Shown here piece after piece: positions 1 through 64,000 of a DNA stretch of 64,000 nt. The notes under the pieces were generated by a model. The model was not told where the DNA came from. It searched no databases and saw nothing but the letters and a program-made list of their open reading frames with translations. The stretch's first letter is position 1. Every line of letters starts with the position of its first letter. Origin of the DNA: Arthrobacter sp. SW1 (GTDB lineage Bacteria; Actinomycetota; Actinomycetes; Actinomycetales; Micrococcaceae); contig NZ_MJLT01000034.1 in assembly GCF_001766675.1 (NCBI RefSeq), forward strand, positions 124,001 to 188,000, given 5' to 3'. A program made the position numbers and the translations under genes.

Positions 1-2
1 CC

Positions 3-752
3 GGCTCGGAGGAGATCGCGCTGGCTCGCGTGCTGGACCTGGTGAGCACGCAGTGCGAGGCGTACCGGCAGGGCACGCAGTGCGTGATGATCGGCACCAC
101 CATCTACGCCTTGTTTACTGAAGCCGGCGCTGCCGCGTTGCCGCAGATCGGGGCGCTGGCGCGGCGGCTGATCGAGCGGGCCGCGGTGTCCTTGCGGCTG
201 GAGCTGCGGGTGGCGCTGGGCACGCCGGTCGCCGCAGTGGGCGGGATCAGCCGCTCCAAGTACGACGCCGACCTCGTCCTCCTGATGCTGGCTGACGGCG
301 GTGCTGGTGGTTCAGTTTTTGGCGGTTCCGGCGCCCCCGGTGTTTCCGGGGGCGGCTTCGCCAGCGCGGCGGAAATGCGCAGCAGGCTCACCCTGCTGGA
401 GGTGGCGGCGCTGTTCCGGAGCAAGCCCCGGCTGATGTCCCCGGCCGCGGCAGCGATGCTGGAACACGACGCCCGCTCCGGCACCGACTACGCCAAGACG
501 CTACGGACGTACCTGGCGTTTTCCTGCGATTCGGCCAAGACCGCGAAGGCGTTGTCGCTGCACCAGAACACCCTGCGGTACCGGCTGCGGCGCATGGAGG
601 AGATTTTCGGAATCGACCCCGCCCAGGCCGAGGACATGCTGGTGCTGTGGCTGAGCCTGGCCGTGCAGGAACTGGGCGGGCCGGAGTCGGGCGGGCCGGA
701 ACTGGGCGGCGGACCAGAATCGGACATTCTGCTGGATCACATCGCGGGGTGA
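3..752 (+). CDS. PucR/CdaR-type transcriptional regulator, C-terminal part
   Basis: Partial: the frame is open to the left window edge, so the N-terminus lies outside. The last ~70 residues carry the PucR C-terminal helix-turn-helix, with a run of the type SxxxTAKALSLHQNTLRYRL followed by RRMEEIFG, typical of regulators that respond to purines or other metabolites. Middle residues (about 60-110) are Gly/Ala-rich with a low-complexity GGAGGSVFGGSG linker. The C-terminus has a short repeated ESGGPELGGG tail. What it controls cannot be seen, since its own promoter and left neighbours are absent. Family call is firm; target unknown. Confidence 0.8.
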   Translation, partial: GSEEIALARVLDLVSTQCEAYRQGTQCVMIGTTIYALFTEAGAAALPQIGALARRLIERAAVSLRLELRVALGTPVAAVGGISRSKYDADLVLLMLADGGAGGSVFGGSGAPGVSGGGFASAAEMRSRLTLLEVAALFRSKPRLMSPAAAAMLEHDARSGTDYAKTLRTYLAFSCDSAKTAKALSLHQNTLRYRLRRMEEIFGIDPAQAEDMLVLWLSLAVQELGGPESGGPELGGGPESDILLDHIAG

Positions 753-814
753 CTACGGGAGGCCCGGCGCGGCGTGGGCGGGCTGCGGGTAGGCACGGGG
801 TGATCCAGCAGAAT
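726..814. repeat. 15-bp inverted repeat with 59-nt loop
   Basis: Arms at 726-740 (ATTCTGCTGGATCAC) and 800-814 (its exact reverse complement). The left arm lies in the last codons of the PucR-type gene and the right arm in the intergenic space. It could fold as a long-loop hairpin in the mRNA tail, or be a binding or recombination site. No T-run follows, so it is not a typical intrinsic terminator. Confidence 0.6.
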
Positions 815-963
815 CGTCGCGTTGCTGAACGGCAAAGAACGCGCGGATTCGTGACCACACGCAACGTTCGCATACCGATTGGATTTACCCCTGTTCCGGA
901 CTACGGCACGGCCCCACAATTGAGCTACTTATCCACTGGTCTCATGCTTCCAAGGAGACTGCC

Positions 964-1674
964 GTGCGCCACCCAATCCGTTCCGCCGCCGCGTTGGCAC
1001 TGATTCTTTTCCTGGGCGCCTGCGGGCAGCCGGCGCCCCAATCCACCGGGGCCCAATCCACGGCGCCCGCACCATCCGGCAGTGACGGCGCCACGGCGAC
1101 GGACGCGCCAGCGCCCGCGCCAAGCTCGGACGCCCCGACGAACGAAAGCTGGACTGCCTACAAGACCAAGGACGGGACGCTGACCTTCGAGCACCCCGCC
1201 GACTGGGTGGTCACGGATCCTGCCGGCACGCCGTCCCAGGGCGGTGTTTTCCTGGCGGTCTCGACGGGGTCGGGCAAGCAGCTTGCCACCCTGCGGACCA
1301 ATCTCGTCACTGGCGCGGAATGCACCACCAAGACTCCGTACTCGCTGCTCGATTCGGAACCGGTGCCCGCACTGGCCCAGGCCGGGACCACGCCGCGCTT
1401 CGTCTTCGAAGGCCGCCAGGGAACCGACCCCGCGAAGACCGGGCCGCTGGCCTACGGAATCACTTCGGGGCCGGAGCCGACAGGTCCGGACGCCTGCCCC
1501 ATCTTCCATTTCTTCACCTGGCCGCCGAGCGGCGCCAGCTTCGGCGGCGCCTACGATCCGATGCTGCCGGTGGAGGGCGCGACGCCCGGGCCGGACACTC
1601 CGCAGGCCTACATGGAGACGCAGGAGTACAAGGACATCAAGCGGATGATCATGTCCCTGCGGCCGGTTTCCTAG
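964..1674 (+). CDS. Secreted lipoprotein, unknown function
   Basis: 236 aa. The N-terminus is a lipoprotein signal peptide with hydrophobic core ALALILFLGAC and the lipobox Cys at about residue 19. A Pro/Ala/Ser/Thr-rich linker follows to about residue 60, then a globular domain with FEHPADW and FEGRQG segments. This domain resembles the all-beta domains of many actinobacterial surface lipoproteins, but no family was recognised. GTG start at 964 is supported by AAGGAG at 952-957. It converges on the GntR gene with the two stop codons overlapping by 4 nt (CTAG). Exported and membrane-anchored by inference. Confidence 0.75.
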   Translation: MRHPIRSAAALALILFLGACGQPAPQSTGAQSTAPAPSGSDGATATDAPAPAPSSDAPTNESWTAYKTKDGTLTFEHPADWVVTDPAGTPSQGGVFLAVSTGSGKQLATLRTNLVTGAECTTKTPYSLLDSEPVPALAQAGTTPRFVFEGRQGTDPAKTGPLAYGITSGPEPTGPDACPIFHFFTWPPSGASFGGAYDPMLPVEGATPGPDTPQAYMETQEYKDIKRMIMSLRPVS

Positions 1675-2495
1675 GAGGACTGCATCACGGAAAGGTGCCC
1701 GGCCCGCGCGGCCACCAGGCATTTGGCCAGGTAGAAGGGCCTTCCCGCGCGGCGCACGTACTGGGTGAGCACCAGCACCGGGTCCGAGGGGCGCAGGTCC
1801 AAAAGCCTGGCGCGGCTGGGGCCCGCGGTGCTGAGGCTGATCTGGCATTCGCCGGGCCCCAGTTTCATTCCGGGGCGTTCGGCGAGGATTTCCAGGAGCG
1901 TTTTCGGGGCGAGGCTGGTGCGCCCGGCGGGGCCTGCAGCGGCGGCCAGCCAGTCGCCGTCGTCGACTGCGTTGCCCTGAGTGTCCGGGGCGCCCGGCTC
2001 GCGGCCGGTGTCCGCCGGCACGTTCTCCTGGAGATGGCCGATCGCCTCGCCGTTGCGGATGAGCACGCTTTCCCAGAGCCAGCAGTCCTGGTTGGGTTCG
2101 ACGCCGATGCCCGGGGCGGTGAACTCGGACGCCGGCTGGAATTCGGTGAGGGTGCGTTTGACCTGCACGTCCAGTTCGGTGCCGCCCAGGAGCTGATCGA
2201 AGGGGCGGATTTTCTCGATGCCGATGCGGGGCAGCGTGTCTGCCACGAAGCGCCCGACGCCGCGCCGCGCCCTGGTGAGGCCGTCTTCCTCGAGCAGCAT
2301 GAGGGCTTCGCGGATGACCGTGCGGCTGACGTCCATCATGACGCCAAGCTCGGTTTCGGTGGGCAGCAGCGAGCCGGGCGGGAGGAGCTTGGTGCGGATG
2401 GCTTCGGCGATCCGGGAATACGCGGCCACGCGCAGGGGCTGTCCCGGCTGTGCGGTGAGGGGTCGGGACAGGAACTGGACGGCGGTGTCGCTCAC
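1671..2495 (-). CDS. GntR-family (HutC/UTRA-type) transcriptional regulator
   Basis: 274 aa from the GTG at 2495. The N-terminal winged helix-turn-helix (about residues 20-85) carries LLPTETELGVMMDVSRTVIREAL and the wing EDGLTRARRGVGRFV. The rest matches the UTRA ligand-binding fold (LDLRPSDPVLVLTQYVRRAGRPFYLAK near the end), the layout of HutC/PhnF regulators. Upstream in-frame codons to 2648 look non-coding, so the GTG is preferred. An operator-like TTGTTATACAA lies 45 nt upstream, suggesting autoregulation. A very similar palindrome lies between the divergent phosphonate genes near 45.17 kb, so this could be the phosphonate regulator; that link is inference. Confidence 0.8.
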   Translation of the reverse strand: MSDTAVQFLSRPLTAQPGQPLRVAAYSRIAEAIRTKLLPPGSLLPTETELGVMMDVSRTVIREALMLLEEDGLTRARRGVGRFVADTLPRIGIEKIRPFDQLLGGTELDVQVKRTLTEFQPASEFTAPGIGVEPNQDCWLWESVLIRNGEAIGHLQENVPADTGREPGAPDTQGNAVDDGDWLAAAAGPAGRTSLAPKTLLEILAERPGMKLGPGECQISLSTAGPSRARLLDLRPSDPVLVLTQYVRRAGRPFYLAKCLVAARAGHLSVMQSS

Positions 2496-2539
2496 GGGGC
2501 CTCGCTTGGGTGGGGTCTGTTGGAGCCACTGTACTGAGG

Positions 2540-2550
2540 TTGTTATACAA
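2540..2550 (-). promoter_or_regulatory. Putative GntR-family operator
   Basis: TTGTTATACAA, i.e. TTGT-N3-ACAA, upstream of the GntR gene start. Half-sites GT...AC are typical of HutC-subfamily operators, so negative autoregulation is likely. Compare TTGTATATACAA at 45169-45180. Confidence 0.5.
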
Positions 2551-2560
2551 ACCAAACTCG

Positions 2561-2606
2561 CACGGAAAAGGCGCGCCGCCCGCAGGGGCAACGCGCCTTG
2601 ACCGTG
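2561..2606 (-). terminator. Intrinsic terminator-like hairpin after the 57-aa gene
   Basis: CACGGAAAAGGCGCG (2561-2575) pairs with CGCGCCTTGACCGTG (2592-2606), 13 of 15 positions complementary, with a 16-nt loop. It sits 11 nt beyond the stop codon of the small reverse-strand gene and just upstream of the GntR promoter region. Confidence 0.55.
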
Positions 2607-2616
2607 TATCCGGGAG

Positions 2617-2790
2617 CTACAGCTGGCTGTCCGTGTAGGACCCGGCACGGGGCGCCGCCTGGCAGCTGCATTTGCTGTCGACTTCGATGCGGATGGTCAC
2701 CGTTTCGCCGCCCTCGACATTGAGGATGACGGGCTCGTTTCCGGCGCTGGAAACCCGCAGGACGGTGTTTTCTGGAGAGGCTACGGACAT
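2617..2790 (-). CDS. Small hypothetical protein with CxC motif
   Basis: 57 aa from ATG at 2790. The sequence is an N-terminal beta-rich stretch (TVLRVSS, PVILNVEGGETVTIRIEV) followed by SKCSCQAAPRAG, so two cysteines spaced C-x-C near the C-terminus. No family recognised. A convincing terminator hairpin directly downstream and coding-like third-position GC support a real gene. The ribosome binding site is weak. A longer in-frame start at 2946 is possible but its added residues look non-coding. Confidence 0.5.
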   Translation of the reverse strand: MSVASPENTVLRVSSAGNEPVILNVEGGETVTIRIEVDSKCSCQAAPRAGSYTDSQL

Positions 2791-3037
2791 TGGGGAGTCT
2801 TTCGGATTGAACGGGATAGCGTGGATCAACCCGTCACGTGGAGCACCTTGCGCATGAACACTGCTGCCCGCGTGGGCGGGGATCCTGGAGGGGAGCTGGG
2901 CGGCGCGGGTGGGCACGCAGCTGGCGGCGCTATCGGTCGGCAGCACCCCGGTAGGGAAGGCTCCGGCAACGGTCGGCCGCCTCGTAAATGGTAGGGCCCG
3001 GGAGTGAGCTGGGGCACATTGTGTTGGAAGGCGGACC

Positions 3038-3469
3038 TCAACCCAGCGTCACATTCCCGTCCGTGCCGATGCTCCATCCCGGGTTGTGCGCGATCTCCCA
3101 GATGATGCCGTTGGGGTCCTGGACGTGGCCGTGGAAGATGCCGCCGAACGCCCCGGGCTGGGCCGGCTTGAGCACGGTGGCGCCGGCGGCCTCCAGCTTT
3201 TCGATGGTCCCGGCAACCTCCTCGGCGCTGCCCACATTGTGCGAGAGAGTCACCCCGCTGACACCCGCGGCAACACCCGGAACGCCCAGGTCCTCGTTGA
3301 ACTTCGCGGCGTCGAACAAGCCGAGCACCAGGCCCGGCGCCACCTGGAAGAAGATGATCTCCCCGGGAACATCCAGCAGCGGCTCCCAGCCCAGGCCCTC
3401 CTTGTAGAACGCGCGGGCGCCGTCCAGATCCGGGGTAGCGGCGGTGATGAAATGCAGTTTCTGCTCCAT
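3038..3469 (-). CDS. VOC-superfamily (glyoxalase/bleomycin resistance-like) protein
   Basis: 143 aa, a single VOC unit. It begins [20 protein letters not shown], the first beta-alpha element with the usual 'separate in an enzyme pair' layout, and ends with [21 protein letters not shown], where the H/E metal-ligand positions normally fall. Length fits a homodimeric dioxygenase/glyoxalase-like enzyme. Substrate cannot be told. It is divergent from the GNAT gene, with starts about 50 nt apart. Confidence 0.85.
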
Positions 3470-3520
3470 ACGGGGATGCTAGCCGCAGGCTCTGTCATTT
3501 TCATGCCGTACATTCGGGGG

Positions 3521-3907
3521 ATGAGCATTGCTATCCGCCACCACACTGACTGGGAACGTTTCGAGCTGCTGGAGTCCGACCGCGTGATCGGCAAGGCCGC
3601 GTACAAGGATTACGACGGCGGAGCTGCCGCCTCCGCACCGGAGGGCGGCGATGCGCGTGAACCGCGGGAGCGGATTTTCTACCACACGGTGGTCAACGAG
3701 GAATACGGCGGGCAGGGCCTGGCCGGGAAACTCGCTACCGAAGCCCTCAACCAGACCGTGGCGGCGGGCCTGAAGATCGTGCCCGTCTGCGCTTTCATCA
3801 AGAAGTTTGTGGTGAAGCACCCGGAGTACGAAGCGCATGTGGTCAAGCCGACCCCGGCCCACCTGGGCTTCCTCGACGACGCCCTCGCGCAGCGGGTCAG
3901 GGCGTAA
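3521..3907 (+). CDS. Small GNAT-family N-acetyltransferase (YidJ-like)
   Basis: 128 aa from ATG at 3521; 3503 is an alternative in-frame ATG. It matches the short GNAT type with VVNEEYGGQGLAGKLATEAL (acetyl-CoA binding loop, Q/R-x-x-G-x-A/G) and the ending KIVPVCAFIKKFVVKHPEY, the signature of the COG2388 group. An insertion (GGAAASAPEGGDAREP) precedes the core. Acceptor unknown. The flanking VOC gene is transcribed in the opposite direction. Confidence 0.85.
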   Translation: MSIAIRHHTDWERFELLESDRVIGKAAYKDYDGGAAASAPEGGDAREPRERIFYHTVVNEEYGGQGLAGKLATEALNQTVAAGLKIVPVCAFIKKFVVKHPEYEAHVVKPTPAHLGFLDDALAQRVRA

Positions 3908-3942
3908 CCGCCCCGCCCCGCTGCCCCGGGAGCAGCTCGAAG

Positions 3943-4947
3943 CTACTCCGCAGCGGCCGCCGGAACCGACTCGCCGCTGCGCACCGGAGTGCTGCTGCGG
4001 CGGCGCCAGTAGGCGGCCAGCACGGCACCGGAGACGTTGTGCCATACGGAGAAGATGGCGCCGGGCAGGGCTGATTCGGGGGTGAGGTACTGGCGTGCCA
4101 GCCCCGCCGCGAGGCCGGAGTTCTGCATGCCGACTTCGATGGCGGTGGTGCGGCGCGAGGGAACCGGCAGCTTGCACAGCCGGGCCGCCGCGTAGCCGAG
4201 CGCGTAGCCCAGGCTGTTGTGCAGGATGACGGCCACGAGGACCAGAAGCCCGGCCGCGAAAATGGCCTTGGCGCTTCCGGACACCACGGCCACCACCACA
4301 ACGGTGATGGCGATGACCGAGATCCACGGCAGCGCCGGCAGTGCCTTGTTGACCAGGCCGGGCAGGAAGAGCCGGACCACCAGGCCCAGCAGCACCGGGA
4401 AGAGCACGATCTGGACGATGGACCAGGCCATGAAAGCGGCGTCCACCGGCATGTACTGACCGGCCAGCCAGAGCGCCAGCACCGGGGTCAGGAGCGGGGC
4501 GAGCAAGGTGGACACCGTGGTCATCGCCACGGACAGCGCAACGTCTCCGCGCGCCAGGTAGGACACCACGTTGGAGGCGGTGCCGCCCGGGCAGCAGCCC
4601 ACCAGGATGACGCCCGCTGCCAGCGCCGGCGGCAAGCCCAGCACCATCGCCACCAGCCAGCCGAGGAACGGCATGATGGCGTACTGGGCCACCACGCCGA
4701 TCACCACCGGGACCGGCCGCTTGGCGATGATGGCGAAGTCGGGCGGCGTGAGGGTCAGCCCCATGCCGAACATGATCACGCCCAGCAGCGGGTTGATCCA
4801 GGGCGCCAGCCCGGTGAAGCTGCCTGGCGTGGCAAGGGCGACGGCGCCTCCGGCCAGGATCAGCAGGGGAAAGAGGGTGACGGCCACACGGGCGCTGCGT
4901 TCTTCGGCGGCAGACGCCGTCGTTGCAGCTTTGGATGAAGAAGACAT
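3943..4947 (-). CDS. Bile acid:sodium symporter (BASS) family transporter
   Basis: 334 aa from ATG at 4947, about ten hydrophobic membrane segments. The family signature GCCPGGTASNVVSYLARGD lies in the first half and GMQNSGLAAGLARQY in the second half; both hold the Na+-binding and crossover residues in BASS structures. These motifs are shared with PanS-type pantothenate/ketopantoate exporters and ASBT-like carriers, so the substrate is probably a small organic anion. Stand-alone gene with a strong hairpin between it and the next upstream gene. Confidence 0.88.
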   Translation of the reverse strand: MSSSSKAATTASAAEERSARVAVTLFPLLILAGGAVALATPGSFTGLAPWINPLLGVIMFGMGLTLTPPDFAIIAKRPVPVVIGVVAQYAIMPFLGWLVAMVLGLPPALAAGVILVGCCPGGTASNVVSYLARGDVALSVAMTTVSTLLAPLLTPVLALWLAGQYMPVDAAFMAWSIVQIVLFPVLLGLVVRLFLPGLVNKALPALPWISVIAITVVVVAVVSGSAKAIFAAGLLVLVAVILHNSLGYALGYAAARLCKLPVPSRRTTAIEVGMQNSGLAAGLARQYLTPESALPGAIFSVWHNVSGAVLAAYWRRRSSTPVRSGESVPAAAAE

Positions 4948-5005
4948 ACTTATCGGCCTATCACAGCGGGGAGCCGGTAGGAGAGTCAACGGGCTTCGAT
5001 GACAA

Positions 5006-5039
5006 AGGCGGGCTCCCGGATTTCTCCGGGAGCCCGCCT
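5006..5039 (-). terminator. Rho-independent-type terminator
   Basis: Perfect 15-bp stem: 5006-5020 pairs with 5025-5039, TTTC loop. It lies just past the stop of the DUF4383 gene and upstream of the BASS gene start, so it ends the former and insulates the latter. Confidence 0.75.
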
Positions 5040-5086
5040 CTCTTTCCCCGGGCTTCGACGGGGAGCCAGTGATGACGAACGGGCTG

Positions 5087-5539
5087 TTACGGACGGACGC
5101 TCTTGCTGCCCTTCGTGAGGATCAGGGCCAGGCCCACCATGCCTACGCCCAGGAGCAGGTGCAGCACGTTGTCGAAGGTGTTCAGCGGAACGAAGTTGCC
5201 GGGCGAATCCTGCGGCACAAGCAGCCCGTAGATGAACAGGACAAGGTAGATCACGCCGCCATAGAGCAGGAAGGCGCGCGAAGCTGTGGCGCTGCGGGCC
5301 AGGACCAGGCCGGCGACGCCGAAGAGCAGGTGCACGATGTTGTGCAGGGCCGATACCTGGAAGAGGCCCAGCAGCATGGCCTCGGAATGGTGGCCGGCGA
5401 AGTGCAGCTGATCCATGCCCGCGGTGATTCCGGGAACGAAGCCAAGGATGCCGACCAACAGGAACACTGCGCCAACAACCATGGACGCTTTCTGGACATT
5501 GCTGCGCGTCCCGGTGTGGGTGAGCGGGTGGGTTGCCAT
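5087..5539 (-). CDS. DUF4383 membrane protein, candidate SigK target
   Basis: 150 aa with four hydrophobic segments. GFVPGITAGMDQLHFAGHHS (first extracytoplasmic loop) and LLGLFQVSALHNIVHLLFG are typical DUF4383 signatures. Function unknown. A paralogue is encoded at 28603-29058. A SigK-like promoter (5611-5637) lies upstream at the right distance, linking this gene to the adjacent sigK-rskA operon. Confidence 0.85.
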   Translation of the reverse strand: MATHPLTHTGTRSNVQKASMVVGAVFLLVGILGFVPGITAGMDQLHFAGHHSEAMLLGLFQVSALHNIVHLLFGVAGLVLARSATASRAFLLYGGVIYLVLFIYGLLVPQDSPGNFVPLNTFDNVLHLLLGVGMVGLALILTKGSKSVRP

Positions 5540-5610
5540 GACGGTTTCTCCTCTGTGTACGGGTGCTGCCCGTAAGCAGCTGATCGGGCCCCAAAGGGGT
5601 GATGCCCGTT

Positions 5611-5637
5611 ATTCGGAGCACACAGGGAAGCGGATGG
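5611..5637 (-). promoter_or_regulatory. Putative SigK-type promoter of the DUF4383 gene
   Basis: On the reverse strand: CCATCC (5637-5632), 15-nt spacer, CCGAAT (5616-5611), matching the -35/-10 reported for mycobacterial SigK (CCATCC/CCGAAT, spacing 16-17). The -10 lies about 70 nt from the ATG. The sigK upstream region has the same arrangement with the same 15-nt spacing. Confidence 0.6.
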
Positions 5638-5686
5638 GTCGCCGCCCGAAAAAGGAGAAAAAAGTTTCGCGCCCGTCGGGACCCGG

Positions 5687-6502
5687 TCAGGAACGGAGCG
5701 GAGCGAGCGCCACGATGGGCAGCGTGGGCGTGGCCGAGCCGCCGGCAGGCTCCACGGTGACCCCCAGCGCCGCGGCACCCGAGAGACCCTTCACCACTGC
5801 AGGCTGCGACAGCGTCCGGGCGTCCATGAGTCCCTGCGATACCGGAGCAGAACCGTCCTGCGGGATGAGCCACATCTGGTACACCTTGTCCGCGGGCGGT
5901 GGCGGTACGTCCTTCATCCGCACCACCATGGCGTCCCTCGACGCCGAAACCGCCACCGTTGCCGTTCCGCCGCCGGCCACGTCCACCGTGGCTTCGCGCA
6001 CGTCCTGTGCCTGGAGGATCTGCGTGGCGGGGTCGTTTTGCGCGGCGACGTAGCTGCCGATTCCCACCCCGCCCACGGCCAGGGCCACCGCGGCAGCGGC
6101 GGCGATCAGCCAGGTACGGACGGCGGAAGGCCGGCGTCGTTCGCTGCGTTGTTGCCGCGCGGCAGCGAGTTCATCGCCCGACGCCGGAGCGGCAGCGGGT
6201 GCCGGCGGCGCCGGCAGCTGCGCCAGGGTGCGTTCCAACAAGTCCGCGGGCGGCTCTTCTTCCGCGGTGAAGGCCAGGGCGAGGGTTTCGCGCGCCTGCC
6301 GGACCCGCTCGTTGAAAGCGCGGCGCTCGGCGTCCTGGGCGGTGGCGAAGTAGGCGTCGATCGCTGCGCGTTCCTCGTCGCTGACGGCGTCCAGCGCGTA
6401 GATTTCCGCCAGTTCCACGGCGCGGCCCGCGGCGAGGTCGGTGGCAATGTCCGCAGCGAAACCGCGTGGCCGCATGCCGCCGTCGTTCATGTCCTTGTCC
6501 AT
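5687..6502 (-). CDS. rskA: Anti-sigma-K factor (RskA family)
   Basis: 271 aa. The N-terminal cytosolic part (about 15-110) has AVELAEIYALDAVSDEER, the Y/ALDA start of the zinc-less anti-sigma domain. A single membrane helix follows at about 128-155 (TWLIAAAAAVALAVGGVGIG), then an extracytoplasmic anti-sigma-K C-terminal domain containing KVYQMWLIPQDGSAPVSQG and VTVEPAGGS. It should hold SigK inactive until regulated proteolysis, as established for mycobacterial RskA. It starts one base after the sigK stop codon, so the two are co-transcribed and probably translationally coupled. Confidence 0.9.
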   Translation of the reverse strand: MDKDMNDGGMRPRGFAADIATDLAAGRAVELAEIYALDAVSDEERAAIDAYFATAQDAERRAFNERVRQARETLALAFTAEEEPPADLLERTLAQLPAPPAPAAAPASGDELAAARQQRSERRRPSAVRTWLIAAAAAVALAVGGVGIGSYVAAQNDPATQILQAQDVREATVDVAGGGTATVAVSASRDAMVVRMKDVPPPPADKVYQMWLIPQDGSAPVSQGLMDARTLSQPAVVKGLSGAAALGVTVEPAGGSATPTLPIVALAPLRS

Positions 6503-6503
6503 A

Positions 6504-7121
6504 TCAGCCCACCTCCAAGCAGTTCTTCAGCCGGAGCAGTCCGTCGCGGATGCGTGACTTGATGGTGGGGAGCGCGGCGTGCAGCTTCTCGGCGACTTCC
6601 CGGTAGCTCAGGCCGCCGTAGTAGGCCAGCCGCACCGATTCCTGCTGTGTTTCCGTCAGGGTCTGCAGGCACCGGGCAACGGCTTCGGCTTCCAGCCGGC
6701 TGCCGACTTCCTCGGAGACGGCGTCGTGCTCGATGTCCTGGCTGGCGGCGCCGTAGCTGGCTTCGCGGTCCGTGGCGGCCTGCACGGAGCGGACTTTGTC
6801 CACGGCCCGGCGGTGGGTGATGGTCATCAGCCAGGCGAGGGGGCTCCCGGCCGCGGGATCGAAACGGCCCGCGCTTTGCCACACCTGCAGGAAGACTTCC
6901 TGGGTGGCGTCCTCGCTGAGTTCCTGGTCCAGCAGCACCCGGCGGGCCAGGCCGAAGACCCTGCGCGAGGTCAGCCCGTAGAACTCCACGAAGGCGTCCC
7001 GGTCGCCACCGGCGATCATGCCCAGTAGCCTGCCCAGCTGCGCGTTCAACTCAGGCACCGGGGACGTACCGGTCCCGGTGGCGTGGGCGTCCGCGGTACC
7101 GCGGGCAGGAGAGGTGTCCAT
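6504..7121 (-). CDS. sigK: ECF RNA polymerase sigma factor SigK
   Basis: 205 aa from ATG at 7121; the longer frame to 7160 adds residues unlike the family. Region 2 is seen in FVEFYGLTSRRVFGLARRVL and DATQEVFLQVWQSAGRFDP, and region 4 in LTETQQESVRLAYYGGLSYREVAEKL with the helix PTIKSRIRDGLLRLK. Members with this gene order and an RskA partner are SigK. A SigK-like promoter (7210-7236) sits upstream, indicating autoregulation. Confidence 0.92.
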   Translation of the reverse strand: MDTSPARGTADAHATGTGTSPVPELNAQLGRLLGMIAGGDRDAFVEFYGLTSRRVFGLARRVLLDQELSEDATQEVFLQVWQSAGRFDPAAGSPLAWLMTITHRRAVDKVRSVQAATDREASYGAASQDIEHDAVSEEVGSRLEAEAVARCLQTLTETQQESVRLAYYGGLSYREVAEKLHAALPTIKSRIRDGLLRLKNCLEVG

Positions 7122-7209
7122 GTCCGTCCAGCATAAGCGCCGCAGCTGCGTGGTTGTCATGTGTCGCCCCTCCTGCCGGCCAAGGGATGTTCCATGTCCC
7201 GCACAGGGT

Positions 7210-7236
7210 ATTCGGTGCCGAGGACGCGGCGGACGG
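7210..7236 (-). promoter_or_regulatory. Putative autoregulatory SigK-type promoter
   Basis: Reverse strand: CCGTCC (7236-7231), 15 nt, CCGAAT (7215-7210), about 90 nt upstream of sigK. The -35 hexamer lies inside the stem of the terminator of the preceding TetR operon, so part of the base pattern is constrained by that hairpin. Confidence 0.5.
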
Positions 7237-7263
7237 GTGGCGGTACCTGAACGCCACCCGTCC
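7231..7263 (-). terminator. Terminator of the phn1/TetR operon
   Basis: Perfect 12-bp stem GGACGGGTGGCG (7231-7242) with CGCCACCCGTCC (7252-7263), 9-nt loop, directly beyond the TetR stop codon at 7272. Confidence 0.7.
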
Positions 7264-7271
7264 TGCCGGAC

Positions 7272-7883
7272 TCAGCGCGCTGCCGCCCCTTCGAACACCA
7301 AACGCACGGCGTTGCGCACGCGCTCGCGGCCGGCGTCGGGATCTTCCGTGGAGGAGGCGCGCACCACCAGCTGGTAGTAGTACATGCCGTTGATGAGGTC
7401 GATCATCGCCTCCACGTCCACGTCCGGACGGATTTCCCCGGTGGCGATGCCGCGCCGGATCTCGGCCGCCACGGGTTCCCGGCGCCGCGAGACGTGCCGC
7501 TCCCAGGAGAGTGCCCGCAGCTTCTCGTTCTCCAGGCCCAGCGCCACGCGCTTCTTGACCAGCGTGCCCACTCTGCCGTCCACTGCGATGGACGCCTGTT
7601 CGTACGAGTCCAGGATGGTGTCCACGCAACTGCCCGACGGCGTCAGCTCCACTCCGGAGCGCACGCTGTCCAGCGCCGCCGCGATCAGTTCCTCGCGGCT
7701 GGCCCAGCGGCGGTAGATCGCCGCCCGGCTCACCCCGGAGCGTTCGGTGATGGCGGTCATGGTGACCTCGCGGGTGTCGCGTTCCAGCAGGAGGTCCACG
7801 GTGGCTTCGAGCACCTGGGCTTCCAGGCTGGTGTCGCGGGGCCGGCCGGGCGCCCTCACCACGGAGTCGAGCGTGTCAGTCAC
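7272..7883 (-). CDS. TetR/AcrR-family transcriptional regulator
   Basis: 203 aa. The N-terminal HTH (about residues 24-70) reads VLEATVDLLLERDTREVTMTAITERSGVSRAAIYRRWASREELI, the classic TetR pattern. The C-terminal half is helical, ligand-binding and dimerising. It overlaps the phosphatase gene by 8 nt and is the last gene of the phnD-phnC-phnE operon, so it most likely senses a compound handled by that operon. The direct repeats upstream of phnD (11291-11340) are a candidate target. Confidence 0.88.
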   Translation of the reverse strand: MTDTLDSVVRAPGRPRDTSLEAQVLEATVDLLLERDTREVTMTAITERSGVSRAAIYRRWASREELIAAALDSVRSGVELTPSGSCVDTILDSYEQASIAVDGRVGTLVKKRVALGLENEKLRALSWERHVSRRREPVAAEIRRGIATGEIRPDVDVEAMIDLINGMYYYQLVVRASSTEDPDAGRERVRNAVRLVFEGAAAR

Positions 7884-8652
7884 CCTGCACCAGCCGTCCG
7901 CGCAGTTCTTCGATGATCCCGTCGCTCAGCCCGGCTTGCCGCACGGGCTCCACCACGCTGCCGTGCCGCTCGATGAGGATCCGCTGCATGGCGTCCATCG
8001 ATTCGGCGTGCGCGCCCATCATCGCCCCTGCTTTTCCAGCCCCGGCGCCCGCCTGGGTGTCGGTGGGCAGCGGCTCAGGCAGCAGCCCGCCCAGGATGGC
8101 CTGCAGCCGCGGGAACAGACGCGGCAGCCGGGCCGCGGTGGCGGCGTAGTCGGCGGAGATGGTCTCCTGTGTGGCCCCCAGCGCGGACAGTACGACGGCG
8201 GCGAACACCCCGGTGCGGTCCTTGCCGGCGGCGCAGTGGAAGACAGTCGCGCCCTCGCTGAGTGCCACGAGGGTGACGCCGAGTGCGAGCTGCCGGGCCT
8301 GGCCCTCCACCAGCGCCGCGTACCAGGCGCCCACCTGTTCCGGGGTGGCCGAGGCGGACATGAGCTGCCGCTCGAGCTCCTCCGGCATCGCCATCGCGGC
8401 GGTCAGTGCGAGGTGGTGGTAGTTCACGCCCGGCACGGTCAGGGGACCACGGCCCGTGAAGAGCGCCTCCTCCGGTGAGCGGAGGTCGATGACCTGCCGG
8501 ACGCCGTCGTCGACCATTTTGCGGGCGAAGTCCGCCGGCATCACGGAGACGTCGTCGCTGCGCAGCAGTACGCCGGGGAGGGTCACGCCGCCGTCCACGG
8601 GCAGCCCGCCGAGGTCACGGAGGTTCACGGGGGCCAAATCAAGCGTTTCCAA
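7876..8652 (-). CDS. Tyrosine/serine protein phosphatase-like enzyme (Y_phosphatase3 family)
   Basis: 258 aa. It opens NLRDLGGLPVDGG, the start typical of this family. The CX5R catalytic loop FHCAAGKDRTGVFAAVVL holds Cys140 and Arg146; VIDLRSPEE precedes it. These cytosolic enzymes dephosphorylate phosphotyrosine or phosphoinositides, but many have unknown substrates. Its position inside a phosphonate/phosphite-type transport operon suggests it may act on the imported organophosphorus compound or a derivative. That is inference. Confidence 0.85.
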   Translation of the reverse strand: METLDLAPVNLRDLGGLPVDGGVTLPGVLLRSDDVSVMPADFARKMVDDGVRQVIDLRSPEEALFTGRGPLTVPGVNYHHLALTAAMAMPEELERQLMSASATPEQVGAWYAALVEGQARQLALGVTLVALSEGATVFHCAAGKDRTGVFAAVVLSALGATQETISADYAATAARLPRLFPRLQAILGGLLPEPLPTDTQAGAGAGKAGAMMGAHAESMDAMQRILIERHGSVVEPVRQAGLSDGIIEELRGRLVQGD

Positions 8653-8660
8653 GAGGGGTC

Positions 8661-9527
8661 CTAACTGAGCTTGGCGCGGATGAAGGCGCTGATGCGGTCG
8701 ATGATGGTGACCAGCACGATGATGCTGATGATGATGGCGCAGAGGTGCCCGTAGTCGTACATGCGCATGGCGGTGGTCAGTTCTAGGCCGATGCCGCCCG
8801 CACCTACCAGGCCCAGGATGGTGGCCCCGCGGACGTTGCCTTCGAAGAGCAGCAGCGTGTAGCTGACCAGCAGGGGAGCGGCCTGCGGGAGCACGGCGTA
8901 GGCGATGACCTGCCGCTTGTCCGCGCCCACCGCGGTGAGTGCTTCCACGGGGCCGGCCTGCACGGATTCCATGGCTTCGGCGTAGATCTTGCCGATGGAG
9001 CCCACCGATCCCACCACGATCGCCAGGATGCCGGCGAACGGTCCCAGTCCCACGGCGGAGACGAACATGAGCGCGAAGATCAGTTCCGGGATGGAGCGCA
9101 GCACGTTCAGGATGCCGCGGCAGGCGGTGTAGAGCCAGCGCGGGGCGATGTTGCTTGCCGCGCCGAACGCCAGAAGCAGCGAGCAGAGGGCGCCGAGCAC
9201 CGTGCCCACCACGGCCATCTGCAGGGTCTCCACCAGGAGGGTGGCGATGGTGCCGAACTTGTCGAAGGTGGGCGGGAAGAGGCGGGCCAGGAAGTTGCCC
9301 ATGTTCGGCACGCCGCTCAGTAGCTTGTCCGGGTTAAATCCCGCGCCGAGCCCGGACCAGACCAGTACGACGGCGGCAAGCACCCAGAGTGCCGCGCCGC
9401 GCGGCGTGGGGAGGTTGAACGGGCGGGAGAGACGCAGGCGGTCGGCCTCGGAGAGGGAGGTGTCCAGGGGCTTGTGGTTTTGCTCTGTGGTTTCTTCAGT
9501 TTTCGAGGAGTTCAGTGTCGGTGCCAT
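8661..9527 (-). CDS. phnE: Phosphonate-type ABC transporter permease PhnE (locus 1)
   Basis: 288 aa from ATG at 9527, preceded at 12 nt by AAGGAGG. About six membrane helices. The binding-protein-dependent permease signature is seen as EALTAVGADKRQVIAYAVLP with LGLVGAGGIGLEL near the C-terminus, both typical of PhnE. It overlaps phnC by 32 nt and is followed 8 nt later by the phosphatase. It forms the membrane channel with PhnC and PhnD. Confidence 0.88.
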   Translation of the reverse strand: MAPTLNSSKTEETTEQNHKPLDTSLSEADRLRLSRPFNLPTPRGAALWVLAAVVLVWSGLGAGFNPDKLLSGVPNMGNFLARLFPPTFDKFGTIATLLVETLQMAVVGTVLGALCSLLLAFGAASNIAPRWLYTACRGILNVLRSIPELIFALMFVSAVGLGPFAGILAIVVGSVGSIGKIYAEAMESVQAGPVEALTAVGADKRQVIAYAVLPQAAPLLVSYTLLLFEGNVRGATILGLVGAGGIGLELTTAMRMYDYGHLCAIIISIIVLVTIIDRISAFIRAKLS

Positions 9528-10323
9528 AGATTTGGTGCACCTCCTTTTCGCTGAGATCGGATGCCGGGCCGGCGTAGACAAGTTCGCCGGAGTGCAGGCC
9601 CAGGACGCGGTCCGCGTAGCGGCGGGCCAGGCCCACCACGTGCAGGCTGACGATCACGGGGATCTGTTCTTCGCGGGCGATGCTGCGCAGCAGGCCCAGG
9701 ATGTTCCCGGCCAGGCGCGGGTCCAGGGAAGCAACGGGTTCGTCGGCCAGGATGAGGCGCGGCCGCTGCATCAGGGCGCGGGCGATCGCCACGCGCTGCT
9801 GTTCGCCGCCGCTGAGGCTGCGGCAGGGCTGCTTGGCCTTGTGGGCCAGGCCCACGCGGTCCAGCAGTTCCAGGGCGGTGGTGCGCTGGGCGCGGCTGAA
9901 GGTGCCCAGCAGGTTGAGCGGGCCGGCGTCGTGCAGTCCTCCGGTGAGGACGTTGGTGAGGGCGGTCAGCCGCGGGACCAGGTTGAAGTGCTGGAAGACG
10001 TACCCGACGTCGGAGCGCAGCTCCCGCAGGCCGGCCGGGTTCTGCTTCGCTACCTCGCGTCCGGCCACCTCGAGCTTGTCCGCCGTGAAGGGGGCGATGC
10101 CGGTGAGGGTTTTCATGAGGGTGGACTTGCCGGAGCCGGAGTGGCCCAGCAGGGCCACCACTTCGCCGGGGTAGACGTCCAGGTCCACGCTGCTGAGGGC
10201 GGTCTGCTCACCGTATTGCACGCGCAGGGAGCGGGCGGAGACGGTGGGGAGTGCCGCCGTCGGGCGTTCCAGTGAGCTGAGGTCCATGGCAGGTGCGGGG
10301 CGTTCGACGGCGGGGCTGCTCAC
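9496..10323 (-). CDS. phnC: Phosphonate-type ABC transporter ATP-binding protein PhnC (locus 1)
   Basis: 275 aa from GTG at 10323, which overlaps the phnD stop (GTGA) and has AAGGA 6 nt upstream. The ATG at 10287 has no ribosome binding site. Walker A is GHSGSGKST, signature LSGGEQQRVAIARALMQ, Walker B LILADEPVASLDP, H-loop VIVSLHVVGLA. VFQHFNLVPRLTALTNVLTG matches the PhnC Q-loop region. Powers uptake of an organophosphorus or phosphite-type anion; no C-P lyase genes are nearby. Confidence 0.9.
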   Translation of the reverse strand: MSSPAVERPAPAMDLSSLERPTAALPTVSARSLRVQYGEQTALSSVDLDVYPGEVVALLGHSGSGKSTLMKTLTGIAPFTADKLEVAGREVAKQNPAGLRELRSDVGYVFQHFNLVPRLTALTNVLTGGLHDAGPLNLLGTFSRAQRTTALELLDRVGLAHKAKQPCRSLSGGEQQRVAIARALMQRPRLILADEPVASLDPRLAGNILGLLRSIAREEQIPVIVSLHVVGLARRYADRVLGLHSGELVYAGPASDLSEKEVHQIYGTDTELLEN

Positions 10324-11234
10324 CGGAGGTCCTTGAGGTTCACGCCGATGGATTCGGCCACGTTGGTGAGGGGTTCGTAGACGCTGAATTCGGGGTCCAT
10401 GGCGGGTTCGCCCTTGAGGCCCATGGTCTTGGCGACTTTTTCGTTGCCGGCCATGAGGGCGGGGAGCTTGGCCTTGAGGGCTTCGCGGGCGTCGTTGTCC
10501 AGGTCCTTGCGGACCACCACGGAGATGCCCACGGGGATGGGGTCGGTCTTGGCGAAGACGGTGATCTCGGATTCCTTGAGGATGCCCTTTTCCACGAAGG
10601 TGGGGTAGAGCTGGCGGGCGGTGCAGGCCACGTCCACGCTGCCGTTGGCGAGGGCCAGGACGGCGGAGTCGTGGGAGCCGGCGAAGGTGCTCTTGTAGTC
10701 GGTGCCGTCCGTGAGGCCGGCTTTCTTGAAGAGGGCCTTGGGCATGAAGTAGCCGGTGGTGGAGCCGGGGTCCACGAAGGCGATCTGGCGGCCCTTGAGG
10801 TTCTGGGGCTTGGTGATGCCGCTGTCCTTCTTGGCGAGGCAGAAGGCGGCGGGTTCCTTGCTGGCGGGCCACACCATGAGGGGGTCCACGCTGCCGGTCT
10901 TGTAGGCAAGGGCGGCGGAGAACTGGCTGAGGATGGCGACGTCCACGGAGTTGTTGCGGACAGCTTCCACGACGCCCAGGTAGTCGGCGGGCTGGAGGTT
11001 CTTGACCTGCCGGCCGGAGGCTTCGCCCACCATGGTGGCGAGGTCCTTCATGATGGACTGCTCTTCGGGGTCGTCCGTGCCCGGGGGAGTGGCGAAGACG
11101 AGTTCTTTCTTGTCGTTGGTCCCGTTGGTTCCCGGGGCGCCGGCGTTGGCGCTGCCGGAGCAGCCGGCGAGTGCGCCGGTGAGGGCCATGAGGCCGATGA
11201 GCGAGCTTGCGATGATGCCAGCACGAGCGTGCAT
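10320..11234 (-). CDS. phnD: Phosphate/phosphite/phosphonate-binding lipoprotein PhnD (locus 1)
   Basis: 304 aa from ATG at 11234 with GGAAGG upstream. Lipoprotein signal ALTGALAGCSGS, so it is anchored outside the membrane. The body is a PhnD-type periplasmic binding fold: YLGVVEAVRNNSVDVAILSQ, KGRQIAFVDPGSTTGYFMP and SHDSAVLALANGSVDVACTA are the conserved substrate-pocket segments. Ligand could be phosphonate, phosphite or related. First gene of phnD-phnC-phnE-phosphatase-tetR. Confidence 0.9.
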   Translation of the reverse strand: MHARAGIIASSLIGLMALTGALAGCSGSANAGAPGTNGTNDKKELVFATPPGTDDPEEQSIMKDLATMVGEASGRQVKNLQPADYLGVVEAVRNNSVDVAILSQFSAALAYKTGSVDPLMVWPASKEPAAFCLAKKDSGITKPQNLKGRQIAFVDPGSTTGYFMPKALFKKAGLTDGTDYKSTFAGSHDSAVLALANGSVDVACTARQLYPTFVEKGILKESEITVFAKTDPIPVGISVVVRKDLDNDAREALKAKLPALMAGNEKVAKTMGLKGEPAMDPEFSVYEPLTNVAESIGVNLKDLR

Positions 11235-11290
11235 GGTGATGCCTTCCGTCAAGGTTGGGGCCGGCTGCACGGAGAGGGCAGCCGCGGTGA

Positions 11291-11340
11291 CGGAATTACG
11301 AAACCAGCAGTATCTGAATCGGAATTACGAGACTGGCAGT
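11291..11340 (-). repeat. Direct repeats in the phnD promoter region, candidate operator
   Basis: Two copies of CGGAATTACGAxACxxGCAGT begin at 11291 and 11320, 29 nt apart. The second contains GACTGGCAGTC, a palindrome around one base. They lie about 60-110 nt upstream of phnD, a natural place for the operon's TetR product to bind. The rest of 11235-11515 shows nothing else recognisable. Confidence 0.45.
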
Positions 11341-11515
11341 CTGCGGGTTGCGGGGAGGTTAAGAGTTGGGGTGTGGCGGGCCTGGAGCTTGCTAGAGCGG
11401 TAAATCGCTCTTCGCATCCCGGCGAGCATCTCGCGCACTACTTTGGTGGCCCCGATAGAGATTTGTAGCTTATTCGGGAACCAGGCTTGCTTTCAGTCTG
11501 ATCTATCCTGGGTGG

Positions 11516-12445
11516 GTGAGCGAGATGGCCGTGGGGGACAGTAACTTTGATTCACGACTCCGTCGTGAGGCCATGGCGTGGCTGGCCGTACGCACCAACG
11601 ATGGTGCAGAGTGGCTGACCAGACAAGACATTGAGGACTTCCACTTTGAGGGAGAACCAAGGCGGCTTCAGGCAACACAAACTGGAATTTGGAAGCCGAA
11701 AGATCTTTCCGCTGCGCTCTCAATCCAGACGGTTTACCGGGCGCCGGGTAAAGATCGACCTTACGATGACCGGGTAGGTGATGACGGGCTTCTCCGCTAT
11801 GCGTGGCGCGGCGATGACCCGAATCATCCTGACAACCGCGCACTTCGCTCGGCGATGCAACAGGAACTACCTTTGATCTGGTTCTTCGGCGTAGGCATGG
11901 CGCCGGCTGTTTTCCAGCCAGTCTTTCCGGTCTTCCTGCTTTGGGAGGAACCAGAGAAGAAGCAGTTTGTCATTGACCCTAATGTTGGAAAAGGTCTCAT
12001 CGGCAGAGAAAGTCCTATTGAGGAGCATCTCCGTCGTTACCTTATGGTGGAGACGAAGAGACGCCTGCATCAGCCCGTTTTTCGGTCGACGGTGCTTCGT
12101 GCGTATCGGAGCAGATGCTCTGTCTGCGCGTTGGCGCATCGGGAGTTGCTGGATGCCGCCCACATTATTCCTGACGCTGCGGAAGAAGGCATTGCATCGG
12201 TTGTGAATGGTATTGCGCTCTGCAAAATTCATCACGCTGCATTCGACGCTCTCATCCTTGGCATTCGTCCTGATTTCATTGTCGAAGTTCGGGAGGACAT
12301 CCTCAAAGAGGTCGATGGCCCTATGCTCAAACACGGCATTCAAGGACGCCATGGCGAGCGGCTCATGGAGCTCCCGAGAAATCGACGCGAGCACCCCCGG
12401 AAAGACCTACTTGAGCAGGCCTATGAGCGGTTCAGGACTGCCTAG
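11516..12445 (+). CDS. HNH endonuclease with SRA-like N-terminal domain (candidate modification-dependent restriction enzyme)
   Basis: 309 aa from GTG at 11516; ATG 11525 is possible. C-terminal HNH: CSVC (C201, C204), AAHIIPD (H216), NGIALCKIHHAAFD (N231, C236, H240). This is a full zinc-bound HNH of the type seen in ScoMcrA-like enzymes. The N-terminal 150 residues (FHFEGEPRRLQATQTGIWKP, LSAALSIQT, PVFPVFLLWE) resemble the SRA/PUA-like module found in front of such HNH domains, which would read modified DNA. It starts an AT-richer island. Nuclease call is strong; the modified-base specificity is inference. Confidence 0.72.
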   Translation: MSEMAVGDSNFDSRLRREAMAWLAVRTNDGAEWLTRQDIEDFHFEGEPRRLQATQTGIWKPKDLSAALSIQTVYRAPGKDRPYDDRVGDDGLLRYAWRGDDPNHPDNRALRSAMQQELPLIWFFGVGMAPAVFQPVFPVFLLWEEPEKKQFVIDPNVGKGLIGRESPIEEHLRRYLMVETKRRLHQPVFRSTVLRAYRSRCSVCALAHRELLDAAHIIPDAAEEGIASVVNGIALCKIHHAAFDALILGIRPDFIVEVREDILKEVDGPMLKHGIQGRHGERLMELPRNRREHPRKDLLEQAYERFRTA

Positions 12446-12672
12446 CCGTTGCCGCCTATACCTACGACAAACTCCCTGCCGCGGAACAGCGGGCACTGCC
12501 TGACGAAGACAACCTGGTGGCGGCCCTGGAGTGGGCGGAACCGAACAACGAAACCATCAAAGGTCTCTGCTACGCACACCAGCAATGGTGCCGACGGTGT
12601 GCGTGGGGCCAGACGGCAAATGTCCCGACGCTCGCGATGCAGTGTCGGGACATTCTGCGTCTTGACGCATAG
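12426..12672 (+). pseudogene. Coding-like fragment without start codon
   Basis: From 12426 an open frame runs to TAG at 12670-12672 and reads like protein: AAYTYDKLPAAEQRALPDED, then VAALEWAEPNNETIKGLCYA, then HQQWCRRCAWGQ. It has no ATG; the first GTG is at 12517. It overlaps the end of the HNH gene by 20 nt. Likely a decayed remnant of a gene lost during rearrangement. No family recognised. The rest of 12446-12699 holds nothing else. Confidence 0.4.
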
Positions 12673-12699
12673 GGCCGCACACCCTAGGTTCCGGTTGCC

Positions 12700-13908
12700 C
12701 TACTTCCTCTCAGGAAGCATGTCCTCCGGGCCTTCCGTCTCCGCTGCGGTGTCCTCGTGATTTGCAGGCGATATCGTCAGCTCGTCTGATCCCGTCGACT
12801 GACCGCCTACGGGTTCAGACAGAAGGTAAGCACGTGCTTCCGAGCGGAATCCAGAGTCAAGCTCGGCCGAAGCCACGAGGAAACCACACACGTCGGCAGC
12901 CAACTTAGCAGCTACCGGATTGAACTCCTCCTTAAATGCGTGACTTAGAGTGATTCGCCGTTTCGCGGCCATTAGCCCTGAGGCTGCTTCTATGTACCTA
13001 AGGGCTGTTTGGATCTCGCTTGGCCGACGGAGCAGCCGCGTGACGAGTTCGCGCAGGTTGGAGTAGTAAGGGGGGAGGTGGTCTAGTTCGCCGGTCCCTG
13101 GAGGAGCGACCTTTTTTAGAAGTTCGGCGGTCTCTTGCTTTTCCCGGAGGTTTACTGCACCTCCAAAAATGTATTCCTGCAAGCCCCTGTCGGGGTCACT
13201 TAAGAAAGCTCCTCGGATGTGTGCAGTAGCCTTGATGAGCGAAAAGAGGTAGAGCCAAGCGCAATCGAGAACCAATGCCAAATGTATCGGGTTGCGGTAA
13301 TCGAGATGTCTTGCGGCTTCTTTCAGGTGCGCCACCAGTTGAACCGGGTTGCGATGTTCCTGGTAGACCCAGTAATCAAATTGACGATATTCCGTCAATC
13401 CATCCAAGCGTCTGTCAAGGGAGTTGAAGGCAGCTTGGCTTTCGGCAACGAGTTTGCGGTCGAACAGGACGTCCAGGACTTCAGATGCATCGGATCGGTA
13501 CAATTGCTGCATACGAAGCAGGTCCGATGATGGCAGGACGGTTATCCCTAGACGACTCGAAAGTTGGCGCGTTGCATCGTTTACATCGTGCTCTCTGACA
13601 AGCATCACTTGGTCGGCACCGAAAAGGTCTGCAACGCCCCGTGCCCAAAACATGCGGGCCGTGGGCTTGTCGCGGCGACCCGATTTACAGTCGGCAATCG
13701 TGGTCGTCAGCCGGTAGCTTTGTGAAAGGGAAACTCCTAGGACGTCGAGATCGGTAAATGACTCTGCTCCGCTGGAACGTTGCAGTCCGTATGACCCTGA
13801 CTTTGGCTTCGGGTCGGCTCGAAGCTCTACATTCAGTCTCGTGCTTTGCCCCATGCTCCAAAGAAGAGCCCGGACACCTACCTTGAGTCCCAAGTCCAAC
13901 TCACTCAA
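12700..13908 (-). CDS. Unknown protein with PD-(D/E)xK nuclease-like N-terminus
   Basis: 402 aa. In the first 100 residues: E28 (NVELRAD), FTDLDVLGV with D53/D55, then a strand ending ADCKSG (D73-x-K75), then WARGVADLFGADQVMLV. This spacing is that of the PD-(D/E)xK fold with a D-x-K variant, as in Mrr-like and other restriction-type nucleases. The remaining 300 residues are mostly helical (RNPVQLVAHLKEAARHL, LREKQETAELLKKV) with no recognised domain, and the tail is acidic. It overlaps its upstream partner by 4 nt (ATGA), so the two are coupled. A defence role is inference. Confidence 0.65.
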   Translation of the reverse strand: MSELDLGLKVGVRALLWSMGQSTRLNVELRADPKPKSGSYGLQRSSGAESFTDLDVLGVSLSQSYRLTTTIADCKSGRRDKPTARMFWARGVADLFGADQVMLVREHDVNDATRQLSSRLGITVLPSSDLLRMQQLYRSDASEVLDVLFDRKLVAESQAAFNSLDRRLDGLTEYRQFDYWVYQEHRNPVQLVAHLKEAARHLDYRNPIHLALVLDCAWLYLFSLIKATAHIRGAFLSDPDRGLQEYIFGGAVNLREKQETAELLKKVAPPGTGELDHLPPYYSNLRELVTRLLRRPSEIQTALRYIEAASGLMAAKRRITLSHAFKEEFNPVAAKLAADVCGFLVASAELDSGFRSEARAYLLSEPVGGQSTGSDELTISPANHEDTAAETEGPEDMLPERK

Positions 13909-15185
13909 AGCGGGCTCCTTCCCATAGCCTTCTCGAAGATCTTTTCAAATTCCTTGGGCGACGGTTGAGCGGAGATCCGAAGTCTTTGGCTTGTCTGCAT
14001 CGGCGCCTGATAGTCCTTCCCGGCCGTGAGTATAGTTCTGGCGACTGCGTCATCGACGCGATGCTCAACTAACTCTCCATGAAGGATGAGGTCTCGAGCG
14101 AGTTGAAGGGCCTCCCGATTATCTTCAGTGTCGACAAATCTTGGAGTGACCCAGCTCCCGCCAGGGCGGGTATCAGGATCAAAAACAAGTAGTCCTGCAT
14201 TGCGCATCAGTTCGTACTGCCGCCTGTGTGCGCTATTTGGATTCAGGAATCCTCGGTTTGGATCTAATAGCTTGTCTATTACGTTGATGAGGCCAGAGGC
14301 GGACAACGTATTGTACTCACCGTAGTGCTCCGCGCACCGGAGGCAGGCAAGAACGGCCAAAGCCTTATCGAGGACAGGCTTCCGTGATGTGAGGAGCCGT
14401 TGATCTGCGGCGTAGGGCAATGCGGCAAATGCCTGTAGTTTGCCGTCAGGTAGGCGTACCGATGCGGCCATGACGAGGCCATTTGCCACTGCACCGTGCA
14501 AAAGCGGGTACTTCGTCGGATCGAGTTCCAGGCCTTGACGAGCTCTGACCGCAGCAAATTCCTCGATTAGACGGTCGGGTCCATGGGCTGTTACCAACGA
14601 GTCGAGCAGCTCTGGATTTTCAAAGCCAAAGAACGGCGAATATGCCACGTCGCCATCAATTGTGCGCAGGGTTCTAATAAGGCCTGCTCCAGATGCGACG
14701 TCCATAAGCTGAGGGATATCTGAACGATCTAGACCGTATGCGCTTTCCAGCTCCTCTAGGGCAACTGGCTTCTTGGCTAGGCCGTCAACCACAATCAACA
14801 GCTGCTGTTCAAGCTCAGTTGGTGAGCGATTCCGCCAAGCGCCACCAAGGAGGGAATACAGGTCGTCGTAGTATGGAACAGTTTCCGTAAATGTGGTGAT
14901 CTTGCCCCCGCGCCGCTGGACGCCTTGGACAAACCCAGCTTCTTCCAAGACACCGATGACTTCGCCAAAAGAGAGCAAGTTGACATCCAGTTGGTGCGCG
15001 GCAACTTGCATAAGGGCCTGCGCGTCAACGATGACGTCATGGCCCCGAATCAAGCCACCCAAAGTTGCTGCCATGCCGACTAGTCGTGTGTCGTTTAGCG
15101 GTGCCAACAGAGGAGCGTTCGGATCCAGGTTGCGAAGGCCTGAGTGAACGTCTTGACAGCGCAGTCCCTCATCAAACTTTTTCAA
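13905..15185 (-). CDS. Unknown 426-aa protein coupled to the nuclease-like gene
   Basis: Starts MKKFDEGLRCQDVHSGLRNL. Segments such as LNLLSFGEVIGVLEEAGFVQ and LEELESAYGLDRSDIPQLMD resemble winged-helix modules, and FVQGVQRRGGKITTFTETVPY the wing, so it may bind DNA or act as specificity partner. C-terminal half includes HRRQYELMRNAGLLVFD. No known family recognised. The ATGA overlap with the nuclease-like gene implies fixed stoichiometry. Codon use is less GC-biased than the neighbouring core genes. Confidence 0.6.
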   Translation of the reverse strand: MKKFDEGLRCQDVHSGLRNLDPNAPLLAPLNDTRLVGMAATLGGLIRGHDVIVDAQALMQVAAHQLDVNLLSFGEVIGVLEEAGFVQGVQRRGGKITTFTETVPYYDDLYSLLGGAWRNRSPTELEQQLLIVVDGLAKKPVALEELESAYGLDRSDIPQLMDVASGAGLIRTLRTIDGDVAYSPFFGFENPELLDSLVTAHGPDRLIEEFAAVRARQGLELDPTKYPLLHGAVANGLVMAASVRLPDGKLQAFAALPYAADQRLLTSRKPVLDKALAVLACLRCAEHYGEYNTLSASGLINVIDKLLDPNRGFLNPNSAHRRQYELMRNAGLLVFDPDTRPGGSWVTPRFVDTEDNREALQLARDLILHGELVEHRVDDAVARTILTAGKDYQAPMQTSQRLRISAQPSPKEFEKIFEKAMGRSPL

Positions 15186-15690
15186 GCTCCACTACACTTT
15201 CCGGCGACGCCGCCCACACATCGGATCTTGCTACGAAACGTGATCATATAGTCCAGGGGCCTGGAAATGGGCCTGTGACGGACATTCTTGGCGTTCTTCT
15301 GCTTGAAGGGGTGGTTTCGCTGCGCCGAGCCTGAGGGGCGGAACCCGTTTCATTGCTGAATTCAGGCTGAGACCGTCCACGGTACCAAAGCTTTCGATGG
15401 CCGACTCTATGCAGCCGGCACCAAAGGCGAAGCGCCAAGCTGGGCACTCTTTTGTTGGAATTCGTTCAAATTAGATTTTCGATGACCTTGCGTGTAGACC
15501 TAACCTGGAAACGATCCTGGATCGGCGGCTTCCAGCAACCGATTGACCAAAGCATGGAATTGCTAGCCAAGGCCCTTCGACTGGGTCGTGGTTTGGAGAG
15601 GCACCCACGAGGAAAGGCGTCGGAAGCTGCGTCCCGCCGCCTAAGGTAGGACCACCGCCCACGGTTACGCAGGGAGATTGGAGATGGCTA
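15186..15690. other. Intergenic, no recognisable feature
   Basis: About 500 nt between the divergently oriented pair and the HNH-like gene. Short open frames in both strands do not look coding. The stretch is of mixed composition and may contain promoters for both sides and debris of earlier insertions. No repeat, tRNA or att site seen. Confidence 0.4.
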
Positions 15691-16509
15691 GTGGCTGAAG
15701 TTGATCAAGCTCCGGAAAATGGGCAGAGGCCGTGCTTATTGTGCGGAACGCTTGACGATCCCACGGTCGAACACATCGTTCCTCAGGCGCTCTGGAAGCG
15801 CTTCGGCCTCGACCCAGATCACGATGACCTTGCGCGGTTCCGAACGGATCTCTGCTACCAACATAATCAGGCCACCAGCGCACTCCACCAGCGACCCCAG
15901 ATGCTGGATCTTATCGAAAAGGGCACTCCCGTCACGAAAAAGACGCTGCAGCATCTCGGCGACTGGGCCATTTGGGTGACGCTGCTGCTCAGTCTTGCCC
16001 GCGGCTCGGGGGTACTCGGTGCAGACGCCAGCCGCAAGATGCTCCGCGGCCGGTTCGATAAAGATTCCGGCGGCGGTACGCCCAAAGGTTTCCGGGTGTA
16101 CGCCGCGGGGATCGATGACACCGCCGAGGCTGCAGAAACGGACATCAAGCCCTACGTTCTGGCACTCAGGGGCGACTCACGTGTCTTGCTTCGGGACGAT
16201 AAACCCATCGGGTTCAGCGTCCAAGTTGGTCCGATCAACGCCTCGGAAGCGATCCGGCTCGGCAAGATCGCATTGCTTGTCTTGGGTCCGACCCACGAGT
16301 CCGGCGACGATCATCAGGCACGTCTCGACAAAGCCGCAGCCCAAGTCGGCCTGGAGCGAATTTGGCCACTGAATGATGCCCTGCCAGCGCTGGGGCCAAC
16401 CCAAATCAGCATGGCTAACGTCAGTCGCCTGTTCACGGTGATGCCGATCGGTGCGGACCACTCATTGATGCCCAAAGTGCTTCAGGAAATGCACGCTAGA
16501 GAGACCTAA
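15691..16509 (+). CDS. HNH-like zinc-motif protein, unknown function
   Basis: 272 aa from GTG at 15691 with GGAGAT upstream. The first 60 residues hold CLLCGT (C15, C18), TVEHIVPQALWKRFG (E27, H28) and LCYQHNQAT (C55, H58, N59), the arrangement of HNH/treble-clef nucleases of the 'EHIxPxxL' type. The remaining 200 residues have no recognised domain. Lies between the nuclease-like operon and the big NTPase, so an accessory, possibly defensive, role is likely; this is inference. Confidence 0.65.
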   Translation: MAEVDQAPENGQRPCLLCGTLDDPTVEHIVPQALWKRFGLDPDHDDLARFRTDLCYQHNQATSALHQRPQMLDLIEKGTPVTKKTLQHLGDWAIWVTLLLSLARGSGVLGADASRKMLRGRFDKDSGGGTPKGFRVYAAGIDDTAEAAETDIKPYVLALRGDSRVLLRDDKPIGFSVQVGPINASEAIRLGKIALLVLGPTHESGDDHQARLDKAAAQVGLERIWPLNDALPALGPTQISMANVSRLFTVMPIGADHSLMPKVLQEMHARET

Positions 16510-16591
16510 GCCGAGGGTCCCAGATAAGCTCTTTGGAAGTGGTTGCCTTGAGTAACTATGCATAAAGTCAATTATCGATGTTTTAGCATTC

Positions 16592-16983
16592 ATGACAGTA
16601 TTTGCAGGCGCACGTGGCGGACTCAAGGCCTATCAGGACTCGATCCGTCTTCCCATCGACAAATTGGTCCGCCAGCTTCGCGACATCCTGGGTGCAAAGC
16701 TGGTCACTACATCGACTCCGTAAAAGAAGCCCGGGCCGTGGGCCAGTGGGCCGACGGCGAACGGAAGCCTTTGGATGACGAGACGAAAACCCGGCTGCGC
16801 CAGGCTTTCCACGTCGCATCCTTACTCACCGAACGAGACCCCAGTGCTGTGGTCTAGGAATGGTTCCAAGGCCTGAACCCACAGCTGGACGATGTACCGC
16901 CGGCGCGGCTGCTCCGGGAAGGAAAAGTTGACGAGGCCGTACAGCAGGTACTTGCCGGTGCCCGGTTTGCATCAGTCGGCTAA
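16592..16983 (+). pseudogene. Broken Xre/DUF2384-like regulator or antitoxin gene
   Basis: From ATG 16592 the frame reads GLKAYQDSIRLPIDKLVRQL and DILGAKLV, then stops (16721-16723). Moving one base restores the protein: YIDSVKEARAVGQWADGERK, LRQAFHVASLLTERDPSAVV. A TAG at 16855-16857 interrupts where Q is expected, after which EWFQGLNPQLDDVPPARLLR continues to TAA at 16981. So there is one single-base deletion near 16704-16712 plus one nonsense change. The intact family resembles DUF2384/Xre-like proteins with helix-turn-helix 'VRQWAEG' and 'AWFQGLNPQL' tails. No partner toxin is visible. Confidence 0.7.
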
Positions 16984-17114
16984 AGGATGTAGCCGAACGA
17001 GCTGGCGAATTAGGTCGACGAAGATATTCGACTCTCCCTGGAGCGAACTCTGGTCGGATGTCCTGGGCGCGGCCGTGATCAGCCATAGGATTATTTGAAT
17101 GGAGGAAATTATTC

Positions 17115-20100
17115 ATGCAGACAAATGATTCCCACAGAACCGAACCTCCTGCCCGCCCTGATACGGCGAACGGTCCTGGCGGGGGCGATGCCGCGGAAGC
17201 CCAAGAAGATCGGGCCCCAGTTGGGCTGATTCCTTTGGTTCCGCGACTTGTCGATGACCAGCACAGTGTTTATGTGCGGCATCTGAAGAATGCACTTACG
17301 GGGTCGGATCGAGATCTTTACCGCAACATCGCCCTGACGGGAAGCTACGGTTCTGGTAAGAGCAGCATCCTGCAGTCGCTCGACGGACCGAAAGTCCTCA
17401 ACCTCTCGCTTTCTACACTGGGCGACGAGCCTCCGGTGGGGCAGAACGGGGCGCCTCCGGTTTCGAAGACCAATAGGATTCAGAAGGAACTCGTTAAGCA
17501 GCTGCTCTATCGTGAGGACCCCTCGGATGTCCCGGACTCCAGGTACCGGAGAATCGGGTCCTTCAAATTGGTTCGGGAAGCCAGTTTGGCAGTATTTTTC
17601 GCGGCTGGCCTGGTGTTGCTGGGATATCTCACCCGCTTCACGGATCGCCTTGTGAACTTCGCGGGCAGCGACCCGGCCGCGCGGGTTGGCATGCACGTGG
17701 CATTGTTCATTTTCCTGGCTTTGGTGGTCTTCCTGGCCCGGAAAATTTTCCACAACAGGTTTTGGATCGAGAAGTTCGTCGCCGGCCCGGCAACCGTCAC
17801 CTTGACCAGTTCCGGCAGCTACTTCGATGAGTATCTAGATGAAATTGTGTACTTCTTTGAGGTGACGGACTACGACGTCGTGGTTTTCGAAGACATCGAC
17901 AGGTTTGAAGACCCACACATCTTCGAGACGCTGCGCGAGTTGAACACCCTGCTGAACAATTCCAAGCAGCTGCGCCGGAAGATCCGTTTCGTTTATGCCA
18001 TTAAGGACAGCATCTTCGAACAGCTCGGGGCAATCGACCAAGACACTCCGTCGATCGGTTCTCTCCAGGACAGCGAAACTTCCCCTGCTCTGGACCAGTC
18101 GGCTGACGTTGCCCGTGTCGAGATTGAACGGGCTAACCGAACGAAGTTCTTCGATCTGGTCATTCCTGTCGTGCCGTTCATTACCCATCGGAGCGCGCGT
18201 GATCACATGACAGACGTACTGACTGGATCAGGCCTGGATATCGACCCACACCTTGTCACCTTGGTCTCTAGATACACGGCTGACATGAGGTTAATCAAGA
18301 ACATCCATAACGAGTACGTGGTCTTCCGCGAGCAGCTTCTCCTAGCGGAAGGTCATTTGCCGGGCTTGAAACCGGAGTCGGTGTTTTCGATGGTCGTTTA
18401 CAAGAACATTCATCTGTCGGACTTCGAAGACATCCGGACGGGTTCCAGTCAGCTGGACAAGCTCTACGGGTACGGCCGGGATCTGGTCACCGAAAACGTC
18501 AGAATGATCGATGAGGAAATCCTCAGGCTCGAACAGAGGCTCCGCCACATGGACGCAGCGGCCGAGGTGGCTAACTCTTTGGGTGAGCGCTTGGATCAGT
18601 ACATCCGCCGTGTTCTGCGGCACTCAGGCCTCAGTGCCGCGTTCCAGGTACAGAAGGGCGCGGAAACGCTCAAACCGGAGGATCTGAGGACCACGAGCTT
18701 CTGGGAGTCCTTTACGGAACGGCAGCAGCAGCTGCTGGTACCCATAAACTCGCATGAACGCAAGGTCTTCACCTATATGGACGTGGTAGAAGAGCTGGGC
18801 GCGGACTTCGTCCCCGAACGCTGGGAGAAACACGAGCGGGCCAAAGCGAACTCCAGATTGGCTGCTATCCGCAAGACGAGGGCCATGCTGCTGCGGGCTG
18901 ACATGGCCGATCTGATGGAGAGGCCGGAAACCTTGGCGGTGGATAGGCAAGCCCTGACATTCGCAGAACTGGCGTCTAGGAATTTAGGGTCACCGCTAGC
19001 GCGCGATCTCGTCGCTTCCGGCTACATTGACCAGAACTTCTCTCTGTACGCTGCCCAGTTCCTCGGCGTGTACATCAGCCTCCAGGCGATGAACTTCCTC
19101 CTGCACAACGTTCAGCCCAACCGTATGGACATCAACTTCTCGTTCTCATCGTCGAAGGAAATCGAAGCAGTTCTAGACGAGGCCGGTGAATCGTTTCTTC
19201 ACGACCGAAGCATCTACAACCTCGCGATCATGGATTACCTACTGTCCCGCGAGGATCCTCGCTGTGAGGATGCGGTTCGGAAACTCTCCGCTCCGGGAAC
19301 CGACGAGCAGATGTTTCTAAACGCCTACCTTGCGCGAGGGAACCAGCGTGAAGCCCTCTACCGACGAATGGCTAGGTATTCCGCCGGTATCTTCGACACT
19401 ATTGTCAACGGCGATAGCATCCCAGATGACATGCGTGCACCCCTCTTCAGCGCCGCCATGTCAGGTTATCGGCCTGAGATCGGCTACACGATGGACGAGT
19501 CAATAGCGGTCTTCGTCAAGGGCAACTACGAAGCATTGAACGTCCTGACCGTGACTCAGGACGAACCGGAACGGGCCGCAGCAGCCATCGCGGTCCTGAC
19601 ACTGCTGCAAGTGCAGCTGGGGTCATTGGCCCCGCTGAACACTCAGATTCAACGTGCAGCTGTGGCTGGTAGCCTCTACGACCTCACAGTAGAAAACCTC
19701 ATCACCGCTCTCGGCGGCCAGGAGGACCTCTCCCTGGACGCCATCAAAGACAAGGATCCCAACGTCTACTATTACGCTCTGGTCCAAGCAGAACGGTATG
19801 TCCCTCTTGTGACCAACGAGCCGGCGATCTCGCCTACAGTTAGGTCCCAGTCCCGATTCATCGAGATCCTCCGGGACGTCGCGGAAAGCAACGGCCCCGC
19901 TGTGCCTTTGGTCGCCCGGCACGCCTCACCTGACTGTGTTGTCAAGAACATCGCGGAGGTCGACATCGCCCTTTGGCCGGCTCTGGCATGGGAGAAAAGG
20001 TTCCCACCGACTTTCGCCAATCTCGATGCCTACGTGGAAGGGAACGGCGGCATCATTGACGAAGCCCTAGCCGTCGTTCTGCAGGCCGCCGGCAGCGTCC

Positions 20101-20855
20101 AGGACCACGAGGGCGTGGAGGAGGAAATGAAGGCGAACCTTGCCATTCTTATCCTCAACGCGGCCGCAGTCCTGCCGGACCCGGCCTTGCGAGTCCGGCT
20201 AGCTGACAGTCTAGCGCTCAAGAATTACGTTAACGTCACCCGTATCGCGGTCGAACCCGGAAGGTTCCTAGGGCTCATGATCGGTGAACGAATCATCGAT
20301 GACACAGAGTCATCCTTCGAACCTGCCATTGGTTTGGACTGGCCTACCCGGGAGTTCGCGATCGGTCGGTCCGGTGCTTTCCTGGAGTACATGACGCCAC
20401 GGCACGTGCCGGCTGAAGATCTTGGACTGTTGCTAACCAGCAAAACCGTTCCTGCGGAGGTGAAGGGCGCAGTAGTCATGAGACTTGCGGAATTCGGTCC
20501 GGGGGCCTCCCGGTCAGCTCTTTCAGAGGCAGCCAGCTACGCGACGATGACAGGGATCGCCCTAGATGAAGCAGCATTCCGTGTCCTGGCTGAAGGAAAG
20601 GCCGACCCCGGGACCATTGTGGGCTTGCTCGAACCCTTCCTTGAAACCTTTGGCTACGATGCCGTCGAAGAAATCATGGTGCTGATGGGGCGGCCGTATT
20701 CGAGTCTTGCAATCCGGGCCGGCCAGCATGTGGTGCTCCCCAGGAACCGGGAGCATCTGGCCCTTGCAAGGTTCGTCGAAACTCACGGGAACGCGAAATC
20801 GGACAACTGGGACAAGGAAAAACCAGAACTGAGGATCTACATGAAGAGAAGCTGA
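17115..20855 (+). CDS. Large membrane-anchored P-loop NTPase (YobI/KAP-like)
   Basis: 1246 aa. Walker A GSYGSGKS at 76-83. Two membrane helices lie between Walker A and B (about 156-173 and 190-208: ASLAVFFAAGLVLLGYL and VALFIFLALVVFLARKIF). Walker B DVVVFEDIDRF at 254-263, then KIRFVYAIKDSIF as sensor strand. Helices inserted between the two motifs are characteristic of YobI-like and KAP NTPases. The 900-residue C-terminal part is mostly helical without known repeats and could be a sensor or effector region. Family members are associated with toxin and conflict loci. ATG at 17115 follows GGAGG. Stand-alone gene in the accessory island. Confidence 0.75.
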   Translation: MQTNDSHRTEPPARPDTANGPGGGDAAEAQEDRAPVGLIPLVPRLVDDQHSVYVRHLKNALTGSDRDLYRNIALTGSYGSGKSSILQSLDGPKVLNLSLSTLGDEPPVGQNGAPPVSKTNRIQKELVKQLLYREDPSDVPDSRYRRIGSFKLVREASLAVFFAAGLVLLGYLTRFTDRLVNFAGSDPAARVGMHVALFIFLALVVFLARKIFHNRFWIEKFVAGPATVTLTSSGSYFDEYLDEIVYFFEVTDYDVVVFEDIDRFEDPHIFETLRELNTLLNNSKQLRRKIRFVYAIKDSIFEQLGAIDQDTPSIGSLQDSETSPALDQSADVARVEIERANRTKFFDLVIPVVPFITHRSARDHMTDVLTGSGLDIDPHLVTLVSRYTADMRLIKNIHNEYVVFREQLLLAEGHLPGLKPESVFSMVVYKNIHLSDFEDIRTGSSQLDKLYGYGRDLVTENVRMIDEEILRLEQRLRHMDAAAEVANSLGERLDQYIRRVLRHSGLSAAFQVQKGAETLKPEDLRTTSFWESFTERQQQLLVPINSHERKVFTYMDVVEELGADFVPERWEKHERAKANSRLAAIRKTRAMLLRADMADLMERPETLAVDRQALTFAELASRNLGSPLARDLVASGYIDQNFSLYAAQFLGVYISLQAMNFLLHNVQPNRMDINFSFSSSKEIEAVLDEAGESFLHDRSIYNLAIMDYLLSREDPRCEDAVRKLSAPGTDEQMFLNAYLARGNQREALYRRMARYSAGIFDTIVNGDSIPDDMRAPLFSAAMSGYRPEIGYTMDESIAVFVKGNYEALNVLTVTQDEPERAAAAIAVLTLLQVQLGSLAPLNTQIQRAAVAGSLYDLTVENLITALGGQEDLSLDAIKDKDPNVYYYALVQAERYVPLVTNEPAISPTVRSQSRFIEILRDVAESNGPAVPLVARHASPDCVVKNIAEVDIALWPALAWEKRFPPTFANLDAYVEGNGGIIDEALAVVLQAAGSVQDHEGVEEEMKANLAILILNAAAVLPDPALRVRLADSLALKNYVNVTRIAVEPGRFLGLMIGERIIDDTESSFEPAIGLDWPTREFAIGRSGAFLEYMTPRHVPAEDLGLLLTSKTVPAEVKGAVVMRLAEFGPGASRSALSEAASYATMTGIALDEAAFRVLAEGKADPGTIVGLLEPFLETFGYDAVEEIMVLMGRPYSSLAIRAGQHVVLPRNREHLALARFVETHGNAKSDNWDKEKPELRIYMKRS

Positions 20856-20990
20856 CTGGCACGGCACCGCCCGGGCGCGACGTGTGGCGCTGGCTGGCGA
20901 GAAAGCCGTCGATCATGGCTGGTTCCGCTTCTGCCATGGTTGGCTGTGCTCAGGGCATGTGCTGCAGCAGCCACAGTGAAGAGGGTTCGT

Positions 20991-21567
20991 TCATCGTCTG
21001 TAGCCCGGGGCGCGGTCCTGCCGCTGGCCGGAGTTGTCCTCGGTGCGTCTTTCCCCGCGCCGGGTTTGTTCTTCTGCGCGGCGTGCCCGGATCTTTTCCA
21101 GTGCTTCGTTCACGGTACCCCGGCCCCGGCCTTCACCGGAGGTAGGCGCTGCGGATTTGGCCCGGTTCTCGCGGACCTTCCGGACCAGGGCGGCGACGCG
21201 TTCGGCGCGTACCTGTTCCGGGCTGAGCTGGCTTTCCGCGCCGCAGGCTTCTTGCAGATGATCAACGACGTGTTCGGCCGGGGTCGGGGTTTCCTTCACG
21301 ATCGCCTCGACTTCGGCGGCTTCGGCCAGCAGCGCAGCATCCGTTTGCGCCAGGGGCTTCCTTGCGGTCTGGGCGCTGTATTTGTGCATGACTGTGACCC
21401 GGGCGGTCAGCTGGCACCGATACCCTTTTCCTGATGGTTGACAGGGACGGGCAAGGTTTCGGAGGCAGGGAGACGCGGTAGGTGGAGATCTCTACTGCGA
21501 GCTGGCGCCATTGTTCCAGCCGCGCCGGGTCGGACGGCACCGGCCCCAGGGCTGCAGCCCATGCGGG
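20991..21567 (-). pseudogene. Relaxase (MobF/TraA-like) C-terminal remnant, frameshifted
   Basis: Read on the reverse strand, the fragment begins AWAAALGPVPSDPARLEQWR, a segment typical of the C-terminal region of actinobacterial TraA/MobF relaxases. It then changes frame near 21400-21450 and continues as HKYSAQTARKPLAQTD and a charged helical tail ERVAALVRKVRENRAK ... EALEKIRARRAEEQTRRGER to TGA at 20991. The last part is also open as a 132-codon frame from ATG 21389. This is most likely debris of a conjugative or mobilisable plasmid. The relaxase identity is a pattern-based judgement, moderate only. Confidence 0.45.
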
Positions 21568-21777
21568 CAGGTTGATCACGAAGTTCGGGGTGTTGAGGTA
21601 GAAACCGTCCCAGCGGTCCTGCCACGAGCCGCCGAGTTCGCCCCGCCGGTCCAGGACCACGTGTTCGACACCGGCCTGGCCGAGCCAGTAGCTCATCGCG
21701 AGCCCTGCCTGGCCGCCGCCAACGATCAGGGTGTCGATCCGCTCTGCTCCGGTGTGGGTGGAACGCCCGGGTTCCAT
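21568..21777 (-). pseudogene. Truncated flavin-containing monooxygenase (N-terminus only)
   Basis: The first 70 codons from ATG 21777 are an FAD/NAD(P)-binding monooxygenase start: TLIVGGGQAGLAMSYWLGQA (Rossmann GxGxxG), VVLDRRGELGGSWQDRWDGF and YLNTPNFVINLP. The homology ends there and the frame continues into the relaxase-like remnant, so about five sixths of the enzyme is missing. The product would be inactive. Confidence 0.7.
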
Positions 21778-21816
21778 GGCTGATCTTTACGCCTGGCGGT
21801 GTTTGCGGGGGAGTGG

Positions 21817-22584
21817 TTACTGCGCCCGCTTCTCCGCCCTGTCCCAATGCGCCCGCAGCATGTGTGCCAGGCGGACAGGCTCAATCCGGTGCGGCGGGTC
21901 GAAGTGGTGGCGGTCCTCGAACACTTCAAGCCGGAAGTCCCGGAAAACCTTGGAGAGCCGCTCGGCCACCTCGCCGTAGTCCACCGGGTTGCTGAGCCCA
22001 CCGAGGGCCAGGAACACCGGCCGCGGGAAGGACGCCAGCTTGTCGCGGTCAAGGGCGTAGTCCTTGAAAGTCTGCATGAACGCCCGGATCCCCGCGGGCC
22101 GCGTGCCCATCCACGGCGGCGGGTCGCCGGCCGGCGGAGGCGGCAGGACGACGTCGGGCTTCACGCCCAGGCGCATGAACGCGGACATGAACTGATCCGG
22201 CGGCAGCAGGTCCAGCTCGTCGTACTCCTCCCACAGCCGGGTGTGCTCGGGGCTCCAGTCCCAGCTGCCCGCCCACGCCGGCTCCAGCAGCGCCAGGCTC
22301 TGCACGCTGTCCGGATGCTGCGCCACGAACGCCAGCGCCACGGCACCGCCGCCCGAGTACCCGAGCAGATGGAAGCTGTTCCACCTGCGGGCATCGGCTT
22401 CGCGGAGGATGCCGTCGATCTCGGTGTCCAGGGTCCAGCCGGGCGGGGGAGCGTCGCCCGCGTACAGTTCAAGGTCCGTGGCGACGGCGTTCACGTCCGG
22501 GCCCAGCGCTTGGATCAGTCCGCTGTAGGCCGGCTCCGCCGGAAGGACACTGCCGGGAAGAAGGATGACCCGCTTCGGCTCCAT
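21817..22584 (-). CDS. Alpha/beta-hydrolase fold protein
   Basis: 255 aa from ATG at 22584. Begins RVILLPGSVLPAEPAYSGLI (oxyanion-side strand and HG-like turn). Nucleophile elbow LLGYSGGGAVALAF with Ser77; the C-terminal FEDRHHFDPPHRIEP provides the catalytic His region. Probably a small-ester or lactone hydrolase or a haloperoxidase-like member; substrate unknown. The truncated monooxygenase lies just downstream on the same strand. Confidence 0.85.
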   Translation of the reverse strand: MEPKRVILLPGSVLPAEPAYSGLIQALGPDVNAVATDLELYAGDAPPPGWTLDTEIDGILREADARRWNSFHLLGYSGGGAVALAFVAQHPDSVQSLALLEPAWAGSWDWSPEHTRLWEEYDELDLLPPDQFMSAFMRLGVKPDVVLPPPPAGDPPPWMGTRPAGIRAFMQTFKDYALDRDKLASFPRPVFLALGGLSNPVDYGEVAERLSKVFRDFRLEVFEDRHHFDPPHRIEPVRLAHMLRAHWDRAEKRAQ

Positions 22585-22726
22585 GACAGCACTGTACGCC
22601 CGGGGATGCGCGCAGGGGAGGCCGCCCAAGCAAAGCGGAGCCAAACCCTAGCCAATCCGCCCCGGTCAGGAGCAGACTTTCACCCAGCGGGTCCCGACCC
22701 GGGGCTCTCAGCAGAAGGGTTGATTG

Positions 22727-23575
22727 ATGTTCAAGAGACTTGTCGCCTCTTTGGCCGTCGTGGGAACGGCGCTCACCGCTTTCCTGACGGGCATCCCCGC
22801 CGCGCAGGCAAGCACGGGCGGAACTCCCGACGGAGAGCTGCACCCCAGCGTCGGCATGATCGTCTTTTACGACGCCGACGGCCGCTTCCGGTGCAGCGCC
22901 ACCCAAGTGTCCCCAACAGTTCTTCTCACCGCCGCGCACTGCACGAAAGGCACCCTGGGCCTCACTTTGGTGACCTTCGAGTCGGTGATTGCGGAAGCAC
23001 CGCCGTCGCCCCTTCCGGCCGCCGCAGACCCGAGCAAGGGCTACACGGAAGCGGACCTGGCCGGCTACGCCTTCGGCACCGCCTACGCCCACCCCGCCTA
23101 CTCCGACTTCACCGACCTGAAGAACTGGAACGACGTGGGCGTGGTGGTTTTGAGCAAGCCGCTCGATCACGCCACCTCTGAGCTGGCGCCACTCAACCGC
23201 CTGGACCAGATCGCCTCCGGACAGCTGAACAAGACCATCTTCACCGGCGTCGGCTACGGCACCGAGGTCCGCAAGCCGGACGAAGGCCCGCAAAAGCCTT
23301 CGCCCATGAGCTACCCGCTGATCCGCCGCTGGTGGGAAGTCCCGGGCCAGAAGCTCACCCCACAGATCCTGCAGGTGAACGGCAACCCCAACGACGTCCG
23401 CGGCACCGGCGGCAGCTGCTTCGGCGACTCCGGCGGCCCGCTGTTCCTGGACAACCAGATCGTGGCCGTCACCAGCTATGGGTACACCGCCAACTGCCGG
23501 TACCTGGACGGCTACCAGCGCGTGGACATCCCCGTGGTGCAGGATTGGCTGGCCGAGTTCGGGGTGACCCCCTGA
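22727..23575 (+). CDS. Secreted trypsin-like serine protease
   Basis: 282 aa from ATG at 22727 (AGAAGG upstream). Signal peptide with hydrophobic core LVASLAVVGTALTAFLTG and cleavage after AQA near residue 28. Chymotrypsin-fold catalytic triad: LLTAAHC (His71), NDVGVVVL (Asp136), GGSCFGDSGGPLF (Ser235). The domain is shortened compared with eukaryotic trypsins but complete. Exported and active outside the cell by inference. Single gene, divergent from the hydrolase. Confidence 0.9.
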   Translation: MFKRLVASLAVVGTALTAFLTGIPAAQASTGGTPDGELHPSVGMIVFYDADGRFRCSATQVSPTVLLTAAHCTKGTLGLTLVTFESVIAEAPPSPLPAAADPSKGYTEADLAGYAFGTAYAHPAYSDFTDLKNWNDVGVVVLSKPLDHATSELAPLNRLDQIASGQLNKTIFTGVGYGTEVRKPDEGPQKPSPMSYPLIRRWWEVPGQKLTPQILQVNGNPNDVRGTGGSCFGDSGGPLFLDNQIVAVTSYGYTANCRYLDGYQRVDIPVVQDWLAEFGVTP

Positions 23576-23794
23576 CGAACGGTGGGCCAACGATGGGGGA
23601 ACAGTTGCAAATTACCCCTAGCCATCCGCTGAAACCTCTGTAGACTGGACCGTGTTGTTGTGTTTGGCATTTGGTAGTTCAGGCAGTTCCCGCGGCATTC
23701 CGCCGCTGATCTTCTGAAGTAACGGTGGAGAACACCCCACACCGGAGGCCCGACAGTCGGGACAACCCTCCACCTTCAGTAAGGAACTGAATTC

Positions 23795-23998
23795 ATGGCT
23801 ACAGGTATCGTCAAGTGGTTCAACGCCGAAAAGGGCTTCGGCTTCATCTCCCCGGAAGATGGCAGCCAGGACGTTTTCGCCCACTACTCTGCAATTAACT
23901 CCACGGGCTACCGCTCCCTCGAAGAGAACCAGAAGGTCTCCTTCGACGTCGAGCAGGGCCCCAAGGGTCCCCAGGCAGTGAACATCCAGGCTCTCTAA
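23795..23998 (+). CDS. cspA: Cold-shock protein (CspA family)
   Basis: 67 aa, a single cold-shock (OB-fold) domain. RNP1 KGFGFI and RNP2 VFAHYSAI are intact and the start [16 protein letters not shown] is canonical. Binds RNA and single-stranded DNA, acts as RNA chaperone and antiterminator. The roughly 150-200 nt before the ATG has no gene and includes a small CCCGA-CAG-TCGGG hairpin around 23750, consistent with the structured 5' leader often seen for csp genes. Strong terminator follows. Confidence 0.93.
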
Positions 23999-24011
23999 GC
24001 TTCGGATACAC

Positions 24012-24054
24012 AAAAAGCAGGGCCGGTCGTTTTGAACGACCGGCCCTGCTTTTT
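24012..24054. terminator. Bidirectional intrinsic terminator
   Basis: Perfect 20-bp stem, 24012-24031 with 24035-24054, flanked by A5 and T5 runs. Separates the convergent cold-shock gene and the lipoprotein gene. Confidence 0.9.
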
Positions 24055-24064
24055 GTCTTCTGCG

Positions 24065-24781
24065 CTATTCGCAGCCGATTCCGTCGTGGTCGCCGTCGAG
24101 GCGGTAAATATCACTTCCCACGACCGTAACCGGTCCCTGCACGTAAGCAGGGCCGTTGCCGCTGCCACTCGCACAGTCCACATCCGAGGCAATGGGTACG
24201 CAGTCTCCCGCGTAGTTCGGATCGCAGTTGGATTGCGCGGCTTGCTGCTGGGCCGCTGCCTCCGCGGCTGCCTGGGCGGCCGCTTCTTCAGCTGCCCGTT
24301 TCTCGGCCGCGGCCTGCTCAGCCGCCGCTTTTTCGGCTGCCGCCCGTTCTGCGGCCGCTTTCTGAGCTGCAGCCTTCTGGGCAGCGAGCTTCTCAGCAGC
24401 GGCTTTCTGTTCGGCGGCTTTCTTTGCTGCAAGCAGGGCGGCGGCCGTTCGCTCGTCAGTGAGTTTCTTCGAGTCCGCCGCTTCCATCCAGACCAGTAGG
24501 CCCGCCCGGTCCTTAGTGCAGATATAGCTGGTGTTGCCCTGTGTCTCTGCAGCCTTCTCCTTCGGGCAGCTCGTGAGTTCGATGCTGGCCTCACTTGGCG
24601 TGGCTGAAACACTCGGTGACTGGCTTGTCGAAGCTGACGACGTGGTCTGCTTTGGTGCTGATGCCAGCGGAGAGCAGCCGGCGATGAGAAGGGCCAGTAG
24701 AGAAATGACCGCGACGGCGCGGTACCGCCCGTTTTGCAGCCCAAATTTTTCCGCGCAGAAGCGCAGTCTCGTGATATTCAT
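24065..24781 (-). CDS. Ala/Glu-rich coiled-coil lipoprotein with excalibur-like C-terminus
   Basis: 238 aa from ATG at 24781 (24793 alternative). Lipobox LLALLIAGCS, Ser/Thr-rich linker, then a long alanine/glutamate/lysine coiled coil (about 115-180) made of repeated AAEKAAAEQAAAEKR units. The C-terminal 50 residues with paired cysteines end IYRLDGDHDGIGCE, the DxDxDGxxCE calcium-binding excalibur signature. Probably a surface-anchored protein reaching through the wall. Function unknown. Confidence 0.85.
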   Translation of the reverse strand: MNITRLRFCAEKFGLQNGRYRAVAVISLLALLIAGCSPLASAPKQTTSSASTSQSPSVSATPSEASIELTSCPKEKAAETQGNTSYICTKDRAGLLVWMEAADSKKLTDERTAAALLAAKKAAEQKAAAEKLAAQKAAAQKAAAERAAAEKAAAEQAAAEKRAAEEAAAQAAAEAAAQQQAAQSNCDPNYAGDCVPIASDVDCASGSGNGPAYVQGPVTVVGSDIYRLDGDHDGIGCE

Positions 24782-24902
24782 TTTTGCCCCCATGGCGAAT
24801 GATGCTGAACGTGTCCGCAGAGAGTAGCAATCGCATCGGGACAGGGGAAGACAGACGATATAAGTCGTAGTGGGTTACTGCTTCTCGCCGCGGCCAGGAA
24901 CC

Positions 24903-26270
24903 TTAGCGCTTTGACTCTGCGGGTGTCCGCACATTCGTCGACGGGACTGGAGCAGACGTACCCAGCCCCCGCACGGTCCATCCTGCGGCTTCCCAGGCGG
25001 CAGCGTCCAGGACGTTCCGAGCGTCCAGCACCGTCCGGCGTCGTACGAGCGACCCAACGGACTCAGGCGAGAGCGAGCGGTATTCATCCCACTCGGTCAG
25101 CAGGAGAACCAGCTCGGCGCCTTCCAATGCCCGGGACACGGAGGACTCGAAGCGCAGCTGCGGGTAGCGCATCCAGGCGTTGTTGATCGCCTTGGGATCG
25201 GTGACGGTGACGTGCGCGCCGGCGGCGGCCAGCTGCAGTGCGACGTCCAGGGCGGGGGAGTCGCGGATATCGTCCGTGTCCGGCTTGAACGCAGCGCCTA
25301 GCACGGTCACGGTGCGGCCGGACAGGTGACCACGGCACAGCTCCCGTGCGATCTCCACAGTGCGCGAACGCTGGCCAAGGTTGATCGAATCGACAACACC
25401 CATCCACTCGTCCACGGACGGAACATCCAACGCACGGGCCTGCGCCCGGAAGGAACGGATGTCCTTGGGCAGGCAGCCGCCGCCGAACCCAAGGCCGGCG
25501 TGCAGGTACCGGTTGCCGATGCGCGGATCCAGGCCCATCGCCTCGCTCAGCTCAGTGACATCGGCGCCCGAGGCGTCGCACAGCTCGGCCATCGCGTTGA
25601 TGAAGCTGACCTTGGTGGCCAGGAAGGCGTTGGCGGCGGACTTGATCAGCTCCGCCGTGGCAAAGTTGCAGACGAGCCGCGGGATGCCGGCGCTGATCAG
25701 CGGCGCGTACACGGCGTCCAGGGCCTCCGTCACCGGCACACCCTCAGCCGATGAACGGCCGCCGGGCACACCGTAGACCAGGCGGTCCGGCACGAGGGAA
25801 TCCTTCACGGCCGTGCCCTGCCGCAGGAACTCCGGGTTCCAGCCGAGCAGCACATCGGGCCGGCGGGCCAGCACTCCGCGGAGCATGTCCACCGTTCCCA
25901 CGGGAACAGTGGACTTGCCCACGACGACGGCGCCCGCGGCCAGGTGTGGCAGCAGGCTCTTCGTGGCCGCGATCAGGTAGGACAGGTCCGCGGTGTCCGA
26001 GGTCTTGGACTGCGGGGTGCCCACGCACAGGAAGTGCAGCGACGCCGACGCCGCGTCCTCGAAGTCGGCGGAGAAGCTCAAACGCCCGGTGGCGAAGCCG
26101 TCCTTGAGGAGCTCGTCCAGGCCGGGCTCATGGAACGGGGCGAAGCCCTTGTTCAGGTGCGCCACTTTCTGGGCGTCGACGTCGATGCCCACCACGGTGT
26201 GGCCCATCGAGGCGAGCGTGGCCGCGTGCACGGCGCCGAGGTAGCCGCAACCGATGACGGAAATCTTCAT
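24903..26270 (-). CDS. UDP-glucose/UDP-N-acetylmannosamine-type 6-dehydrogenase
   Basis: 455 aa from ATG at 26270. N-terminal NAD Rossmann motif VIGCGYLGAVHA, FLCVGTPQ, the middle-domain NPEFLRQGTAV, catalytic GFGGGCLPKDI (Cys266), and a C-terminal nucleotide-sugar domain with GAAFKPDTDDIRDSPALDV. It oxidises the C6 alcohol of a UDP-sugar to a uronic acid. Cannot distinguish UDP-Glc from UDP-ManNAc/GalNAc by eye, though the layout favours UDP-Glc. ATGA overlap with the preceding glycosyltransferase gene on the same strand. Confidence 0.88.
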   Translation of the reverse strand: MKISVIGCGYLGAVHAATLASMGHTVVGIDVDAQKVAHLNKGFAPFHEPGLDELLKDGFATGRLSFSADFEDAASASLHFLCVGTPQSKTSDTADLSYLIAATKSLLPHLAAGAVVVGKSTVPVGTVDMLRGVLARRPDVLLGWNPEFLRQGTAVKDSLVPDRLVYGVPGGRSSAEGVPVTEALDAVYAPLISAGIPRLVCNFATAELIKSAANAFLATKVSFINAMAELCDASGADVTELSEAMGLDPRIGNRYLHAGLGFGGGCLPKDIRSFRAQARALDVPSVDEWMGVVDSINLGQRSRTVEIARELCRGHLSGRTVTVLGAAFKPDTDDIRDSPALDVALQLAAAGAHVTVTDPKAINNAWMRYPQLRFESSVSRALEGAELVLLLTEWDEYRSLSPESVGSLVRRRTVLDARNVLDAAAWEAAGWTVRGLGTSAPVPSTNVRTPAESKR

Positions 26271-27466
26271 GAGGCAAGTCCTTTGCTGGAAGTCAGGGGT
26301 GAGGGCGAGGACAGCGGAGGAAGTTCCGCGAGTTCCTCGCCGGCGATCACGGATTCGTAATGGCGCACCAGTTCGGCACTGAGCGCGGGCCACGTCCGGC
26401 CCTGGACCGAGGCCAGGGCGGCGGCTCCGAACGCGCGCCGCTTGGCGTCGTCGCCTACCAGGTCCTGCACATAGGCGCGAAGCTGATCAAGGGAACCGGG
26501 TTCGTACAGCCAGCCGGTGCGGGAGTTCTCCACCAGGTCGAGCGGACCGCCGCGGCCCGTGGCCACCACGGGGACGCCGGACGCCATGGCCTCCTGGATG
26601 GTCTGGCAGAACGTTTCGAATTCGCCCGGATGGACGAACAAGTCAAAGGAGGCCACGGCTTCGGCCAGGGCATCGCCGCCCAGGAAACCCGTGAATACCG
26701 CGCCCGGAAGGGCTGCTTCGAGCGCGGCCCGCTGCGGACCGTCGCCCACAACCACCAGCCGCGTGCCGGGAAGATCGGCAAGGACCGCCAGGTCTTCGAC
26801 CTGCTTTTCGACGGCAAGCCGTCCGACATAACCGATGATCCGCTCACCGCCGGGCGCCGAAGCGGCGCCGGACAGGACAGAGGCGCGCCACGCCGTCGAG
26901 CGCTTGGCGGGGGAGAAGCGCGCGGTATCCACACCGCGCCGCCACATGCCCACCCGCAGGATCCCGCGGCCGCGCAACTGGTTCAGCGCGAACGTGGACG
27001 GGACCAAAGTCCGGTCGGCCAGGAGATGGATGTTGTCCACCCGGTTCCAGGCCCAGTTCTCCAGGAACGGCACGCCATAACGGCCGGCGTAGCTGGGAAC
27101 CTCGGTCTGGTAGATGGCCACCGTGGGGATGCCGAGCTGGTGCGCCGCCTGCACGGCACGCCAGCCGAGCACGAACGGTGAGGCGAGGTGGACGACGTCC
27201 GGTGCGTAATCGGCAAGGATTCTCTTGACCCGGTTCACACCGCCCAACGCCACCCGCACATTCGTATACCCGGCCAGCGGCACGGAAGGGAGCCGGTGCA
27301 CATAGGCGCCGTTCACGACGTCCGAAACGGCTGTGTCCGACGTGGACGGCGCAATCACCATCACCTCGTCGCCGCGTTCCTGCAGATGTTCCAGCACCCG
27401 CAGGATGGAGTGCGTAACCCCGTTCATCAGCGGCAGAAATGATTCAGCGACGATAGCGATCCTCAC
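26267..27466 (-). CDS. Glycosyltransferase family 4 (MgtA/PimB-like)
   Basis: 399 aa. N-terminal GT-B domain begins IAIVAESFLPLMNGVTHSIL; C-terminal domain has GRLAVEKQVEDL (about 215-226) and EFETFCQTIQEAMASGVPVV, the E-x7-E retaining GT4 motif (E282...E292). Very similar in layout to GDP-mannose-dependent alpha-mannosyltransferase MgtA of mycobacteria and corynebacteria, which makes mannosyl glycolipids. Co-transcribed with the UDP-sugar dehydrogenase, so a glucuronate-containing glycolipid is possible (GlcAGroAc2 is such a known lipid acceptor); this is inference. Confidence 0.85.
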   Translation of the reverse strand: MRIAIVAESFLPLMNGVTHSILRVLEHLQERGDEVMVIAPSTSDTAVSDVVNGAYVHRLPSVPLAGYTNVRVALGGVNRVKRILADYAPDVVHLASPFVLGWRAVQAAHQLGIPTVAIYQTEVPSYAGRYGVPFLENWAWNRVDNIHLLADRTLVPSTFALNQLRGRGILRVGMWRRGVDTARFSPAKRSTAWRASVLSGAASAPGGERIIGYVGRLAVEKQVEDLAVLADLPGTRLVVVGDGPQRAALEAALPGAVFTGFLGGDALAEAVASFDLFVHPGEFETFCQTIQEAMASGVPVVATGRGGPLDLVENSRTGWLYEPGSLDQLRAYVQDLVGDDAKRRAFGAAALASVQGRTWPALSAELVRHYESVIAGEELAELPPLSSPSPLTSSKGLAS

Positions 27467-27543
27467 CCCTCCACGGTCTGCGGGCCGGCTGACCGAACGG
27501 GGGAATGGGCGTGACGCCGCGGGAAAGCTTTGGTTAACAGATA

Positions 27544-27593
27544 CTTAGTGCCCGGCTGTTAAGTCATCCTTAGTGCCCGGCTGTTAAGTCATC
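27544..27593. repeat. Perfect 25-bp tandem duplication
   Basis: Two exact 25-bp copies, 27544-27568 and 27569-27593. The distal copy covers the last codons of the helicase-associated gene and its TAA; the other copy repeats the same end right after it. Either a slippage duplication or an attachment-site-like target duplication. Confidence 0.8.
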
Positions 27594-28241
27594 GACGTTC
27601 TTAGCTCGGCGGCCTCGCCATGTGTTCCATCCCGGCAAGGAGTCGTCAAGAGCGGATGAACGTTGTGGTGGCAGGTGTTTGTTCACCGCGCTCTGTCGTT
27701 GTACGTGAAGCCAAGTCCCAAGGGCACGCTCGGATTCGCTTTCTGCCGCCTTATACGTGGGGAAGCGGCCATGATTGCTCACGAAGTTAGTTAGGGCGCG
27801 AAGGTTTTCTTGCCAGCTCAGCTCACTAATTTGGGCTTGGCGCGTAGTGTTCCATTGGCCGGCCTTGTCGAGTTCTAGGCGTTGTTCCTCGTTCAGAAGC
27901 CCAGCCCTATCCTTTTGTCGCTGGCGTTGGAGCCAAGTTCCGAGCGATTTTTCTTCCGGGCACCGCGATCTTGCTGAAGGCGCCAATCCGGCTTCCGCCA
28001 TGAATAGCCGGAGAGCGTCGGCGCGTGCAACCCATTCCGGGGCGAGGCCTTTTGGCTTGGCCGCTGGGAGATTGGCTTCGTGCTCCCGTTGAAGACGTGG
28101 ATCACGCCGTTTGGCCCAGCCGATAGCTCTGTTGACGCGAGAAAGGTCCTGACGACAAAGATTGGCAATTTGCGATTGATTGAGACCCTGGCGGTACATG
28201 AGCTCCCACTCTTGAGAGGCCTTAGGGTTTGCCTCCAACAT
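27570..28241 (-). CDS. Helicase-associated-domain protein
   Basis: 223 aa. Two helicase-associated repeats: SLGTWLQRQRQ (about 95-105) and a second with NFVSNHGRFPTYKAAESESE followed by RALGTWLHVQRQ. The N-terminal 45 residues (GLNQSQIANLCRQDLSRVNRAIGWAKR) form an HTH. Such HA-repeat proteins without a helicase occur in actinobacterial accessory regions; role unknown, DNA binding likely. Starts at TGATG overlap with the small HTH gene upstream. Confidence 0.7.
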   Translation of the reverse strand: MLEANPKASQEWELMYRQGLNQSQIANLCRQDLSRVNRAIGWAKRRDPRLQREHEANLPAAKPKGLAPEWVARADALRLFMAEAGLAPSARSRCPEEKSLGTWLQRQRQKDRAGLLNEEQRLELDKAGQWNTTRQAQISELSWQENLRALTNFVSNHGRFPTYKAAESESERALGTWLHVQRQSAVNKHLPPQRSSALDDSLPGWNTWRGRRAKNVDDLTAGH

Positions 28242-28483
28242 CAGTCGTCGGTGTCTTGGAACTCGCCGCTTGCGACCTTTTCCGCCGTCTTTTCATACAT
28301 CTTGGCGATGTACGACTCGAGCTCCGTGATTTCAATTCTCCAAAGGTTTCGCCCGCCGAATTGGACGCCACGAAGTTCCCCAGATTTGAGCAGGGATCGC
28401 ACGAGCGGTTCCCCTACGTTCAGCTCTTCAGCGGCCTGCTTGGTGGTCATGAATCGGCGAGGCGCTTCCTTTGAATCGGACAT
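28241..28483 (-). CDS. Excisionase-like small helix-turn-helix protein
   Basis: 80 aa. A MerR/Xis-type winged helix: MTTKQAAEELNVGEPLVRSLLKSGEL with wing GVQFGGRNLWRIE, then ITELESYIAKMYEKTAEKV. Typical HTH_17 excisionase/DNA-binding protein. Overlaps the helicase-associated gene by one base, so co-translated. No integrase is nearby. Confidence 0.8.
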   Translation of the reverse strand: MSDSKEAPRRFMTTKQAAEELNVGEPLVRSLLKSGELRGVQFGGRNLWRIEITELESYIAKMYEKTAEKVASGEFQDTDD

Positions 28484-28602
28484 AGAGCAATCCTAGGCAC
28501 TTCGCGTCAGACTTCCTGTTCCTGCCGGGTGCCTTGGAACGACCCGGTATGCGGAGGTGAGAATCTCAACGAAGTCTGCCATGCCAACAAGAGAGACGCC
28601 TG

Positions 28603-29058
28603 TTACCTGTCGGCTTGGTTGGGCGAGAACATCCAGCCTGCCGTCATCATCAGGATGCCGAGCACCATGTGCGTCCACGCGTCCAAGATGTTCACGGACA
28701 GGAAGTTCGCGGCGGAATTCGGTCCCACGGCCAAACCGTAAACACTCATCGCCAGGTACAGCGCGCCACCTCCATAGAGGAAGGCCCTTGCACCGGTTGT
28801 GGTGTGGGACATCAGCCAACCACCCACGCCCACCGCAAGGCTGACGAGGTTCAACAGCATGGACACCTGGAACAGGCCCAAGAACATCGCGTGCGAACCC
28901 GGGCCCAGGAACTGCATCTGCGAATACTGCGTGGTGATGCCCGGGACGAAAGCCAGGACGCCCACCGCTGCCAGGATCACGGCGACGCCCATGCCTGCCA
29001 GCTGGATGTCCTGCCGCCCGAAATGGACGCCGTGGGGATGTGCTGCTGCGCTGCTCAT
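28603..29058 (-). CDS. DUF4383 membrane protein, second copy
   Basis: 151 aa from ATG at 29058 (GGAGG upstream). Four hydrophobic segments and the same signatures as the protein at 5087-5539: LAFVPGITTQYSQMQFLG, MFLGLFQVSMLLNLVSL, NILDAWTHMVLGILMM. No SigK-like promoter was found upstream of this copy, so its control differs. Confidence 0.85.
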   Translation of the reverse strand: MSSAAAHPHGVHFGRQDIQLAGMGVAVILAAVGVLAFVPGITTQYSQMQFLGPGSHAMFLGLFQVSMLLNLVSLAVGVGGWLMSHTTTGARAFLYGGGALYLAMSVYGLAVGPNSAANFLSVNILDAWTHMVLGILMMTAGWMFSPNQADR

Positions 29059-29209
29059 ATGCCCTCCAACCACTCCGTGGGAACACACCCCATCTTACGT
29101 CCGGCCCGGCCAAACGCACCCGGGAAGCATCCTGAAAGTACCTGCCTAAAAGCCCGCCGCCAGCGCGCCCGCCCGGGCCGGCACGGCCTTCGTGGCACCA
29201 TGGAACACG

Positions 29210-30526
29210 ATGAAATTGCGTGCTGACCAGACCGGAAACCGCGGCCTCCCCATGCCCCTGTGGCTGCAGGGAGCGCTCGAATCGGCGCAGGCCGCCATCA
29301 TCTCCGCCCTGGTGGTGGTCCTTCCCCTCGTGGGCGTCTGGGCCACCGACGGATTCGAAAACCGCCGCATCGACTTCCTGGCCCGCCTGGCCGGCCAGGC
29401 CTGGCTCCTGATCCACGGCGTCCCCCTCACCCTGGAAACCGTGGACCTCGGCAACGCAGCCCAACCCGGAAACGGCGTCCTCTCGCTCTTCCCGCTGGGC
29501 CTCACCCTCATCCCCTTCCTCCTGGCCTGGCGCGCCGGCCGCCGCCTGGCCCGCGCCTCCTACACAGACCAGCTGTGGCAGGCTTTCCTCGGCGCAATCA
29601 CCGTCTACAGCGCCTTCGGCGCAGCCACCGGCTTCGTCTGCCGCACCCAGGAAGTCGGCGTCAATATCCTGCTCGCCATGCTGCTGCCCCTCATCCCCTT
29701 CGGGCTGGGCATGGTGGTGGGCGCGCGCCGCGAATCCGGTTCCTGGAGCAGGCTCATCGGCGTGGACGCCGTGGACTGGATCGCCCGCACCAGCCAACAC
29801 TCCCGCTGGGCCGGATCCTACTTCGCCTCCGCCATCAAAGCCGGATCAGTGGCCCTCATGGCCTCGCTCGCCCTCGCCGCACTGCTGCTCGCCGTGGACC
29901 TCGGCATCCACTGGGCGGAGATCGTGGCCGTCTACGAAGGCCTCAAAGCCGGTGCCCTGGGCGGCGCCGTCCTCACCATCGCCCAGCTCGGCTACCTGCC
30001 CAACCTGGTGCTCTTCACGCTCGCCTGGAGCTCCGGCGCAGGCTTCTCGCTGGGAGTCGGCTCGCACGCCGGACCCCTGGCCACCGCCGTCGGGCCCCTG
30101 CCCGCCATCCCGGTGTTCGGCGCCCTGCCCACCGGACACCTCGACTACGGCGTAGTGGCCCTGGTGCTCCCGGTGCTGGCCGGGGCGCTGGCCGGCTGGT
30201 GGTTCCTCCGCGAAGGCGAAAACCACTTCGACGAGTGGCTCTCCATCAAGATCAAGGCTCGTTGGTTCACCGCGGCCGCATCCACCGTGGTGCTCGGCGC
30301 GCTCATCGGCGCCGTCACGGGCATCCTGGCCGGAGCGCTGGCTTGGATCGCCCGGGGCTCGGCCGGAATCGGACGCCTCACCGAGATCGGACCGGACCCG
30401 CTCTGGACGGCGGTCTGGCTGGCAGCGGAGGTGGGAATCGGCGTCGTCATCGGTTACTCCGCCGGGCCCTGGCTCGAACGCCAACAGAAACTGCGCGAGG
30501 CGAACCTGGACGCCGCCAAGTACTAG
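29210..30526 (+). CDS. DUF6350 multi-pass membrane protein (PerM-like)
   Basis: 438 aa from ATG 29210, or 444 from GTG 29192; neither has a strong ribosome binding site. About ten membrane helices; starts LPMPLWLQGALESAQAAIIS. The family is found next to purN/purH in actinobacteria; mycobacterial PerM is linked to divisome stability. Its stop overlaps that of the opposite-strand gene by 4 nt. Confidence 0.8.
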   Translation: MKLRADQTGNRGLPMPLWLQGALESAQAAIISALVVVLPLVGVWATDGFENRRIDFLARLAGQAWLLIHGVPLTLETVDLGNAAQPGNGVLSLFPLGLTLIPFLLAWRAGRRLARASYTDQLWQAFLGAITVYSAFGAATGFVCRTQEVGVNILLAMLLPLIPFGLGMVVGARRESGSWSRLIGVDAVDWIARTSQHSRWAGSYFASAIKAGSVALMASLALAALLLAVDLGIHWAEIVAVYEGLKAGALGGAVLTIAQLGYLPNLVLFTLAWSSGAGFSLGVGSHAGPLATAVGPLPAIPVFGALPTGHLDYGVVALVLPVLAGALAGWWFLREGENHFDEWLSIKIKARWFTAAASTVVLGALIGAVTGILAGALAWIARGSAGIGRLTEIGPDPLWTAVWLAAEVGIGVVIGYSAGPWLERQQKLREANLDAAKY

Positions 30527-30951
30527 CGCTGGCGCAGCGCCGGCGGCAGGGCCTTCTCGAAATCGGCCACGCAGCCGGTGCGGGCCCGCTCCGTCAGGGC
30601 ATCCCGCGAGCACTCCTGCAGCGCGCTGACCTGCGTGAAGAACAGCGCCGAAAACAGCACCAGCAGGCCCAGCACCGCGGAGACCACCAGGCCGGAAATG
30701 GTACCGAACACCAGGATGCGGCCCTGCCGGAACCGCACTGCCCGGACCACCACCACAATCCCCAGCACCCACGCCGCCACGGTCAACAGCCCGCACAGCC
30801 ACAGGTACGTGACATTCAGGGTGTACACGAAGGCCGCGCCCAGCACCGTCAGCAGGAACGTCCGGAACAACAGCTGCGTGCGGGACTGCGCGGCGGCCGC
30901 CGCCTCCCCGTGAGCTGGCAGCTGCGGGCGGGGACCGGCGTCGGGATTCAT
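30523..30951 (-). CDS. Small integral membrane protein, unknown
   Basis: 142 aa from ATG at 30951. Pro/Ala-rich cytosolic N-terminus, then four hydrophobic segments (LFRTFLLTVLGAAFVYTL, LWLCGLLTVAAWVLGIVVVV, LVFGTISGLVVSAVLGLLVL) and a C-terminal tail with two cysteines (LQECSRDALTERARTGCVAD). No named domain recognised. Divergent from purN, tail-to-tail with the DUF6350 gene. Confidence 0.7.
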   Translation of the reverse strand: MNPDAGPRPQLPAHGEAAAAAQSRTQLLFRTFLLTVLGAAFVYTLNVTYLWLCGLLTVAAWVLGIVVVVRAVRFRQGRILVFGTISGLVVSAVLGLLVLFSALFFTQVSALQECSRDALTERARTGCVADFEKALPPALRQR

Positions 30952-30990
30952 GTTTTCCAGCCTACGCGAGGCGGCACATAAGCTAGTGCA

Positions 30991-31566
30991 ATGCGCATCG
31001 TAGTCCTCGTCTCCGGCACCGGCTCCAATCTCCAGGCGGTCATCGACGCCGTCCAGGCGGGGGAGCTCGACGTCGAAATCGCCGCCGTCGGAGCCGACCG
31101 TGAAGGCACCTACGGCGTGCAGCGCTCGGCCGACGCCGGGCTGGAAACCTTCGTGGTGAACTTCAACTCCTTCGAGACCCGCGCCGAATGGGACGCCGCC
31201 CTCACCGCGAAGGTGGCCTCCTACCAGCCGGACGTGGTGGTGTCCTCCGGCTTCATGCGGATCGTCAGCCCCGAATTCATCGACGCCTTCGGCGGCAAGT
31301 ACCTCAACACCCACCCCGCGCTGCTCCCGGCCTTCCCCGGCGCCCACGGCGTGCGCGACGCCATGGCCTACGGCGTGAAAGTCACCGGCTGCACCGTGCA
31401 CTGGGCCGATGCCGGCGTGGACACCGGCCCCATCATCGCCCAGGAAGCCGTCGCCATCCTGCCGGAAGACGACCAGGACTCCCTGCACGAACGCATCAAG
31501 GTGGTGGAGCGCCGCCTGCTGGTGCAGACCCTCGCGCAGCTCACCTCCGGGGAACTGGCGAAGTAA
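30991..31566 (+). CDS. purN: Phosphoribosylglycinamide formyltransferase
   Basis: 191 aa. N-terminal IVVLVSGTGSNLQAVIDA. Formyl-folate binding and catalytic segments: VVSSGFMRIVSPEFI, NTHPALLPAFPGAHGVRDA (catalytic Asn/His), GCTVHWADAGVDTGPII (Asp) all intact. Catalyses step 3 of purine synthesis using 10-formyltetrahydrofolate. purH is usually next; here the recycling cluster at 31.6-34.9 kb separates them. Confidence 0.96.
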   Translation: MRIVVLVSGTGSNLQAVIDAVQAGELDVEIAAVGADREGTYGVQRSADAGLETFVVNFNSFETRAEWDAALTAKVASYQPDVVVSSGFMRIVSPEFIDAFGGKYLNTHPALLPAFPGAHGVRDAMAYGVKVTGCTVHWADAGVDTGPIIAQEAVAILPEDDQDSLHERIKVVERRLLVQTLAQLTSGELAK

Positions 31567-31600
31567 GCCGCCGACTTGCGGGCTTAGTGCCAATAGCGGG

Positions 31601-32953
31601 CTAATGCAACGCTTCTTGCTTGGTCTCCGGCGCGAAGGCGCCCATCCAGATCACGGCCAGCAGCACCAGCCCGCCCGCCAAGGCGAAGGACGTGGCCAGG
31701 CCGAACGTCGGCCAGAAGAACGAGGCGAACACCAGCGGCCCGAAGCCCGCACCCACCCGGGAGAACGTGGACGCCCAGCCGAAGCCCGAGCCGCGCAGTT
31801 CCGTGGGGTAGAGCTCGGACACGTAGGCGTACAGCACAGGAATGGCCACCTGCACCACGAAGCCGAACGCCAGCAGCCAGAACACCGCGGCCTCCGGAAT
31901 GTCCACCACGAACGCCACGATCACCAGGATCAGCGCGGACAGCGGACCGGTGATGGCCAGGATCCACTTGCGGCCCACCCGTTCCACCAGCAGCGCGGCC
32001 ACCACCACGCCCAGCAGCCCGACGGCGGCCATGCCCGCCGTGGTCACGAAGGCCTTGTACTCGGCGAAGCCCGCCCCGATCAGGATGCGCGGCATCCAGG
32101 TCAGGCTGAGGTAGTAGACCAGGAGGACGGTAAAGAACAAAGCCCAGGCCGCCGTCGTGATCTTCCAACTGAACTGCCACAGGCTGCGCAACTGGGTCCA
32201 CGCGCTCCCGGCGGACAGGCGCGGGGCGTCCTGCGGATCGGGGAGGCTGTAGACGCGGGGCTTCGCTCCGGTGGCGGCCACCAGGGAGTCGATGACTTCC
32301 GCGGCTTCCTTGCGGCGGCCCTTGCGGATCAGGAACAACGGGGACTCAGGCACGCTGCGGCGCACCCAGAACACGAGCAGCGCCGGCAGCACCATCACCA
32401 GCATGGTCAGGCGCCAATCGGCGAAAGCCGCCATCAGCCCGGCGGACACGAAACCGCACAGCGCCGCGCCCACCGGCCACCAGCCGTCCATGGCGGTCAG
32501 CACCCGGCCACGCTGCTTCCGCGGCGTGAACTCACCCACCAGTGCGTAGTCCACCGGAATGCAGCCGCCCAGGCCGAAGCCGGCCATGAAGCGGAACAGG
32601 CAGAACCACAGGAAATCCGGGGCGAACGCGCCCGCAACGGTGAACAGCGAGAAGATCAGCAGCGTGGCGGCGAAGGCCTTCTTGCGCCCGATAGTGTCCG
32701 CGATGGTTCCCCAAGCGAAGGCACCCAGGGCCATGCCGATCAGGTTGGCCGTGCCGATCCACGCGGCGTCAGCAGGCTGCAGGGACCAGTGCTTGGAGAG
32801 CAGGGGAATGAGGATGCCGTTGAGCGTGACATCCCAGGCATCGAACATGAAGCCCAGGCCGCCGATCAGGAAAATCCGGCCCTGGACGCGCCAGCGCCAC
32901 GGCAGTTCCTGGACCACCTGCTCACCGCTGGGCACGGACGTATACGTGTTCAT
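31601..32953 (-). CDS. MFS transporter (sugar/aromatic acid type)
   Basis: 450 aa, twelve membrane helices. GTIADTIGRKKAF (loop 2-3) and VPESPLFLIRKGRRKEA (central loop) are MFS sugar/metabolite:H+ symporter motifs; YVSELYPTELRGSGFGWAS is the PETxLR-type motif in the second half. Downstream of the amino-sugar kinase and murQ on the same strand, so it probably imports a cell-wall-derived sugar or amino acid conjugate. Substrate not proven. Confidence 0.85.
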   Translation of the reverse strand: MNTYTSVPSGEQVVQELPWRWRVQGRIFLIGGLGFMFDAWDVTLNGILIPLLSKHWSLQPADAAWIGTANLIGMALGAFAWGTIADTIGRKKAFAATLLIFSLFTVAGAFAPDFLWFCLFRFMAGFGLGGCIPVDYALVGEFTPRKQRGRVLTAMDGWWPVGAALCGFVSAGLMAAFADWRLTMLVMVLPALLVFWVRRSVPESPLFLIRKGRRKEAAEVIDSLVAATGAKPRVYSLPDPQDAPRLSAGSAWTQLRSLWQFSWKITTAAWALFFTVLLVYYLSLTWMPRILIGAGFAEYKAFVTTAGMAAVGLLGVVVAALLVERVGRKWILAITGPLSALILVIVAFVVDIPEAAVFWLLAFGFVVQVAIPVLYAYVSELYPTELRGSGFGWASTFSRVGAGFGPLVFASFFWPTFGLATSFALAGGLVLLAVIWMGAFAPETKQEALH

Positions 32954-32975
32954 CTTCCCCTCCTTGGGGAAAACT

Positions 32976-33935
32976 TTAGCGGTGGTTTTCTATCGCTTTC
33001 CGCAGGAAGCCGCCGGCCTCGTCCAAGGCACCCTTCGCCTGCGCCGGATCGATGCCCGTGAGCAGCACCAGGATGGCCGCCTTCACCGATCCGCCCACCG
33101 CATCGAGCGCCTTGGCCGCGGCATCCGCGTCCACCCCGGTGGCGTGCTGGATGGTCCGCTGCGACCGCGCCACGAGCTTCGCGTTGGTAGCCTGCAGGTC
33201 CACCATGAGGTTCCCGTACGTCTTGCCAAGCTTCACCATGGCGAGGGTGCTGATGGTGTTCACCACCAGTTTCTGCGCGGTTCCGGCCTTGAGCCGCGTG
33301 GAGCCGGCCACGAATTCCGGACCCACGACGACGTCGATCGCCACGTCCGCCAGCCGCCCGATGGGGGACCCCGGGTTGCACGCGATGGCCGCCGTGAACG
33401 CGCCGCGCTTGCGGGCCTCCTCCAGCGCGCCGATCACGTATGGCGTGCGGCCCGAGGCTGAGATGCCAATCACTGCGTCTTTTTCCGTCACGTTGATGTC
33501 GTGAAGATCCCGGGCGCCCGCCGTCGCGTTGTCCTCGGCATATTCCACCGGTTTCTGGATGGCCTTGGTGCCGCCGGCGATGATGCCGACCACCATCTCC
33601 GGGGGAGTGCCGAAGGTGGGCGGGCACTCGCTCGCGTCCAGCACGCCCATGCGGCCCGCCGTACCGGCGCCCACGTAGAGCAGGCGGCCGCCGCCCGCCA
33701 ACCGTTCCGTGACGGCATCCACTGTGCGTTCGACGGCTGGGGCTGCTTGTTCGACGGCGGCCGGGACCGTGCGGTTCACCTCGTTCATGGCGGCCACCAG
33801 CTCCGCCGTGGTCATGGAGTCGATGCCGGCCAAGGCCGGCGCCGCGGCCTCCGTCTGCAGCCCGGCAAGTTCGGAGCGCAGCGACTCCAAGGTGGCTGCG
33901 TCAGGGGAATCAGTCGGGCCAGTTTGTGCCGTCAC
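32976..33935 (-). CDS. murQ: N-acetylmuramic acid 6-phosphate etherase
   Basis: 319 aa from GTG at 33935. SIS fold with VGAGTAGRMGVLDASECPPT, ISASGRTPYVIGAL (phosphosugar binding), GSTRLKAGTAQKLVVNTIST and KTYGNLMVDLQATNAKL (signature helix). Cleaves MurNAc-6P to GlcNAc-6P and D-lactate in peptidoglycan recycling. Overlaps the kinase gene upstream by 26 nt, consistent with an operon kinase-murQ-transporter. Confidence 0.95.
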   Translation of the reverse strand: MTAQTGPTDSPDAATLESLRSELAGLQTEAAAPALAGIDSMTTAELVAAMNEVNRTVPAAVEQAAPAVERTVDAVTERLAGGGRLLYVGAGTAGRMGVLDASECPPTFGTPPEMVVGIIAGGTKAIQKPVEYAEDNATAGARDLHDINVTEKDAVIGISASGRTPYVIGALEEARKRGAFTAAIACNPGSPIGRLADVAIDVVVGPEFVAGSTRLKAGTAQKLVVNTISTLAMVKLGKTYGNLMVDLQATNAKLVARSQRTIQHATGVDADAAAKALDAVGGSVKAAILVLLTGIDPAQAKGALDEAGGFLRKAIENHR

Positions 33936-34860
33936 GGTGGATGTACCTTTCCTGAAGGAGCCCGCGGCGCGTCGCAGCGAGGGCCGCTCCGTCCATGCCG
34001 TCGCCGAGGGGCTCGACCATTTCAATCCCTGCCGAAGCAAAGGTCTTCTGCAGGAGTGCCGCGAAGAACTCCGAATTCGCCACGCCGCCCAGCACCGCCA
34101 CCCGGCCGCTGCCGCCGCTGGCCTTCTGCACGGTGTCCGCGAGGATGACGCACGCCTCGTCCACGATTCCGCGCGCGACGCCGTCACCCGCCTCCGCGGC
34201 CTGCAGCACCAGCGGCGCGAAGCGCGCCATCGCCCGGGCAGGGTTGTCCATGCCGCCCAGCCAGGCGGGAAGATCCAGGGGCGACTCGGCCAAAGCGCTG
34301 GCCGCGACGCTCAACGACGTCTCCGGGCCGCCGTCGAACGCTTGGACTACCGCTTCCAATCCGCGCTGGCCGATCCAGCGGCCGCTGCCGCGGTCACCCA
34401 GCAAGGGGCCCCAGCCATCGGCACGGTGCAGCTGCCCAGCGTCGTCGAAACGGAACGCCACGGCACCGGTGCCCACAATCAGTACCGTGCCCGGGGCGCC
34501 TTGCATGGCGCCAAGCTGCGCGGCGGTGGCATCGGAAAGCACGGCGGCGGGAACGCTGAAACGGCTGGCAAGCAGGGCTGCGAGCTCGCGGGAACTTTCG
34601 GCGGAAGCTTCCACTCCGGCCACGGCGGCGCCGAAGCCTGTCAGGGGAGAGCCGGAGGGGCCATGCGCGGTCAGCTCGGGCGGCAGCAGCGAGGCCGTTT
34701 CCTCGAGCAGTTCGAACGCCATCCGGGCACCGTCAGTCACACCCAAACCGGGGAAGCCGTGCTGGTCCGCGGCGGCAAGGACCTCGTCCCCAGCCCGCAG
34801 TTCCAGCCGGCACCTGCTCTTGCCGAGATCGGCCACCAGCACCATCGCCGAAGCATCCAT
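33910..34860 (-). CDS. BadF/BcrA-type N-acetylglucosamine/MurNAc kinase
   Basis: 316 aa. ASKHA ATPase fold: phosphate-1 loop LVADLGKSRCRLEL near the N-terminus, GFGAAVAGVE, phosphate-2 VLIVGTGAVAFRF, and GPLLGDRGSGRWIGQRGLE, the GDxGSGxxxG motif of the NagK/MurK group. Adjacent murQ indicates amino-sugar phosphorylation (GlcNAc and/or MurNAc), feeding MurNAc-6P to MurQ. Which sugar is preferred cannot be told. Confidence 0.85.
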   Translation of the reverse strand: MDASAMVLVADLGKSRCRLELRAGDEVLAAADQHGFPGLGVTDGARMAFELLEETASLLPPELTAHGPSGSPLTGFGAAVAGVEASAESSRELAALLASRFSVPAAVLSDATAAQLGAMQGAPGTVLIVGTGAVAFRFDDAGQLHRADGWGPLLGDRGSGRWIGQRGLEAVVQAFDGGPETSLSVAASALAESPLDLPAWLGGMDNPARAMARFAPLVLQAAEAGDGVARGIVDEACVILADTVQKASGGSGRVAVLGGVANSEFFAALLQKTFASAGIEMVEPLGDGMDGAALAATRRGLLQERYIHRDGTNWPD

Positions 34861-35016
34861 GATGCAACCCTACCCGCGTTGCGGGGCCCGCTCTACGTGC
34901 TTTTGCGGCGCCTTGTGGGCCCCGCAACGCAACGAAACGAGCCCCCGCCGCCAACACGATAAACTGTGGCGTATCCCCACCAACCGCGTTGAAACGCGAT
35001 AAAGACGGAGACTTTT

Positions 35017-36687
35017 GTGAGCTTCACGCAGCTTGACCGTGTCCCTATCCGCCGTGCACTGATCTCGGTTTACGACAAGACAGGACTGGAGGAGCTCGCG
35101 AAGGGCCTGCACGCAGCCGGCGTCGCGATCGTGTCCACCGGCTCCACCGCCAAGAAGATCGCCGCAGCAGGCATCCCGGTCAAGGAAGTCGAAGAAGTCA
35201 CCGGTTCCCCGGAAATGCTGGACGGCCGCGTCAAGACCCTGCACCCGCGCGTGCACGGCGGCATCCTGGCCGACCGCCGCGTCCAGGCCCACATGGACAC
35301 CCTCACCACCATGGAGATCGAGCCCTTCGACCTCGTGGTGGTCAACCTGTACCCCTTCGTGGAGACCGTCCGCTCCGGCGCCGGCCAGGACGATGTCGTC
35401 GAGCAGATCGACATCGGAGGCCCCGCCATGGTGCGCTCGGCCGCGAAGAACCACGCCGCCGTCACGATCGTCACCGATCCCTCTTTCTACGGCTCCGTGG
35501 TGGAAGCTGCCGCTGCCGGCGGTTTCGACCTGAAGACCCGCCGCCGCCTGGCCGCCAAGGCCTTCGCGCACACCGCCGCTTATGACAACGCCGTGGCCAC
35601 CTGGACCGCCTCGCAGTTCCGGGACGAAGACGGCGACGGCATCATCGACTGGCCCGCCTACGCCGGCCTGGCCCTGGAACGCTCCGAGGTGCTGCGCTAC
35701 GGCGAGAACCCGCACCAGCAGGCCGCCCTCTACGTGGACAAGGCCGCCCCGGCCGGCATCGCCCAGGCCGACCAGCTGCACGGCAAGGCCATGAGCTACA
35801 ACAACTTCGTGGACGCCGACGCCGCCCTGCGCGCTGCCTTCGACTTCGCGGAGCCCGCCGTCGCGATCATCAAGCACGCCAACCCCTGCGGCGTGGCCGT
35901 GGCCTCCCCGGACGCCGCCGACCCGATCGCCGACGCCCACGCCAAGGCCCACGCCTGCGACCCCGTTTCCGCGTTTGGCGGTGTCATCGCGGCGAACCGC
36001 ACCGTGACTGCCGGCATGGCCCGCACGGTGGCCGACATCTTCACCGAAGTGGTCATCGCCCCCGACTTCGAGCCCGAAGCCGTGGAGATCCTCTCCAAGA
36101 AGAAGAACATCCGCCTCCTGGCCCTGCCCGAAGGCTACGGCCGCTACCCGTCCGAGATGCGCCAGGTTTCCGGCGGCGTCCTGGTCCAGATGAGCGACAA
36201 GGTGGACGCCGACGGCGACAACCCCGCCAACTGGACCCTCGCCGCCGGCGAGGCCGCGGATGAGGCCACCCTGGCCGACCTCGCCTTCGCCTGGACCGCC
36301 TGCCGTGCCGCCAAGTCCAACGCCATCCTGCTCGCCGACAACGGCGCCGCCGTGGGTATCGGCATGGGCCAGGTCAACCGCCTGGACTCCTGCAAGCTGG
36401 CCGTCGAGCGCGCCAACACGCTGGGCGTCACGGTGGAGTCCGACATCGACGGCGCCGGCGGTGCCTCCAACGCCTCCGGTTCCGACGCACCTGAGCGCGC
36501 CCGCGGTGCCGTGGCCGCTTCCGACGCGTTCTTCCCGTTCGCCGACGGCCTGCAGATCCTGATCGACGCCGGCGTCCGCGCCGTCGTGCAGCCCGGCGGT
36601 TCCGTGCGGGACGAGGAAGTCGTCGCCGCGGCCAACGCCGCCGGCATCACGATGTACTTCACCGGCGCACGCCACTTCTTCCACTAG
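35017..36687 (+). CDS. purH: Bifunctional AICAR formyltransferase/IMP cyclohydrolase
   Basis: 556 aa. N-terminal cyclohydrolase: [49 protein letters not shown]-terminal transformylase: [31 protein letters not shown] (catalytic Lys-His), [13 protein letters not shown], ending TGARHFFH. Final two steps of IMP synthesis. GTG start 35017 with GGAG 35007-35010. A small CGCGTT-GA-AACGCG hairpin at 34985-34998 sits just before the ribosome binding site. Confidence 0.97.
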
Positions 36688-36760
36688 TCCCCACCGGCCC
36701 CCTGGCCTCGCAAGCTCGGCCAGGGAACCCTGCCGGCGTGGGCCCAGCGTCCCAAACGAA

Positions 36761-36794
36761 ACGGCGGCCGCCCCCTCACGGGGACGGCCGCCGT
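36761..36794. terminator. Terminator between purH and the protease gene
   Basis: Stem ACGGCGGCCG (36761-36770) with CGGCCGCCGT (36785-36794), the inner CCCC/GGGG can extend it. Sits between two convergent stops. Confidence 0.7.
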
Positions 36795-36809
36795 CGTCGT
36801 TAATACAGC

Positions 36810-37787
36810 TTAGGAAGCGGAAGCGTTTGAATAGGCCTGCTGGATGACCGAACCCCAGTACGGGCCGTACATGGTGGTGGAACGGCTGCCGTAACCGTAG
36901 CTGTTGACCGAGTTCTGGAAGCCGCCGGAGCCGGTGCCGATGAACCACGGGCCGCCGGAGGAACCGCCGGTCATGTCGCAGGGGATGCCCTGGGTGGTGC
37001 CGCCGGGGTTGATGGTGTCATCGATGGCGGAACCGGCGCAGGCCTTGAGGGACTGGCCGTCGAAGGGGCTGGCGGCGGGGTAGCCGTAGGCCTTGTACGT
37101 CAGGCCGCGGGCCGCGTTGAACTCAACGCCGGACGCGCCCACCACATCGGCCAGGTTCTGGCCGTTGAGCGGGGCGACGACGGCGAAGCCCGTGTCGTAC
37201 TGGATGTCGCCGCCGGCGCTCCACTGATTGGTGGTGTAGAGCGCGCGGGCCGTCCACTTCCCGTACGGTGCCGCGCCATCGAGGTACGCCGGGACGAAGA
37301 CGAAGTTGGTGGCGAAGGCGCCGGGGCCCTCGTTCAGGCAGTGGCCTGCGGTGGAGACGGTGCTTTCGTTGGCGGAGGCCACCGAATTGCCGGAGCAGAC
37401 GTAGTTGCTGCCGCCGAGGGTGAAGAAGACCTTGCCGATGTGTGAAACGGGCGCCTCATCGGTGTGCAGGGAGGGCTTGCCCTTGCCTGCCTTGCCGGAG
37501 ATCCTGGCGGACTTGCCCTGCTCGACCGAGTCGCGGAAGGTGCTCTTGCCGCCGCGCTCCATGGCCTTCTTCGCCAGGACGTCGCCCGGGATGGCGGAGC
37601 GCATGCGCTCGGCGGTCCAGTAGTCGGCCACGCCGTCGGTCTTGAGGGTGGTGCTGACCGTATGGGAACTTCCCTTGCCTTCCGGGGAGGCCGGGGTGGC
37701 GGTGGCGCCACCGGCGGACGTGAAGGCGAACACTGCTGCTGCGGAGAGACCGAGAAGGCTTGTGGCCAGAGTCTTGGTTCTTGTCAC
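36810..37787 (-). CDS. Secreted serine protease, glutamyl endopeptidase-like
   Basis: 325 aa from GTG at 37787. Signal peptide LATSLLGLSAAAVFAFTSAG, a propeptide-like stretch to about 115, then a chymotrypsin fold: VSTAGHC (His149), QYDTGFAVV (Asp198), MTGGSSGGPWF (Ser277). The V8/glutamyl-endopeptidase group has the GxSGGPW form. Extracellular. Divergent from icd across a 395-nt gap. Confidence 0.85.
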   Translation of the reverse strand: MTRTKTLATSLLGLSAAAVFAFTSAGGATATPASPEGKGSSHTVSTTLKTDGVADYWTAERMRSAIPGDVLAKKAMERGGKSTFRDSVEQGKSARISGKAGKGKPSLHTDEAPVSHIGKVFFTLGGSNYVCSGNSVASANESTVSTAGHCLNEGPGAFATNFVFVPAYLDGAAPYGKWTARALYTTNQWSAGGDIQYDTGFAVVAPLNGQNLADVVGASGVEFNAARGLTYKAYGYPAASPFDGQSLKACAGSAIDDTINPGGTTQGIPCDMTGGSSGGPWFIGTGSGGFQNSVNSYGYGSRSTTMYGPYWGSVIQQAYSNASAS

Positions 37788-40402
<2,615 letters not shown>

Positions 40403-40424
40403 CACATCCGGGTTAAACCAAAGC

Positions 40425-40466
40425 AGCGGCGTCCCGTGGCATGAGCCACGGGACGCCGCTCTTTTT
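40425..40466 (+). terminator. Intrinsic terminator of icd
   Basis: 16-bp perfect stem, 40425-40440 with 40445-40460, loop ATGA, followed by CTTTTTATCC. Immediately after, CTTTTTATCCGG is tandemly repeated (40461-40472, 40473-40484), giving a second T-run. Confidence 0.9.
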
Positions 40467-40548
40467 ATCCGGCTTTTTATCCGGCGGCTGCTTGCTTTCC
40501 GGCAACCCCTTTCCGGTTTCGGCAGCCCGGCCATGGCAGAGTAGGCGC

Positions 40549-41358
40549 ATGATCTTTGCGGATGATTCGCTGCAGCCAGGACCGACGCAGCCAGGACTGA
40601 AACAGCCCGAGCTGACCCATATCGGCGGCCCCACCCTCCTGATGAAATACGCGGGCCTGGCATTCCTCACCGACCCCACTTTCGACGCTCCGGGGGACTA
40701 TCCCATGAGCAACGGGCGCGTCCTCAGCAAACTCAGCGGCCCGGCGGTTCCGGCGGAGCAGCTGGGGCGGATCGACGTCGTACTTTTGTCCCACGACCAG
40801 CACCCGGACAACCTGGACAAGAGAGGACGGGAACTCCTGCCGCAGGCAGGCGCCGTGCTGGGTACGCCCGCCGCTGCCGGCCGGATCGGCGTTGTCCGCG
40901 GCCTGCGGCCTTGGGAACGGGCCGGGCTCGACGGCGGCATCACCGCCACCGCGGTTCCTGCCCTGCACGGTCCCGAAGGCGCCGAAGCTGTCACGGGGGA
41001 GGTGACGGGCTTCGTGCTCGAAGCCGAGGGCTGGCCCACCGTGTACGTTTCCGGGGACAACGCGTCCCTGGCCGTGGCCGCGGAGATCGCGCGCCGCTTC
41101 CCGGACACCGCGCTGGTCATCGCCTTCGCGGGCGCGGCCCGGACCGCCCTCTTCGACGGCGCCCCGCTCACGCTCACCTCCGAGGGCGTGGTGGAGCTCC
41201 TGGACCTGTTCCCGGCAGCCACCGTGGTTCCGGTCCACACCGAGGGCTGGGCCCACTTCAGCGAAGGGCCGGAGGTGCTGTGGAAGGCCGTTGACGACGC
41301 CGGCGCGGCGGCCCGGGTGGCACTGTTGCCTGCTGCCGGGACGCCGCACCGCGTGTAG
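40549..41358 (+). CDS. MBL-fold metal-dependent hydrolase-like protein
   Basis: 269 aa from ATG at 40549. Begins with the metallo-beta-lactamase strand pattern THIGGPTLLMKYAGLAFLTD. The usual HxHxDH is replaced by LLSHDQHPDNLD, as in the UlaG/YcbL-like subgroup. VPALHGPEGAE and VVPVHTEGWAHFSEG supply further His ligands. Substrate unknown. Converges on phnE with only 2 nt between the stops. Confidence 0.75.
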   Translation: MIFADDSLQPGPTQPGLKQPELTHIGGPTLLMKYAGLAFLTDPTFDAPGDYPMSNGRVLSKLSGPAVPAEQLGRIDVVLLSHDQHPDNLDKRGRELLPQAGAVLGTPAAAGRIGVVRGLRPWERAGLDGGITATAVPALHGPEGAEAVTGEVTGFVLEAEGWPTVYVSGDNASLAVAAEIARRFPDTALVIAFAGAARTALFDGAPLTLTSEGVVELLDLFPAATVVPVHTEGWAHFSEGPEVLWKAVDDAGAAARVALLPAAGTPHRV

Positions 41359-41360
41359 GG

Positions 41361-42194
41361 TCAGGCCGCCAGCTTCCGGCGGATGAAGGCGGAGAGCTGG
41401 TCCACCGCGATGATCAGCACCAGCACGATGATGATGTGCGTGAGCATCGCATCGAACTGGAACGACTTGATGGACTGGTTGATCAGCAGGCCGATGCCGC
41501 CGGCGCCCACCAGGCCAAGCACCAGCGAAGACCGCACGTTCACGTCGAAACGGTAGAGCAACAGGCCCACGAACTGCGGCACCACCATGGGCAGGGTGGC
41601 GTTGGCCAGCTGCTGGATCCGGTTGGCGCCAGCCGTGCGCAGGGCTTCCTGCGGGCCGCCGTCGATCTCTTCCATGGCCTCGGCCCAGAGCTTTCCCATC
41701 ACGCCGGTGTTGTGGCAGATGAGGGCCAGCACACCGGCGAACGGTCCCAGGCCCACCGCCGTCACGAAGATCAGCGCGAACACGATGTCCGGCACCGCAC
41801 GGAAGAAGGACAGGATGGCCCGCGCCACCTGGTAGACGGCCTGGTGCGGGGTGGTGGTTTGGGCCGCCAGTACCGCCAGCAGCAGCGCGAACGGCACCGA
41901 GAACGTGGTGCCCAGCAGGCCGATCCACAGGGTGACCAGGGTGGCTTCGAGGCCGGGCTTCAGGGTCTTCTCCCAGTCCAGGTCCGGCGGGAAGGCATCC
42001 GCCACGAAGGCGGCCATGCCCTTCCAGCCGTCCACCAGCAGCCCCGGCTGGAATTCCGTCCCCTGGATGGCCAGCGCGTGGAGGACGACGACGGCGGCGA
42101 TCCCGGCCGCCGTCGCGCCCCAGCGCAGTGCCTGGCGCGGGCGTTTGGGGAGCGGCTGCTTGGGACGTTGCCGTGCGGGAAGCGTGGTGCTCAT
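41361..42194 (-). CDS. phnE: Phosphonate ABC transporter permease PhnE (locus 2)
   Basis: 277 aa from ATG 42194, overlapping phnC by 4 nt (ATGA). Six membrane helices; RTAGANRIQQLANATLPMVV (EAA-type loop) and VLGLVGAGGIGLLI are PhnE hallmarks. Last gene of FAD oxidase-phnD-phnC-phnE. Clearly a different lineage from the locus 1 copy: the N-termini and loops differ. Confidence 0.9.
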   Translation of the reverse strand: MSTTLPARQRPKQPLPKRPRQALRWGATAAGIAAVVVLHALAIQGTEFQPGLLVDGWKGMAAFVADAFPPDLDWEKTLKPGLEATLVTLWIGLLGTTFSVPFALLLAVLAAQTTTPHQAVYQVARAILSFFRAVPDIVFALIFVTAVGLGPFAGVLALICHNTGVMGKLWAEAMEEIDGGPQEALRTAGANRIQQLANATLPMVVPQFVGLLLYRFDVNVRSSLVLGLVGAGGIGLLINQSIKSFQFDAMLTHIIIVLVLIIAVDQLSAFIRRKLAA

Positions 42195-42955
42195 GCCGCC
42201 ACCACACGGTCCGGGGCGTAGAGCGTATCCAGCTCGGCCTGGCCCAGGCGGGAGGACGGCAGGTCGAAGGCCATGGTGCCGTTGAGCAGGCCGATGCAGC
42301 GGTCCGCGTGCCGCAGCGCCAGATCCGGCTGGTGCAGCACGGCGGCCACGGCGAGGTTTTCGCGGTGGGCCAGATCGTGCAACAGCGCCATCACCTGTTC
42401 GGCGGCGTGCGGGTCGAGCGCAGAGACCGGTTCGTCCGCGAGGACGACGTCGGCCCGCTGGCACAGTGCCCGGGCGACGGCCACGCCCTGCTGCTGTCCG
42501 CCGGACAGGCGGCCCACGCGGTCAAAGGCGCGGTCCGCCAGCCCTACGCGCTCCAGGCATTCGAGGGCCTCCTGCTGCACCGAACGCGGGAAGAACAGCG
42601 GAGAGAGGGACTGGCTGGTGGGGATCCGGGCGAGGGCGCCGGCGCAGACGTTGTCCAGGGCGGTGCGCCGCGGCACGAGGTGGATCTTCTGGAAGATCAT
42701 GGCCGTGCGCTGGCGTGCCTGCTGGAGCTGGCGCCAGGGGAGCCCATCCAATTCCTGTCCGTCGATGGCGATGGTTCCGGCGTCGGGCTGGGCGATGCCC
42801 ATGACGCAGCGCAGGGTGGTGGACTTTCCGGAGCCGTTGGCACCAAGGACGGCCACCAGCTCGCCGGAGCGGACCTCGAAATCGACGCCCTTGAGGACCT
42901 GCCGGCCGCCGAAGGACTTGGCCAGGCCACGGACGGAGAGCAGCGGGGTGTCCAC
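42191..42955 (-). CDS. phnC: Phosphonate ABC transporter ATP-binding protein PhnC (locus 2)
   Basis: 254 aa from GTG 42955, whose G is shared with the phnD TAG; AAAAGGA lies 6 nt upstream. Walker A GANGSGKST, Q-loop MIFQKIHLVPRRTALDN, signature LSGGQQQGVAVARAL (LSGGQ with an unusual Gly for Arg after QQQ), Walker B VVLADEPVSALDP, H-loop AAVLHQPDLA. ATPase of the phosphonate importer. Confidence 0.9.
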   Translation of the reverse strand: MDTPLLSVRGLAKSFGGRQVLKGVDFEVRSGELVAVLGANGSGKSTTLRCVMGIAQPDAGTIAIDGQELDGLPWRQLQQARQRTAMIFQKIHLVPRRTALDNVCAGALARIPTSQSLSPLFFPRSVQQEALECLERVGLADRAFDRVGRLSGGQQQGVAVARALCQRADVVLADEPVSALDPHAAEQVMALLHDLAHRENLAVAAVLHQPDLALRHADRCIGLLNGTMAFDLPSSRLGQAELDTLYAPDRVVAA

Positions 42956-43893
42956 TACAGGTCCTTTTCGGTGAGGTTCATGGTCTCGGCAAGCTCGAAG
43001 AGCGGAGTGTACGTCTCCTTGCTGACCTCGAGCAGCGGGCCGGGAGGAGTGACGTCCAGGAACGCGCCCACCATGGCGATGTCGCCCGGTTCCAGGCCGA
43101 GGAAAGCGTCCTTCACGGCTTTCTTGAAAGCGGGGTCGGCGTCGCCACGGACGGTGATGGGATCGTTCGGGATGGGGTCCGAGCTCCACACCAGGCGGAA
43201 GTCGTCCTTCGTGAAGGTGCCCTCGGAAACTGCCGTGGCGAGGGTCTGCGAGTTGATTTCCGCGGCGTCAACCTTGCCGTTCTTCAGTGCGAGCAGGGCC
43301 TCGGGGTGGCCGCCGGTGTAGTCCATCTTCAGGTCCGAGTCGGCAATGCCGGCCTCGCGCAGGCCGAAGCGGGGAAGGACGTCGCCGGAGGTGGAACCCA
43401 CGCTGCCCAGGGCCAGGGACTTGCCCTTGAGGTCCTCGATCTTCCGGATGGGGCTGTCCTTCGGCACCCAGATGCCGGCGGTGTAGCTGCTCAGTTTCTT
43501 GTCCGCGGTGCCGAAGGATACGAGCGGCTCGGCCTTGGCCTTCTGGTCGGCGAAGACGTAGCCGAGCGGGCCGAACTGGCCGATGTCCAGCTTGCCGTTG
43601 CGCATGGCCAGGACCTCGGCGGCGTAATCCTCCACCACCTGCACCTTGACGGGGCAGTCGAGTTTCTTGGACAGCGCGGCGGCGAGGACATCGTAGGCGG
43701 GCTTGAGCTTGGCAGGATCCTCGTACGGCTCGATGCCGAACGTGATTTCGCCGCCCGGGCAGCTGGCAGCCTTGGCGTCCGCGGCGGGAGCGGAAGAGCT
43801 GCCGTTGGCGTTTCCGCCGCAGGCGCTCAGGGCCAGCGCAGCGGTGACGGCGAGGGCGGCGGCAGGGAGCGTTTTCAGGAGCTGGGTTTTCAT
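42955..43893 (-). CDS. phnD: Phosphonate-binding lipoprotein PhnD (locus 2)
   Basis: 312 aa. Lipobox ALALSACGGN. Periplasmic binding fold with ITFGIEPYEDPAKLKPAYDV, VLAMRNGKLDIGQFGPLGYV (ligand pocket), KGKSLALGSVGSTSGDVLPR and TGGHPEALLALKNGKVDAAE. These match PhnD segments that bind 2-aminoethylphosphonate-type ligands. Start is 28 nt from the stop of the FAD oxidase, so same transcript. Confidence 0.92.
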   Translation of the reverse strand: MKTQLLKTLPAAALAVTAALALSACGGNANGSSSAPAADAKAASCPGGEITFGIEPYEDPAKLKPAYDVLAAALSKKLDCPVKVQVVEDYAAEVLAMRNGKLDIGQFGPLGYVFADQKAKAEPLVSFGTADKKLSSYTAGIWVPKDSPIRKIEDLKGKSLALGSVGSTSGDVLPRFGLREAGIADSDLKMDYTGGHPEALLALKNGKVDAAEINSQTLATAVSEGTFTKDDFRLVWSSDPIPNDPITVRGDADPAFKKAVKDAFLGLEPGDIAMVGAFLDVTPPGPLLEVSKETYTPLFELAETMNLTEKDL

Positions 43894-43921
43894 GGGGTTC
43901 CTTTGCGAAGGGATGGGGGTG

Positions 43922-45118
43922 TCAGGAAAGCCGGGAAATGTTCTTGTGGGCGAGACCGAAGGAGAGGGTCATGCCGACGCCGGAGGTCACCGAGACGACC
44001 GTGACCCCGGCTTGCACCTCGCGGACCAGGAGGGGGGCCACCTCGCTGGAGGCGTAGACGCCCTGCCAGCGTTCGATGATGTCCAGCGACGTGCCGGTGA
44101 CCGCGGAGATCTCCTGGTTGAGCGTGCTGGTGATTCCCTCGTCCAGGAAGGGCTCCGCCGTGCGGTGGTAGTGGTGGGAGTCGCCCAGGATGAGGCTGCC
44201 GTCCGGGCGCTGGGTGAACATGACGTTGGCACCGATGTCCAGCAGTCCGGGACGGGTGGTCGTTACTTCCTCGCGCAGCGCGGCAGCTGCCGGCATCTCG
44301 GTGAAGGCGGGGTAGCGCAGCATGGACGTCGCCGTGAGAACTGCGGGGCCGATCTCCAGGCCGGCAGGCCTGGCGGCGCGGCTCATCTGGAGTGCGCAGC
44401 GTTCGATCCGGTGCTCTTCGGCGAGCTCCGGGAAGAGGTAGTCGACGTCGTGGCCGACGCATACGAACACCCGCTTTCCGCGGAAGGTGCCGCGCGCGGT
44501 GCGGACCGTGGTGGCGTCCGGGCCTTCCTCGAAGCCGAGCGCCGCGGTGTTCCAGTGGAGTTCGACGCCGGGCTGCCGGGCCAGCCAGCCGGCCAGGGCC
44601 GCCACCGTGGTGCGGGGGTCGACGCGCAGGTCGTCCCGGAGGAAAGCACCTCCCACGAGGCCGGGCCAGGACGCGGCGGGCGCGCCGCCGTCGTCGTCCG
44701 TGTCCGTTCCAGAGGGAACGCCGCCCAGGCGGGCACGGGTTTCGGCGGGGGAGAGCAGCTCCACCTGGCCGGGTTCGCGCCGGGCGGAGAGTTCGCGGAG
44801 CACGGCGAGCTCGGCCTCGCTGCGGGCAAGCACCACCGCGCCGCATTCAAGGGCCTGGAAGCCGGCCTGCCCGGCGAAGTCGAGCCAGTATTTGCGGGAG
44901 GTCTGGGCGAGTTCGTAGAGCTCGCCGGATTGGGCAGTGATGCAGCAGTGGCCGAAGTTGCGGACGGAGGCACCCACGGCGCGGTGGTCGCGCTCCACAA
45001 TGGTCACGCTGAGGCCGTTGGCCACCGCATGGGCGGCGTGGGCGAGGCCGACGATGCCGGCGCCGACGATCACCACGTCCGCTGCGCGGTCTGTTGCAGG
45101 GGAAGTCTGGGAGTTCAC
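43922..45118 (-). CDS. FAD-dependent aminophosphonate oxidase-like enzyme (TIGR03364/PbfD type)
   Basis: 398 aa, DAO-fold oxidoreductase. FAD-binding VVIVGAGIVGLAHAAHAVAN at 15-34, SVRNFGHCCITAQSGELYE, and C-terminal VSVTSGVGMTLSFGLAHKNI. Members of this clade sit beside phosphonatase-like hydrolases and phosphonate transporters and oxidatively deaminate aminoethylphosphonates; PbfD is described as acting on 2-aminoethylphosphonate and N-methyl derivatives. Here it heads the transporter operon, divergent from the PhnX-like gene. PhnW is absent, so this enzyme likely makes the phosphonoacetaldehyde. Exact substrate is inference. Confidence 0.85.
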   Translation of the reverse strand: MNSQTSPATDRAADVVIVGAGIVGLAHAAHAVANGLSVTIVERDHRAVGASVRNFGHCCITAQSGELYELAQTSRKYWLDFAGQAGFQALECGAVVLARSEAELAVLRELSARREPGQVELLSPAETRARLGGVPSGTDTDDDGGAPAASWPGLVGGAFLRDDLRVDPRTTVAALAGWLARQPGVELHWNTAALGFEEGPDATTVRTARGTFRGKRVFVCVGHDVDYLFPELAEEHRIERCALQMSRAARPAGLEIGPAVLTATSMLRYPAFTEMPAAAALREEVTTTRPGLLDIGANVMFTQRPDGSLILGDSHHYHRTAEPFLDEGITSTLNQEISAVTGTSLDIIERWQGVYASSEVAPLLVREVQAGVTVVSVTSGVGMTLSFGLAHKNISRLS

Positions 45119-45168
45119 AGCAACGAGAGTGGCGGGCCGGGGAGGGTGAATTCAAGCCGTAACGGCAC

Positions 45169-45180
45169 TTGTATATACAA
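45169..45180. promoter_or_regulatory. GntR/HutC-type operator TTGTATATACAA
   Basis: Perfect 12-bp palindrome about 50 nt upstream of the FAD oxidase and 138 nt from the PhnX-like start. Consensus shape of HutC/PhnF operators. Resembles TTGTTATACAA before the GntR gene (2540-2550). Confidence 0.6.
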
Positions 45181-45265
45181 ATTAACCGAAACTTTGATTT
45201 CGCGGAGTTGAGTTCATTTGCTGTTCATTTGAGTGCTTGGAAAACCGCATTTTCGGGCGAAATTG

Positions 45266-45281
45266 ACTTGTATTATCAAGT
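45266..45281 (+). promoter_or_regulatory. Second palindrome in front of the PhnX-like gene
   Basis: ACTTG-TATTAT-CAAGT, 5-bp arms, overlapping a possible -35 (TTGACT at 45264-45269), 36 nt upstream of the start codon. Candidate operator. Confidence 0.4.
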
Positions 45282-45317
45282 GGCGAAAGCGAACTCCTGA
45301 ACGAATCCGAGGACCCC

Positions 45318-46019
45318 ATGATCAAGCTCGTTGCCTGCGATATGGCAGGAACCACCATCGATGAACACGGCGATGTCTACACTGCCCTCGCCCGCAGCGT
45401 CGAGGAGGCCGGCGCAAGCACCACCCCGGAGGCCGTCCAGGAATGGATGGGCGCGGACAAAGTGGAAGCGATCACCGCCCTCATCGGCCTGGGCGGCGGC
45501 ACCGCGAGCGGCGAAGTGGTGGACGCAGCCTTCATCCGCTTCAAGGAGATCCTCACTGAGCTCTACGCCGCCAACAAGCCCGTGGCCCTGGACGGCGTGG
45601 AAGACACCCTCCGGGAACTGCGCCGCCGCGGAATCAAGGTGGCACTCACCACCGGCTTCTCGCACGACGTCGCTGCCCCGCTGCTCGAAGGCCTCGGCTG
45701 GAAAGTGGCCGACGGACGTGCGGACGGCGACGCCGCCGGCGACGCGGTGCTGCTGGACGCCGTCGTCTGCTCCGACGAGGTGGCCGCCGGGCGCCCGGCC
45801 CCCTACATGATCCACCGCGCGATGGAACTGACCGGTGTTCTCGACGTCCGCGAAGTCCTGGCCGCAGGGGACACCGTCAACGACCTGCAGGCCGCCATCA
45901 ATGCCGGAGTGACTGCCGTCGGGGTCCTCAGCGGAAAGCTCGGACGCGAGGAACTGGCCGCCCACCCGCACCACCACATCCTGGACGGGGTCAAGGACAT
46001 TCCCGCGCTGCTGGCCTAG
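45318..46019 (+). CDS. phnX: Phosphonatase-like HAD hydrolase (TIGR03351; phosphonoacetaldehyde hydrolase homologue)
   Basis: 233 aa. HAD motif I is DMAGTT (Asp8), the phosphonatase variant. The cap domain has EWMGADKVEAIT with Lys48 in the MGxxK position that forms the Schiff base in PhnX. SDEVAAGRPAPYMI carries Arg in place of the usual HAD Lys, and AGDTVNDLQAAINAG is motif IV. These features predict C-P bond cleavage of a 2-oxoethylphosphonate. Divergent from the FAD oxidase that would supply it; DoxX gene follows 10 nt later. Confidence 0.88.
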   Translation: MIKLVACDMAGTTIDEHGDVYTALARSVEEAGASTTPEAVQEWMGADKVEAITALIGLGGGTASGEVVDAAFIRFKEILTELYAANKPVALDGVEDTLRELRRRGIKVALTTGFSHDVAAPLLEGLGWKVADGRADGDAAGDAVLLDAVVCSDEVAAGRPAPYMIHRAMELTGVLDVREVLAAGDTVNDLQAAINAGVTAVGVLSGKLGREELAAHPHHHILDGVKDIPALLA

Positions 46020-46029
46020 ATTTGAGGGC

Positions 46030-46467
46030 GTGAATTTCTTCAATCCCTCCGCCGTATCCACCGCGCGCGGAACCGCCCTGTTGCGGATCTGCCTGGGCGC
46101 ACTCATGATGCTGCACGGCATTCGGAAGATCCTGGCCGGCCAGAAAGCGTTCGAAGCCTCGATCGCCGGGATGGGCGTGCAGCAGGCGGAGACGCTGTCC
46201 TGGCTGGTGATCGCCGGCGAAACCGGCCTTGGTGCGCTGTTCGTCCTCGGCGCCTTCACCCGGGTCGCCGGGTTCCTGGCCGCCGTGATGTTCGCTGCCA
46301 TCTGGTTCGTCACAGAATGGGGGAAACCGTTGCTCGCCGCGGGCGGCGGGATCGCAGGGGAACTGTTGATCGTCTACGTCGTGGCGTCCCTGGCCTTTGT
46401 CTTCCTGGGCGCCGGGGCGGCTTCCCTGGACCGGAAGATGTCCCGTGCCGGAAAGGGCCGTCGCTAA
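46030..46467 (+). CDS. DoxX-family membrane protein
   Basis: 145 aa from GTG at 46030. Four hydrophobic segments; TALLRICLGALMMLHGIRKI at the start and GETGLGALFVLGAFTRVAG are the DoxX family signature. Co-transcribed with the PhnX-like gene. DoxX proteins are often linked to oxidoreductases or redox stress; a role in the aminophosphonate pathway, e.g. coping with H2O2 from the oxidase, is inference. Confidence 0.85.
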   Translation: MNFFNPSAVSTARGTALLRICLGALMMLHGIRKILAGQKAFEASIAGMGVQQAETLSWLVIAGETGLGALFVLGAFTRVAGFLAAVMFAAIWFVTEWGKPLLAAGGGIAGELLIVYVVASLAFVFLGAGAASLDRKMSRAGKGRR

Positions 46468-46479
46468 AGCGGGTTCCGC

Positions 46480-46656
46480 CAAGAGAGCGGTCTTCGCAGA
46501 ATGGTGGCCCCGGTATTAACAGGGACCGCTACCGGGGCCACCACCTGCACTCCGGCGGGACGCCATCCCGTCGGAGCAATAGCCGTGGTTTCCGAAGCAG
46601 CTATGCGGCTTTGCGCAGCCATTAATCTGACGCCCCCAGCCCCCTGAATCAGATTC
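46480..46656 (+). other. Hairpin-rich intergenic stretch, possible structured RNA
   Basis: Within the 360-nt gap 46468-46829: GGTGGCCCCGGT (46503-46514) pairs with ACCGGGGCCACC (46531-46542); AGCGGTC (46486-46492) can pair with GACCGCT (46524-46530), interleaved with the first stem; CTCCGGCGGGA (46550-46560) pairs with TCCCGTCGGAG (46566-46576) including a G-U that would be C-A on the other strand; AATCTGA (46624-46630) pairs with TCAGATT (46649-46655). Plus-strand RNA is favoured by the G-U pair. May be a terminator plus a small RNA. No known family matched. Confidence 0.4.
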
Positions 46657-46829
46657 AACGGTTGCGTACATGGTAGGACCGCGGAAATCGGCGGGTCCAT
46701 ATACCCGCCAAATCAATACGTCAACTGTCATTTTCGCGCCCCGGGAGTGACGGGAACAGGTTGGCGGTATGGAAGCTGCCAAGCCTGCGTGACAGAACAG
46801 GTCATATTCCCCGCTTTAGGCGCCCTTGT

Positions 46830-47909
46830 TTATGCGCCCTTGGGCAGATCGTTGGCGTAGCGCACACCCAACTGGGAGCGGACGCCATCGAACAAACGCA
46901 TGGTGTCCAGCGAATCCTCCCACGGCATCACCGGGCTCTGTGTGAGGCCCTGCTGGACGCAGCGCGTCACCTCGCGCAGCTCATAGGTGTAGCCGACGCC
47001 CACGACGTCGAAGCGTTCGATCCGCGGTTCGTCCCACCCCGTGCGGATATGCAGCTCGCGTGGATTGTTGACCGAACCGTGGGTCTGCAGGAAGCCTTCC
47101 GAGCCGGCCACCGAGGCGCAACGCGGCCCATGGGCCAGGAGCGAGGAGGTCAGCTGCGCGATGGCGCCGTTGTCGTAGCCGAGGGTCAGCGCGTTCTGGG
47201 AATCCACGCCGTCGTGGTTCAGAGTGCCCACCGCGCTGACGGACTGCGGCGCGCCAAGGGTTCCCCACGCCCAGAGCAGGGGATAGATGGTGAGGTCCAG
47301 GAGGGCTCCGCCGCCGTCTGCCGGAGACCAGATCCGTGCCGCGGGGTCGTAGGGGGCCGGGAAGCCGAGATCTGCGCTGACCCACTTCACCTCGCCCAGC
47401 TCGCCGGACGCCGCGATGGCGAAGGCGCGCTGCATGCTTGGCAGGAAGCGGCTCCACATGGCTTCCATGAGGAAGAGTTTGCGCTCGCGGGCCAGCTCCA
47501 CCAGTTCGACGGCTTCGCGGGCGTTGATGGTCAGGGCCTTCTCGCAGAGCACATGCTTGCCGGCTTCAAGGGCGGCCTTGGCCACCTCGTAGTGCTGTGC
47601 GTGCGGGGTGGCGACATACACCACGTCCACCGCGTCATCGGCGAGCAAACGCTGGTAGCCGTGCAGGCCGCCGTCGTCCCCGTACGCCTTCTTCGCCCCG
47701 TGCGTCGCGGCGAACGCATCCGCGGTCTCCTGGGCGCGGGAACTCACCGCGTACAACTCGGCGTCGGCGAGCTGCACCAGGTCCCCGGCCACCGTCTTGG
47801 CGATCCCGCCCGTGGCGATGATGCCCCATCGCAGCGTCTTTCCGGTGGCGCTCCGCGGGTCCTGGTCTTCCTGGGTGAACAGCCACGGAGTGGCGATGTG
47901 CTTGCTCAT
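46830..47909 (-). CDS. Gfo/Idh/MocA-family NAD(P)-dependent oxidoreductase
   Basis: 359 aa from ATG 47909. N-terminal Rossmann GIIATGGIAKTVAGDL, YVATPHAQHYEVAKAALEAG, then AGKHVLCEKALTINAREAVE (the EKP-like catalytic Lys motif, here EKAL). C-terminal Gfo/Idh domain with WSRFLPSMQRAF and WSPADGGGALLDLTIYP. Oxidises a sugar or inositol, or acts as a dihydrodiol dehydrogenase-like enzyme; substrate unknown. Confidence 0.85.
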   Translation of the reverse strand: MSKHIATPWLFTQEDQDPRSATGKTLRWGIIATGGIAKTVAGDLVQLADAELYAVSSRAQETADAFAATHGAKKAYGDDGGLHGYQRLLADDAVDVVYVATPHAQHYEVAKAALEAGKHVLCEKALTINAREAVELVELARERKLFLMEAMWSRFLPSMQRAFAIAASGELGEVKWVSADLGFPAPYDPAARIWSPADGGGALLDLTIYPLLWAWGTLGAPQSVSAVGTLNHDGVDSQNALTLGYDNGAIAQLTSSLLAHGPRCASVAGSEGFLQTHGSVNNPRELHIRTGWDEPRIERFDVVGVGYTYELREVTRCVQQGLTQSPVMPWEDSLDTMRLFDGVRSQLGVRYANDLPKGA

Positions 47910-47980
47910 GGTGCCCATCCTCTCACCGGGCCGGACGGTTTCCTCCGATCGGCCAGCGAAATCAACCTTCCGGCTACACA

Positions 47981-48000
47981 AACATACCGATCGGTACGTT
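47981..48000. promoter_or_regulatory. TetR-type palindromic operator
   Basis: AACATACCGATCGGTACGTT: near-perfect 20-bp palindrome (one mismatched pair) between the oxidoreductase and the divergent efflux operon. Typical TetR/AcrR operator shape. No TetR gene is adjacent. Confidence 0.5.
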
Positions 48001-48063
48001 TAGGCTGTGGGGAGATCATCCCGCGCAGAGAGTTTCTGTGGGGAGTTACCGAACGGAGCAGGG

Positions 48064-49269
48064 ATGAACGTCTTCCGACGTGTCGTTTTGCCGGTGGCGT
48101 GGCTGCTGGTTTTTGCGGTCATTGCCGTGGCCTTGGTGAAAATGGCTTTTATTGACGGCCTGAAGCCCGAGGATTCCGGTCCCGCGCCGATGGCCCAGGT
48201 GCAAACGCCGGTGGTCGCCGCGGCCCGCGCCACCGTCACCAACACCGTGCAGCTCAAGGCCACCGTGCAGAACGATCCGGCCCAGTCCGTCCGGAGCACC
48301 GCCGCCGGAACGGTGGTGTACATCTACCGCGAAGCCGGAACCACTGTGGCCAAGGGCGAGCCCGTGATCCAGGTACGCAGCGAACAGCCACGCGAACCCG
48401 TGGTGCCGGCCGAATCCGGCGAGGGTGAGGAGCCGGCGGAAGCAGCGCCCCAGGAGCCCGTCTACACCTACACGGACGTGCCCGCCCCGGCCAGCGGCAA
48501 GGTCAGCGAGCTCGGCGTCCTCATTGACCAGCAGGTGACCGTGGGCGAGGCCGTGGGCAAGGTGGATCCGGGGACGTACACCGTGTCCGGGCAGATCAAC
48601 GCCGCCCAGCAGTTCCGCCTCCTCGGCAAGCCGGCCTCGGCGGAGATCGCGCTCACCGGCGGCCCCGCCCCGTTCAGCTGCCCCGAGGTCACCGTGAAGA
48701 ACAACGCTTCCGACGCCGGAGCCTCCGGCGGCGGTGCGGGTACCGGCGGCGGTGCGGCCGGCATGGCCGCGCCCGGCGCAGCGCTGCAGCTCGCCGCGGC
48801 GGCGCCTGCCGCCGTCGCGATCCCGGGCGGTGGCGAAGCACCGCAGGACAACGGCCCGGCCACCGGCACCCTGAGCTGCGCCGTTCCTTCGGGGACCGAA
48901 GTGTTCGCGGGACTTGGCGCCACCATGACCGTGACCGCCGGCGAAGCGAAGAACGTCATCACGGTCCCGCTCAGCGCGGTCAAGGGCAGCGTGAAGGAAG
49001 GCATCGTGTGGATGGCTTCGGCCCCGGCCGGCGACGCAGGCGGCGCCCCCGGTGCTGGCGCTCCGGCGGACGGTCCGGCAGGCGGCGAAGCTGCCGGCGG
49101 TCCGGTGCCGGAACCCGAACAGCGCCGCGTAAAGCTGGGCCTGAGCGACGGCACCAAGGTGGAAGTCGTCTCCGGCCTGGCCGAAGGCGAACAGGTCCTT
49201 GAGTTCGTCCCCGGCGCCGCGGGTCCCGCCATGCCTGGCCAGGGTGCACCCGCCATGATGGGCGGCTAG
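48064..49269 (+). CDS. HlyD/RND-like adaptor (membrane fusion) protein of an ABC exporter
   Basis: 401 aa from ATG 48064 (GGAG upstream). One N-terminal membrane helix (VVLPVAWLLVFAVIAVALV). Lipoyl/barrel-sandwich halves: TAAGTVVYIYREAGTTVAKG and ASGKVSELGVLIDQQVTVGE. Long Gly/Ala/Pro-rich inserts (about 220-275 and 325-360). C-terminal VPLSAVKGSVKEGIVWM and KVEVVSGLAEGEQV are beta-barrel elements. It should link the ABC permease to export across the wall. First gene of a three-gene operon. Confidence 0.78.
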   Translation: MNVFRRVVLPVAWLLVFAVIAVALVKMAFIDGLKPEDSGPAPMAQVQTPVVAAARATVTNTVQLKATVQNDPAQSVRSTAAGTVVYIYREAGTTVAKGEPVIQVRSEQPREPVVPAESGEGEEPAEAAPQEPVYTYTDVPAPASGKVSELGVLIDQQVTVGEAVGKVDPGTYTVSGQINAAQQFRLLGKPASAEIALTGGPAPFSCPEVTVKNNASDAGASGGGAGTGGGAAGMAAPGAALQLAAAAPAAVAIPGGGEAPQDNGPATGTLSCAVPSGTEVFAGLGATMTVTAGEAKNVITVPLSAVKGSVKEGIVWMASAPAGDAGGAPGAGAPADGPAGGEAAGGPVPEPEQRRVKLGLSDGTKVEVVSGLAEGEQVLEFVPGAAGPAMPGQGAPAMMGG

Positions 49270-49272
49270 GGC

Positions 49273-49971
49273 ATGGAAACCTTGCTGAGCCTGCGCGGGG
49301 TCACCCGCACGGTGGTGCTGCCGGACGACCAAGAGCTGCACATCCTGAGGGGCGTGGACCTGGACATTGCGAGCGGTGACCACACAGCTATCCTGGGCCG
49401 CTCCGGCTGCGGAAAGTCCACCTTGCTGAACCTCCTGGGCCTGCTGGATGTGCCCACCAGCGGCGAACTCGACTTCCTCGGCACCCCCGTGCGGCGGATC
49501 GGCAGCAACGCCCGCGCCCGCCTGCGCGGCTCCACCGTGGGCTTCGTGTTCCAGCAGTTCAACCTGCTGCAGGGCCGCAGCGCCCTGGACAACGTGATGA
49601 TGCCGCTGTTCTACGCCAAAGGCCGGGACTTCTGGCGGCGCCGTGAGCTGGCCATGGAGATGCTGGACCGGGTGGGCCTCGCCGCCCGCGCCGACGCCAA
49701 GCCGAACATGATGTCCGGCGGTGAACAGCAACGGATCGCCATCGCCAGGGCGCTGGTGCGCAGGCCCCGGCTGATCCTCGCCGACGAACCCACCGGAGCG
49801 CTCGACGTCGAAACCGGGCAGTCCGTCATGGCCCTGCTCGATACCGTGGCCAGTGAGTCCGAGGCGGCTTTGGTGACCATCACCCACGACCACAATGTGG
49901 CGGCCCTGGCCCGCTCCCGGTACCGCCTCGATTCCGGCGTGCTCCAGGCACTGGAAGGGGTGCCGGCATGA
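49273..49971 (+). CDS. MacB/LolD-type ABC transporter ATP-binding protein
   Basis: 232 aa. Walker A GRSGCGKST, Q-loop FVFQQFNLLQGRSALDN, signature MSGGEQQRIAIARALV, Walker B LILADEPTGALD, H-loop TITHDHNVAALA. FVFQQFNLL plus DEPTGALD is the mark of the MacB/FtsE/LolD group, which drives transport by mechanotransmission. 4 nt from the adaptor gene, 4-nt overlap (ATGA) with the permease gene. Confidence 0.93.
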   Translation: METLLSLRGVTRTVVLPDDQELHILRGVDLDIASGDHTAILGRSGCGKSTLLNLLGLLDVPTSGELDFLGTPVRRIGSNARARLRGSTVGFVFQQFNLLQGRSALDNVMMPLFYAKGRDFWRRRELAMEMLDRVGLAARADAKPNMMSGGEQQRIAIARALVRRPRLILADEPTGALDVETGQSVMALLDTVASESEAALVTITHDHNVAALARSRYRLDSGVLQALEGVPA

Positions 49972-51164
49972 GCGGCTTTGTTTCCGGCATTGCGTCGGCC
50001 CTGGTGGAGGCCTGGCAGGAACTGCGCATCAACAAGGTGCGCATCCTCCTGGCGCTGGTGGCCGTGGCGGTGTCCGTCGCCGCGCTGACCTCCGTGGTGG
50101 GCGTGGGCGATCTCGCCCGGGAAGGCTTCAAGGTCCAGTCCGAGCGCCAAGGAGGCCGTACCGCGACCGTCGGCATCAGCGTGTACGGGCCCACCGGCCC
50201 ACTGGATCCTGCCCGGATGGACAAGGCCTACCAGGGCATCGTGGAACGCTACGGCATCAGCTACTGGACCAATGTGGGCCAGAGCCAGGCGAAGTTCCAG
50301 TTCCCGCAGGGCGTCCAGGACGTGCAGATGACGCTGGTGGACCCGGGCTACGGCGTCATCCACCGGATCGACATGCGGCAGGGCAGCTGGTTCGCGGACG
50401 ACGACGCGAAGCGGCTGGCCCCCGCCGTCGTGGTTTCCGAGGCGTTCTATAACGCGGCCGGCAGGCCGGACCTGGTGCAGAACCCGAAGGTGAAGACAGC
50501 GGGCGGACAGGAGACCACCGCGGTGATCATCGGCGTGGTTCCGGACATGTACGAGGGGATGCCGCCGTCGGCGTTCATGCTGCGGGACTCGGCCGCTGCG
50601 GCAGGCATCACCGCAGGGTTCGGCGAGTTCAAGGTGTGGCTCCAGGACGAGCAGGCAGAAACCCTGGTGCAGGCCATCCAGATGGACCTCCAGGCGCAGT
50701 TCCCGGGCGCGAACGCCAACGTCTTCCGCCAGGACTACGCCGCGCAGGGCGACCCGCTGGCCATGGCGCAGATCGTGGTGGGGGCCGTGGCCGGGCTGGT
50801 CCTGCTCCTCGGCGCCATGGGCATGCTGAACATCTCGATGGTGACCATCCGCTACCGGGTCCGCGAGATCGGCATCCGCCGCAGCTTCGGCGCCACCTCG
50901 GGCCGGATCTTCGTGGGCGTCATGATGGAGTCGCTCGTGGCCAGCTGCGTGGCCGGAATTGCGGGCGTGATGCTATCGATCGCCGTCGTGAAGAACCCGT
51001 GGATCCAGTCCAAGGTGGCACCGGGGCTCGATGAGTACCCGCCATTCCCGATCGAAGCGGCCATGCTGGGCTTCGGCGCCGCCGTTTTGGTCGGTGCCCT
51101 GGCCGGGGCGATCCCGGCGCTCGTGGCCGTGCGGGTCAAGGTGATCGACGCGATCCGTTTCTGA
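49968..51164 (+). CDS. MacB-type ABC permease (FtsX/MacB_PCD)
   Basis: 398 aa. N-terminal membrane helix (VRILLALVAVAVSVAALTSV) followed by a large extracytoplasmic PCD domain (about 55-265), then three helices with the FtsX C-terminal signature REIGIRRSFGATSGRIFVGV. Works with the ATPase and adaptor for efflux of peptides, antibiotics or lipids. Terminator follows. Confidence 0.9.
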   Translation: MSGFVSGIASALVEAWQELRINKVRILLALVAVAVSVAALTSVVGVGDLAREGFKVQSERQGGRTATVGISVYGPTGPLDPARMDKAYQGIVERYGISYWTNVGQSQAKFQFPQGVQDVQMTLVDPGYGVIHRIDMRQGSWFADDDAKRLAPAVVVSEAFYNAAGRPDLVQNPKVKTAGGQETTAVIIGVVPDMYEGMPPSAFMLRDSAAAAGITAGFGEFKVWLQDEQAETLVQAIQMDLQAQFPGANANVFRQDYAAQGDPLAMAQIVVGAVAGLVLLLGAMGMLNISMVTIRYRVREIGIRRSFGATSGRIFVGVMMESLVASCVAGIAGVMLSIAVVKNPWIQSKVAPGLDEYPPFPIEAAMLGFGAAVLVGALAGAIPALVAVRVKVIDAIRF

Positions 51165-51191
51165 GGCAGCCGCCGGCTCCCGGCGGCTGCC
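51165..51191. terminator. Shared terminator of convergent ABC operons
   Basis: 12-bp perfect stem GGCAGCCGCCGG (51165-51176) with CCGGCGGCTGCC (51180-51191), CTC loop. Confidence 0.75.
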
Positions 51192-51206
51192 CCGGACCGG
51201 AGGCCG

Positions 51207-51893
51207 TCACTTTCCGGCGGTCACCTCTTCGTTCAGCCGACCCTGCTGCAGCCGGAAGCGGCGGTCGGTTTTCTGCGCCAGGCCGCGGTCATGGGTGACC
51301 ACCAGGATGGTGGTGTTGTGGTCGCGGCTCAGCGAACTGAGCAGCTCGATGATGTGTTCACCGGTCTGCTCGTCCAGGTTTCCGGTGGGCTCATCGGCGA
51401 GGATGAGCTTGGGCTCATTGGCCAGTGCCCGGGCGATCGCCACGCGTTGCTGCTCGCCGCCGGAAAGCCGGTTGGTGCGGCGGGTATGCTTCTCCGGCTC
51501 CAGCTGCACCTGTTCCAGGAGTTCCCTGGCCCGTTGCGCCCGCGCCGCCTTGCGGATCCCGGCGAACTCCATGGGCAGCATGACGTTGTCCAGGGCGCTG
51601 AGGTTCGGTATCAGGTTGAACTGCTGGAACACGAAGCCGATGTCCCGGCGGCGGTACTCGGTCAGCTTGCCGTCCGGGAGGCCCGCCAGGCTGACGCCAT
51701 CGACGACGACGTCCCCGCTGGTGGGCTTGTCCAGCGCACCCAGGAGGGACAACAGCGTGCTCTTGCCGCTGCCGCTCTTGCCCACGATGGACGCCAGCGA
51801 GCCCTTTCCGAATTCGAAACTGACGCCGTTGACCGGCGTGATGGTGCGGTCGCCGGACTTGAACCGGCGGACCAGATCCTTGACTTCAATCAT
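51207..51893 (-). CDS. MacB/LolD-type ABC ATP-binding protein, second system
   Basis: 228 aa. Walker A GKSGSGKST, FVFQQFNLIPNLSALDN, LSGGEQQRVAIARALANE, LILADEPTGNLDE, VVTHDRGLA. DEPTGNLD is typical of LolD/MacB. Two nucleotides after its own permease gene, so the pair forms an operon without a dedicated adaptor. Confidence 0.93.
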   Translation of the reverse strand: MIEVKDLVRRFKSGDRTITPVNGVSFEFGKGSLASIVGKSGSGKSTLLSLLGALDKPTSGDVVVDGVSLAGLPDGKLTEYRRRDIGFVFQQFNLIPNLSALDNVMLPMEFAGIRKAARAQRARELLEQVQLEPEKHTRRTNRLSGGEQQRVAIARALANEPKLILADEPTGNLDEQTGEHIIELLSSLSRDHNTTILVVTHDRGLAQKTDRRFRLQQGRLNEEVTAGK

Positions 51894-51895
51894 GG

Positions 51896-53323
51896 CTATT
51901 CTCCTCGGAGGACTTCGATGGGGCGGATGCGGGCCGTGAGGAGCGCCGGGACGAGCGCCCCGACGACGGCGACGGCGAAGACAGCTGCGATGCCGGCGGC
52001 GATCACTCCAGGGGAGGCATTCGCCGTGACGGAAGTGAGCAACTGGGATGCGCCGCCGAAGGGACCGCCTTGGCCGCCGCCCGGGAAAGCTCCACCTGGC
52101 AAGCCGCCAGCGGGGCCGCGCTGGGCCGCGGCCCCGGTGGTGCCGGCCGCGCTGTTGGAACTGACGAGGGCCGAGGCAATGCCCCCGCTGGCGAAGGACG
52201 CGATCGCCGCACCCACCACGCTGCCGAGCGCCACCAGGACGAGCGCTTCGAGGACGAACTGCAGCCCGATGGTGCGGTTGCGGGCACCAATGGCCTTCAG
52301 CACGCCGATCTCGCGGCGGCGTTCGCGAACCAGCATGACCATGATGAGAAGGATGATCAGCCCCGCGGTTGCCAGGGCCGCGATGAAGGCCACCAGGGAG
52401 ATTCCCTTGACGCTGTCCAGGGACGCTACGGCGGTTTCGAGGTTGCGCTGTCCCTGGGTGACATCCGCCTTGCCGGAGCCGAGGGCTTCCTGCAACTCAG
52501 TCTTCGTGGTGTCCACGTTCTCCATGCTGTTGACCGTGACCACCATGCTGGAGAGCTCACCGGGGGTTCCGGCGAGGGCCTGCGCCTCGGGCAGCGTCAG
52601 GTAGACGGCGTTGTTGCCGAAGGCGGTGCCGGCGTCGAAGACGCCCGTCACGGTGTAGGTCTTGTCCGCGATCGTGAAGGTGGAGCCCACCTTGAGCAGG
52701 TTCTTCTCCGCGAGGGTGGTTCCCACCAGGGCCTTGGTGCCCGCCACGGTGTAGTCACCCAGGCCCGTGCCGCTGGTGATCTCCAGGGCTTTGCCGGCCG
52801 TATCCACCTCTGCGGCAATGCCGGTGGCGGTGATGGGCAGGGTGAAGGTGCGTGCCGCTGTGCTGCCGCTGTTTCCCGCGTTGTTCCGGGTGCCGAGGGT
52901 TCCGGCGTCGACGGCGGCCACCAGGCTGGTGGTGAGGCTCGCTGCCTGCCCGCCTGGACCGCCGGGACCGGGCTGGGCGGCTCCGTCGGCAGGATCGGTG
53001 CTTCCCGCCGTCGTGGTTTCGGTGCGGAGCCGGAGCGCCTTGGTTCCCACGACGGAGGTGACGTTGGGGACGGCCGCCGCGGTGGCGGCATCGGCCGAGG
53101 TGAGGGGCTCTCCGCCGCCTTCGAAGCCCTGCCCGCCGGCGGGGTTGACCGTGAGCGTGGTGCCGACGGAGGCGTTCAGCTCCTGGACTTTGGCTCCTAC
53201 GGCCTGGTTGGCCACCAGCATGGACAGTGCCAGGCCGATGGCGACGGCCAGTACCGCCACCACGGCGGCCGTCCTGATTTTGTTGCGGAAGGCATTGCCG
53301 ACGCTGCGGGCAAGGACACTCAC
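51896..53323 (-). CDS. MacB-type ABC permease, second system
   Basis: 475 aa from GTG 53323. One N-terminal helix (AAVVAVLAVAIGLALSMLVA), a long PCD region with Gly/Pro/Ala-rich inserts (PADGAAQPGPGGPGGQAAS at about 120-140 and a second near 420-440), and three C-terminal helices with EIGVLKAIGARNRTIGLQ, the FtsX/MacB signature. Low-complexity inserts are unusual for the family. Substrate unknown. Confidence 0.88.
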   Translation of the reverse strand: MSVLARSVGNAFRNKIRTAAVVAVLAVAIGLALSMLVANQAVGAKVQELNASVGTTLTVNPAGGQGFEGGGEPLTSADAATAAAVPNVTSVVGTKALRLRTETTTAGSTDPADGAAQPGPGGPGGQAASLTTSLVAAVDAGTLGTRNNAGNSGSTAARTFTLPITATGIAAEVDTAGKALEITSGTGLGDYTVAGTKALVGTTLAEKNLLKVGSTFTIADKTYTVTGVFDAGTAFGNNAVYLTLPEAQALAGTPGELSSMVVTVNSMENVDTTKTELQEALGSGKADVTQGQRNLETAVASLDSVKGISLVAFIAALATAGLIILLIMVMLVRERRREIGVLKAIGARNRTIGLQFVLEALVLVALGSVVGAAIASFASGGIASALVSSNSAAGTTGAAAQRGPAGGLPGGAFPGGGQGGPFGGASQLLTSVTANASPGVIAAGIAAVFAVAVVGALVPALLTARIRPIEVLRGE

Positions 53324-53466
53324 GGTTCTCCTAGGGATATGTGCCGGCCGGGAGGGCCGGCGCCGGTTCCAAGAGTCGCGTGCGGGCCTGTGCAAGTATC
53401 AGCGCCAAGCTGTGTTTGTGCTGTGTAACTGTTCGGGCTGTGTCATCGGCAGCCGCTTAAACACGT

Positions 53467-53496
53467 GATGCCCGGCCCCACAAAGGGCCGGGCATC
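53467..53496 (-). terminator. Terminator of the sugar ABC operon
   Basis: GATGCCCGGCCC (53467-53478) pairs with GGGCCGGGCATC (53485-53496), loop CACAAA; lies directly after the binding-protein stop (53509). Confidence 0.75.
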
Positions 53497-53508
53497 AGTT
53501 TCGTGCGG

Positions 53509-54606
53509 CTACTTGGTGATCGGGCCGAGCACCGGATCGTCCACGTACGCGGTCTTCACGTTCTCCTTGGTGACGATCACCGGGGGAAGCAGGTAGGCCG
53601 GAACGCGCTTGAACTCGTTCTTGTAGTTGCGGTTGTCATTGATCTCCAGCGCCAGGCCCTGCTGCAGGTCCTTGACCATGGTGATGGCGTGCTCCACCAG
53701 CTTGCGGGTGTCCTTGTTGATGGTGGAGTACTGCTGGCCCGCCATGATCGACTTCACGGATTCGACTTCCGAGTCCTGACCGGTGACCACCGGGGTGGGC
53801 TTGCCGGCGGACTTGGCGGAGGTCAGGATGGCCCGGGCCAGGGTGTCGTTGGGGGAGAGGACGCCGTCCAGGGTGGCGCTGGCGTAGCTGCCGGAGAGCA
53901 GTGCGTCCATGCGGCGCTGGGCGTTCTCCGGCTTCCAGTCCTGGGTGACGGCCTTGGTGAAGTCGGCCTGGCCGGAGACCACCTTCAGGGTGCCGTCGTC
54001 GATCTTCGGCTTCAGCACGCTCATGGCGCCGTCGAAGAAGACCTTCGAGTTGGCGTCGTCCGGCGAACCGGCGAAGAGCTCGATGTTGTACGGGCCGGAG
54101 GGCTTCTTGGCCTTCATGCCGTTGAGCAGGGCCTGGCCCTGGAGCTCGCCCACCTTGAAGTTGTCGTAGGCCACGTAGTAGTCGATCGCCTTGGTGTTGG
54201 TCAGCATGCGGTCGTACGCGATGATGACGGCGCCGGCGTCCTTGGCCTGCTGCAGCTGGGTGCCGAGCTGGGCACCGTCCACGGCGCCGACGATGATGAC
54301 CTTCGCACCGGCGGTGATCATGGTGGAAATCTGGTTCTGCTGCTCGGAGACGCCGTTGTTGGCGAACTGCACGTTCGGCTTGAAGCCGGCCTTGCTGAGG
54401 CCGTCGTTGAAGAGGTTCTCCGCGAGGGTCCAGTTTTCGGAGGTCTTCTTGGGAAGCGCGACGCCGATGACCGAGTCCTGCGGGAAGCCGCTGAGGGCGG
54501 TGCCCGCCTTGGCTGCTTCGGCGTCGGAATCGGAACGGCCGCACGCGGTGAGGGAGAGGGTCGCTACTGCCGCGAGGACGGTCAGGGTTTTTGCGAATTT
54601 ACGCAT
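53509..54606 (-). CDS. Sugar ABC transporter substrate-binding lipoprotein (xylose/ChvE-like)
   Basis: 365 aa. Lipobox LSLTACGRS. Periplasmic-binding-protein type 1 fold: VIGVALPKKTSENWTLAENL, AGAKVIIVGAVDGAQLGTQL, VIIAYDRMLTNTKAIDYYVA, PVVTGQDSEVESVKSIMAG. Closest by pattern to XylF/ChvE multiple-sugar binding proteins. Last gene of ATPase-permease-binding protein. Ligand could be xylose, galactose or arabinose. Confidence 0.88.
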   Translation of the reverse strand: MRKFAKTLTVLAAVATLSLTACGRSDSDAEAAKAGTALSGFPQDSVIGVALPKKTSENWTLAENLFNDGLSKAGFKPNVQFANNGVSEQQNQISTMITAGAKVIIVGAVDGAQLGTQLQQAKDAGAVIIAYDRMLTNTKAIDYYVAYDNFKVGELQGQALLNGMKAKKPSGPYNIELFAGSPDDANSKVFFDGAMSVLKPKIDDGTLKVVSGQADFTKAVTQDWKPENAQRRMDALLSGSYASATLDGVLSPNDTLARAILTSAKSAGKPTPVVTGQDSEVESVKSIMAGQQYSTINKDTRKLVEHAITMVKDLQQGLALEINDNRNYKNEFKRVPAYLLPPVIVTKENVKTAYVDDPVLGPITK

Positions 54607-54697
54607 GGTTGCTTCTCTTTCTGTGTCCAGTGACGCTGTGTCCAGAGGCGCCGGGCCGGCGGGGTGTGCCGCTTTGCCGGGTGGCGCCGTCGCGGGT

Positions 54698-55987
54698 TTA
54701 CTTGGCCGGTTCCGCCGGTTCGGGAGCGGCGATCACTTCGCTGGTCTTGGTGGTCTCGTCCGCCGCAGTGACGGGCTGGTTGCTCTTCAGGCCGCTCATC
54801 AGCATGCCGATGATGGAACGGCGGCCCTGGCTCTTGTTGTAGACGTCGATCGCGACGGCGATCAGCAGGACGAGGCCCTTGATGATCGACTGCATGTCGG
54901 CGCCGACGCTGAGCAGCTGTAGGCCGTTGTTCAGGACCGCCATGACCAGGCCACCGACGATCGAGCCGATCACGGTGCCCACGCCGCCGGAAACCGCTGC
55001 GCCGCCGATGAATACGGCCGCGATGGCGTCCAGTTCCCAGCCGACGCCGTCAGCCGGGCCGGAACTGGTGGAACGGGCAACGAACATCATGCCGGCCAGG
55101 GAAGCCAGGATGGACATGTTCATCATCACCAGGAAGTTGACCTTCTTGGAGCGGACGCCGGAGAGCTCGGCGGCGTGGCGGTTGCCGCCCACCGCGTAGA
55201 CGTGGCGGCCCAGGACCGTCTTGGTGGTGATGAAGACATACAGTGCAACCAGGCCAACCAGGATCAGGCCGGACACCGGGAAGGAGGTGCCGTAGCGGCC
55301 GGTGGAGAACAGCCAGGTGACGTAGAGGATGGCGGCGGCCAGGAGGGTCAGGCGCACGATCGGAACCCACAGCGGATCCTGCTCGGCACCGGTCTTGGCT
55401 TCGATGCGGCGCTTGCGGAATTCCATGAAGACCACGCCGGCCACCAGCAGGAAACCGAGGATCACGGTGGGGGCGTTGTAGCGGGCAAAGTCGCCGATTT
55501 CCGGGAGGAAGCCGGAGCCCATCACGCGGAATTCATCCGGCACCGGGACGGTGAGGGACTTGCCCACGAACTGGTTGAGGCCGCGGAAGAGGAGCATGCC
55601 GGCCAGTGTGACGATGAACGCCGGGATGCCCACGTAGGCCACCCAGAAGCCCTGCCAGGCGCCGATCACGGCACCCAGGACGAGGCCGAGCACGATGCCC
55701 AGGTACCAGGGGATGCCCCAGTCCCGCATGGCGATCGCCACCACGATGCCGACGGCGGCGGCCACGGAACCGACCGAGAGGTCGATGTGGCCGGCGATGA
55801 TGACCATCACCATGCCGATGGCAAGCACCAGGATGTAGGAGTTGCCGTTGAACAGGTTGATCATGTTGGTGGGGGTCAGGACCTTGCCGCCGGTGAACAG
55901 CTGGAAGAACAGGACCAAAGCCACGAGGGCGATGATCATGCCGAACTGCCGGGTGTCACCGCCGAAGATCCGCTTGAGTGCATTCAT
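54698..55987 (-). CDS. Sugar ABC transporter permease (XylH/GguB-like)
   Basis: 429 aa, ten or more membrane helices. VMVIIAGHIDLSVGSVAAAV (signature of BPD_transp_2 permeases), IPAFIVTLAGMLLFRGL, GRHVYAVGGNRHAAELSGV and AVFIGGAAVSGGVGTVIGSI. The long helical insert between (EFRKRRIEAKTG) is typical of XylH/GguB. C-terminal tail extends beyond the last helix by about 40 residues. Confidence 0.9.
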   Translation of the reverse strand: MNALKRIFGGDTRQFGMIIALVALVLFFQLFTGGKVLTPTNMINLFNGNSYILVLAIGMVMVIIAGHIDLSVGSVAAAVGIVVAIAMRDWGIPWYLGIVLGLVLGAVIGAWQGFWVAYVGIPAFIVTLAGMLLFRGLNQFVGKSLTVPVPDEFRVMGSGFLPEIGDFARYNAPTVILGFLLVAGVVFMEFRKRRIEAKTGAEQDPLWVPIVRLTLLAAAILYVTWLFSTGRYGTSFPVSGLILVGLVALYVFITTKTVLGRHVYAVGGNRHAAELSGVRSKKVNFLVMMNMSILASLAGMMFVARSTSSGPADGVGWELDAIAAVFIGGAAVSGGVGTVIGSIVGGLVMAVLNNGLQLLSVGADMQSIIKGLVLLIAVAIDVYNKSQGRRSIIGMLMSGLKSNQPVTAADETTKTSEVIAAPEPAEPAK

Positions 55988-56008
55988 AGGGGTTTCCGTC
56001 CTTGCGGG

Positions 56009-57598
56009 CTATGCGTTCAGAGTCTGGGTTGCGGTGCCGTTGCCGTTGGGGCGTGCCGCGGAGGTCATGAGTTTCATCAGGCTTTCCTGGGTGGCGTCCT
56101 TCTTGTCCAGCACCCCGGTGATGGCGCCTTCGAAGATCGTGTAGATCCGGTCCGAGAGGCCAAGGAGTTCCGGCAGCTCGGAGGAAATCACAATGACGCC
56201 CTTGCCCTGCCGGGCGAGCTCCTGGATGATGCCGTAGATCTCGAACTTGGCGCCGACGTCGATGCCGCGCGTGGGTTCGTCCAGGATCAGGATGTCCGGA
56301 TCCGTGAACATCCACTTGGCCAGGACCACCTTCTGCTGGTTGCCGCCGGAAAGCTTGGCGACGCCCTCGTTCACGGTGGGGGCCTTGGTGCGCATGCTCT
56401 TGCGGTAGCCCTCGGCCACCGAGAATTCCTTGCGCTCGTCCACCACCAGGCCCTTGGTGATGGCCTTCAGATTGGCGGAGACCGTGGTGGTCTTGATGTC
56501 GTCCAGCAGGTTCAGGCCCAGGACCTTGCGGTCTTCGGTGACGTAGGCCAGGCCCGCGTCGATCGCCTGCGGAACGTTGCGGATGTGCAGTTCCTTGCCG
56601 TTCTTGTAGATGTGGCCGGAAATGAAGTTTCCGTAGGAGCGGCCGAAAATGCTGCGGGCTAGTTCCGTGCGGCCGGCGCCCATCAGGCCTGCGAAGCCAA
56701 CGATCTCGCCCTTGCGGACCGTGAAGTTGGAGCCCTTGCAGATGAGGCGGTCCTGGACCTGCGGGTGGCCGACGGTCCAGTCCTTGACCTCCAGCAGCAC
56801 CTCGCCGATGTCCGGGGTGTGGTCCGGGAAGCGGGATTCGAGGGAACGGCCCACCATGCCCTTGATGATGCGGTCCTCGTCCACGCCGTCGCCCTTGACG
56901 TCCAGCGTCTCGATCGACTTGCCGTCGCGGATGATCGTGATGGAGTCGGCGATCTGTTCGATCTCGTTGAGCTTGTGGGAAATGATGATCGAGGTGATGC
57001 CCTTGCCCTTGAGGCCCAGGATGAGGTCCAGGAGGTGCTGGGAATCGGATTCGTTGAGGGCTGCGGTGGGCTCGTCCAGGATGAGCAGCTTGACCGACTT
57101 GTTGAGGGCCTTGGCGATTTCCACCAGCTGCTGCTTGCCGACGCCGATTTCCTTGACGGGGGTGTCCGGGTTTTCGCGCAGGCCCACGCGGGCCAGCAGT
57201 TCGAGCGAACGACGGCGGGCTTCCGCCCAGTCGATCACGCCGCGCTTGGTGGGTTCGTTGCCCAGGAAGATGTTCTCCGTGATGGAGAGTTCGGGGATGA
57301 GGGCCAGTTCCTGGTGGATGATCACGATGCCTGCGTGTTCGCTGGCCCGGATGTCCTTGAACTGCTGGACCTCGGCCTGGTAGACGATGTCGCCGCTGTA
57401 GCTGCCGTAGGGGTAGACCCCGGACAGGACTTTCATGAGTGTGGATTTGCCGGCGCCGTTTTCGCCGCAGATCGCGTGGACTTCGCCTGCCTTGACCCGG
57501 AGGTTCACGTCCGAAAGGGCCTTCACCCCGGGGAACTCCTTGGTGATGGACCGCATTTCGAGGATCAGCGGATCCTTGTGCGTGGTGGGGATCGTCAT
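56009..57598 (-). CDS. Sugar ABC transporter ATP-binding protein, double cassette (XylG/GguA-like)
   Basis: 529 aa with two ABC cassettes. First: [46 protein letters not shown]. Second: [50 protein letters not shown]; the second Walker A is degenerate, as usual in this family. Ribose/xylose/galactose class. First structural gene after the ROK regulator. Confidence 0.92.
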
Positions 57599-57665
57599 AG
57601 GCCCTACGCCTCCAATGCCTGACGTCGTTGTCTCCCGGAAGGAATCCGGGGCTATCTGATGAAAA

Positions 57666-57695
57666 AGTAAACTGGATCACGGGTCTTGTCGTCAA
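57666..57695 (-). promoter_or_regulatory. Promoter of the sugar ABC operon with ROK-operator-like motif
   Basis: Reverse strand: TTGACG (57695-57690), 18 nt, TTTACT (57671-57666). Overlaps TCTTG-TCGT-CAAGA (57684-57697) and the motif GTCAAGAGTTGAACGCAAG (57691-57709), which is also found upstream of the ROK gene. Confidence 0.5.
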
Positions 57696-57763
57696 GAGTT
57701 GAACGCAAGACTTTTTCGGTGGTCCGCTTCCGGGCGGCTCCGCGCCCGGCGGCGGCGCTGCCG

Positions 57764-58990
57764 CTAGCCGGTGCTGATGCCCGCGTGCTGGAACACCAGC
57801 GCCGCCGCACCCAGGGCCTCGGCCCGGGCTCCGAGGGAGGACATGGTCAGCTGCGTGGTTTCGCCGATGACCGGCACGGCGTGGCGGACCAGCCCGCGCC
57901 GGATCGGCTCCAGCAGCACATCGCCCAGTCCGGCGAGGGGTCCGCCCACCACGATCACTTCCGGGCCGATCAGGTTGGCCACATTGCCCAGCGCGCGGCC
58001 TACCGCCAGCCCGGCGTCGTCGATCACCCGCAGGGTTGCCGGATCCTTGGCGAGGGCGTTGCGCACGATGTCCTCGGGTTCCAGGTCCTTGCCCGCGGTC
58101 TTGCCGAGGAGTTCGATCATGGTGCTTGTCGAAGCGAGGGTTTCCAGGCATCCACGGTTTCCGCAGCGGCAGATGGCGCCGTATTCGTGGATGGTGGCGT
58201 GGCCGATTTCTCCGGTGATTCCCACCGCCCCGTAGTAGGGCGCACCGTTGACGATCAGCCCTGCGCCGATGCCCGAACCGATCTTCAGGAACATGAGGTC
58301 CCCGATGCCGCTGTGTGGGCCCCAGGTGACCTCGGCCAGGGCGCCGAGATTGGCGTCGTTGTCCACGTAAACGGGCAGGTCAAGGGCCCGTTCGAGCCTT
58401 TCGAGGATCTGGAATCCCACCCATTCCGGAAGGATGGCCCCTTGTGCCACAGTGCCTGTCCGGCGGTCGATCGGCCCGGCGATGCCGGCCCCGGCGCCCA
58501 CCACCGCCCGCCGTTCCACGCCGTTTTCCTTCAGCAGTTTCGCCAGGAGCTCGACGGCGGCCGCGATGCCCTCTTCGGCGTGGTGGCCCAAGGGGAGGGT
58601 GACGGTTTCCTCGGCAATCACCTGGTAGCCGAGCGAGGCCAGGACCACCCGCAGGTGGCGCCGCCCGAAGTCGATGCCGACGGCGACCGCTCCGTGGCTG
58701 TTGAGCCGTACGCTCAGCGCACGCCGCCCCGAGCTGGTGACCGGTTCGGTGGAGACCAGGCCGGCGCCCTGCATGATCTTGACGATGTTGGACACCGTGG
58801 CCGTGGAGAGTCCGGTCTGCCGCGACAGTTCCGCCTGCGTGGCCGGTCCGTTGAGCAGGCACTCGATGAGGCGCTGCTGGTTGAGGTGGCGCAGCGCGGA
58901 CTGGGACCCCGGGGCCGATCGGGAGCCGGGGGCTGCTTGCGAGCCGGGGTTCTTGCGGGAGCTCGTTGCCGAGCGCGTCATTGCGGGCAT
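57764..58990 (-). CDS. ROK-family transcriptional regulator (XylR/NagC type)
   Basis: 408 aa from ATG 58990 (second ATG at 58981). N-terminal winged helix (about 30-85) with PATQAELSRQTGLSTATVSN. ROK sugar-binding domain: AVGIDFGRRHLRVVLA, IAGPIDRRTGTVAQG, LPVYVDNDANLGALAE, KIGSGIGAGLIVNG, and the zinc-type CRCGNRGCLETLAS (Cys cluster). It precedes the sugar ABC genes on the same strand and shares a promoter motif with them, so it likely represses them until sugar binds. Confidence 0.9.
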   Translation of the reverse strand: MPAMTRSATSSRKNPGSQAAPGSRSAPGSQSALRHLNQQRLIECLLNGPATQAELSRQTGLSTATVSNIVKIMQGAGLVSTEPVTSSGRRALSVRLNSHGAVAVGIDFGRRHLRVVLASLGYQVIAEETVTLPLGHHAEEGIAAAVELLAKLLKENGVERRAVVGAGAGIAGPIDRRTGTVAQGAILPEWVGFQILERLERALDLPVYVDNDANLGALAEVTWGPHSGIGDLMFLKIGSGIGAGLIVNGAPYYGAVGITGEIGHATIHEYGAICRCGNRGCLETLASTSTMIELLGKTAGKDLEPEDIVRNALAKDPATLRVIDDAGLAVGRALGNVANLIGPEVIVVGGPLAGLGDVLLEPIRRGLVRHAVPVIGETTQLTMSSLGARAEALGAAALVFQHAGISTG

Positions 58991-59021
58991 TTATGAAGCG
59001 TGCACCAAAAGCACATTTGCA

Positions 59022-59040
59022 GTCAAGAAGTTAACACAAG
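59022..59040 (-). promoter_or_regulatory. ROK autoregulatory motif candidate
   Basis: GTCAAGAAGTTAACACAAG, 15 of 19 bases identical to the motif at 57691-57709, in the same orientation, 32 nt upstream of the ROK start codon. Includes TTGAC on the coding strand as a possible -35. Confidence 0.45.
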
Positions 59041-59190
59041 CGCACGGCTCGCAATTGAGTACAAGCCGGTGCGTTCCGTCCCTGAATCAGCCGATCCGGG
59101 TCCAATCATCCCCCTTGTCCCGCGTCCGTACTGCGTATCGTGGGAACACCACGCCGTGCCACCAACGAGCGAGCCATTGAAGGGGTAAAG

Positions 59191-59985
59191 ATGCTGCTGG
59201 CCATGCTGCAGGACAATGCCGCAGTCCTGGATGTCGATGCCAACCTTGACGTGATCGACCAGGCTGCCGGCCGCGCCGCTGCCGCCGGTGCGGCCCTGCT
59301 CCTCACGCCCGAGCTGTTCCCCGTAGGCTACGCCCCGTTGCGGATCGCTGCGGAGTTCGACTACTCCTCGGTCCCGCAGATCAGGGAGCGGCTGGCCGGA
59401 ATCGCGCGCCGCCACGGCATCGGCCTCGTCTACAGCCTTCCCGTCCGCGACGGCAGAGGCGCGCACCGCATCACCGCCACCTTCCTGGACCGCAACGGCG
59501 AAAGCCTCCTCGACTACGCGAAAGTCCACCTCTTCGGCGATGACGAACGCAAGGCGTTCAGCCCGGCGTCGGAAGCTCCCGCCGTCGTCGGCTTTGAGGG
59601 ACTGCAGGCCTCGCTGTTGATCTGCTATGACGTCGAGTTCCCCGAGGCCGTTCGCGCGGCCGCCGGCCGCGGTGCCGAGCTCCTCCTGGTGCCCACCGCC
59701 TTGTCCGCCGGCTTCGACGAGGTCCCGCAGCTGCTGCTGCGCGCCCGCGCCCTGGAAAGCCAGCTCACCGTGGCGTACGCGAACCACAGCGGGCAGGAAG
59801 ACGGCTGCGACTTCCTCGGCGGCAGCGTGGTGGCAGGGCCCGACGGCGGGCTGCTGGCTGCCGCGGGCGGCGAAGCGGAGCTCGTGTTCGCGGAGGTCTC
59901 GGCTGCCGATGCGCGTGCCGCGAGGGACAAGGTTCCCTACCTGCGGGAGCGCCGCCCGGAGGTCTACCGGCGCTGGGAGCCGTGA
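59191..59985 (+). CDS. Carbon-nitrogen hydrolase (nitrilase superfamily)
   Basis: 264 aa from ATG 59191 (GAAGGGG upstream). Catalytic triad in place: LLTPELFP (Glu41), LDYAKVHLFG (Lys111), LLICYDVEFPE (Cys145). ARALESQLTVAYANHSGQED matches the amidase-like group. Hydrolyses an amide of unknown identity, in the cytosol. Separate from the ROK gene, starts divergent. Confidence 0.9.
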   Translation: MLLAMLQDNAAVLDVDANLDVIDQAAGRAAAAGAALLLTPELFPVGYAPLRIAAEFDYSSVPQIRERLAGIARRHGIGLVYSLPVRDGRGAHRITATFLDRNGESLLDYAKVHLFGDDERKAFSPASEAPAVVGFEGLQASLLICYDVEFPEAVRAAAGRGAELLLVPTALSAGFDEVPQLLLRARALESQLTVAYANHSGQEDGCDFLGGSVVAGPDGGLLAAAGGEAELVFAEVSAADARAARDKVPYLRERRPEVYRRWEP

Positions 59986-60048
59986 TCCTGGAACTGAAAG
60001 GTCCCTTAGCCATGGACCCCGACGGCACGGGCTGCTAACCTCCCCGCC

Positions 60049-61032
60049 ATGGCCACCGACCCTGTCCCTCTTGACTGGCTGCTGGATTCCGACCCCGCCC
60101 TGCGCTGGCAGGTGGAACGGGACCTCGCCGGGGCCGCGCCGGAGGTGTGGCGGGAGACCCGGGCCAAGGTGGCACGGGAAGGCTTCGGTGCCAGGCTGCT
60201 GGAGCTGCAGGACCCGGACGGCCAATGGGACGGCGGTGCCTACTTTCCCGGCGGCTACCAGTTCGCCCCGGACGAAGAAGGCCAGCCCTGGACCGCCACC
60301 ACCTGGTCACTGAACGCCCTGCGCGATTGGGGCGTGGACGCAGAAGAGCTGGCCGGTACGGCGGAGCGGCTGTTGGCCAACAGCCGCTGGGAATATGACG
60401 ACTTGCCGTACTGGGACGGCGAGGTGGACTGCTGCATCAACGCGTTTACGCTCGCCAACGGTGCGTGGCTGGGTGCGGACGTGTCCGGCCTGGCCCCCTG
60501 GTTCGTGGAGCACCGGCTGCCCGACGGCGGGTGGAACTGTGAGTGGGTGGAAGGCTCCACCCGCTCGTCCTTCCACTCCACACTCAACGTGCTGAAGGGC
60601 CTGCTGTACTTCGAGCAGGTGGGCTTCGGGAACGCGGAGCTGACCGCAGCCCGGCACTCAGGCGAGGAATACCTGCTGGAGCGGCGCCTGCTGTACCGCC
60701 TGGCCACGGGGGAGCAGGTGGCTGACTGGCCCTGCCGCTTCGCCTACCCCTTCCGCTGGTTCTACAGCGCACTGAATGCGGCGGACTACTTCCGCGCTGC
60801 GGCCTTGCATGACGGCGCTGAAGCCAACCGCCCGACGCCGGACCCGCGCCTTGCCGATGCCATCGAGCTGATCCGCGCGGCGCGGCAGCCGGACGGGACC
60901 TGGATCCAGGAGCGCAGGCATCCGGGCAAGGTGTGGTTCGAGATCGATGCGCCTGCGGGTCAGCCGTCCAAGTGGTTGACCCTCCACGGCGCGCGCGTCC
61001 TGGAGTGGTGGGACGGGGCGCGGCTGGGGTAA
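60049..61032 (+). CDS. Squalene-cyclase/terpenoid-cyclase-like repeat protein
   Basis: 327 aa. Alpha-alpha toroid features: repeated QxxDGxW-like segments, LLELQDPDGQWDGGAYFPGG (about 50-70), RLPDGGWNCEWVEG (about 155-168) and RAARQPDGTWIQERR near the C-terminus, plus ATTWSLNALRDWG. Soluble: no membrane helix. It lacks the DxDD of squalene-hopene cyclase, so it is probably a non-cyclase family member with the same fold. Function unknown. Confidence 0.7.
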   Translation: MATDPVPLDWLLDSDPALRWQVERDLAGAAPEVWRETRAKVAREGFGARLLELQDPDGQWDGGAYFPGGYQFAPDEEGQPWTATTWSLNALRDWGVDAEELAGTAERLLANSRWEYDDLPYWDGEVDCCINAFTLANGAWLGADVSGLAPWFVEHRLPDGGWNCEWVEGSTRSSFHSTLNVLKGLLYFEQVGFGNAELTAARHSGEEYLLERRLLYRLATGEQVADWPCRFAYPFRWFYSALNAADYFRAAALHDGAEANRPTPDPRLADAIELIRAARQPDGTWIQERRHPGKVWFEIDAPAGQPSKWLTLHGARVLEWWDGARLG

Positions 61033-61152
61033 AGCCCGGTTACTTATGGGCCAAGTCATATTCTTGCCTGTGGCGGAACTCACTCTTAGGCTTCTGATAT
61101 ATGAGTTGTATGTCACATCGCTAGCGCGGAAACCAGAAGGGAACAATTCTCA

Positions 61153-62580
61153 ATGAGCTATCCGGCCGGGACTGCAACGTCCGCGGACACTCCCAAGTCA
61201 TCCGCCCCCATGCCAAAAGAGACCAGTTCCAGCTTCAAACGCCGCTTCATGGTGCGGCTCGTCGCTGTCTTCATCGGGGGCATGTTCCTCGACGGGTACA
61301 TCCTCGGGATCATCGGCCCCGTCACCGGACTCATGCGCTCGGATCTCCAGCTGAATGAGTTGTCCCTGGGCCTGATCGCCGCCGGCCCGCTGGTCGGCAT
61401 CTTCGTCGGATCCCCGCTGGCAGGCTGGGCCACCGACAAGTTCGGACGCAAACCCATGTTCCTCGTGGACATGGGCCTGTTCGTGGCCGCCTCGGCAGCC
61501 CAGTTCTTCGTGACGTCCGGAGATGGAGCCGTGATCCAGCTGGCCATCATCCGGTTCTTCATGGGCGTCGCGATCGGTGGCGAATACTCCATCGGCGGGC
61601 CGTTGCTATCAGAGTTCTCTCCTCCAAAACTCCGCGGACGGCTGCTCGGGCTGACCTTGATCGCCTGGTACGTCGGCTTCATGGTGGCGTTCATCGTCGG
61701 CACGCTCCTTCACGATGCCGGCACGCCATGGCGCGTGGTCATCGGTACGAGCACGATCCTCGCGGTCCTGCTGTTCGTGGCCCGCATCGGCCTCCCCGAA
61801 TCGCCGAGCTGGCTCATTACGAAAGGACGGCACGAGGAAGCACTCGTGATCGCCCACAGGTACATCGAATCGCCCCAGATGCATGACAGCATCACCGAAG
61901 AGATCGACCTGAGGGCGATCCAGGAAGCCGAAGCCGCGAAGAGCCGGACAAAGATCAAAGGCCCCTCCTTCGGAATGCTGTTCTCCCGGCAATACTGGCG
62001 CACCACCCTCTTTACCGCGGGCTTTTGGTTCTGCGCGGTCACGCCGTACTTCGCGATCGCGACCTTCGCTGACGAAGTGCTCAAGCAGTTCGGCTTCGGA
62101 GGCGGCTGGGCCGGCGGGGTCGGCCTGTCCGCACTCGCGGCGGCCGGCGTCGTCATCACGGTCCTCCTCATCGACAGGCTCGGGCGCCGGATCCTCACCG
62201 TGCCGGGCCAGTGGATTTGCGCCGGCATCCTGCTGGTCATCGGAGTCTGGGCGGAAGCGCCGGCGATCCTCGTGCTCGCCTTGTTCCTCGCGTTCTCCTT
62301 CTTCAACGCCGGCTACACCACGATGACCCAGGTCTATCCGGCAGAGGTGTTCCCGGGCCATCTCCGTGGGATCGGCATGGGCTTTGCAGCGGCCTTCAGC
62401 CGCATCGGAGCAGCACTCGGCACCTTCGCCCTGCCGTGGGCGATCAGCAATTTCGGCATGGGTCCGAGCATGGTGGTTGCCGCCGCCGTCGCATTCCTCG
62501 GTGCAGTCCTTTCGCAATGGCTCGCGCCGGAGACGAAGGGACGCACCCTCGCGGAGATCTCAGCAGACTTCTCCCACTGA
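61153..62580 (+). CDS. MFS transporter (sugar porter/metabolite:H+ symporter type)
   Basis: 475 aa with twelve membrane helices. GWATDKFGRKPMFLVDMGLF (loop 2-3 motif), LLSEFSPPKLRGRLLGLTLI, LPESPSWLITKGRHEEALVI and VYPAEVFPGHLRGIGMGFAA fit the sugar porter family. A roughly 30-residue hydrophilic tail precedes helix 1. Substrate cannot be told. Confidence 0.9.
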   Translation: MSYPAGTATSADTPKSSAPMPKETSSSFKRRFMVRLVAVFIGGMFLDGYILGIIGPVTGLMRSDLQLNELSLGLIAAGPLVGIFVGSPLAGWATDKFGRKPMFLVDMGLFVAASAAQFFVTSGDGAVIQLAIIRFFMGVAIGGEYSIGGPLLSEFSPPKLRGRLLGLTLIAWYVGFMVAFIVGTLLHDAGTPWRVVIGTSTILAVLLFVARIGLPESPSWLITKGRHEEALVIAHRYIESPQMHDSITEEIDLRAIQEAEAAKSRTKIKGPSFGMLFSRQYWRTTLFTAGFWFCAVTPYFAIATFADEVLKQFGFGGGWAGGVGLSALAAAGVVITVLLIDRLGRRILTVPGQWICAGILLVIGVWAEAPAILVLALFLAFSFFNAGYTTMTQVYPAEVFPGHLRGIGMGFAAAFSRIGAALGTFALPWAISNFGMGPSMVVAAAVAFLGAVLSQWLAPETKGRTLAEISADFSH

Positions 62581-62602
62581 CGGGGCGCTGACTGACACCG
62601 GG

Positions 62603-62631
62603 CCTGGCGCTGACGTCGAGTCAGCGCCAGG
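62603..62631. terminator. Bidirectional terminator between MFS and HxlR genes
   Basis: CCTGGCGCTGAC (62603-62614) pairs with GTCAGCGCCAGG (62620-62631), 5-nt loop GTCGA. Both genes converge on it. Confidence 0.75.
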
Positions 62632-62661
62632 GCTTGGATCCTCCGGGTCGGTCGGCCGGAC

Positions 62662-63027
62662 TCAGGATGCCTGCGGCGCCTCGGTGACCTCGAGCCCTTG
62701 GCTGCGCACGCGCTCGCGGCCCCATTCGCCGAGGGGAAGCAGGGCCTCGTTGAGGGAGGCGCCGGCGTCGGTCAATGAGTACTCCACCTTCGGCGGAACC
62801 TCGGCGTATACCTGTCGGTGGATGAGGCCGTCTGCTTCCATTTCGCGCAGGTGCTGGGTGAGCATTTTCTCGCTGACGCCCGGAAGCGCGCGGCGGAGTT
62901 CGGCGAAACGCCGGATGCCATGTGAGTGGAGTTCCCACAGGACCAGGCCCTTCCACTTGCCGCTCACGACGTCCAGCGCGGCGTCGATCCCGCAGATGTA
63001 CGGCCCGGTTCTTGGCGACTTGGCCAC
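62662..63027 (-). CDS. HxlR-family transcriptional regulator
   Basis: 121 aa. Signature start CGIDAALDVVSGKWKGLVLWEL (Cys12, a candidate redox-sensing residue as in YodB/HypR), then FAELRRALPGVSEKMLTQHLREMEADGLI (winged helix) and VEYSLTDAG. A dimeric repressor or activator, often sensing electrophiles or quinones. Its start is 81 nt from the divergent reductase start, with a palindrome between. Confidence 0.9.
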   Translation of the reverse strand: MAKSPRTGPYICGIDAALDVVSGKWKGLVLWELHSHGIRRFAELRRALPGVSEKMLTQHLREMEADGLIHRQVYAEVPPKVEYSLTDAGASLNEALLPLGEWGRERVRSQGLEVTEAPQAS

Positions 63028-63045
63028 CCTGCCCCCTTACTAATT

Positions 63046-63078
63046 GGTAAGTACCCCAGTAATTAGTGGGTACTTACC
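63046..63078. promoter_or_regulatory. HxlR operator candidate
   Basis: GGTAAGTACCC (63046-63056), 11-nt spacer, GGGTACTTACC (63068-63078): perfect 11-bp inverted repeat. ACTAATT just before and AATTAGT in the spacer add further dyad. Located in the middle of the divergent promoter. Confidence 0.7.
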
Positions 63079-63108
63079 GAATAACCATGACTCCACCAGC
63101 ATGGAGGC

Positions 63109-64000
63109 ATGACACTCACCGCATCAAGCCCCGCATCCGTTACCGTGATCGGCCTCGGCCCCATGGGCCAAGCCATGACCCGCACCCTCCTCGACGCCGG
63201 CCACCCCGTGACGGTCTGGAACCGGACCCCTCGCCGTGCCGACGGCGTGGTGGCGGCCGGCGCCCGGCTGGCCGCCTCGCCGGAAGAGGCGCTGGAGGCA
63301 AGCGGACTCATCCTCCTCAGCCTGACCGACTACCAGGCCATGTACGACATCCTGGGCGGCGCAACGGCGTCGCTGCGCGGCCGGGCCCTCGTGAACCTCA
63401 GCTCAGACACGCCAGCCGCGACACGGGAAGCCGCTGACTGGGCACGCTCGCACGGAGCGTCCTTCCTGACCGGCGGAGTGATGGTTCCCGCCCCGATGAT
63501 CGGGACGGAGCGTGCCTACGCCTACTACAGCGGGGACGAAGAAGCCTTTGTCCCGCACCAGGAAACCCTGGCACGGATCGGCAGCCCCCGCTTCCTGGGA
63601 GCTGATCCCGGGCGGGCGCAGCTGATGTACCAGGCGCACCTGGACCTCTTCCTCACCACCTTGTCCGGCTTCGCGCACGCCACCGCGCTCGTGGGTTCGG
63701 CGGGCATCACCGCCGAAGACTTCCTGCCCGAGGTCCTCCAGCTCTTCCATGCCATCCCGGACATGATCGCCCCCGACGGGATCGGCAGGCTCGGCGCCCG
63801 CATCGACGCCGGCGAGCACCCGGGCGAAGGAAGCAACGTGATCATGATGGGCGCCACTGCGGACCACATCCTCGCAGCAAGCAGGAGCGTCGGAGTGGAC
63901 ACCGCCCTGCCCGCCGCCGTGCAGGAGCACTACCGCAAGGCGATCGCCGACGGCGGCGGCACGGACGGCTGGACCCGGATCATCAGCGGCATCAGCGCAC
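63109..64000 (+). CDS. Imine reductase-like NAD(P)-dependent oxidoreductase, partial
   Basis: 297 aa visible; runs off the window with no stop. N-terminal Rossmann VTVIGLGPMGQAMTRTLLDA with NRTP at the NADP-specificity loop; LILLSLTDYQAMYDIL; VNLSSDTPAATREAADWA; the helical C-terminal domain begins QLMYQAHLDLFLTTLSGFAH. Matches the 6-phosphogluconate dehydrogenase-like imine reductase/reductive aminase group. ATG 63109; GGAGG lies close upstream. Likely controlled by the adjacent HxlR. Confidence 0.85.
   Translation, partial: MTLTASSPASVTVIGLGPMGQAMTRTLLDAGHPVTVWNRTPRRADGVVAAGARLAASPEEALEASGLILLSLTDYQAMYDILGGATASLRGRALVNLSSDTPAATREAADWARSHGASFLTGGVMVPAPMIGTERAYAYYSGDEEAFVPHQETLARIGSPRFLGADPGRAQLMYQAHLDLFLTTLSGFAHATALVGSAGITAEDFLPEVLQLFHAIPDMIAPDGIGRLGARIDAGEHPGEGSNVIMMGATADHILAASRSVGVDTALPAAVQEHYRKAIADGGGTDGWTRIISGISA

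Follow-up and report, generated by a model that had tools for sequence, protein, structure and literature searches.

A rare, mobile two-gene operon that pairs a putative Mrr-like nuclease with a candidate DNA-binding partner and probably serves as a small system of defence against foreign DNA

Several described defence proteins resemble one or the other half of the gene pair considered here. The Mrr catalytic domain (Mrr_cat, PF04471), found in type IV and related restriction enzymes, is the closest counterpart of its nuclease, and ZorD, described in PADLOC as a SWI2/SNF2 helicase with an Mrr-like nuclease, likewise places an Mrr-type domain in a defence protein. BrxA and DUF4007 proteins are helix-turn-helix and winged-helix DNA-binding parts of BREX and its relatives (PMC12839542); as defence-associated DNA-binding proteins with several winged helices, they resemble what is proposed here for the partner protein. 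The main text of the DefensePredictor study of E. coli describes new defence systems as often coupling a PD-(D/E)XK core with undescribed parts; the words “winged” and “Mrr” are absent from that main text, the part compared here, and the present pair may still coincide with one of its 42 systems (PMC13092281).

The pair lies in a stretch of 64,000 nucleotides of the Arthrobacter sp. SW1 genome (hereafter the window), in which the initial annotation had pointed to two genes overlapping by 4 nt. Two long minus-strand frames, at 13905-15185 and 12700-13908, bear this out; the overlap, given there as ATGA, is TTGA in the window copy because the second gene begins with TTG. The features of the locus are as follows.

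13905..15185, minus strand: gene B, first in the operon, an ORF of 426 aa with a TTG start, encoding the winged-helix-like partner
14871..15128 (approximate), minus strand: first winged-helix-like region of B, about residues 20-105, from hhalign and a PDB hmmsearch
14631..14834 (approximate), minus strand: second, probable winged-helix-like region of B, about residues 118-185, from hhalign
13905..13908, minus strand: 4-nt overlap (TTGA) of the B stop and the A start, read from the sequence
12700..13908, minus strand: gene A, second in the operon, an ORF of 402 aa with a TTG start, encoding the putative Mrr-like nuclease (18-sequence alignment)
13498..13908, minus strand: Mrr-like PD-(D/E)xK domain of A, residues 1-137, from hhalign to the Mrr_cat profile
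13744..13752, minus strand: D53-x-D55 of A, each Asp in 18/18 sequences, D55 aligning with the Mrr Asp
13684..13692, minus strand: D73-x-K75 of A, D/E in 18/18 and K in 17/18 sequences, K75 aligning with the Mrr Lys
12703..13497, minus strand: C-terminal region of A, residues 138-402, mainly helical in the AlphaFold secondary structure

The TTG start of B falls on the same aligned residue as the ATG of the related loci L001 and L002. Differences between the window and L001 are biased toward third codon positions in both genes (120/68/255 at the first, second and third positions in A, 82/38/271 in B), and promoter and terminator patterns did not rise above chance.

Protein A is likely, from its sequence, to be an Mrr-like PD-(D/E)xK nuclease. 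The initial annotation took the downstream protein to be PD-(D/E)xK-like, and this was upheld and narrowed by an hhalign comparison in which residues 1-137 of A matched an Mrr_cat profile with a probability of 95.8% (P 3.4e-9, 112 columns), against 0.6% for the best of 30 column shuffles; the profile comprised 14 Mrr_cat domains from related genomes, taken from 17 places found. Neither the C-terminal part of A (0.1) nor protein B (0.7) matched this profile in hhalign. The alignment sets D55 of A on the Mrr aspartate and D73-x-K75 on a Q-x-K; the helix-1 glutamate coincides with residue 9. In the 18 aligned A sequences (L009 trimmed to a later start, L023 and L025 lengthened upstream in frame), the positions singled out earlier stood as claimed: D53 and D55 are invariant, residue 73 is D in 14 and E in 4, and K75 is replaced once, by T in L007. 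With T52, present in 17 of the 18, they form the site pattern T-D53-x-D55...(D/E)73-x-K75. The proposal of E28 as an active-site residue was not supported, since Glu occurs there in 4/18 sequences and the Mrr helix-1 Glu aligns with residue 9. The latter residue divides the family into sequences with K (11/18, including the window's copy) and sequences with E (7/18), and a Lys in place of the Mrr helix-1 Glu could make metal binding weaker. R85, W88, G91 and G250 are also invariant, the last of these within the C-terminal region, which has no known family.

A motif of the form DxD-x(15-20)-[DE]xK arises in 1.7% of 20,000 shuffles of A residues 1-140, and in 0.4% when a preceding Glu is included. 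The motif by itself is therefore modest evidence, and the nuclease assignment is carried by conservation and by the Mrr profile match. Profile searches of solved structures with A gave no nuclease match. AlphaFold models made from four-sequence alignments had mean pLDDT values of 47.8 and 42.6 and were too poor for the fold of either protein to be shown by structure; in the model of A, helices and strands follow one another in a way that would suit the alpha-beta-beta-beta-alpha-beta core of such nucleases, at pLDDT <50 over residues 1-185, and block-mean pLDDT was 48-81 at residues 181-370 and lower elsewhere.

The likeness of A to Mrr thus covers the 112-column profile, the Asp, the Lys and the helix-1 position. 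Unlike Mrr, A mostly has the Lys at residue 9, carries a separate helical C-terminal region and is accompanied by a conserved second gene; single-sequence Pfam scans recognized Mrr_cat below threshold in 3/18 A sequences (best E 0.022) and not at all in the window's A. Unlike ZorD, the A-B pair lacks a helicase, and it matched nothing credible in PADLOC.

Protein B is likely to be the DNA-binding partner of A, an assignment that leans on winged-helix similarity, which is moderate but not decisive at one place and lower at another. The initial annotation had described winged-helix-like segments in the upstream protein, and to this extent it was borne out. Residues 1-115 reached 53.6% against a MarR profile and 42.5% against an IclR profile in hhalign (P 2-4e-5), whereas residues 100-190 reached 25-27% against MarR (P about 1.4e-4) but 2.5% against IclR; shuffled columns gave at most 0.4% for the first and 0.3% for the second, and a third stretch gave at most 9.4% against winged-helix profiles. 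The later parts of B carry no assignment. The segments were picked by eye, and a whole-protein run recovers the first two places as well; the IclR and MarR profiles consisted of 18 and 16 loci, respectively, chosen out of 30 each. An hmmsearch of the PDB returned IclR, ArsR and MarR regulators for the first region (E 0.03-0.8) and Rrf2 and NmtR for the second (E 0.02-0.04), and searches of solved structures with B also gave the unrelated CheA, an AhpD-like protein and importin beside the regulators. Comparison of B with BrxA (6 sequences) and DUF4007 (3 sequences) gave 0.1% each in hhalign, with thin profiles; the BrxA profile used 6 of 10 places, one having been removed for stops and three left out as short or weak.

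B was also proposed to be a “specificity module”. If this means a fast-evolving recognition subunit, the data speak against it: in 17 comparisons with A identity >40%, B was the more conserved protein in 16 (mean 56% vs 51%).

The earlier statement that neither protein matches a family was confirmed in every library searched: nothing credible came from Pfam (queried with 18 nucleases and 19 partners), PADLOC 2.0.0 (the same 18 nucleases and 19 partners, covering the window and its relatives, each set with a best E of 0.012), NCBIfam (window proteins A and B) or PHROGs (18 nucleases, one member at E 0.0079). No description of the B-A pair was recognized in the literature surveyed, which included PMC9519451, PMC11279042 and PMC11090510 and lay outside supplements and bioRxiv.

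In the co-occurrence check suggested for it, the pair recurs across phyla: 21 distinct pairs were opened, from Actinomycetota, Bacillota and Pseudomonadota. Close relatives occur in Arthrobacter sp. EpRS71, Nocardioides sp. Root140 and a Propionibacteriales MAG, a distant one occurs within the same genus, and others were found in a phylum sample. A plasmid search added pairs from Streptomyces, Mycolicibacterium, Priestia, Komagataeibacter, Roseomonas, Burkholderia, Vibrio, Rubrobacter and Pseudarthrobacter. Three later plasmid pairs (Mesorhizobium, Rhodococcus and Streptomyces anulatus) were found with A alone after the profiles had been built; B lies directly upstream in 3/3 (profile E 1.8e-47 to 3e-88) and A keeps the site pattern. 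Left out of the 21 are L003, which is 97.9% identical to L002 across 12.8 kb, and a second Priestia, a second Burkholderia and three more Vibrio plasmid copies from the same or sister species. In 18/18 alignment loci (19/19 with L003) the two genes share a strand, with B ahead of A, and 21/21 pairs keep this order. The frames overlap in 18/21 pairs, by 4 nt in 10, by 1 nt in 2 and by 11-35 nt in 6, the last class including L025 only if its start is shifted upstream to an in-frame ATG and L009 only if the longest frame is taken; in the other three pairs the genes stand 2, 6 and 70 nt apart. An ATGA overlap is present in L001, L008, L011, L027 and L148.

The two genes also appear to travel together, as a module of two. 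When 396 genomes of the phylum sample were searched with profiles, B was found in 6 and A in 8 (own genome included in both counts), and all 6 B-positive genomes were also A-positive. The other two A-profile genomes were G061, which holds an 88-aa remnant, and G394, whose match we attribute to chance, as it spans 43 aligned positions at E 7e-4, lacks a partner and lies, by eye, in a stretch with a DnaK-like ORF. Pairwise identities of A and B across 18 loci correlate with r 0.94, a value reached in 0 of 10,000 permutations (maximum 0.62), and the correlation is 0.71 among the 135 distant pairs alone. Of the 8-26 kb of the window compared, L001 resembles 12812-15195 alone at the DNA level, and DNA matches to five other loci stay inside the pair, one extending 10 bases past the B start. 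Plain tblastn over 19 loci matched A in 18/19 and B in 11/19, whereas five further proteins of the window (two HNH-type, the YobI-like NTPase, a trypsin-like and a PhnD-like protein) had no match in those loci at E 1e-4. Homology between loci thus stops at A and B, which by themselves appear to make up the module. For the PhnD-like and trypsin-like genes that flank them, the best matches in the other 34 genomes of each search were not close (38% and 34% identity, respectively).

Base composition sets the pair apart from most of the window. G+C content is 55.0% in the pair vs 65.6% in the window as a whole, 56.6% in the stretch from 11.5 to 17 kb and 57.3% in the YobI-like gene, with flanks at 68.4% (1-11 kb) and 67.0% (24-64 kb). 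Such low values suggest that the pair sits in an acquired island some 9 kb long.

Restriction-type neighbours, to which the initial annotation had drawn attention, do adjoin many copies of the pair; these neighbours were picked by eye without a background rate, so that the link with defence is suggestive only. Two of three window neighbours matched PADLOC at E 1e-5 or better (an HNH protein and the YobI-like/Tmn protein). By the same threshold, 8/10 proteins matched in a first set of neighbours at other loci (a type IIG-like helicase, an REase, E1-E2, pPIWI-RE, a PDC-S02/ZorD-like protein, NsnA, NsnB and a type II methylase) and 8/10 in a second set (a helicase, two methylases, an REase, two RmrA-like proteins and two more generic HTH proteins). 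A PADLOC-matching neighbour accompanies 11 of the 13 pairs scanned, some of these neighbours being generic HTH proteins; the scan covered 13 of the 21 pairs.

Taken together, these results make it most likely that a rare, mobile and self-contained operon acts on foreign DNA, and the pair is probably a small defence system against such DNA that the searched family libraries do not describe. From the sequences, we read the module as having neither an ATPase nor a methylase of its own: the Walker A pattern occurs in 0/19 B sequences and in 2/18 A sequences, in both inside the segment of the nuclease Lys, and no linked cognate methyltransferase, the trait of type II restriction-modification (R-M), was common to the loci viewed. 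The model towards which we lean, on balance, is that of an autonomous, horizontally moving DNA-interference module, in which B would bind DNA through its winged helices, form a complex with A and deliver or license the Mrr-like nuclease domain, and A would cut invading DNA, whether of a phage or of a competing plasmid. We infer each of these elements, namely complex formation, cleavage, DNA as the target and defence as the benefit. Against the model stand the Lys at residue 9 in the window's clade, the T in place of K75 in L007, the occurrence of B without A in L028 and the copies among IS or conjugation genes (L024, L026 and L149). Self is probably told from non-self by something about the incoming DNA, for example a foreign modification, an intermediate of replication or a transfer structure, or else by B keeping A inactive. 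Given the lack of a convincing Walker A motif and of a common methyltransferase, discrimination probably does not proceed through a cognate host methylation mark. It is tempting to go further and to see in the pair an undescribed minimal immune family, in which an Mrr-type nuclease would be aimed and restrained by a multi-winged-helix protein without an ATPase, methylase, guide or second messenger, exchanged on plasmids across at least three phyla; this wider proposal is tentative, and we would not give it an even chance.

A possible reading, which we doubt somewhat more than we believe, is two-subunit modification-dependent restriction of a type IV-like kind, in which either B or A recognizes modified foreign DNA and A cuts it. 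The Mrr-like catalytic domain of A is what such an enzyme would have, and the absence of a methyltransferase common to the loci makes an ordinary R-M arrangement unlikely and so favours this reading. On the other hand, Pfam scans of A and B show no modified-base reader domain, and Mrr cuts alone, Mrr-type enzymes not being known to require a 420-aa partner. Moreover, R-M methylases lie near 5/21 pairs (L005/L132, L007/L130, L030, L148 and L150, in a scan that excluded the remaining window and the flanks of L001, L002, L009 and L022), where a methylation-dependent cutter could harm its own host, depending on the mark.

A toxin-antitoxin or abortive-infection arrangement, in which A would be a toxic nuclease and B a DNA-binding inhibitor and repressor from which A is freed upon infection or competition, seems rather unlikely to us. 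An inhibitor-first gene order, frames that overlap in most pairs and the winged-helix similarity of B agree with it, as does the finding of B without A in L028 while A without B is limited to the 88-aa end of A in G061, a distribution expected if A is harmful in the absence of B. It is at odds with the size of B, which is longer than A in 19/21 pairs with the starts as used, and with the lack of a match to a Pfam antitoxin family; in addition, by eye, no inverted repeat upstream of B looks common to the window, L001 and L002. The toxin-antitoxin reading may amount to the DNA-interference module that we favour, viewed differently.

We would also bet against a plasmid function proper, that is, transfer, entry exclusion or plasmid competition instead of phage defence, although plasmid records carry 15/21 pairs and the pairs on Roseomonas pOT10-2 and Rhodococcus pRZP5 (L026 and L149) adjoin mobF and conjugation genes. 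Phage records are empty for the three queries used (window A, window B and the Komagataeibacter A, none of them from the E clade), which fits a plasmid role, and three single-protein scans of viral contigs gave no relative. However, the plasmid collection was the one most searched by protein, so that the plasmid share is partly an effect of the search: in the phylum sample, 3/6 copies are on contigs matching named plasmids, and the window, L001 and L002 copies stand in contigs of 0.3 to 2.6 Mb. The L024 copy lies amid IS elements.

A housekeeping complex for DNA repair or processing, which the maintenance of A and B as a pair across phyla might suggest, is very improbable, since the pair is rare and patchy (2/59 relatives and, at full length, 6/396 phylum genomes, own genome included in both), is low in G+C and shares no neighbours among those tested.

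Should the pair cut foreign DNA, two proteins would do the work, with no energy-driven sensor and no protective methylation of their own, and how the pair spares its host would then become a new question, testable with two genes. The alignments supply two profiles, one for each protein, to defence-finding programs. The proteins of the family are currently annotated as “hypothetical”, and one as “response regulator transcription factor”.

In the window, the gene pair A (Mrr-like nuclease) and B (winged-helix-like partner) is flanked by an HNH nuclease gene and a candidate second one, and a YobI-like gene lies within the same low-G+C stretch as the pair:

11516-12445 (+), HNH nuclease, from Pfam, PADLOC and NCBIfam scans
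15691-16509 (+), protein with a CxxC...EHIVP...HN pattern, seen by eye
17115-20855 (+), YobI-like P-loop NTPase of 1246 aa, from Pfam PF20693 and PADLOC Tmn

The YobI-like protein matches PF20693 with an E-value of 4e-113 and Tmn with one of 1.7e-48, and its gene is probably a defence gene separate from the pair. The C-terminal part of the HNH nuclease is similar to phosphorothioated-DNA-binding restriction enzymes, at a score (62 bits) under the NCBIfam cut-off of 180 bits for that match. The 15691-16509 product, which is without a match in Pfam, PADLOC or NCBIfam, looks like an HNH nuclease from its pattern.

Features of relatives in other genomes and plasmids:

L149 3506-6125, A/B pair, Rhodococcus pRZP5
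L026 6661-9110, A/B pair, Roseomonas pOT10-2
L029 4957-5613, RmrA-like ImmA/IrrE peptidase gene, Pseudarthrobacter plasmid pACHL02
L029 6920-8140, A, pACHL02, annotated “response regulator transcription factor”
L028 6998-8272, B alone, Streptomycetaceae plasmid

In pRZP5 and pOT10-2, the pair adjoins a mobF relaxase gene and conjugation genes, and may possibly occupy a position in the transfer region. The nuclease gene is absent downstream of B in L028. HTH or ImmA/IrrE-type genes are located a few kb or less from the pair at three loci (L001, L002 and L021); in pACHL02, the peptidase gene ends 36 nt upstream of B, and the label carried by the nuclease gene looks like a misannotation.
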